Below, in pieces: positions 1 through 24,096 of a DNA stretch of 24,096 nt. The notes under the pieces were generated by a model. It was not told the DNA's origin. It worked only from the letters and a program-made list of their open reading frames with translations, and searched no databases. Every line of letters starts with the position of its first letter. The first letter of the stretch is position 1. The DNA is from a virus. The position numbers and the translations under genes were made by a program. The stretch lies in the IMG/VR virus record IMGVR_UViG_3300010396_000098, positions 1 through 24,096 of that record. One strand, 5' to 3'.

Positions 1-261
1 CTGTTCGGCTCTCGTGTCTACGAGTCGCCGTACATGCCCGACTCCACGACCTGGACCACGACCCCTCCGGGCGTGGCCGTGGTTGGAGACTTCTCCAACT
101 ATGTGATCGCGCGTCGCGGCGGAATGTCAGTCGAGCTCGTTCCGACGCTCTTCGACGTGACCAACAACCGACCCACCGGCCAGCGTGGCTGGTTCGCCTA
201 CGCCCGTATCGGCGGGAACTCGGTCAACGACCTGGGCTTCCGCCTCCTCGTCAATTCGTAG
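1..261 (+). CDS. Major capsid protein, C-terminal end (partial)
   Basis: The reading frame is open from the first base and ends at 261, so only about the last 86 residues of the protein are present. The residues visible (SRVYESPYMPD, then GDFSNYVIARRGGMSVELVP, then RGWFAYARIGGNSVNDLGFR) match the usual C-terminus of HK97-fold major capsid proteins of tailed phages. There, the A-domain strand ends with a GDF/Y-like turn, a hydrophobic strand and an aromatic-rich finish. The protein builds the icosahedral shell. It is followed by a hairpin and then head and connector genes, as expected in the structural operon. The start lies upstream of the window. Family assignment rests on pattern recognition. 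Confidence 0.85.
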   Translation: MFGSRVYESPYMPDSTTWTTTPPGVAVVGDFSNYVIARRGGMSVELVPTLFDVTNNRPTGQRGWFAYARIGGNSVNDLGFRLLVNS

Positions 262-281
262 TTCGTCGTCGTCGTCTTCGC

Positions 282-306
282 TGGGGGCGGCAAAGTGTCG
301 CCCCCA
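282..306 (+). terminator. Hairpin just downstream of the capsid gene
   Basis: TGGGGGCG (282-289) pairs perfectly with CGCCCCCA (299-306), giving an 8 bp G:C-rich stem with a 9-base loop. It begins 20 bases after the capsid stop codon. No T-run follows, so it is not a textbook intrinsic terminator. It may be a partial terminator or a 3' mRNA stabiliser that separates abundant capsid mRNA from the genes after it. The role is inferred from position and structure. Confidence 0.4.
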
Positions 307-335
307 CGACATTTCCCAACCAAAGGAGTCTCCAC

Positions 336-530
336 ATGGCAGACGACAAACCGACCAAGAAGGAAGTCAAGGAACCGTTGGTTCCTGCCGAGCGTCACCA
401 GCTCGCAGCCGAGCGGCAAACGCTGGTCATGAACCGCGCCGTCCTCGATCCGCCCAAGGATCCCGCCGTCGACGCCCAGCTCAAGGAGATCGACCGCCAG
501 ATCGCCGAGATCGACAAGCAGCTGGCATGA
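336..530 (+). CDS. Small charged protein in the head module, unknown function
   Basis: 64 residues, ATG start preceded by an AAAGGAG ribosome site. The N-terminus is lysine/glutamate rich (DDKPTKKEVKEP). The C-terminal half, from about residue 40, looks helical with regular charged and hydrophobic residues (AQLKEIDRQIAEIDKQLA), suggesting a short coiled coil. It lies between the capsid gene and the glycosyltransferase, and its stop overlaps the next ATG by 4 bases (ATGA), so the two are probably co-translated. No family recognised. A small head-associated or scaffold-like role is possible, but only from position. Confidence 0.7.
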   Translation: MADDKPTKKEVKEPLVPAERHQLAAERQTLVMNRAVLDPPKDPAVDAQLKEIDRQIAEIDKQLA

Positions 531-745
531 AGATCGTCTACGCCGTCGGTACGTTCACCAGCGGCCCCTACCTGGTGCGCGCCGGCGAGCACTGGCCCGC
601 CGATGATCCGGTGGTTCAGGCCAACCCGGGATCGTTCACCGAGGATCCCCGCTACGGGCTCTCTTTCAGCGTGGAGCCGGAAGGCTTCCGCGACGAAGTG
701 ACCGTCGAGCGCGTCAAGAGGTCGTATGTCCGGCGGGCGCCGTAA
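527..745 (+). CDS. Small hypothetical head-module protein
   Basis: 72 residues starting at ATG 527, which overlaps the previous stop in an ATGA arrangement. The same frame is open further upstream to 185, but that part crosses the capsid end and the upstream gene, so the coupled ATG is preferred. The sequence begins MKIVYAVGTFTSGPYLVRAGEHW, contains an acidic DDP turn and ends in a basic stretch (ERVKRSYVRRAP). The first half resembles small beta-rich phage proteins of the head region (an entry like 'xxGxhYLVRAGExWxADDPVV'). No function can be named. It overlaps the glycosyltransferase start by 20 bases. Confidence 0.7.
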   Translation: MKIVYAVGTFTSGPYLVRAGEHWPADDPVVQANPGSFTEDPRYGLSFSVEPEGFRDEVTVERVKRSYVRRAP

Positions 746-2159
746 GAAGCCAAACGGCGCCAAGCCTGACACCGCAGGCTCGGTGACCGTGGCTTACATC
801 CACGCCAACGAAGCCACGATGTCCTGGCATCACTCCTTGATGGAGCTCGTCAACTACGACATGGGCCACGAAGGGCGAGTCATGCGCGGTGGCTGGTGCG
901 CCATCCATGCCGGTACGGGCGGATTGGTCGAAGCTCGCAACATGGCCGTCGACGCCTTTCTCAAGGATCGGGTCGGGGAATGGCTGTGGTGGGTGGACAC
1001 TGACATGGGCTTCGAACCGGACACCGTTGACCGGCTCTTCGAAGCATCCGATCCGCGCGAGCGTCCGATTGTGGCCGCCCTTTGCTTCTCTCTCCGCGAG
1101 GATGCGCCGGACGGTATGGGCGGATGGCGGACGAAGATGAACCCGACCATCTTCGACTGGACGACTGAGGGCGAAACTCGCAAGGGGTTCGCTGTGCGTT
1201 TCCAGTATTCGAAAAACGCCCTGACTCAATGCTCGGGCACCGGGTCGGCCTGCATCTTGATTCACCGCTCGGTCTTCCAGAAGATCGAAAAGGACTTCGG
1301 ACCCATCTGGTACAACCGGATCACCAACCCGACAACCGGCCACCTGATCAGCGAAGACCTATCCTTCTGCATCCGCGCCAACGCGGCCGGGTTCCCGATC
1401 TTCGTTCATACCGGAGTTCAGGCTTCCCACGCCAAGACGCGCTGGCTGATCGAAACCGACTACGACGACCAGATGATGGCCGAGGCCGTGCGCCTGTCCT
1501 TGCAGGGCGAATCTGAGCCGGCGGCGGTTATCGTCCCGGTCCTCAATCGTCCCCAGAACGCTGAACCGTTCATGCGCAGCTTCCGAACCTCGAACGCCAA
1601 CGCCACGGTCTACGCCGTCGTCGGCAATGCCGATATGGCCTCGATGCAGGCTTGGCTTAAGGCTGGGGCCAAGATCATCGGTACCAATCGGCAGACCTTC
1701 GCCGAAAAGGTCAACGAAGCCTATCGAGTGACGAGCGAACCTTGGCTGCTACTCGTCGGCGACGACGTCAAGTTCCATCCTGGGTGGCTGCAGGCCGCCC
1801 AGAAGGTGGGCAAGGACGTGGTGGGTACCAATGACCTCGGCAATCCGCGCGTGGTCGCCGGTGAGCACACCTGCCATCCCCTGATCCGTCGCTCCTACAT
1901 CGAGGAGCAGGGCGCGAGCTGGGACGGTCCAGGTGTGGTCGCCCACGAAGGCTATGGGCATTGGTTCGTCGATGACGAGATCGTGACCGTGGCCAAGCAG
2001 CGAAGTGTCTGGGGCTTCGCCAAGGACTCGATCATCGAACACATGCATCCACTCTGGAAGAAGGGACTGATGGATGAAACCTACGAGATAGGGGCCGCCA
2101 AGGCCAAAAATGACAAGGCTCACTTTGAAGAGCGATTGGTGAGGAACGTCAATGCATAG
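726..2159 (+). CDS. Glycosyltransferase with two GT-A-like domains
   Basis: 477 residues, ATG start preceded by AGAGGT. Two glycosyltransferase-like units are visible. The first (about residues 20-255) has VEARNMAVDAFL and then a WWVDTDMGF segment near 88-96, which carries a DxD metal/nucleotide-sugar motif. Farther on is SEDLSFCIRANAAGF, like the acidic ED motif of GT2-type enzymes. The second (about 262-477) starts AAVIVPVLNRPQNAEPF, typical of a GT-A N-terminus, and has GDDVKFHPGW near 345, again a DD-type metal site. Such an enzyme would transfer sugars from nucleotide sugars. In a phage structural operon the likely acceptor is a virion protein or a surface glycan. It overlaps the genes on both sides. 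Glycosyltransferase class is well supported; donor and acceptor are unknown. Confidence 0.85.
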   Translation: MSGGRRKKPNGAKPDTAGSVTVAYIHANEATMSWHHSLMELVNYDMGHEGRVMRGGWCAIHAGTGGLVEARNMAVDAFLKDRVGEWLWWVDTDMGFEPDTVDRLFEASDPRERPIVAALCFSLREDAPDGMGGWRTKMNPTIFDWTTEGETRKGFAVRFQYSKNALTQCSGTGSACILIHRSVFQKIEKDFGPIWYNRITNPTTGHLISEDLSFCIRANAAGFPIFVHTGVQASHAKTRWLIETDYDDQMMAEAVRLSLQGESEPAAVIVPVLNRPQNAEPFMRSFRTSNANATVYAVVGNADMASMQAWLKAGAKIIGTNRQTFAEKVNEAYRVTSEPWLLLVGDDVKFHPGWLQAAQKVGKDVVGTNDLGNPRVVAGEHTCHPLIRRSYIEEQGASWDGPGVVAHEGYGHWFVDDEIVTVAKQRSVWGFAKDSIIEHMHPLWKKGLMDETYEIGAAKAKNDKAHFEERLVRNVNA

Positions 2160-2652
2160 CACGGTGCTCGGTTACGTCGATCGCTTCGCTACCGAGGAGG
2201 CGATCGAGATCCTTGACATCGGCGGTCGCAATGTCAATGGCACACCGCGAGAACTCTTCCCCAATGCTCGTTACACGGTGCTCGACATTCGGGCGGGAGC
2301 CAACGTTGACATCGTGGCCGACGCGGCGGAATGGATCCCTTGGGCGCCGATCTGGGATCTGGTGATTTCTACGGAATGCTTCGAGCATGCCAAGAACTGG
2401 CGAGAGATCATCCACACGGCCTACAAAGCCTGCAAGCCAGGTGGCCGCATCGTTGTCACCTGCGCCGGCCCCGGTCGTCCTCCACATTCGGCTTTTGTCG
2501 AGGCGGAGCTCCAACCGGGCGAGTACTACGGGAACGTTGATCCGGTCGCTCTCCGCAACGAACTGCAGATTGCGGGCTTTGTCGACGTCGAGGTGGATCA
2601 GGTCGAGCTTGATCTCCAGGCCACCGGTCGGAGGATGAAGCTTGGCGCTTAA
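2152..2652 (+). CDS. Class I SAM-dependent methyltransferase
   Basis: 166 residues, ATG start overlapping the glycosyltransferase stop by 8 bases. The SAM-binding motif I is EILDIGGRNVNG (about residues 18-30). The acidic residue of motif II is in YTVLDIRAG, and later motifs appear as WDLVISTECFEHAKNW and ACKPGGRIVVTC. This is the layout of small Methyltransf_11/23-type enzymes. These usually methylate small molecules, sugars or proteins rather than DNA, and no DPPY motif is present. Between a glycosyltransferase and a fibre-like protein, methylation of a sugar placed on the virion is a reasonable guess (inference). The last 11 bases overlap the next gene. Confidence 0.85.
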   Translation: MHSTVLGYVDRFATEEAIEILDIGGRNVNGTPRELFPNARYTVLDIRAGANVDIVADAAEWIPWAPIWDLVISTECFEHAKNWREIIHTAYKACKPGGRIVVTCAGPGRPPHSAFVEAELQPGEYYGNVDPVALRNELQIAGFVDVEVDQVELDLQATGRRMKLGA

Positions 2653-4375
2653 GACCTGCACCCGCTCGCTCGGCGCCGTCCGCGCCTACGGCAAGATCGA
2701 GATTCACCTCTCGCAGGACACGGTGATCACCTCCTCTGGCCTGAACTACATGGCCTCGCCGATCTTCGTCACCGCGGCGGCGGATGGCAGCTACACCGTT
2801 CAGCTGCAAGCCTCCAACGATCTGACACCGAACGGAACCTACTACACGGTCACCGAGTACGCGATCGGGACTGACTACAGCTACACGGTGGTGGTACCCC
2901 AGACAGCCGGCCCCTTCGACCTGGTGAGCATCCAGACCAATCCGCCGACGGCCTCCCCCACTGCTTCTCGGGTGTCGACGTTGACGGTGGATGGTGCGGC
3001 GATATTCACGGCGGGACCGATTACCGTTCCGGCGGCCGCGTTTCCTGAAAGTGCTATCACCAACCTGACAAGCGATCTGGCGGCGAAGGCGACTGATTCA
3101 CTGGCCGCTCATCTTGCTGGCGTAGAGGCTTTTACTGGCGTTAAGACCTTCAGCGCGACGCCTGTTTTCCAAGCTGGATTCACGGTTTCGGCCGGACTGG
3201 TAACGCACGGAACGGGGGATGAGACGGCCGGCTATTCAGGAACGTTCACTGAGCAACTGATCAAGATTGCGAGAGGCACTGGGGCTGTCGTAGATACGAC
3301 AGCCTTACCTCTTGTCCGAGTGAGTCGATCATCGTCTCTCCAAGGCTCGCAGATTGCAACTGGAAATGGCATCGATGAAGGAGCTGCATTCAGCGCTATC
3401 GCCTTCGTCGATTCGGCGAGTCAGGTTCAGGCTACCGGTGTACTTGGAATCGGCAAGACGCAATCGTCATCCGCCGGGAACTTCGGCGGTGGCGGCCAAG
3501 CTCTGAACGCAGACGCTCAAGGTGTTGTCGGTATTGGGCAGGCTCTCAGCCCTAGCACGCGTGTTGGCATTGGCGGGTTCTTTGAGGGTATCGCATCAGC
3601 TGCAGGCGGCTTGCTATCCGGAGTCCAGATCAACGCTCGCAACAACTCAGGCAGCGACGCCGTGGTTGCGACAACGTCGTTTCCTCAATCCCAGGCTGTC
3701 TGGCTCTCGTCGGTAGGTACCAATCGGGCAGCCGAGGCGATTACGATCGGGAACCCGAGCGGCCGCCAGTTTGACGTCGGTCTTCACGCCAACGGTCAGG
3801 TCGCTGGGGGGTTCACGGGCGGTATTAACACCGCATTCATTCAGGACGATTCGACCGCGACGAACTCGATCCTGATAAGTGGCACCCATACGCGAGCCAT
3901 TGGTATCAAGACAGGTTCTGGTGCGATCGTGTCTGGTCATACCAATGCGACAGATGCACTGACGAACTCAAGCGCTCTATTCGAACTCTTTACTGGCTCT
4001 ACAAATGACACGATCGCCGCTTTCCAAGGGTCGGGCGCTACCAACCTAGCGGTTAAATGGGGCAATACCAGCGGCAGTCACCAGATCGGGTCCGTCGGTT
4101 CGACTAACAACTACATAACCGGCACCGTCGCTGGAGATGCATTCTGGCGGCTGAACACCGCCAGCATGCATCTGCTGATAGGCCCTGGTAGCGGAGCAGC
4201 ACTCGTGGTCGGTCAAGACGGAATCGTCGGGATCAATAACGGCGTGGCGATGGGTGGCGGCGCCGCGCCAACGTTCGGAACGATCGGCGGCTCGGGTCCA
4301 GCCACAGCTGCTCAGAACTCGTGGCTGAAGCTCAACATCGCCGGTACTGCCTCGTACATCCCGATCTGGAGATAG
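2642..4375 (+). CDS. Large fibre-like structural protein in the head module
   Basis: 577 residues from TTG 2642, chosen because GGAGG lies 7 bases upstream inside the methyltransferase end. The N-terminal 100 residues (beta-rich, SYTVQLQASNDLTPNGTYYTV) look like an attachment domain of actinophage minor tail or fibre proteins. A helical linker follows (SAITNLTSDLAAKATDSLAAHLAGV), then about 430 residues rich in G, A, S, T and N with repeated short beta turns. The C-terminus, WLKLNIAGTASYIPIW, is a frequent ending of phage fibre tips. The protein sits before the head-tail connectors instead of with the tail fibres, so it may be a head fibre or capsid decoration. The shaft portion looks less G+C-rich than the flanking genes, suggesting a swapped module. 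The exact attachment site is unknown. Confidence 0.7.
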   Translation: MALKTCTRSLGAVRAYGKIEIHLSQDTVITSSGLNYMASPIFVTAAADGSYTVQLQASNDLTPNGTYYTVTEYAIGTDYSYTVVVPQTAGPFDLVSIQTNPPTASPTASRVSTLTVDGAAIFTAGPITVPAAAFPESAITNLTSDLAAKATDSLAAHLAGVEAFTGVKTFSATPVFQAGFTVSAGLVTHGTGDETAGYSGTFTEQLIKIARGTGAVVDTTALPLVRVSRSSSLQGSQIATGNGIDEGAAFSAIAFVDSASQVQATGVLGIGKTQSSSAGNFGGGGQALNADAQGVVGIGQALSPSTRVGIGGFFEGIASAAGGLLSGVQINARNNSGSDAVVATTSFPQSQAVWLSSVGTNRAAEAITIGNPSGRQFDVGLHANGQVAGGFTGGINTAFIQDDSTATNSILISGTHTRAIGIKTGSGAIVSGHTNATDALTNSSALFELFTGSTNDTIAAFQGSGATNLAVKWGNTSGSHQIGSVGSTNNYITGTVAGDAFWRLNTASMHLLIGPGSGAALVVGQDGIVGINNGVAMGGGAAPTFGTIGGSGPATAAQNSWLKLNIAGTASYIPIWR

Positions 4376-4378
4376 AAG

Positions 4379-4543
4379 TTGCTTGATTCGACACTTAGCC
4401 AGATCCTCAATCACATGCTCCAACTCGAGCGTCAAGTCATGGAGCTCCAGGCAGAACTCGAGCGCCGACCGGAGATAAAACCGCCGGTAGGTGAATCGAA
4501 CGGCCAAGTTCCTGAGCCCGTGGAGGTGCAGCCATCGCATTAG
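4379..4543 (+). CDS. Short coiled-coil protein
   Basis: 54 residues from TTG 4379, with GGAG 5-8 bases upstream, starting 4 bases after the fibre stop. Residues 5-30 (LSQILNHMLQLERQVMELQ and onward) have a clear heptad pattern, while the C-terminus is proline and glutamate rich. It overlaps the proposed start of the head-tail adaptor. Small coiled-coil proteins of this kind next to fibre genes can be fibre chaperones or linkers, but nothing in the sequence proves this. The tight spacing on both sides supports a real gene. Confidence 0.55.
   Translation: MLDSTLSQILNHMLQLERQVMELQAELERRPEIKPPVGESNGQVPEPVEVQPSH
4522..4536 (+). promoter_or_regulatory. Ribosome site pointing to a non-standard ATC start
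   Basis: GGAGG at 4522-4526 is followed after 7 bases by ATC (4534-4536), which reads into ALGDSYASKAALKLRLGI in the adaptor frame. No ATG, GTG or TTG lies in that frame between the stop at 4513-4515 and TTG 4582. The same GGAGG-7-base spacing is used by the TTG start at 2642. The ATC is either a rare start codon or a changed or misread ATG. Confidence 0.45.
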
Positions 4544-5157
4544 GTGATTCCTACGCCAGCAAGGCAGCCCTCAAGCTCCGCTTGGGCATCAACGACACCA
4601 CCGACGATGCGAGATTGGATAGCGCTCTTTCGGCGGCTTCCCAGGACATCGAGGACACCTGCGGGCGCCAGTTCAATGATTCGGGCACGCCTACGGCTCG
4701 CGTCTACTACCCGGACTCGCCGACCATGTGCCGCGTCGATGACTTCTCGACCGTTACTGGCCTAGTCGTGGCCGCCGACTACTCCAACACCGGCAACTAC
4801 AGCCAGATCATCCCCTCGACCAAATATCAGGTCGAACCGCTGAACGGGATCCGCGCAGGCGTTCCCGGCTGGCCCTACAACCGCATCCGCTCCATCAACC
4901 AGTATCTCCCCCTCTGGTGGGGCGCCATTGGTTCGCCTCGAGCCTCCATCCAAGTCACCGCGCAGTGGGGTTGGGCGGTGGTACCACCGGGCATTGTCGA
5001 GGCCACCCTGCTCGCAGCCGAGGAGCTCTACAAGTTGAAAGACGCTCCATTCGGAGTTGCCGGCTTCGGGGCTATGGGCGTGGTCCGTGTTCGTGAGAAC
5101 CCCAAGATCATGGGCTTGATCGACGGCTTCATGCTTGCTCCGATCCAGGCTCGCTAG
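4534..5157 (+). CDS. Head-tail connector / adaptor protein
   Basis: The protein begins ALGDSYASKAALKLRLGINDTTDDARLD, followed by ALSAASQDIEDTCGRQF. This helical opening is typical of HK97 gp6 / SPP1 gp15-like adaptors: a short 'Y-x-LKxxLGI' stretch, a 'DD' turn and a long helix ending in 'CGR'. The adaptor binds beneath the portal and joins the head to the neck. About 207 residues if translation starts at ATC 4534, which has a well-placed GGAGG; otherwise TTG 4582 gives 191 residues but cuts the conserved first helix. The later part has beta strands (VTAQWGWAVVPPGIVEATLLAAEELYKLKDAPFGV), also typical of the family. It is directly followed by the tail terminator gene with a 1-base overlap. Confidence 0.75.
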   Translation: MALGDSYASKAALKLRLGINDTTDDARLDSALSAASQDIEDTCGRQFNDSGTPTARVYYPDSPTMCRVDDFSTVTGLVVAADYSNTGNYSQIIPSTKYQVEPLNGIRAGVPGWPYNRIRSINQYLPLWWGAIGSPRASIQVTAQWGWAVVPPGIVEATLLAAEELYKLKDAPFGVAGFGAMGVVRVRENPKIMGLIDGFMLAPIQAR

Positions 5158-5579
5158 TGACTGCCGCCAATCTGACTGGGATCATGCAGGCGATCGGAAC
5201 GCGGCTGTCCACGATTTCAGGATTGCGGGTCACTGCCTACGTATCGGATCAGGTCAATCCTCCCGCGGCAGTGGTTGGAGTGCCGCCGATTCCTCAGTAC
5301 CACGGGACTTTCGCTCACGGTAAGTTCCAACTCGAAATTCCGGTCACGGTTCTGGTCAGTAAGGTCGTCGACCGCATCGACCAGCCGGCGCTAGCTGCCT
5401 TCGCTGACATCTCCGGTACTAACTCGATCCATGCGGCGATCGAAGCCGATAAGACGCTGGGCGGAACCGTCGACAACTGCATCGTTGCCAGCTTTCGTCC
5501 GCTCGGTCTAGACGAGGTGGGAGCGTTGGGTTATTACGGCGGAGAGTTCGTTCTAAGGATCATCGCATCAGGAGTCTAG
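5157..5579 (+). CDS. Tail terminator / tail completion protein
   Basis: 140 residues from GTG 5157, overlapping the adaptor stop by 1 base. The helix at the start (LTGIMQAIGTRLSTISGLRV), the phrase NPPAAVVGVPPIPQYHGTF, a strand set with PVTVLVSKVVDRIDQPAL, and the ending GALGYYGGEFVLRI together match the tail terminator family common in actinophages. These proteins cap the tail tube at the head-proximal end and connect it to the neck. The gene order adaptor - terminator - tube fits. A separate head-closure gene is not seen, so this protein or an unrecognised neighbour may fill that role. Confidence 0.75.
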   Translation: MTAANLTGIMQAIGTRLSTISGLRVTAYVSDQVNPPAAVVGVPPIPQYHGTFAHGKFQLEIPVTVLVSKVVDRIDQPALAAFADISGTNSIHAAIEADKTLGGTVDNCIVASFRPLGLDEVGALGYYGGEFVLRIIASGV

Positions 5580-5580
5580 A

Positions 5581-6291
5581 TTGCCGAACTTCTCCCTTAT
5601 CAACGTCAGCCTGTACGTGGGTAGCCTTGCCATTTACCCGTTTATCAACAAGGCTTCTCTCAAGATTTCAGCCGCCGCTCTGGATGCGACCACCTTTCAG
5701 ACCACCCATCAAGTTCGTTTGGGAGGTCTCAAACAGATCGAGTATCAGGAAGACGGCTTTTGGGACTCGGTTCCCGACCTAGCCACATTTAGCATCGTTG
5801 GAACAGCTAACCAAGCGGTCACAGTTTCGCCCGAAGGATTGGAGCTCAAAACTGCCTATCTCTTCCAGGCCGGCGCTTTTACGTATGAGCAATTCGGCCA
5901 GGTCGGAGATGTGGTGCCTTGCTCCATCTCAATGATGGGGACCAACGGAGTCGGTGTGGTTCGAGGACAGATGGCGGCAGTGAATCGCACAGTCTCGGCG
6001 ACAGGACAACTCGGAAGTGTCGTAACCATCACTGGCCCGACGGCCACTCAATATCTGTATGCCACCTTCCACGTTCAGACTGCGGCGACAACCATCACCG
6101 TCCTGTTGGAATCAGCCCCAACCTTCGGTTTTGCTGCTCCAGTCACTCGCGCCACGATTGGTCCGTTGACGACCACAGGCGGGACATTCATGACTCGAGT
6201 GGCTGGTCCGATTACGGATGGCTTCTATCGCTTCAACGTGAGCGCTATCACCGGCACGTTTCTCGTTACAGGCGCCATCGCCGTCCAATAA
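5581..6291 (+). CDS. Major tail (tube) protein, longer paralogue
   Basis: 236 residues from TTG 5581, with AGGAG 6-10 bases upstream. The N-terminal 60 residues (SLKISAAALDATTFQTTHQVRLGGLKQIEYQEDGFWD) align by eye with the next protein (TLKVSAADLETTAFGGTYRSRIGGLKDASLDVEFNQDF). That shared unit is typical of phage tail tube proteins: a beta strand, an 'A-x-x-L-x-x-T' turn and a 'GG-L' strand. The second half has tandem beta strands with VTITGPTATQYLYATFHVQTAATTITVLLESAP, which could be an added Ig-like or surface domain. Probable role: tail tube subunit or a tube-decorating protein. Which of the two tandem proteins forms the tube cannot be decided here. Confidence 0.75.
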   Translation: MPNFSLINVSLYVGSLAIYPFINKASLKISAAALDATTFQTTHQVRLGGLKQIEYQEDGFWDSVPDLATFSIVGTANQAVTVSPEGLELKTAYLFQAGAFTYEQFGQVGDVVPCSISMMGTNGVGVVRGQMAAVNRTVSATGQLGSVVTITGPTATQYLYATFHVQTAATTITVLLESAPTFGFAAPVTRATIGPLTTTGGTFMTRVAGPITDGFYRFNVSAITGTFLVTGAIAVQ

Positions 6292-6311
6292 CTTCAGGAG
6301 GACTCTAGAAC

Positions 6312-6719
6312 TTGGCTAACTTCGCCGGCGTCGACTACAACCTCAAGATCAACACGGTCGACATGTCCTTGATGTGTACGAAGGTGACACTCAAGGTCTC
6401 AGCGGCCGACCTCGAGACGACCGCCTTTGGCGGTACCTATCGCTCGAGGATCGGCGGACTCAAGGACGCCAGTCTGGACGTCGAGTTCAACCAGGACTTC
6501 GCGGCCTCCCAGGTCGACGCTCTGCTCTGGCCCTTGCTGGGCACGGTGGTTGCCTTCGAGCTCAAGCCCACCTCGGGCGCTGCCAGCGCGACCAACCCAC
6601 GCTACACGGGGAGCGTGCTCATCACCGACTACAGTCCTTTGGACGGCTCGGTCGGAGACCTTGCCAAGACGAGCGCGAGCTGGCCGACTTCAGGTTCGGT
6701 GCTGCGCTTTACGACCTAG
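6312..6719 (+). CDS. Major tail (tube) protein, shorter paralogue
   Basis: 135 residues from TTG 6312, preceded by AGGAGG. It reads ANFAGVDYNLKINTVDMSL, then TLKVSAADLETTAFGGTYRSRIGGL, and then VEFNQDFAASQVDALLWPLLGTVVAFELKP with SATNPRYTGSVLITDYSPLDGSVGDLAKTSASWP. That whole layout is the familiar short tail tube protein of many actinobacterial and metagenomic phages. It is related to the gene before it over the first 60 residues. The stop codon is shared, in opposite directions, with the end of a possible minus-strand microprotein gene. Confidence 0.8.
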   Translation: MANFAGVDYNLKINTVDMSLMCTKVTLKVSAADLETTAFGGTYRSRIGGLKDASLDVEFNQDFAASQVDALLWPLLGTVVAFELKPTSGAASATNPRYTGSVLITDYSPLDGSVGDLAKTSASWPTSGSVLRFTT

Positions 6720-6841
6720 TGCCCGATCGAGCTCAGCAGGCCGGCGACTAGCAGAACTACAGCTACTACGCCGAACAGGACAACGACCGTCAGGCAAGTG
6801 GTGTGAGTCACGCAGCCGACTGTCTGCCGCTGCTGACTCAT
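6716..6841 (-). CDS. Possible antisense single-helix membrane microprotein
   Basis: On the minus strand, ATG 6841-6839 opens a 41-residue frame ending with TAG at 6718-6716; a GTG at 6811 would give 31 residues. The N-terminus is polar (MSQQRQTVGC). Residues 17-36 form a strongly hydrophobic helix (LTVVVLFGVVAVVLLVAGLL), ending in SSIGH. This occupies most of the 190-base gap between the tube protein and the gp10-like gene, where no plus-strand gene is evident. The upstream ribosome site is weak (GAGG about 10 bases away). It may be an inhibitory or holin-like peptide, or chance. The helix pattern is clear; expression is unproven. Confidence 0.35.
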   Translation of the reverse strand: MSQQRQTVGCVTHTTCLTVVVLFGVVAVVLLVAGLLSSIGH

Positions 6842-6909
6842 TTCTCGGATGCCTCACCAGGAGTATATCCATCGATGGACAAAAGCAAACCTCGGGAGGG
6901 CGGCTGAGC

Positions 6910-7392
6910 ATGCCTGGACTTCGAGGGGGAGTTCGCGTGATCGGGCTTGACATCGTTCGAGCCAAACTCGCGCTTGCGACCCCGCGAATCTTGGCCACCA
7001 ACCAAGCGATGGTTATTACGATCCTGGCCCAAACCAAAGCCGCTACGACCGCCGCAACTCCGCTCGGTCCTGGTCATTTTGGCTACCACCTGCGCAATAC
7101 CTTCAGGACCGAGATTCAGTCCAAGGGAACGGGGACGGTCGGCAAACTTCTAGGCGCCCCGCAGGGCTACTGGCGTGAGTACGGAACTGGCGCTCGCTAT
7201 CGCGGACCCAACAGACTGCGTCGTTACGTGGGCGCGGTAGAACGTGCCAGCAGCATCAGCACAGGCGGAGAGCGTGCCTTCATGACCGCTCACAAAGCCG
7301 CTGGGGGCTTCAAGGGCATCGTGGCGGCCTTTTACAGCGGACTAGCTCGCTGGTGGGGCCTGGGCACCTTGAAGCTTCCGAGGGCGCGCTAG
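6910..7392 (+). CDS. HK97 gp10-like tail/neck protein (putative)
   Basis: 160 residues from ATG 6910, with GGGAGGG about 9-12 bases upstream; GTG 6937, also preceded by GGGGGAG, is an alternative. The frame is open to 6427, but that portion covers the tube gene and is not used. Residues such as VIGLDIVRAKLALATPRILATNQAM, followed by QTKAATTAATPLGPGHFGYHLRNTF and GYWREYGTGARYRG, match the helical start and 'LR-x-S/T-F ... VEYGT..' features of gp10/minor capsid-type proteins that help join head and tail. The basic C-terminus is also typical. It sits after the tube genes, later than usual for this family. Moderate confidence in the family. Confidence 0.6.
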   Translation: MPGLRGGVRVIGLDIVRAKLALATPRILATNQAMVITILAQTKAATTAATPLGPGHFGYHLRNTFRTEIQSKGTGTVGKLLGAPQGYWREYGTGARYRGPNRLRRYVGAVERASSISTGGERAFMTAHKAAGGFKGIVAAFYSGLARWWGLGTLKLPRAR

Positions 7393-7632
7393 ATGGAGCT
7401 CTCTGATTCAGTCGAGTTCCGAATGCTCGCCGACTCAGCCGGCGTCAGTGCCGAAAAGATGCTTGCGGCCTTCGCTGATCCCCTGCATCTCTTCGAGCAT
7501 CTGACCCTCGAGGATCTGAACAAACTCCAGGAGAGCTGTGACCGGTTCCTGGTTGTACAGCAAGAGATCGGCAACGCCCTGGCTAGGTTCAGTTCCTTCG
7601 CCGAAGGTTTCCTTGCCGGAAGCAAGGGATGA
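7393..7632 (+). CDS. Small acidic protein in the tail-chaperone position
   Basis: 79 residues from ATG 7393, which follows the previous stop directly. It appears fully helical (MLADSAGVSAEKMLAAF, then LTLEDLNKLQESCDRFLVVQQEIGNAL) and acidic. It lies between the tail tube and tape measure genes, the place of tail assembly chaperones in siphoviruses. Those usually have a frameshift-extended second product; no slippery site or overlapping extension was found here. A chaperone role is therefore only positional. Confidence 0.6.
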   Translation: MELSDSVEFRMLADSAGVSAEKMLAAFADPLHLFEHLTLEDLNKLQESCDRFLVVQQEIGNALARFSSFAEGFLAGSKG

Positions 7633-7635
7633 CCG

Positions 7636-8556
7636 ATGCCTAAAGAAAACGTCCTTGTCGAGATCTTCACCGCCTTCAACGCCGCGGGCGTCAAGGCGGC
7701 CCAGAAGAGCTTTCTCGGTCTGCAGGCATCCACGATTGCTCTGGCCGCAGTTCTCTTTGTCCTCATCAAGCTCGGCAAGGATGCTGAGGACAACTACAAG
7801 AAGCAAACCTCGGCTACCGATGATCTGACCCAGGCATACGCTACCCAGGGCGAAACCCTGGCTGCGAATAAGCAGGAGATCGAGGACTGGCTGCGTCTAA
7901 ACGCCAAGTACATCGACGATCAGTACGACGCTCAGCACGCGATTGCCCTGTTCGTCCGCGCCGGCAATGACCAGGCAAGGACGATGCGTCTTATCAACGA
8001 CGCATTGGATCTGTCGGCAATCAAGAATCAATCGCTGTCCGACTCGGCGACACAACTCGAAGGCGTCCTCAGCGGCAATAGCAAGGCCCTTCGCATGTTC
8101 GGTATCACGACGACCGAATACAACGCGATTATGGGCAATACGACGATCCCGCTTGAAGAGCGGCAAGGCCAACTCCTGACCCTCATTGAATCGCGAACCG
8201 AGAAGGCTCGAGAGAGCACCGACCGGCAGACCCAGGCGCAGCGGAGCCTGAATAAGAGTTGGGAGGACTTCACCGCCCGCCTTGGGCCATCAGTCAGTCA
8301 GGCCCTTACCAGCATCTATCAAGCTGCCGACACTGGTGTTCAGATCCTCGACCTGCTGGATCAGTACATCGTGAAGATCAGCGGGCATTCACCCGCACTC
8401 CAAGACCTTGACACGACCCTGACCTCGGCGGCGATTCACCTGCGAATGGCAGCTGATCAAGCCCAGCGATTGCTCGGATTCTTGGACGCGATCGGCTCTC
8501 ACGGTAACCAAATGCCGACCGGTGGCTACAACCAGAGGGGGTCACGAATACAGTGA
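7636..8556 (+). CDS. Tape measure protein, very short
   Basis: 306 residues, ATG 7636. It has a hydrophobic segment near 25-45 (LGLQASTIALAAVLFVLIKLG) and long helices. The block DDLTQAYATQGETLAANKQEIEDWLRL onward, with AIALFVRAGNDQARTMRLINDALDL and LSGNSKALRMFGITTTEYN, followed by KSWEDFTARLGPSVSQAL, matches the recurring 'A.-G-x-x-x-A-...-N-D-A-L-D-L-A' and 'SW..F.A.LG' sections of tape measure proteins. The tape measure sets tail length and is carried in the tail lumen. Siphovirus versions are commonly 600-2000 residues, so this one predicts a short tail (roughly 45 nm at 1.5 angstrom per residue). The position after the chaperone-like gene fits. Confidence 0.7.
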   Translation: MPKENVLVEIFTAFNAAGVKAAQKSFLGLQASTIALAAVLFVLIKLGKDAEDNYKKQTSATDDLTQAYATQGETLAANKQEIEDWLRLNAKYIDDQYDAQHAIALFVRAGNDQARTMRLINDALDLSAIKNQSLSDSATQLEGVLSGNSKALRMFGITTTEYNAIMGNTTIPLEERQGQLLTLIESRTEKARESTDRQTQAQRSLNKSWEDFTARLGPSVSQALTSIYQAADTGVQILDLLDQYIVKISGHSPALQDLDTTLTSAAIHLRMAADQAQRLLGFLDAIGSHGNQMPTGGYNQRGSRIQ

Positions 8557-8665
8557 TGCCGAAAGGCTGATGGCGAAGGTTCACTTGTTGAATGCAACCC
8601 TCGCTGATCTGGCGACGAATCTTCAGATGGCAGCTACGGCCGCTGAGAGATTGGCGGCAGCTCAG
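8410..8665 (+). repeat. Diverged tandem duplication across two frames
   Basis: Codons 8410-8484 of the tape measure encode DTTLTSAAIHLRMAADQAQRLLGFL. Codons 8591-8665 of the next gene, in another frame, encode NATLADLATNLQMAATAAERLAAAQ. The proteins agree at most hydrophobic and small positions (TL, A, L, MAA, A, RL), and the DNA shares a run of matches including ATGGCAGCT. This looks like an old duplication of a helix unit, about 181 bp apart. Confidence 0.5.
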
Positions 8666-8767
8666 AATCGCCAGAGGACGAATATCCTCACCAATCTGTC
8701 CGGCCCTGAGATCGACCGTCTGACGATGGCGATCGCAAAGCGCCTCAGCTATGTAACCGGACGCTGA
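8570..8767 (+). CDS. Helical protein related to the tape measure C-terminus
   Basis: 65 residues from ATG 8570; a GTG at 8522 would add 16 residues but overlaps the tape measure by 35 bases and has no ribosome site. The segment LNATLADLATNLQMAATAAERLAAAQ repeats the end of the tape measure protein (see the repeat at 8410-8665). It ends LSGPEIDRLTMAIAKRLSYVTGR, a regular helix. It may be an accessory tape-measure component, or a fragment of a longer tape measure separated by a frameshift near the G-run at 8536-8541. A minor-tail-type gene follows immediately. Confidence 0.55.
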   Translation: MAKVHLLNATLADLATNLQMAATAAERLAAAQNRQRTNILTNLSGPEIDRLTMAIAKRLSYVTGR

Positions 8768-9979
8768 TTGGCGACAACCATCACCGTCGAGGCAGCGTTG
8801 ATGCTCGAGGATTCCACGGCCACGATCACGACCGAGACCGGGGATGATCTGCTTCTCGAGACCCTGGACGGTGGCGATGTCACCGCTCTCCTGCTCCAGG
8901 ACACCATCACACTGAAGCTCAACTCTCTGGATTTCACCCTGATCGATCCAACCCCCGGCTCCGCCTCTTTGGGGGCGACGGTGGTTACCACCGATCCGGC
9001 CTGGACGGGAACCGTGGTTTCGTTCCAGAGCTTCGATCCGGTCGACCTCCGCAATGGGATCGCATTCGTGAACGTGACCGCGAGCAATGCCAATCCGCTG
9101 CCGACCGACACCGCTCCCTTTGATCTCTCCGACGTGCCGACCACTGCCGCGTTGGACACCTACTTGCTCGAGGATGGCAGCGGTCCCTACGAGCTCGAGA
9201 ACGGAACCGACTTCGCTCCCGGCAACTATGAACTCGAAGGCGCTCTCTCCTATGGCTATGCCGGCCTCTCGGTTCAAAGCACGGCCAACTCGGATCCCTC
9301 CGGACCTCCGCAGACTCTCGGCCGCTGCAATGTCTATCAGCCTGGTCTGCGGCCGGGGAACGTCTTCGCTCTGACCTCTCTGAATCAGGGCTATTCAGCC
9401 ACTCCTTTCCAGGTCACTCAGGTGACGGTTACCTGGCCTGGGTTGGCCGCCAATCCCTTCTACGCGATCGAGTTCGGGGATACACCGCAGACGCTTGCCG
9501 CCTGGACGCAGAACGCCGGGGCGGTGGTGACTCCAGTCTCGGCGCCGACCGTCGTTCCGACCGGGCCGGTGATCTACGCCAAGTGCTTCGCCTCGCATAC
9601 GATCTGGCCGCAGGGCGGCGGTACGGTGACGATCGCCTCCCAGTCCTTCTCGGTCAGCGCCCCGGCCGGTGGGTCGCTGACCGTGCAATTGGTGGGCCAG
9701 ATCGACTGCCGCGCCTGGGCCTGGGACAACTACGTCGGTACGCCGAGACGAGCTGTGCGCGGAGTCATCTCCGGTGGCATCTACACCGGGGCTTGGCAGG
9801 AGTTGCCGGCGGGAACGGCGAACTCGGCCGGTCCCCGAGGCAGATTCGACCTCACCAGCCAGACCGGGATCGCGTTGCCCGATGGAACGTACACGGTGAG
9901 CATCCAGATCAACAGCCAGGAGTTCAACCGCATTGAGGTTTACAGCGCATATGCCCAAGCAGCAGTAACGGCGGCCTGA
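8768..9979 (+). CDS. Minor tail protein
   Basis: 403 residues from TTG 8768, directly after the previous stop. The first half is threonine and aspartate rich with recurring 'LLLE-x-x-D-G' units (for example YLLEDGSGPYELENGTDFAPG). Around residue 165 a conserved phrase appears, GYAGLSVQSTANSDP, then CNVYQPGLRPGNVFALTSLNQGYSATPFQVTQVTVTW and NPFYAIEFGD. That phrase is a familiar part of actinophage minor tail proteins, where it precedes a baseplate or tip structure. The C-terminal 120 residues are a separate beta domain with QLVGQIDCRAWAWDNYVG, possibly carbohydrate binding. Likely role: tail tip or host-contact component. No Dit- or Tal-type protein is seen nearby. Confidence 0.7.
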   Translation: MATTITVEAALMLEDSTATITTETGDDLLLETLDGGDVTALLLQDTITLKLNSLDFTLIDPTPGSASLGATVVTTDPAWTGTVVSFQSFDPVDLRNGIAFVNVTASNANPLPTDTAPFDLSDVPTTAALDTYLLEDGSGPYELENGTDFAPGNYELEGALSYGYAGLSVQSTANSDPSGPPQTLGRCNVYQPGLRPGNVFALTSLNQGYSATPFQVTQVTVTWPGLAANPFYAIEFGDTPQTLAAWTQNAGAVVTPVSAPTVVPTGPVIYAKCFASHTIWPQGGGTVTIASQSFSVSAPAGGSLTVQLVGQIDCRAWAWDNYVGTPRRAVRGVISGGIYTGAWQELPAGTANSAGPRGRFDLTSQTGIALPDGTYTVSIQINSQEFNRIEVYSAYAQAAVTAA

Positions 9980-9980
9980 G

Positions 9981-10496
9981 ATGACAAAAATATCCGGGCT
10001 GTCCCTCGTCGCGGCCTTTGCCGACACTCAGGAGTTCGGGGTCAACGACTCCGGAACTTCGAAGAAGGTGACCGGAGCGCAGCTGCGCGCTGCTGTGGCG
10101 CAAGGCACTCTGGCCGGAGGTTACGCGCAGGTAACGGCCAACCAGGGCGGCATCACGGCCATCACCGATCTGACCTCGCTAACGGTCACGTTCACGGTTG
10201 TCGCCGGGCGTCGGATCAGGATCAGCGCCTGGGTGGGCCTGCAGAGCAACACCGCTGGCGATGAGGGCTTCGTTGCCATCACCGACCCCTCGAACGTGAT
10301 CCAAGCCTACGCACAGGTCGCCTTCCCCTCCATCAACAACGCTCACATCTGTGCTCCGGTCATCGTCATGACCCCGGCCGCCGGAACCTACACCTACAAG
10401 CTTCGAGCTCAACGTAACTCCGGCAGCGGGACGATCACAATGGTCGCCGATTCGCAGCGGCCAGCCTTCATCTTGGCCGAGGACATCGGGGTCTAG
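9981..10496 (+). CDS. Tail fibre-like protein with KISxL N-terminal motif (first copy)
   Basis: 171 residues, ATG 9981. The first 38 residues, TKISGLSLVAAFADTQEFGVNDSG and onward (SKKVTGAQLRAAV), carry the 'KISxLxxV...QExxVND.G..KK...QL' motif found at the start of many phage fibre proteins. It is thought to anchor them to the tail. The rest is a beta sandwich-like domain (LTVTFTVVAGRRIRISAWVGLQSNTAGDEGF, then IVMTPAAGTYTYKLRAQRNSGSGTI), probably the exposed binding head. The next gene shares the N-terminal motif but has a different C-terminus. Likely structural or receptor-binding; the receptor is unknown. Confidence 0.65.
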   Translation: MTKISGLSLVAAFADTQEFGVNDSGTSKKVTGAQLRAAVAQGTLAGGYAQVTANQGGITAITDLTSLTVTFTVVAGRRIRISAWVGLQSNTAGDEGFVAITDPSNVIQAYAQVAFPSINNAHICAPVIVMTPAAGTYTYKLRAQRNSGSGTITMVADSQRPAFILAEDIGV

Positions 10497-11135
10497 GTGG
10501 GAACCAAGATCTCGGCCTTGACGGCGGTGACTTCCGTCGTCAGCGCTCAGGAGATCCCGGTCAACGACGCCGGGCAAACCAAGAAAGCCTCGGTTTCCCA
10601 ACTTCGCCAGTACGTCGGCGAGGGCCTCAACAATGCCTCGACCTCCACGGTCAGCGCCGGTTATGCCGTGGACACCTATCTCGCCGGATCGGCGATCACG
10701 ATCCCGACCGCTGGTGGCTGGCTGGTAGGAACCACCCTGCGCTGGGGCTTTGACATGGCGAAGACCTCAGCCGGTTCGGCTGCCCCGGTCATCACAGTCC
10801 GGCTGGGGACGCTTGGTACGACTGGCGATGCCTCGATCTACACCTTCACCTACCCAACCGGTACGGCTGTGGGCGATACAGGGTGGTTCGACGTTGATCT
10901 GGTCTTCCGGACGGTGGGATCCGGAACGTCGGCCGTGGTGGCCGGGGTCTCGAGACTGGCCAGGGTGGCGACGGCCGGCGGTTTGATCAACACGAACTCC
11001 ACTTATATCGTGACCCCCGGGGCTTCGAGCGGGTTCAACAGCACCACCCAGACCATCATCGGCCTCAGCTTCAACGGTGGCGCGAGCTTCAGCGGTACCA
11101 ATACCGTGGTGACGGCTGACGCGGACAAGATCTAG
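10497..11135 (+). CDS. Tail fibre-like protein with KISxL N-terminal motif (second copy)
   Basis: 212 residues from GTG 10497, directly after the preceding stop. The N-terminal GTKISALTAVTSVVSAQEIPVND and following TKKASVSQLRQYV match the start of the previous protein, while the remaining 170 residues are unlike it. The C-terminal part is beta rich and repetitive (GWLVGTTLRWGFDMAKTSAGSAAPVITVRLGTLGTTGDAS, STYIVTPGASSGFNSTTQTIIGLSFNGGASF), resembling a trimeric fibre head domain. Two proteins with one anchor motif and different heads suggest two receptor or decoration specificities on the same tail. Inference from the sequence pair. Confidence 0.65.
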   Translation: MGTKISALTAVTSVVSAQEIPVNDAGQTKKASVSQLRQYVGEGLNNASTSTVSAGYAVDTYLAGSAITIPTAGGWLVGTTLRWGFDMAKTSAGSAAPVITVRLGTLGTTGDASIYTFTYPTGTAVGDTGWFDVDLVFRTVGSGTSAVVAGVSRLARVATAGGLINTNSTYIVTPGASSGFNSTTQTIIGLSFNGGASFSGTNTVVTADADKI

Positions 11136-11468
11136 ATGGCATCTGATCTTCAAGGCCAATGGTCGGCGGCGGCCAACGCCAACTTCCAGCAGCGCGTGGC
11201 CTCTGCGCTGGCCGTGGTGGCGGTTCAGGTCTACACCGAAACTCCCCCGCCTGCCAACCACGCGACGAGAGCTGCCTACGCGGTCAAGGTCATCACCGAA
11301 CCGCCCTTGAGCATGGTCACCATCAACGCCTTCGGGGTCACTTCCCCAGACCAGCGCGTGTTCGCGGTGGCGCGACTCCTCGCCTCGCAGGGCCTCGACA
11401 ACTCGGCGAGCGATGCAGCGATCACAGCTCAGATCGCCGCCGACTGGAATGCACTCAGTGGTGCGTAG
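11136..11468 (+). CDS. Hypothetical protein following the fibres
   Basis: 110 residues, ATG 11136, right after the second fibre-like gene. It is helical (FQQRVASALAVVAVQVYTE, then RVFAVARLLASQGLDNSASDAAITAQIAADW). There are no cysteines and no signal peptide. Proteins of this size after fibre genes are common in actinophages and of unknown role. It overlaps the next gene by 20 bases. No function claimed. Confidence 0.65.
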   Translation: MASDLQGQWSAAANANFQQRVASALAVVAVQVYTETPPPANHATRAAYAVKVITEPPLSMVTINAFGVTSPDQRVFAVARLLASQGLDNSASDAAITAQIAADWNALSGA

Positions 11469-11685
11469 TGACACGACATCTTGCTACGTATGCAAGAGAG
11501 CCATCCCGCTTAGATTCGATCTCTCAAGCACAGATCGAGTGGTCTGCAAACAGTGCGAACCCTGGCTGAGGAAGGAAGCCAATCAACACCGATACCTCGG
11601 CAGGTTGGAATTGACTCATCCCGAACACGGAAACGTACTGGCGATTTGGGGACGAGATAAGTACCTGCGCTGGGTGGCCTCCTAA
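11449..11685 (+). CDS. Small zinc-ribbon protein
   Basis: 78 residues from ATG 11449; GTG 11458 or 11461 would give slightly shorter forms and cannot be excluded. Four cysteines are arranged as CYVCKRAIPLRFDLSSTDRVVCKQC, two CxxC pairs about 19 residues apart, a zinc-ribbon pattern. The remainder (LGRLELTHPEHGNVLAIWGRDKYLRWVAS) is basic and aromatic. It overlaps the preceding gene by 20 bases and lies before the endolysin. Such ribbons often bind nucleic acid or protein partners; the partner is unknown. Confidence 0.6.
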   Translation: MHSVVRSDTTSCYVCKRAIPLRFDLSSTDRVVCKQCEPWLRKEANQHRYLGRLELTHPEHGNVLAIWGRDKYLRWVAS

Positions 11686-11717
11686 CCCGACCTCACCCGT
11701 AGTCACAAGGAGTATTC

Positions 11718-12590
11718 ATGGCTAACCTCGCAGGCGTCGACGTGAGCAAATGGCAGGCTGGCATCACCTGGTCCCAAGTCAAAGGCGCCGGCATCACGTT
11801 CGCCATCATCAAAGCCACCGAAGGCGGTTTGACGCCGGGCACCTCGGACATCACGGCCATCAATAACTACGGCCTGGATCCTCGCTTCCGCGCCAACTGG
11901 GCGGGCGCCAGAGCGGCGGGTCTGATCCGCGGTGCCTACCACTTCGCGCGCCCGGATCTGGGCAGCGCTCCCAACGCCGAGGCCGCTTGGTTTCTCTCCG
12001 TGGTCGGCAACCTGCAAACGGGAGACCTGCTGGCGCTGGACATGGAACCGACCCCCGCCGGCAACTGGTCAGGCTGGGTCAAGGCGTGGCTGGCCTACGT
12101 GCATTCGCACACCGGGGTCTGGCCCTTCTTCTACACCTACCGCTACGGCTTCTCGAAGTACGGAATCAACTTCTCGAACATCGGCGGTCAGGCTGGGCTG
12201 TGGCTCTCAGCTCCCGACCTCGCCACCCCTCCGCCGGCGATGGCCGGGTGGCCTTTCGTGGCCATCTGGCAGCGCGCCAATCGCCCCTGCGCGGGGATCC
12301 CTGGGGTGCCCGACAGCGATGTCTTCCTCGGTGAGCGCGCTCAACTCCTGAAGTACGGCAAGCAGGCCCCTGTGGTGGTCCCTACGCCCACTCCCACCCC
12401 GCCTCCGGTACCCGTACCGACCCCAGGGCCCGTACCTGCTCCCACGCCCCCCACGCCTCCCGTGGTCGACCCCATCCCCATCCCGCCTCCGACCCCGCCC
12501 GATCCTGTCCCTGATCCCTCACCCGAGGCGCCGCCCGGAGGCTGGACTGCTCTCATCGCCTGGCTGAAGCGGATCCTCGGGATAGCTTGA
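11718..12590 (+). CDS. Endolysin: GH25 lysozyme with proline-rich linker and amphipathic tail
   Basis: 290 residues, ATG 11718 with AAGGAG upstream. The catalytic domain is residues 1-215. It opens with GVDVSKWQ, which places the first acidic residue, then has FAIIKATEGG, GLIRGAYHFARPD and LLALDMEPTP, the DxE catalytic pair of GH25 muramidases. FFYTYRYGFSKYG and AIWQRAN follow, also typical. These enzymes cut the MurNAc-GlcNAc bond of peptidoglycan. Residues 218-270 are a proline/threonine/valine linker. The last 17 residues (GGWTALIAWLKRILGIA) form a short cationic amphipathic helix with tryptophans instead of a normal wall-binding domain. No signal peptide, so a holin is needed. Its class is secure; the tail function is inferred. 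Confidence 0.9.
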   Translation: MANLAGVDVSKWQAGITWSQVKGAGITFAIIKATEGGLTPGTSDITAINNYGLDPRFRANWAGARAAGLIRGAYHFARPDLGSAPNAEAAWFLSVVGNLQTGDLLALDMEPTPAGNWSGWVKAWLAYVHSHTGVWPFFYTYRYGFSKYGINFSNIGGQAGLWLSAPDLATPPPAMAGWPFVAIWQRANRPCAGIPGVPDSDVFLGERAQLLKYGKQAPVVVPTPTPTPPPVPVPTPGPVPAPTPPTPPVVDPIPIPPPTPPDPVPDPSPEAPPGGWTALIAWLKRILGIA

Positions 12591-12591
12591 C

Positions 12592-12954
12592 TTGTACGAG
12601 TACGCCGCCTCGGTGCTTAGCGTTCATGACGCTGACACGATTCGGATCGACCTCGATCTCGGCTGCTCAGTTCACAACGTCAACCTGGACGTGCGCCTGG
12701 CCGGTGTGGATGCCCCAGAGTTGCGGCGCCCCGACCAGCTTGGAGAACGAGCCCGAGAAGCGCTCGGCGCCTGGCTGGTTGCCCACCCTGGACCCTACCG
12801 AGTGACCACCATCAAGGACCGCACGGAGAAGTACGGTCGCTACCTCGTCGGATTCGTGATCGCCCCTGACGGCCATGAACTACTCGCCGATCTGACCGCA
12901 GCAGGCTGGCTGAAGCCCTACACCGGTCAAGGCCCTAAGCCGATCTGGCCGTGA
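12592..12954 (+). CDS. Staphylococcal-nuclease-like (thermonuclease) protein
   Basis: 120 residues from TTG 12592, one base after the endolysin stop. The pattern VHDADTIRIDLDLG, then VRLAGVDAPELRRPDQLGERAREAL, then TIKDRTEKYGRYLVGFV and DLTAAGWLKPY is the SNase fold: calcium/active-site D near DTI, the RLAGVDAPE arginine and glutamate, and a second arginine in KYGRYL. SNases cleave DNA and RNA. No signal peptide is present, so it probably acts inside the cell or after lysis. The tight link to the endolysin suggests late expression. Confidence 0.85.
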   Translation: MYEYAASVLSVHDADTIRIDLDLGCSVHNVNLDVRLAGVDAPELRRPDQLGERAREALGAWLVAHPGPYRVTTIKDRTEKYGRYLVGFVIAPDGHELLADLTAAGWLKPYTGQGPKPIWP

Positions 12955-13160
12955 TCGCTGTCATGGAGGACGAAGAACAGGAAGCAGCACTCTTCAGGAG
13001 CATGGTCGACGAACGCATCCTGCTTCTGGGAAGACTCAAGGCTTACCAGGACACCCTCGACAAGATCCGCTCCCTAGCTGACGTAGCCACCGCCAGACCT
13101 AGAAAGAACGAAGCGCTGATTCAGATCCGCGAGCTGGCAGAGATGGCGCTGGCGCTGTGA
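12951..13160 (+). CDS. Small acidic helical protein
   Basis: 69 residues from GTG 12951, which overlaps the nuclease stop in a GTGA arrangement; ATG 12963 is an alternative. It is almost all helix, with MEDEEQEAALFRSMVDERILLLGRLKAYQDTLDKI likely forming a coiled coil, then basic and acidic stretches. No family recognised. It is followed by a tRNA gene on the other strand. Confidence 0.6.
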   Translation: MIAVMEDEEQEAALFRSMVDERILLLGRLKAYQDTLDKIRSLADVATARPRKNEALIQIRELAEMALAL

Positions 13161-13172
13161 ATGGGGTCGGTG

Positions 13173-13247
13173 GCCCTCCCTGGGACTCGAACCCAGAACG
13201 ATCCGACTCCTCGGGTCGGCGCGTCTAACCAGTTCCGCCAGGAGGGC
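13173..13247 (-). tRNA. tRNA-Leu-like gene, anticodon GAG (atypical)
   Basis: On the minus strand, a 75-base cloverleaf fits well. Acceptor GCCCTCC pairs with GGAGGGC, and the T arm CTGGG-TTCGAGT-CCCAG is perfect. The D arm GCGGAACTGGTTAGACGC matches the one typical of leucine tRNAs. The anticodon stem CCGAC/GTCGG encloses CCGAGGA, giving anticodon GAG with G37. Two points are odd: base 33 is C rather than U, and the variable region is only about 6 bases, whereas leucine tRNAs are class II with a long arm. CCA is not encoded at the 3' end. It may be a decayed or specialised tRNA, or an att-like remnant. Confidence 0.75.
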
Positions 13248-13270
13248 AGCACCGCCCCAAGGAGAGTCTA

Positions 13271-13477
13271 ATGCTCACTCAGGCTGGCGGCGGAACTCTC
13301 TTCCTGCTGGTGGCTATCGCCCTTGTCGTGCTGGTGGCCTTCGCGCTCTTCGAAGCCTGGGCGCTCTACAGCGACCGGAGGCCGATCACCAGCTACGTCA
13401 GGGCGGGGATTGCTCGCTTCCCTCATTGGGCTGCGCTCGTCGCCTTCCTAGCGGGCTTGCTAGGTGGTCATTTTTGA
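13271..13477 (+). CDS. Small membrane protein, holin-like candidate
   Basis: 68 residues, ATG 13271 with AAGGAGAG upstream. Two hydrophobic helices are visible: residues 8-32 (TLFLLVAIALVVLVAFALFEAWALY) and about 50-66 (HWAALVAFLAGLLGGHF), with a basic stretch between them (SDRRPITSYVRAG). Position after the endolysin and topology fit a class II holin-type or antiholin protein, but a better holin candidate lies at 13782. It starts 24 bases after the tRNA gene. Confidence 0.6.
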   Translation: MLTQAGGGTLFLLVAIALVVLVAFALFEAWALYSDRRPITSYVRAGIARFPHWAALVAFLAGLLGGHF

Positions 13478-13781
13478 AGGTGAGAACGCTCGCGTAAGCG
13501 CTCAAACCGAGGTTGACTGGAGGTCGCGGGCACTCTCGGATGACCGGCCCGAGTCGTTGCTACGCCTTGAGGATGCCTAATGGTGGCACCGAGGCTCGGG
13601 AACTACCGGATGCCTTGCCGCGCGGCCTCCACTCAGCCTGGAAAGAAAACCGGCGCTGAGGGCTAATCCCTGAGCGCCGGAAGAGTATTCCCCCGCCAGT
13701 TCTGTGGGGCGAGCGTCCCCGCCTTGGAGCTAGCTAACCGACGAGGGCTAGTGCCGTCAATCGTAATTCATCGGAGGTGAC
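13478..13781 (+). other. Gene-free, hairpin-rich stretch between lysis genes
   Basis: About 300 bases with no convincing gene, unusual in this dense genome. Several stems can be drawn on the plus strand: CGCT/AGCG near 13488-13501, a long-range GGAGG/CCTCC with CGCGG/CCGCG (about 13519-13530 with 13617-13631), a 31-base hairpin at 13650-13680, GGGGCG...CCCC stems at 13691-13722, and CTAGC/GCTAG at 13729-13752. It ends in GGAGGTGA, the ribosome site of the holin gene. A structured noncoding RNA or long 5' leader is possible; no known RNA family was recognised. Confidence 0.35.
13650..13680 (+). terminator. Strong hairpin in the gene-free stretch
   Basis: CCGGCGCT pairs with AGCGCCGG (8 bp). 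A G-G mismatch follows, then AGGG/CCCT (4 bp), closing a 5-base loop CTAAT. No T-run follows (next bases AAGAGTATT), so it is more likely part of an RNA structure than an intrinsic terminator. The structure is read directly; function is unknown. Confidence 0.35.
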
Positions 13782-13958
13782 ATGGTCACAAAGATAGACA
13801 AGGCGATCGTTGCGTTCATCCTCGCTGCAGCTGGCGTGTTCGGTACAGGCCAGATCGCAGATAACAACCTGACCACGACGCTGATCTCGGCGGCAGTGGT
13901 GGGCCTGGTAGCTGCTCTCGGAGTCTGGGCGGCGCCCAACAAACCGGCCAACCCCTGA
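13782..13958 (+). CDS. Holin (putative)
   Basis: 58 residues, ATG 13782 with a strong GGAGGTGA. Two hydrophobic segments: about residues 8-24 (AIVAFILAAAGVFGTGQ) and 34-52 (LISAAVVGLVAALGVWAAP), separated by a short polar loop (IADNNLTTT), with the ending APNKPANP. This 'KAIVAF..AAAG..GT ... GVWAAPN' outline is the usual one of small actinophage holins encoded near the endolysin. The protein would form membrane lesions that release the GH25 endolysin. Its stop overlaps the next ATG by 1 base. Confidence 0.7.
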   Translation: MVTKIDKAIVAFILAAAGVFGTGQIADNNLTTTLISAAVVGLVAALGVWAAPNKPANP

Positions 13959-14065
13959 TGAAGTACGCCATCGAGTTCGGCGTTCTCTTCATCTTCATTC
14001 TTGGCCTGTGGGTCTGGCAGAAGTTGACGAGGGTGGAGAGATACGTGGAAACACATACGAGGTAA
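13958..14065 (+). CDS. 35-residue single-helix membrane protein
   Basis: ATG 13958 overlaps the holin stop (TGATG). The N-terminal 21 residues form a hydrophobic helix (YAIEFGVLFIFILGLWVWQK), followed by a basic and polar tail (LTRVERYVETHTR). Small one-helix proteins coupled to holin genes can be holin partners, antiholins or spanin-like parts. The family is not recognised. Coupling and clean frame make it likely real. Confidence 0.55.
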   Translation: MKYAIEFGVLFIFILGLWVWQKLTRVERYVETHTR

Positions 14066-14074
14066 CACAAACCA

Positions 14075-14602
14075 ATGCCTGAGGACAGGCCGGAACGAAT
14101 GCAGCAAGGCTCGGTCCCCGTTCCCGACCCGACCCTACTTACAACCGAGAACCTGCGACGGGAGATCCTCGGCCTGCGCGAGTTGGTGGAGACAAAGATC
14201 GAGGCCCTTAAGGAGCTGACGTTTGAGAAGCTAGCCAAGGTCGAGCAGGAGTTCGATCTCGTAGAGCGTCAGCGCGTCGAGCAAAAGAAGGACACCAAGG
14301 ATGCCGTCGATGCTGCGCTGACAGCACAGAAGGAAGCCGTCAAGGAACAAACGACGGCGAGTGAGCGAGCGATCGCTAAGTCGGAGGCCGGAACCAACAA
14401 GCAGTTGGAACAGCTAGCCGATAACTTCAACACCACCTTTCGCGGCATCACAACCACGATTGATGACCTCAAAGACCGTGTGCGAGGCATCGAAGCGACA
14501 AGGGTGGGAGGCCAGCAGACGACCTCATCCATAGTCGGCATCATCGGAGTCATCGCCGCCATCGTTGGCGCCGGGGTGGCGGTCGTAATCCTCACTCGCT
14601 AG
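14075..14602 (+). CDS. Coiled-coil protein with C-terminal membrane anchor
   Basis: 175 residues, ATG 14075. The opening is proline rich (VPVPDPTLLTTENLRREILGLRELVE), a phrase seen in many actinophage membrane proteins near the lysis genes. A long charged coiled coil spans about residues 28-142. The last 25 residues are a membrane helix (SSIVGIIGVIAAIVGAGVAVVILTR), so it is a tail-anchored protein. A role in lysis (holin-like or spanin-like) is often suggested for this type; here it rests on position and topology. The strong terminator lies 20 bases after the stop. Confidence 0.65.
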   Translation: MPEDRPERMQQGSVPVPDPTLLTTENLRREILGLRELVETKIEALKELTFEKLAKVEQEFDLVERQRVEQKKDTKDAVDAALTAQKEAVKEQTTASERAIAKSEAGTNKQLEQLADNFNTTFRGITTTIDDLKDRVRGIEATRVGGQQTTSSIVGIIGVIAAIVGAGVAVVILTR

Positions 14603-14622
14603 CTTCCTCCTCTCCCTCTCCA

Positions 14623-14667
14623 GGGCCGTTCACCACCCGCTGGTGAGCGGTCCTGTTTTGGTTTTTC
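14623..14667 (+). terminator. Intrinsic terminator ending the late operon
   Basis: The stem GGGCCGTTCACCA (14623-14635) pairs with TGGTGAGCGGTCC (14641-14653) with two G-T wobbles, a 5-base loop CCCGC, and is followed by TGTTTTGGTTTTT. This is a classic rho-independent terminator for the plus strand. It closes the structural-lysis transcription unit and lies between convergent operons (repressor on the minus strand). There is no T-run on the minus side, so it appears one-directional. Confidence 0.85.
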
Positions 14668-14727
14668 CTCGACCTTCGCTGTTCAGTCGGGCGTTAACCT
14701 TCCGGAGGGTGTCTGACTTAACGGGCC

Positions 14728-15030
14728 TCAACCCCCGGCTAGCCGAGCTTCGAGCGCGGCTAAGCGATCTTGAACGCTTGCTAGACCCTCCCGCAGAGAC
14801 TCCCCGTACAGGGACTCATCAATCGAGATCCCGGTCACCTGGCAGGCGGCGAGGAGAACGAAGGCGGGCGGATTGACCGTACCTCGAGCCCAGGCGCCGA
14901 CCACCTGTTTGCCGTAGCTGTGGCCGACCAGCGAGGAGATCCGCCGAGCCAGCTCGGAGTCGTCGTTGGGGTCGGCGCGCTTGCGCGCCTCGTCCATCAG
15001 GCTGGCAACGAGTACGCGCATGTTCGCCAC
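14728..15030 (-). CDS. Repressor-like helix-turn-helix protein
   Basis: 100 residues on the minus strand, GTG 15030 (or ATG 15021, three residues later). The central part, SELARRISSLVGHSYGKQVVGAWARGTVNPPAFVLLAACQVTGISIDESLYG, is a lambda-repressor-like HTH fold: helix, 'GHSYGKQVVGAWARG' recognition region, and the 'PP..LLAACQVTGIS' helix typical of XRE-type proteins. A C-terminal coiled coil (VQDRLAALEARL) could dimerise it. It is the only substantial minus-strand gene and diverges from a second HTH gene at 15161, the layout of a lysogeny switch. It probably binds operators in the 15031-15160 gap. Which of the two acts as lysogenic repressor is an inference. Confidence 0.75.
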   Translation of the reverse strand: MANMRVLVASLMDEARKRADPNDDSELARRISSLVGHSYGKQVVGAWARGTVNPPAFVLLAACQVTGISIDESLYGESLREGLASVQDRLAALEARLAGG

Positions 15031-15045
15031 GCTAGGCCAGAAGCA

Positions 15046-15063
15046 GTATCACTTTCGGTATCA
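15046..15063 (+). repeat. Direct repeat GTATCA in the divergent region
   Basis: GTATCA occurs at 15046-15051 and 15058-15063, with starts exactly 12 bases apart. The copies lie between the repressor start and the palindrome at 15073. They could be operator half sites. No convincing leftward promoter could be placed with confidence. Confidence 0.35.
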
Positions 15064-15072
15064 ATCCGGGAA

Positions 15073-15084
15073 TGAGACGTCTCA
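15073..15084 (+). promoter_or_regulatory. Perfect 12-bp palindrome, candidate operator
   Basis: TGAGACGTCTCA is a perfect dyad lying 43 bases from the repressor start and 42 bases upstream of the -35 box of the rightward promoter. Dimeric HTH regulators bind such dyads. No second copy was noticed elsewhere in the window. Function inferred from location. Confidence 0.5.
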
Positions 15085-15125
15085 GACCTCAACCCTACCC
15101 GTCTGCGCGAATTATGCGGGCTTTG

Positions 15126-15154
15126 TTGACAAACGGAGGTAGCCTCGCTAGTCT
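15126..15154 (+). promoter_or_regulatory. Rightward early promoter, probably leaderless
   Basis: A perfect -35 TTGACA (15126-15131), a 17-base spacer and a -10 TAGTCT (15149-15154). The predicted transcription start, about 7 bases after the -10, falls on the GTG start codon at 15161, so the mRNA would begin with the start codon. Leaderless mRNAs are common in Actinobacteria. This promoter would serve the Cro-like gene and the early genes after it. Confidence 0.75.
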
Positions 15155-15160
15155 AGGCGC

Positions 15161-15397
15161 GTGACAAGCGCCCAGGCTCTTGGTAGTGTCGCGCTCAGTC
15201 CAATCCTGATGCGCACCGAGTGCCGGCGCCGCGGCTGGACCCAGGAGGATCTGGCGCGACAGTCCGGACTCTCTCGGGGAACGGTCAGCGTGGCCTACCG
15301 CGGGGGCATGATCAGTCCGCGCACAGCTCGGCGGATCCAGGAAGCCTTCGATCGCGTCAGGCCGACCCTCGATGGCCTCGTCTCGGAGTCAGCATGA
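15161..15397 (+). CDS. Cro-like helix-turn-helix protein
   Basis: 78 residues from GTG 15161. HTH at about residues 17-55: ILMRTECRRRGWTQEDLARQSGLSRGTVSVAYRGG, then SPRTARRIQEAFDRV. The TQEDLARQSGLSRGTVS phrase is the standard XRE DNA-binding motif. It is divergent from the minus-strand HTH gene and lies directly at a strong promoter, the typical position of Cro or of an early regulator. Its stop overlaps the next ATG (ATGA), making it the first gene of an early operon. Whether it represses the other HTH gene is inferred. Confidence 0.85.
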   Translation: MTSAQALGSVALSPILMRTECRRRGWTQEDLARQSGLSRGTVSVAYRGGMISPRTARRIQEAFDRVRPTLDGLVSESA

Positions 15398-15579
15398 AGC
15401 GACGTAGCCAAGCAAGGAACGAAAGCCTGCCGACCATTAATGAGATCTTGTATGACCGTTATGCGGAGCAAACCAACGTTCTGGAGGACTCCCCCGATAA
15501 ACCAAGGATTTCTCTAGACCGTTACCACGAGCAGATGGCCGCTGTGGCCGTCGAAGCGGCACGGGACAGGCTTGCATGA
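15394..15579 (+). CDS. Small hypothetical early protein
   Basis: 61 residues, ATG 15394, coupled to the upstream HTH gene by ATGA. It starts with a basic segment (KRRSQARNESLPT) and continues with INEILYDRYAEQ and RYHEQMAAVAVEAARDRLA, mostly helical. No family recognised. Its stop overlaps the next ATG by ATGA. The same frame is open further upstream over the HTH gene, but the coupled ATG is the natural start. Confidence 0.6.
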   Translation: MKRRSQARNESLPTINEILYDRYAEQTNVLEDSPDKPRISLDRYHEQMAAVAVEAARDRLA

Positions 15580-15731
15580 CCCAGCCTCGCGACTCGCGTG
15601 GTCGCTTCCGAAAAGCAAACGAGGATCTCTCGAGATTCGGCTGGCTGATCGGAGCCTGGATCGTCTTCGAGTTCGTGGTGCTGATGTTTGTTCTCTCCCA
15701 GAACGGGATGGTGATCAGGCGTCTTGGCTAG
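15576..15731 (+). CDS. 51-residue single-helix membrane protein
   Basis: ATG 15576 overlaps the previous stop (ATGA). The N-terminus is basic (TQPRDSRGRFRKANEDL). Residues 21-41 form a membrane helix (FGWLIGAWIVFEFVVLMFVLS), with a short tail QNGMVIRRLG. An overlapping frame starting at 15572 has no membrane or domain pattern and is discarded. Early small membrane proteins of phages sometimes act in superinfection exclusion; no evidence here beyond topology. Confidence 0.6.
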   Translation: MTQPRDSRGRFRKANEDLSRFGWLIGAWIVFEFVVLMFVLSQNGMVIRRLG

Positions 15732-15750
15732 GTCTAGGAGCGATTAGGCG

Positions 15751-16002
15751 ATGTCTGAATTTGACCTCCTCGATCTAGACGGACTTGAAGAAGTCGTGCG
15801 GCAAGGCGAGTGGAAAGAAGTCTCCGATCGGCAGGAGCAACTGCTTGCGCTGATCGGCCTTGTACGGAGATGGGAAGAGGACATTCGCAAGGCCGAATAC
15901 GAGGCGCGTCAGAACATTACGTCAGACGGACCCGGCAAGACAGACGCGCTCATAGCCATCGCCAATCGGTTGCGCTATGCGCTTAAGGCGGGCAGAGAGT
16001 GA
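15751..16002 (+). CDS. Small acidic hypothetical early protein
   Basis: 83 residues, ATG 15751, with an AGGAG about 12 bases upstream. It is acidic at the start (SEFDLLDLDGLEEVVRQGEW) and helical through to the end (RQEQLLALIGLVRRWEEDIRKAEYEA). No family recognised. It overlaps the next start by 4 bases (GTGA). Confidence 0.65.
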   Translation: MSEFDLLDLDGLEEVVRQGEWKEVSDRQEQLLALIGLVRRWEEDIRKAEYEARQNITSDGPGKTDALIAIANRLRYALKAGRE

Positions 16003-16220
16003 CTCTTCAGTCCCTCGTCGACGCCCATGAGGATCTGAACATCCGCGCCTATGCGGTGTGGAGTGGATGGCAGCGAGAGCATGCGCTGGCCGAGCTGGAG
16101 AGGGAGGCGGTGAGACAGGGACGTTCTCACCGTTTCCCTTCCATTCCGCGGCTGCCCTGGATGGCACTGGTCGGAGCTTTGGCTATCGGGGGCTTGGCGG
16201 CGTTGAGGTACTGGCAGTGA
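15999..16220 (+). CDS. Membrane-anchored small protein
   Basis: 73 residues, GTG 15999, overlapping the previous stop. The first 45 residues are soluble and helical (LQSLVDAHEDLNIRAYAVWSGWQREHALAELEREAV), then a basic turn (RQGRSHRF) and a C-terminal membrane helix (LPWMALVGALAIGGLAALRYW). The function is unknown. Overlaps the next gene's GTG by 4 bases. Confidence 0.6.
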   Translation: MTLQSLVDAHEDLNIRAYAVWSGWQREHALAELEREAVRQGRSHRFPSIPRLPWMALVGALAIGGLAALRYWQ

Positions 16221-16441
16221 GGCTGGTCAGCGGCTGGGGTGGCGATCGTCGCTCCATGCGCTTCGCGATCGACCCTGCACTGGAGCGCGAGGCGCGAATC
16301 GCCAAGCGCGCCACCCCGTCCGTCGTGCGCCGGCGGCCAATCACTGTCGGCAGCATCACCTACACCGCATTCGAAGCCGACAGTTTGCTCGCCATGACGA
16401 GCGAGGCGAGCTTGGCTCGCCCTGGTCACCCTGGCGCTTAG
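16217..16441 (+). CDS. Small basic hypothetical protein
   Basis: 74 residues, GTG 16217 (GTGA overlap). The protein is basic (WGGDRRSMRFAIDPALEREARIAKRATPSVVRRR), followed by PITVGSITYTAFEADSLLAM. No domain recognised. Its end coincides with an inverted repeat (16432-16446). Start and family are uncertain, but the coupling argues for a real gene. Confidence 0.5.
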   Translation: MRLVSGWGGDRRSMRFAIDPALEREARIAKRATPSVVRRRPITVGSITYTAFEADSLLAMTSEASLARPGHPGA

Positions 16442-16446
16442 CGCCA
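16432..16446 (+). repeat. Inverted repeat at the end of the early block
   Basis: TGGCGC TTA GCGCCA is a perfect 6+6 inverted repeat with a 3-base centre at the stop codon of the previous gene. It shares CTGGCGCTTA with a palindromic site near 20027-20041. No T-run follows. A protein binding site is possible. Confidence 0.35.
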
Positions 16447-16468
16447 CCAGTCCCTAGGAGGACAACAA

Positions 16469-16966
16469 ATGCCGCGCATTACTCCGTCGAGCGGATCGAC
16501 GATCGATCTCAGCCAGCTCGAGGACGACGAGCCCTACAAGGGTGTCCTCAAGAAGCCCAAGGAGGGCTGGTTCAGCAAAGGCTCCGCCGAGTACGGCGGC
16601 GAGGATCGGCTGACCATTGATTGGGAGATCGGAGGTGACGACACGATCCGCGACTGGATCTCCTTGCGCCTGGGCAAGCAGCAGAACGGAACCGTGAGCA
16701 AGCTGCGGATGCTCCTCAACGCTCTCTCCGACAAGCCTCGCGACACCGAGGTTAAGTGGTTCGACTCCGACACCCTGGAGTGGTCCTATGACTCTGAGCA
16801 AGCCTTCAACAAGCTCAGCGAAGGCATGGAGGTCGTCTTCCGCGGCGTCCAGGGCGTGAAGCAGGACGGCAACCGGAAGTACACGATCCAGAAATACAGC
16901 TCACCGGCCAAGGCCAAAGCGACCTCCAAAAAAAAGGTTGCTGATGACGAGGAAGTGCCGTTCTAG
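16469..16966 (+). CDS. SSB-like protein with acidic C-terminal tail
   Basis: 165 residues, ATG 16469 with AGGAGG upstream. The body is beta rich (EPYKGVLKKPKEGWFSKGSAEYGGEDRLTIDWEIGG and EGMEVVFRGVQGVKQDGNRKYTIQKY). A lysine-rich linker (SPAKAKATSKKKV) leads to the tail ADDEEVPF. That ending imitates the acidic 'DDxIPF' tip by which SSB proteins recruit replication partners. It is followed at once by a RecB-like nuclease and the primase-helicase, so a role in coating single-stranded DNA during replication or recombination is likely. The OB fold itself is not directly visible. Confidence 0.65.
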   Translation: MPRITPSSGSTIDLSQLEDDEPYKGVLKKPKEGWFSKGSAEYGGEDRLTIDWEIGGDDTIRDWISLRLGKQQNGTVSKLRMLLNALSDKPRDTEVKWFDSDTLEWSYDSEQAFNKLSEGMEVVFRGVQGVKQDGNRKYTIQKYSSPAKAKATSKKKVADDEEVPF

Positions 16967-16968
16967 AA

Positions 16969-17661
16969 GTGGCGCGTATCCTTCCTGCCTCACAAGCTCC
17001 GCCCCCCACTCCCCAGACAGACTTTGGGGACAAGGTAAAAGCCCACGTCCGCTACTTCACCAGCTCAGGAGAGCAGGTTCCGGGTGTCACCACCATCCTC
17101 TCTGTGCTCAACAAGCCGGCGCTGGTGTCGTGGGCCAACCGCATGGGCCTACAGGGAATTGATACCAAGCGCTACGTTGACGAGGCCGCCTCAGTAGGCA
17201 TCCTCGCCCACGCCCTGATCATGGAGTCGCTGGGCGGCAAGTCGGTCGCCCATGGCGACTTCACGGCCGATCAGCTGACGCGCGCCCAACATGGCGTTAA
17301 CACCTTCAACGCCTGGAAAAAGAACCAGGACCTCGAACCCAAGCTCCTCGAGCAGCCGTTGGTCTCCGACCAGCACCGCTACGGCGGCACCATCGACATG
17401 CTGGCGATTCTCAACGGCGACCCGACCCTGATCGACCTCAAGACCTCGAGCGGAATCTACGAGGAGCACGTCTTCCAGGTCGGCGCCTACTGGAGGCTGC
17501 TCGCCGAGGCCGGCCAGGAGATCAAGGGGGCTCGCATCCTGCGCATCGGGCGCTCCGAGGGCGAAGGTATGGACGAGCGGGTGTTGAGCGGTACCCAGGT
17601 GCTCAACGCCTGGAGGGTGTTCGAGCACTGCTTGGAGATCTACAGGTTGAAGAAGCGTTAG
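16969..17661 (+). CDS. PD-(D/E)XK nuclease, RecB/Cas4-like exonuclease
   Basis: 230 residues from GTG 16969, two bases after the SSB-like stop. The opening VRYFTSSGEQVPGVTTILSVLNKPALVSWA is the usual start of phage RecB-like nucleases. RYGGTIDMLAILNG (D near residue 144) and LIDLKTSSGIYEEHVFQVGAYWRLL (D and K near 155-157, then the QxxxY motif) are the catalytic core. The enzyme would resect DNA ends and feed recombination together with the SSB-like protein. There are no cysteine clusters as in Cas4. Confidence 0.85.
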   Translation: MARILPASQAPPPTPQTDFGDKVKAHVRYFTSSGEQVPGVTTILSVLNKPALVSWANRMGLQGIDTKRYVDEAASVGILAHALIMESLGGKSVAHGDFTADQLTRAQHGVNTFNAWKKNQDLEPKLLEQPLVSDQHRYGGTIDMLAILNGDPTLIDLKTSSGIYEEHVFQVGAYWRLLAEAGQEIKGARILRIGRSEGEGMDERVLSGTQVLNAWRVFEHCLEIYRLKKR

Positions 17662-19634
17662 TGGTGTCCCTCCTCGATACAGCCCTTACCTACACCGAGG
17701 CGGGCTGGCCCATCTTTCCGCTCGAGCCCCATGGCAAGCAGCCCTTGGGCAAGCTGGCACCACACGGATTAAAGGACGCGACCCTCGAAGAGGAGATCGT
17801 CCGCCGCTGGTGGAAGGCTGAACCCCAGGCCAACATCGCCGTTCCGACCGGGATCGTGTTCGACGTCGGAGATATCGATAGCGCTGAGGCTCTCGGCCGC
17901 TTTCAGGAGCTCTGTCACGAAAATGGCACTGATCCCGCGACCTTCCCGCGAGCCAAGACCGGCCGCGGTGGCCGGCACATCTTCGTCACCCCAACCGGGG
18001 TCGGTAATAAGGTCGACGTCATCCCGGGTATGGACTGGCGAGGCAAGGGCGGATACGTGGTTGTCCCTGACTCAGTGCATCCCTCGGGTACCACCTACGA
18101 GTGGATCCTGAGGATTACCGGCGAGCCTCCACCGTGCCCGCCATGGCTTCTGGAGCTGATCACCAAGCCGGTGCTCTTGAAGCCAGCCTTGGTTCCTACG
18201 AAGGCGCCTGAGGCTTACGTGCGCGCGGCTATGGAGGCTGAGTTGGCAGCCCTACGCTCAGCCTCAACAGGCACCCGTAATGACACCCTCAACCGAGCTG
18301 CCTACGCCCTCGGCCAAATGGTTGGCGCCGACTGGATTCGCGCCGGCCAGGCAGGGGCTGAGCTCCGCGCCGCCGCCTACGCGACCGGACTCGAGGAGCC
18401 CGAGGTTGAGCGGACCATCCGCTCTGGTCTGGAGGATGGCATGGCTCATCCTCGCCAGGCGCCGGCTGAGGGTTGGGGGAACGCTGGCGTAATACGCCAG
18501 GGCGCGCAGAGCGAGCGATCAGGGCTTTTGGGATCACCTCCTTTGGGCTCCGCGATGACCTCTGCGCGTCCTGTCGTCTACACGGCAGAACAACTCGAGC
18601 ACAAGGAGATCGTCGAACCGCGAGCGGTCATCCCTGGCGTCGTCTATGTCGGCCTGAACATGCTCGCCGGCAAGGGCAAGCTCGGAAAGAGCTGGCTCGC
18701 CCTCGCCATGGGGTTAGGAGTGGCCAGTGGTGGTGAGATCCTCAACCAGCAGGTACCGGCTGCCGAGGTTCTCTACCTTGCGCTCGAGGATACCGAGCGA
18801 CGTCTCAAGGTGCGAATCGCCAAGCTCTGGCCGAAGAAATGGCCGGCCACTCTCCACATCTCGCATCAGTGGCTCAAGCTCGACGAGGGCGGCATCCAGG
18901 CCATTGAGGAGTGGTTGGGAGAGCATCCAACCTGCTCGCTGGTCATCATCGATGTCTGGAAGCGGCTGCGCCACAAGCGGCAAAAGAACGCCAGCCTCTA
19001 TGACGAGGACTACGAGCACTTGGTTCCGCTACAGGCCATTGCCCAGCGCTACGAGGTGGGGATCCTGGTCGTTCACCACACCCGCAAGGCGGCGGCCGAG
19101 GACGTTTTCGACGAGATTTCAGGCTCGGGCGGAGTGCTGGCTGCGCTCGACTCTTGCATCATCCTGCATCGCGCCAGGAGCGAGGCCGACGGCGAGATTT
19201 GGGTCACCGGGAGGGATCTCGAGGAGGCCCATCTAGCCCTCAAATTCGAGGATGGACACTGGTCGTTGCTGGGTTCAGCGCGAGAAGTTGCTCGGTCCAA
19301 GGAGCGCCGGGAAATCCTGGAAGCGATTACCGACGCGGGCAAAATGATTACCGTCGCAGAACTGGCGGTAATCATTGGTAAGCCTCGGAACACCGTCAAC
19401 CAACTCGTTTTCAAAATGCTGACGGCAGGCGAGCTTCGCCGTTCGAACTCAACCTATGGCCTTCCAGTAATCACTAACGAAGGTAAAGGTAGTAATAGTG
19501 GTAATCACGGTAATCAAGGACGATTACTGATTACCGGTACACGTAAGGAAGGCTGCCCGGCCTGTGGGAAGCCGGCCTATTCCCTCCGCGGCAACCAGAA
19601 GCGCTGCCATGCCTGCGGGGAGCTCTATGGCTAA
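17661..19634 (+). CDS. Bifunctional primase-polymerase / RepA-like helicase
   Basis: 657 residues from GTG 17661, overlapping the previous stop by 1 base. Residues 1-175 are an archaeo-eukaryotic primase domain: VFDVGDIDSAE (metal-binding DxD near 71-73), GRGGRHIFV (near 101-109) and DWRGKGGYVVVPDSVHPSG. A helical region follows (GLEEPEVERTIRSGLEDGM). The helicase part has a Walker A AGKGKLGKSW near 335-345, Walker B LVIIDVW near 427 and VHHTRK near 471, like RepA/RecA-fold helicases. Residues 555-610 look like a winged helix (VAELAVIIGKPRNTVNQLVFKML). The last 25 residues hold CPAC and CHAC, a zinc ribbon. It probably starts phage DNA replication; iterons lie in its 3' end. Confidence 0.9.
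   Translation: MVSLLDTALTYTEAGWPIFPLEPHGKQPLGKLAPHGLKDATLEEEIVRRWWKAEPQANIAVPTGIVFDVGDIDSAEALGRFQELCHENGTDPATFPRAKTGRGGRHIFVTPTGVGNKVDVIPGMDWRGKGGYVVVPDSVHPSGTTYEWILRITGEPPPCPPWLLELITKPVLLKPALVPTKAPEAYVRAAMEAELAALRSASTGTRNDTLNRAAYALGQMVGADWIRAGQAGAELRAAAYATGLEEPEVERTIRSGLEDGMAHPRQAPAEGWGNAGVIRQGAQSERSGLLGSPPLGSAMTSARPVVYTAEQLEHKEIVEPRAVIPGVVYVGLNMLAGKGKLGKSWLALAMGLGVASGGEILNQQVPAAEVLYLALEDTERRLKVRIAKLWPKKWPATLHISHQWLKLDEGGIQAIEEWLGEHPTCSLVIIDVWKRLRHKRQKNASLYDEDYEHLVPLQAIAQRYEVGILVVHHTRKAAAEDVFDEISGSGGVLAALDSCIILHRARSEADGEIWVTGRDLEEAHLALKFEDGHWSLLGSAREVARSKERREILEAITDAGKMITVAELAVIIGKPRNTVNQLVFKMLTAGELRRSNSTYGLPVITNEGKGSNSGNHGNQGRLLITGTRKEGCPACGKPAYSLRGNQKRCHACGELYG
19325..19535 (+). repeat. 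Iteron-like GGTAATCA cluster, candidate replication origin
   Basis: Eight copies of GGTAATCA or its complement TGATTACC, each with at most one mismatch, fall within 211 bases inside the 3' part of the primase-helicase gene: 19325-19331 (7 of 8, minus), 19345-19352 (minus), 19367-19374 (plus), 19466-19473 (AGTAATCA, plus), 19500-19507 and 19509-19516 (plus), 19521-19528 (CGATTACT, minus) and 19528-19535 (minus). This part is less G+C-rich than its surroundings. Iterons inside or next to an initiator gene are a common origin design; the origin role is inferred. Confidence 0.6.
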
Positions 19635-19947
19635 GAGCTGGAAGGCGAGTGAGCTCGCGGTGGCAAAGCTCCTGGGCGGTGAGCGTGTCCCCATCAACGG
19701 CCGGGTTCGAGGTTCGGCGCCTGACGTCCTCCACGACTGGCTCGCCATCGAGGTCAAGTCCTTGAAGAACCTGCCGGCTCGAATGGTCGACGCCATGGAT
19801 CAGGCCGAGAAATCAGCTGCTTGGTCCAAGCGCAAGGAGGGCAAGGACAAGTTGCCGATCGCGATCATCCACCACGACCACCAGGACCATCACCGAGATT
19901 TGCTTGTCATGCGCCTCGGCGATTTCATGGAGCACTTTGGAACATGA
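19627..19947 (+). CDS. Holliday junction resolvase-like nuclease
   Basis: 106 residues from ATG 19627, overlapping the primase stop by 8 bases. SWKASELAVAKLLGGERVPINGR (with an early glutamate), GSAPDVLHDWLAIEVKS (D near residue 32 and E-x-K near 41-43) and a long helix with MDQAEKSAAW are the core of archaeal-Hjc/VRR-like resolvases of the PD-(D/E)XK group. It would cut branched intermediates made by replication or recombination. The final part is histidine rich (IIHHDHQDHHRDLLVMRLGDF). Family good; exact substrate inferred. Confidence 0.75.
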   Translation: MAKSWKASELAVAKLLGGERVPINGRVRGSAPDVLHDWLAIEVKSLKNLPARMVDAMDQAEKSAAWSKRKEGKDKLPIAIIHHDHQDHHRDLLVMRLGDFMEHFGT

Positions 19948-20009
19948 ACCACGGACGCACCAAACCACGCGGCCAAACTGTCGGCGCCATGGAAAAGGCT
20001 TTTTCATGA
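19944..20009 (+). CDS. 21-residue coupled mini-ORF
   Basis: ATG 19944 overlaps the resolvase stop (ATGA) and its own TGA overlaps ATG 20006 of the DNA methyltransferase (ATGA). The peptide MNHGRTKPRGQTVGAMEKAFS is basic. The two ATGA couplings suggest it carries ribosomes from one gene to the next, whether or not the peptide has a function. Low confidence as a functional protein. Confidence 0.35.
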   Translation: MNHGRTKPRGQTVGAMEKAFS

Positions 20010-20731
20010 GCAAAGCGCAGCGCTTTCTGGCGCTTAAGCGCAGCGACCTGGTGGCGGAGAGGCCGCTGCAGCTGGGGCTGATAGAGGGGCACGACCGGCG
20101 CGTCGGCCGGGTCCCGGGCTCGGTCTTCTACGGCCACCTGAACGCGGACCTGATCGCCGAAGTCGCCCCGCTCTATCTCTCCGGATCCGTGCTGGACGTG
20201 ACCTACGGCAAGGGCGCGTGGTGGCGACGGTTCCGGCCGGACCCATTCGCGTCGCACGACATTCGACTCGATGGCGTCGACTTCCGGGCGCTGCCCGAGG
20301 CGGACCACTCATGGGACGCCGTGTGCTTCGATCCGCCCTACGTCCCCCGACAAGGGCGCTGGCACGAGCAGGAACGGCGCCGGCGCCGCGAGCGAGCCTA
20401 CAGGGACAACTACGGCCTCCAGATCAGCCGCGGCAACGTAGAGCTCCAGGAGCTCCTGTTTGCCGGCCTCGCGGAGTGCGCGCGTGTCGCTCGCCGATGG
20501 GTGCTCGTCAAGTGCACGGATTTCGTCAACGGCCGGCGATTCTGGGTGATGCACGAAACCCTGCTCGCCGAGGCCCGTCGCCTCGGGCTCGTCTGCCACG
20601 ACCTGATCATTCACGCCTCGGGCCCCGGCCCGGGCGGCCAACAGATTGTGCGGCCGCTCCGCGCGCGCCGAGCTCACAGCTATCTGCTCGTGTTTTCCGT
20701 GCCCCGGATCCGGAGCGCGCGCAGTGCCTAA
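20006..20731 (+). CDS. DNA methyltransferase (DPPY type)
   Basis: 241 residues from ATG 20006. The frame is open further upstream, but this ATG is coupled and has the better context. Motif I appears as SVLDVTYGKGAWW (near 60-72), and the catalytic motif IV is FDPPYVP (DPPY near 109-112). RNVEL-type helices and the motif-like VLVKCTDFVNGRRFW follow. DPPY is found in N6-adenine and N4-cytosine DNA methyltransferases. The enzyme may protect phage DNA from host restriction or act as an orphan regulator. The gene is visibly richer in G+C than its neighbours, suggesting a separate origin. No partner restriction enzyme is seen. Confidence 0.8.
   Translation: MSKAQRFLALKRSDLVAERPLQLGLIEGHDRRVGRVPGSVFYGHLNADLIAEVAPLYLSGSVLDVTYGKGAWWRRFRPDPFASHDIRLDGVDFRALPEADHSWDAVCFDPPYVPRQGRWHEQERRRRRERAYRDNYGLQISRGNVELQELLFAGLAECARVARRWVLVKCTDFVNGRRFWVMHETLLAEARRLGLVCHDLIIHASGPGPGGQQIVRPLRARRAHSYLLVFSVPRIRSARSA
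20012..20041 (+). repeat. Two palindromes at the start of the DNA methyltransferase gene
   Basis: AAAGCGC A GCGCTTT (20012-20026) and the perfect palindrome GCGCTTAAGCGC (20030-20041) lie within the first 36 bases of the coding region. They could form mRNA hairpins over the start or be binding sites for self-regulation. The second shares its core with the inverted repeat at 16432-16446. Confidence 0.4.
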
Positions 20732-20948
20732 TCAGACACAGGCTCAGCGAGTCAAGACGCAGTACTCATACGTGGTCTCGAGCACCGAGGAAGGGTTGGT
20801 CGTGACCTCCTACGCTGGCAGTGGAGTCCACGCGCTCCGCATTTCGTGGGACGAGTTGCAACGCTGGCTAGAGCCCCCCTGCGGCTGCCCGAGGGCCGCA
20901 CACGAACCGTGGTGTGACATCGGTATCTATGACCTCAGGAGGGCTTAA
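20724..20948 (+). CDS. Small protein with a cysteine/histidine cluster
   Basis: 74 residues from GTG 20724, overlapping the methyltransferase by 8 bases. The first 45 residues are beta rich (TQYSYVVSSTEEGLVVTSYAGSGVHALRISWDEL), then a WLEPPCGCPRAAHEPWCDIG cluster with C, C, H and C, possibly a metal site. No family recognised. The sequence is tidy and the spacing tight, so it is probably a real gene. Confidence 0.6.
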   Translation: MPNQTQAQRVKTQYSYVVSSTEEGLVVTSYAGSGVHALRISWDELQRWLEPPCGCPRAAHEPWCDIGIYDLRRA

Positions 20949-20953
20949 CTGCT

Positions 20954-21331
20954 GTGGAGAACATGATCGACATCTCGCGTCGCGGCATCTCGTTTCTGGA
21001 CATCACCGAGCCGCCACCGGCAGGCGAATCGTGGCGCGATTACGTGCGTCGCCTGCAACTAGAGCGGCAGATCGAGTTCGCGCAGACCTCGCGCTCACAC
21101 GACGAGTACCAGTCCCGATTCGTCGCTTTCAGGTTCAGCTACGAGTCTGCGAGGGAGTTCGTCAAAGACCCATCGTTCCAGCGAGATATCGCCGCGCTCA
21201 GCCTCTCGCCGGACGATTGGGAGGGCTGGTTTCCAAAGCGACTGTTCGGGTCGCCGTGCTTCCGGGAGTCGGCTCCCGCCACGATCTTCAAGACCGCGCC
21301 TAACGAGGTAAATGCATCCCATGACCAATAG
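20954..21331 (+). CDS. Hypothetical protein
   Basis: 125 residues from GTG 20954 (ATG 20963 is an alternative). Mixed helices and loops: SWRDYVRRLQLERQIEFAQTSRSHDEYQSRF and SPDDWEGWFPKRLF. No motif known to me. It follows the previous stop by 5 bases and belongs to the same run of small genes. Confidence 0.6.
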   Translation: MENMIDISRRGISFLDITEPPPAGESWRDYVRRLQLERQIEFAQTSRSHDEYQSRFVAFRFSYESAREFVKDPSFQRDIAALSLSPDDWEGWFPKRLFGSPCFRESAPATIFKTAPNEVNASHDQ

Positions 21332-21349
21332 CGAGAGGAGCGAATAGGC

Positions 21350-21577
21350 GTGGTGTCTGAAGCTGACATGGTGAAGGCTCAGTTGCGCTGGGTGATGGTC
21401 GAATGGCTAGACGACACAGACCACGGCGAACACATTCCGCCGCACATGTGCGAGTTCATAACCAACCCCGAGAAGGGAGCCTGTTCGTTCCATGAGCAAT
21501 GGTTTGACGCCGCATCAGCGTGTGGACTTATGGACGAATGGGCCGACGCTGACGCCGAGCTTAAGGCGGGATCGTGA
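21350..21577 (+). CDS. Hypothetical protein
   Basis: 75 residues, GTG 21350. Acidic, with scattered C and H (EHIPPHMCEFITNPEKGACSFHEQW), then a helix (DAASACGLMDEWADADAELKAG). A metal site is possible but weak. It overlaps the next start by 4 bases (GTGA). Confidence 0.55.
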   Translation: MVSEADMVKAQLRWVMVEWLDDTDHGEHIPPHMCEFITNPEKGACSFHEQWFDAASACGLMDEWADADAELKAGS

Positions 21578-21819
21578 TGGATCAAAACGACGCCCGCAGC
21601 CTTGCGATTGCTATCGAGATCGCCATCGAAGATTGGTGGAAGGAATGGAAGCCGGAAGGCGGCGGCGGCGTCAGCCCCATGTACTCGCCGACGAGCAGGG
21701 CTACAGCCGACCTTCTCTTGAAGGTTGCCCAAGGTATTCGTAGGGTCTGGAACCTGGGGCCACCGACTCATCCAGGAGTGCCGGCGCTCGGTGCGGTTAA
21801 CGGAGACTCGGATGTCTGA
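21574..21819 (+). CDS. Hypothetical protein
   Basis: 81 residues from GTG 21574, or ATG 21577 directly after it. Helical start (ARSLAIAIEIAIEDWWKEWKPE), a glycine turn (GGGG), a second helix (TADLLLKVAQGIRRVW) and a flexible end. No family recognised. Spacing to the next gene is 57 bases. Confidence 0.55.
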   Translation: MMDQNDARSLAIAIEIAIEDWWKEWKPEGGGGVSPMYSPTSRATADLLLKVAQGIRRVWNLGPPTHPGVPALGAVNGDSDV

Positions 21820-21876
21820 GCCCAAGTCGCTCAGTAGCAGTTACCCAGTCAGCGCACAACGAGGTTTAGGAGACGA

Positions 21877-22077
21877 ATGGACGAATACGAAAGAAACCAG
21901 CTGCTCGGCGCGGTGCGGACGGCGCTCGCGGACCTTCGCTACAGCGCTCAGACGGTCCCTTCGCGCCCGCTTGATTCGACACTGAGCCTTGCCATCACAA
22001 AACTCGAGGAAGCGATTCACTGGCTCGAGGACCCGGCAATCCTGGCCCCGGTGAACGCGACGGAGCACCGTGGCTAG
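21877..22077 (+). CDS. Small helical hypothetical protein
   Basis: 66 residues, ATG 21877 with a TTAGGAG ribosome site. Helices at both halves (EYERNQLLGAVRTALADLRYSAQ and STLSLAITKLEEAIHWLED). A competing frame starting at 21812 runs through the same bases but has no such regular pattern and is discarded. Function unknown. Confidence 0.65.
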   Translation: MDEYERNQLLGAVRTALADLRYSAQTVPSRPLDSTLSLAITKLEEAIHWLEDPAILAPVNATEHRG

Positions 22078-22135
22078 TAGCAGCTATCTGCGTACCGGCC
22101 GGCCGCGGGAAGCCAATTGGGTGCACCGTGGCTGA
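22070..22135 (+). CDS. 21-residue coupled mini-ORF (first)
   Basis: GTG 22070 overlaps the previous gene by 8 bases; TGA at 22133-22135 overlaps the next mini-ORF. The peptide is ASSSYLRTGRPREANWVHRG after the start. It begins inside an 11-base direct repeat (GCACCGTGGCT, 22065-22075). Low confidence; it may only relay ribosomes. Confidence 0.25.
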   Translation: MASSSYLRTGRPREANWVHRG

Positions 22136-22181
22136 GCCTGTCAGGTCTTGTGCGCTGTGGCGACGGGAGATTGACTCGTGA
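22128..22181 (+). CDS. 17-residue coupled mini-ORF (second)
   Basis: GTG 22128 lies in the second copy of GCACCGTGGCT (22123-22133), overlaps the first mini-ORF, and its TGA overlaps GTG 22178 of the next gene. The peptide is AEPVRSCALWRREIDS after the start. Together with the first mini-ORF it fills the gap between two real genes without a break in translation. Low confidence. Confidence 0.25.
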   Translation: MAEPVRSCALWRREIDS

Positions 22182-22372
22182 CTAAGCGCATTCGCGCGAT
22201 AGAGTGGCCGCGCCCTACGTTCAACGGTCGAAAGGCTGCCCGCATCGATCTCGATTGCGGCCATCAAGTTCGGGCTTTGGTGGATGAATCGGTTCGCTTG
22301 GGTGGCGAGTGGGAGTGCCCGTACTGCGAATCGACTAACTCCACCACGCTTAAGGGGAACAGGTCGCAATGA
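22178..22372 (+). CDS. Small zinc-ribbon-like protein
   Basis: 64 residues, GTG 22178. A basic start (TKRIRAIEWPRPTFNGRKAARIDLD), then CGHQVRALVDESVRLGGEWECPYC, which holds C, H, C and C in a zinc-finger-like order. Likely a small nucleic-acid- or protein-binding regulator. Its stop overlaps the next ATG by 4 bases (ATGA). Confidence 0.65.
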   Translation: MTKRIRAIEWPRPTFNGRKAARIDLDCGHQVRALVDESVRLGGEWECPYCESTNSTTLKGNRSQ

Positions 22373-22824
22373 CAACCCGCCACCGCCGCTACCTGTCAGG
22401 CTTCATCCGCGGGCGTCGTCCAAAGACGATAACCAGTTACGGCGTGCATGTCCTCGACAACACGCGCGAGGAGATCATGCCTCCCGAGCACAGGCACGCT
22501 TGTGCAGACGATCCCTGGCTTTCCCCCGCGCGCTCAGAGGCGGTCAGGGCCTTGCTGATTCTGATTGCGAGTGCTCAGGCGAACACCCCGGTCGACGAGC
22601 CGCTGGAGGCATCCTGGGACTTGCGGGGGTTCTGTGAAGACGCCGAGCTCGAACCGCCAGAAGTCGATGTCGTCGTACTTGCCGGCGAGGGTTGGACTCA
22701 GCGCCGAATCGCTGATTGGCTAGGCTTCAGCCAGGCTACCGTTTGCCGCCGGTTGTCTACAGGTCGTCACAAGCTGGTGGGCTGGCTACCACTGGAAGTG
22801 GCCTACAGGCTGCAGAGCGCTTGA
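22369..22824 (+). CDS. Sigma-region-4-like HTH regulator
   Basis: 151 residues, ATG 22369. The N-terminus is basic (TTRHRRYLSGFIRGRRPKTI). The C-terminal HTH, VVVLAGEGWTQRRIADWLGFSQATVCRRLSTGRHKLVGWL (about 100-140), resembles sigma-70 region 4 or ArpU/late-gene activators: first helix, 'GWTQRRIADWLGFSQATV' and recognition helix. There is no obvious region 2, so it is not a complete sigma factor. It may turn on late phage genes. A promoter overlaps its stop codon. Confidence 0.75.
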   Translation: MTTRHRRYLSGFIRGRRPKTITSYGVHVLDNTREEIMPPEHRHACADDPWLSPARSEAVRALLILIASAQANTPVDEPLEASWDLRGFCEDAELEPPEVDVVVLAGEGWTQRRIADWLGFSQATVCRRLSTGRHKLVGWLPLEVAYRLQSA

Positions 22825-22850
22825 CTCGCTCGTGAATCAAGGTTTATATT
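22821..22850 (+). promoter_or_regulatory. Sigma70-type promoter for the last gene block
   Basis: -35 TTGACT (22821-22826), an 18-base spacer and -10 TATATT (22845-22850); TTATAT with 17 bases is an alternative reading. Transcription would start about 22857, giving a leader of about 30 bases to the SprT-like gene. It overlaps the stop of the sigma-like gene. Good match to consensus, not proven. Confidence 0.65.
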
Positions 22851-22886
22851 GCGGGCAAGTCGAACTATGTCCTGGCGGAGGTGGCC

Positions 22887-23195
22887 GTGCGACCACACGG
22901 ACCCGTCAGGCGCCCAGGCCCTCTAGTCGATCAGCTGCTCAGGCATCGAACTTTGCGCGGGGTTTCTCTTATCGGGTGCGTCACCGGCGCCGGAATGGGC
23001 AGTGACCTGGCCCATGCCCACTGGCGTAAGGAGCGTTATCGAGGCTGGATATGTCTGGCTTCGCTCAAGCACCTGAATCGGACGACGCTGACCCACGAAC
23101 TCGCCCATTTGGTGCTGGGCAGCGATGCCCACGGTGAAGCGTGGAAGCGAATGGTTCGTCAGCTCGGCGGCCGCGTGGAGCGGCGCTATGTCTAG
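22887..23195 (+). CDS. SprT-like zinc metalloprotease fold protein
   Basis: 102 residues from GTG 22887, chosen because GGAGG ends 5 bases upstream; GTG 22881 overlaps that site. The motif THELAHLVLGSDAHGEAWKRMVRQLGG (near 67-95) contains HExxH, and the following D-x-H-x-x-x-W is the third ligand area of SprT/WSS1-type zinc proteins. These are known for clearing DNA-protein crosslinks. In phages, small versions occur among early genes, role unclear. The N-terminus is basic and proline rich. Confidence 0.75.
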   Translation: MRPHGPVRRPGPLVDQLLRHRTLRGVSLIGCVTGAGMGSDLAHAHWRKERYRGWICLASLKHLNRTTLTHELAHLVLGSDAHGEAWKRMVRQLGGRVERRYV

Positions 23196-23204
23196 GAGGC
23201 TTGA

Positions 23205-23345
23205 GTGACGGTCGTTGGGTATTGCATCCATCGGCGGCCAATCACCAGTCCGTCCAAGCCACTGGAATGCCTCAAGTGTTTTCAGTTAGCGCAAATCGAA
23301 CGGCGGAAGCCATGGTGGCAGCCTTTGAATCGGAGGGGTAAATGA
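23205..23345 (+). CDS. 46-residue basic cysteine protein
   Basis: GTG 23205 with AGGAGG upstream. VVGYCIHRRPITSPSKPLECLKCFQLAQIE has C, H, and a CxxC pair, a minimal zinc-binding arrangement. The rest is basic (RRKPWWQPLNRRGK). Stop overlaps the next ATG by 4 bases. Unknown function; likely real. Confidence 0.55.
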   Translation: MTVVGYCIHRRPITSPSKPLECLKCFQLAQIERRKPWWQPLNRRGK

Positions 23346-23491
23346 CTCTCAGCCTGATTCTCCTTGTGGCGGCGTTCATCTTGTTTCTACTCGCCACGTT
23401 CAATGTGGGCTCGCCAAGGTTCAGCCTCATCTCTGCAGGGTTGGCTTGCTGGGTCTTGAGCCTGCTTATCGGCGGCGTCCATCTCGGGTGA
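23342..23491 (+). CDS. 49-residue two-helix membrane protein
   Basis: ATG 23342, coupled by ATGA. Helices at residues 3-21 (LSLILLVAAFILFLLATFN) and 28-47 (SLISAGLACWVLSLLIGGVH), separated by VGSPRF. Small two-helix membrane proteins like this occur in many phages near the genome end. Function unknown. Confidence 0.65.
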   Translation: MTLSLILLVAAFILFLLATFNVGSPRFSLISAGLACWVLSLLIGGVHLG

Positions 23492-23516
23492 ACATCTCCC
23501 ATGCAACGTCACACCT

Positions 23517-23747
23517 ATGGCCAGATCCCAGGCTGACTGCAAACATCAGCTGGATCGTGTCGACATACACAGCTACCGCTCAGGCAAGCATCGCTGGACC
23601 TTTTATTCGTGCCAGGACTGCGGCAGTGAGTGGGAGACGGAAGAAGTCGTCGAAGACCTGAACGAAACAGTCTCGGCCAACGAGATCATCGAGGTCCATC
23701 GACTACTCGAGCAGGAGGGCAAGAGCCTGGAGGACATGACGGAGTAG
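23517..23747 (+). CDS. Zinc-ribbon-like small protein
   Basis: 76 residues, ATG 23517. ADCKHQLDRVDIHSYRSGKHRWTFYSCQDCGSEWE carries C, H and a CxxC pair; the second half is acidic and helical (VSANEIIEVHRLLEQEGKSLED). Likely a small regulatory protein. Its stop is followed at once by the HNH gene start. Confidence 0.65.
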   Translation: MARSQADCKHQLDRVDIHSYRSGKHRWTFYSCQDCGSEWETEEVVEDLNETVSANEIIEVHRLLEQEGKSLEDMTE

Positions 23748-24032
23748 TTGCTAAAACCCTGCCTTCGTTGCGGTTCGCTCTATGGGGGGCGGTCTTGCCC
23801 TTGCCAACTCTCCCTCAAGAGGGGGCTACATACCCAGGGGTGGGCTCGCCTTAGAAGGGGGCAGTTAGAGGGGGCACCTTACTGCTACGACTGTCGGGTA
23901 GAGGGTAGGTGGGTACCTGCCACTCAGGTACACCACATCCACAACAGGGGTAAGGGTGGCCCACTACTCACCACTGCATTGCTATCACTGTGTGCATCAC
24001 ACCACTCGATGCGTACTCGTCGAGGCGAGTGA
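23748..24032 (+). CDS. HNH endonuclease
   Basis: 94 residues from TTG 23748, directly after the previous stop. CLRCGSLYGGRSCPC and CYDCRVEG are zinc knuckles. The catalytic part is VHHIHNRGKGG, then SLCASHHSMRTRRG, the H-N-H fold with its metal histidines. HNH proteins beside the terminase genes and cos end are needed for packaging by some phages. The gene lies at the right edge of the window. Codon use differs from neighbours, with more G- or C-poor choices (CTA, TCA, TTG). Confidence 0.85.
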   Translation: MLKPCLRCGSLYGGRSCPCQLSLKRGLHTQGWARLRRGQLEGAPYCYDCRVEGRWVPATQVHHIHNRGKGGPLLTTALLSLCASHHSMRTRRGE

Positions 24033-24096
24033 TGCTCATGTGCTGGTGTGGTAGGGGGGTGGGGTGCGGACGTATCGTGGGGGACCGCCCCCGAAC
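24033..24096 (+). other. G-rich right end with a C/G hairpin, possible cos region
   Basis: After the HNH stop come 64 bases without a gene, G-rich (TAGGGGGGTGGGGTGCGG), ending with GGGGGACCGCCCCC, a 5 bp stem around a 4-base loop. In linear cos phages an HNH gene followed by a G-rich end lies beside the cohesive ends. The window may stop at the physical end of the phage genome. That is inference; no terminase sequence is present to test it. Confidence 0.35.

Follow-up and report, generated by a model that had tools for sequence, protein, structure and literature searches.

Read from sequence, eight short repeats clustered near the 3′ end of a viral primase-helicase gene probably constitute a replication origin, or at minimum the portion of it that the initiator binds, embedded in the initiator's own coding sequence. 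We favour this interpretation because the cluster lies beyond all shuffled controls and at the AT-rich extreme of the record, because the gene combines a Prim-Pol domain, an AAA_25 domain and a winged helix, and because clusters recur at the 3′ end of related genes across lineages, the repeats match the recognition helix and plasmid pATHE01 displays the same design. An origin or initiator-binding site within coding sequence had been proposed in an earlier note on this DNA, and the proposal gains support from the 3′-end clusters in relatives together with the co-variation of helix and repeat. With less confidence, but still on balance, we also favour a wider view in which phages, small elements and plasmids include a broad and undescribed class of one-polypeptide replicons that carry their own origin in the 3′ end of the gene or directly behind it, with helix 3 specifying the 9-bp iteron. 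The members of this class would consist of a Prim-Pol or other N-terminus, a RepA-type AAA_25 ring and a winged helix.

The primase-helicase gene and its product

The window, meaning the whole stretch of DNA analysed, is one entire virus record of 24,096 bp and a linear contig, possibly incomplete. It encodes virion and lysis functions (head-tail adaptor, tail terminator, major tail, endolysin). The primase-helicase gene on the plus strand (17661..19634) encodes 657 aa with a Prim-Pol domain, an AAA_25 helicase, a winged helix, a disordered linker and a C-terminal Zn ribbon. It is flanked by genes for a Cas4-like exonuclease (16969-17661), for a Holliday-junction-resolvase-like protein (from 19627) and for a DNA methyltransferase (19904-20731), and so belongs to a replication/recombination block.

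The Prim-Pol domain (residues 8-162; 17682..18146, plus strand) matches Pfam PF09250 with E 4e-35 and the AAA_25 RecA-like helicase domain (residues 311-478; 18591..19094, plus strand) matches PF13481 with E 2e-21; the AAA_25 part also has a weak sequence match to RSF1010 RepA (1g8y, E 0.007). The winged-helix DNA-binding domain (approximately residues 540-600; 19278..19460, plus strand) was identified in an AlphaFold2 model and by Pfam HTH_24 above the cut-off. A single-sequence structure of the C-terminus reached a pLDDT of 48, and a model based on a 40-row alignment (A5) of fetched relatives was used in its place. Here the winged helix consists of helices 24-43, 49-56 and 60-73 and wing strands 77-79 and 82-84, with a pLDDT of about 80-93 over the block, while the linker is modelled at low confidence. 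The third helix is the predicted recognition helix, RNTVNQLVFKMLTA (residues 576-589; 19386..19427, plus strand), and a Zn-ribbon-like CxxC...CxxC motif (CPACGKPAYSLRGNQKRCHACG; 19554..19619, plus strand) is recognisable in the C-terminal sequence. No closer winged-helix family is claimed, since Foldseek returned generic winged helices only (Z-alpha, IclR, SelB) and no match below E 0.001.

Organization of the repeat cluster

The cluster, extending over 19324-19535, had been described as eight copies of GGTAATCA or its complement with at most one mismatch. This count stood for seven copies, five of them exact and two, at 19324 (minus) and 19466 (plus), with one mismatch; it failed for the remaining copy at 19521 (AGTAATCG), which has two. 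All five exact copies in the 24,096-bp record fall within 19345-19535, in agreement with the earlier remark that the motif was not noticed elsewhere, and a control with the reversed GGTAATCA pattern gave 0 matches in the whole record. As 9-mers the sites read CGGTAATC[A/G] with minor variants, and their consensus is CGGTAATCA.

Along the cluster the sites are iteron 1 (CGGTAATCG; 19324..19332, minus), iteron 2 (CGGTAATCA; 19345..19353, minus), iteron 3 (CGGTAATCA; 19366..19374, plus), iteron 4 (CAGTAATCA, one mismatch; 19465..19473, plus), iteron 5 (TGGTAATCA; 19499..19507, plus), iteron 6 (CGGTAATCA, 9 bp past iteron 5; 19508..19516, plus), iteron 7 (CAGTAATCG, the weakest, with two mismatches to GGTAATCA; 19521..19529, minus) and iteron 8 (CGGTAATCA; 19528..19536, minus). 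Both orientations are thus represented, as had been noted, by four sites each in the order − − + + + + − −, and iterons 2 and 3 make up a perfect inverted repeat of 11 bp. Three of the eight iterons are situated in DNA encoding the winged helix and the others in DNA encoding the linker. The earlier description of the spot as less G+C-rich understated the case: the 60-mer at 19468..19527, which overlaps iterons 4-7 and is a candidate unwinding element, has the lowest G+C of the record (36.7% versus 62% for the gene; rank 1 of 8012 windows). No DnaA box was found in the record.

Comparison with a shuffled control, which the earlier note had put forward as a check, came out in favour of the cluster. 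With at most one mismatch allowed, GGTAATCA occurs at 21 sites in the whole record where 8.3 are expected, a number reached by none of 100 shuffles; 14 of the 21 are scattered outside the cluster. In an unbiased scan of all 8-mers the top cluster score was 13 and the runner-up in the record scored 8, while 100 dinucleotide-shuffled versions of the full record yielded no 8-mer cluster scoring above 9.

Repeats at the 3′ end of related helicase genes

A single-protein scan of viral contigs with P0001 gave no relatives, and relatives were gathered with AAA_25-domain profiles from viral contigs and bacterial genomes. For each locus the strongest 8-mer cluster within 250 bp was placed relative to the helicase gene, counting sites on either strand with up to one mismatch. 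Proteins clustered at 60% identity were counted as lineages and the 3′-end zone was set to −350..+250 of the gene end. The window locus, whose gene product has an AAA_25 domain and a winged helix, has its iteron cluster in this zone. In the first set of viral lineages, window included, the strongest cluster fell in this zone in 48 of 68 (5.8 expected), compared with 3 of 68 for the mirror stretch at the 5′ end; for lineages from bacterial genomes the figure was 7 of 12 (1.0 expected). A second, non-overlapping set, without any member at least 60% identical to the first, gave 21 of 32 (2.6 expected) and 1 at the 5′ end. In all, 69 of 100 independent viral lineages, where 8.4 are expected, have their strongest cluster at the gene's 3′ end, either within it or a short way beyond. 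About 30% of lineages are without a cluster close to the gene end when scanned in this way, among them L135 and L136, the closest relatives by ATPase identity.

The repeat sequence varies by lineage. Clusters of the first set are of mixed orientation in 55 of 56 cases, and their orientation switches 117 times against 205 expected, which indicates that the sites are arranged in blocks; in 48 of the 56 the G+C content is below that of the own locus. Among 77 clusters, 26 are wholly inside the gene, 17 run across its end and 34 are downstream. The spacing between neighbours has a sharp 9-bp peak in all cluster classes, coding and non-coding, and in the non-coding clusters codons cannot be its source.

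Circular plasmid pATHE01 of Caldicellulosiruptor bescii (8,291 bp; L493) encodes a protein of 718 aa in which Pfam recognises Prim-Pol, AAA_25 and a winged helix and which has a CxC...CxxC stretch (Zn ribbon) at the C-terminus. Beneath its linker sequence, SIHSIHSIHSIH..., the DNA contains 11 TTCACTCT-type sites, 7 in one orientation and 4 in the other, at L493:1738-1910 in the coding DNA for SIHSIHSIHS. This cluster is the strongest of the plasmid and is located within its sole recognisable replication gene (ATHE_RS14020). A C. bescii shuttle-vector paper concerns the smaller plasmid pBAS2 and provides no experimental origin for pATHE01, which offers a convenient test system. In Rhizobium phage 16-3 (L132:5112-5475) the space behind the DNA polymerase/primase gene p101 is filled, from the 3′ end of that gene onward, with at least 11 copies of GCGTGACA on both strands; they probably mark an origin that is unannotated in this well-studied phage. 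In Caudoviricetes sp. vir555 (host Methanomicrobiales) approximately 7 direct CAGTTGAA-type repeats were seen near the middle of a Prim-Pol gene annotated as DNA primase (L130:4799-4912), possibly a similar intragenic cluster.

Recognition helix and repeat change together

If the protein's own winged helix binds the repeats, repeat and recognition helix should change together, and this expectation was tested. Across 41 lineages, similarity in helix 3 predicts similarity of the repeat profile (rho 0.151, p 0.0005), also in a partial test on the remaining winged helix and the ATPase (rho 0.154, p 0.0005), neither of which predicts repeat similarity. A sliding scan with 12-residue windows over the domain gave a single peak at PRNTVNQLVFKM..GEL, with rho up to 0.207 and p 0.0002, the permutation floor, and nothing ahead of it. 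The repeat-predicting signal is confined to helix 3, and a Mantel test over the whole length of the winged helix was weak (p 0.03; partial p 0.06). These Mantel effects are small (rho 0.15-0.2) and are corrected for phylogeny by the ATPase control alone.

A held-out set was used because the 12-residue helix columns had been inspected in a table before the formal test. In this set the nearest helix predicts the repeat above chance (p 0.0026), the plain rank correlation over 12 usable lineages gave p 0.06, and non-helix columns also reach p 0.037. With both sets combined (n=61) the helix gave rho 0.164 and p 0.0002 and the rest of the domain p 0.12.

Individual pairs illustrate this correspondence. 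The window combines helix PRNTVNQLVFKM with repeat CGGTAATCA, and L182, whose ATPase similarity to the window is just 0.33, combines PRNNVKQLLFKM with CGGTTATCG; its helix is the nearest to that of the window among repeat-bearing loci, and helices as well as repeats are near-identical. Held-out L445 (LRNNVKQLLFKM) shares the helix of L182 and also its CGATAACCG repeat. Helix VRQLLFKM goes with repeat GTTATCG in L279 and L281, and helix VRYLL with GCTAAC in L297, L142 and L179, the last being otherwise remote (0.08-0.18 for the rest of the domain, 0.35 for the ATPase). L166 and L161 have the repeat CTTGAAGG. The sites are thus likely to be read by the primase-helicase through its own winged helix, and if so, pairs of recognition helix and 9-bp repeat would be a start toward a specificity code for this domain.

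Origin interpretation and alternatives

Of the two findings that, by the earlier note, would undo its proposal, equal frequency of the motif elsewhere is not seen for exact copies; the other is an explanation by the protein repeat alone. Two copies do encode GNHGNQ, and long GGTAATCA runs arise from Gly-Asn repeats in many viral contigs, so that a low-complexity Asn/Gly linker could be suspected of producing the motif through protein-level repetition or codon bias. The cluster is not a protein repeat, because its sites cover codon phases 0, 1 and 2 and both strands in four phase/strand combinations and encode eight differing peptides (AIT, MIT, AVII, PVIT, GNH, GNQ, RLL and LIT). Synonymous-codon shuffling with the protein kept (n=2000) gave a best 8-mer cluster of at most 4 versus 5 observed, and excludes this explanation too, while the 34 of 77 family clusters downstream of the gene are in none of its reading frames. 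The Gly-Asn runs, used here as a control only, are always of one orientation: a search of viral contigs with the pattern GGTAATCANGGTAATCA gave 120 stretches, all single-orientation runs and none with the helicase. For the window cluster a protein-level repeat or codon bias is therefore refuted, and we attach practically no weight to it. The same holds for chance or an assembly artefact, in favour of which nothing was found; it is refuted by every shuffle test and by the recurrence of the cluster in relatives, and hardly deserves credence. The viral contigs L006-L125 (e.g. L029 and L058) contain up to about 100 GGTAATCA copies in one orientation, apparently coding for Gly-Asn repeats, and runs of this kind can pass for iterons when motifs are simply counted.

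Two other functions at the DNA level deserve consideration. The cluster could be an operator through which the primase-helicase or another phage repressor controls transcription through or past the gene, with replication beginning elsewhere; IclR/MarR-like winged helices are also typical of repressors, and binding within a transcribed gene would obstruct transcription into the resolvase and methyltransferase genes that follow. We regard this as unlikely given that the sites are at the 3′ end of the helicase gene and not at promoters, that 8-16 of them are spread in blocks across 200 bp coinciding with the AT-rich minimum, and that in the small plasmid pATHE01 the strongest cluster is inside the only gene with a recognisable replication function. 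A packaging (pac/cos) start, a recombination site or a partition site is very improbable: iteron-like clusters do act as centromeres and pac sites as well, but here the cluster tracks a replication helicase gene over phages, genome contigs and a plasmid, and the repeat co-varies with the helicase's own recognition helix. The origin interpretation is weakened in turn by the absence of a DnaA box, by the linear and possibly incomplete contig, by the lineages without a cluster, by the small Mantel effects and by the GC skew. The last had been suggested as a check and went against the proposal, since the cumulative skew of the record turns near 13.5 kb and has no turn at the 19.4 kb cluster.

If the cluster is an origin, one may envisage that several subunits use their winged helices to bind the 9-bp repeats (consensus CGGTAATCA), which are arranged in oppositely oriented blocks, and that iteron binding would bend and melt the overlapping AT-rich 60-mer. 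The RecA-like domains would assemble as hexameric rings of the RepA type on the exposed strands, where the Prim-Pol domain would lay the first primers. Autoregulation may be an added effect and is compatible with an origin role. Were this true, the origins of many uncharacterised phages, small elements and plasmids could be located from sequence alone, where a recognisable helicase gene has its 3′ end, and a single protein that unites the helicase and primase with origin recognition would make origin firing reconstitutable with very few components. Should the wider replicon class hold, origin and reader would travel as one cassette and origins would be predictable from protein sequence.

Comparison with known systems

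The lambda origin is inside gene O. In phage SPP1 the initiator sites of oriL are within the initiator gene 38 (PMC6316719), and as summarised in PMC8965321 the same arrangement applies to TP901-1 ORF13 and Tuc2009 Rep2009. In these phages the gene of the initiator contains the repeats that the protein recognises, accompanied by an AT-rich unwinding element; the window likewise has clustered repeats inside a replication-initiator gene and its 60-mer minimum (19468-19527) at the repeats. They differ in that a dedicated origin-binding initiator recruits a separate helicase (loader), whereas in the window primase, helicase and winged helix are united in one Prim-Pol/AAA_25 polypeptide.

In the pri-rep-ori modules of PICI/SaPI the origin is directly 3′ of the replication gene and comprises iteron sets with an AT-rich region, pri and rep are sometimes fused, and the iterons are lineage-specific (PMC6092414). 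The helicase family described here resembles them in its candidate origin at the 3′ end of the replication gene, in AT-rich DNA and with lineage-specific iterons. However, the iterons of the window are intragenic and overlap the AT-rich stretch, while PICI iterons flank it, and the window represents a phage with tail and lysis genes rather than a PICI, a satellite without virion genes. If our reading is true, phages and plasmids whose initiator is of another kind would also have the rep-ori cassette layout, hitherto described as unique to PICI.

ORF904 of pRN1 combines Prim-Pol, helicase and a C-terminal winged helix, and the origin is just downstream of its gene (PMC4234260). The union of these domains in one protein is shared with the window, but pRN1 has an SF3 helicase and a 100-nt stem-loop, whereas the helicase of the window is of the AAA_25 type and the element identified there an iteron cluster. 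RSF1010 replicates with RepA, RepB′ and RepC and an oriV with iterons, which are bound by RepC (PMC4234260). Its RepA provides the structural archetype of AAA_25 hexameric helicases, and its origin, like the window cluster, contains iterons; in contrast to the window it employs three separate proteins, and its iterons are bound by RepC and not by the helicase. In the literature searched, which included few subscription papers, no account was found of 3′-end iterons as a trait general to AAA_25 helicases, or of a helix-repeat correspondence. The principle is known from lambda O, SPP1 oriL and PICI rep-ori, but its breadth and the matching of helix and repeat appear new.

Other features of the window

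Between 13000 and 14000 the cumulative GC skew changes from falling to rising, in a region with little plus-strand coding (12955-14074), and the turn near 13.5 kb is a candidate for either a module change or a second replication feature. A possible tandem duplication is seen at 5581-6719, where each of two neighbouring genes has a match to a family of major tail proteins (phrog_9522 and phrog_4574) and the second gene matches the first one's family as well. A 477-aa protein encoded at 726-2159 has glycosyltransferase-like matches to phrog_34859 in its N-terminal half and to phrog_14945 in its C-terminal half, and is followed by a SAM-dependent methyltransferase (2152-2652).
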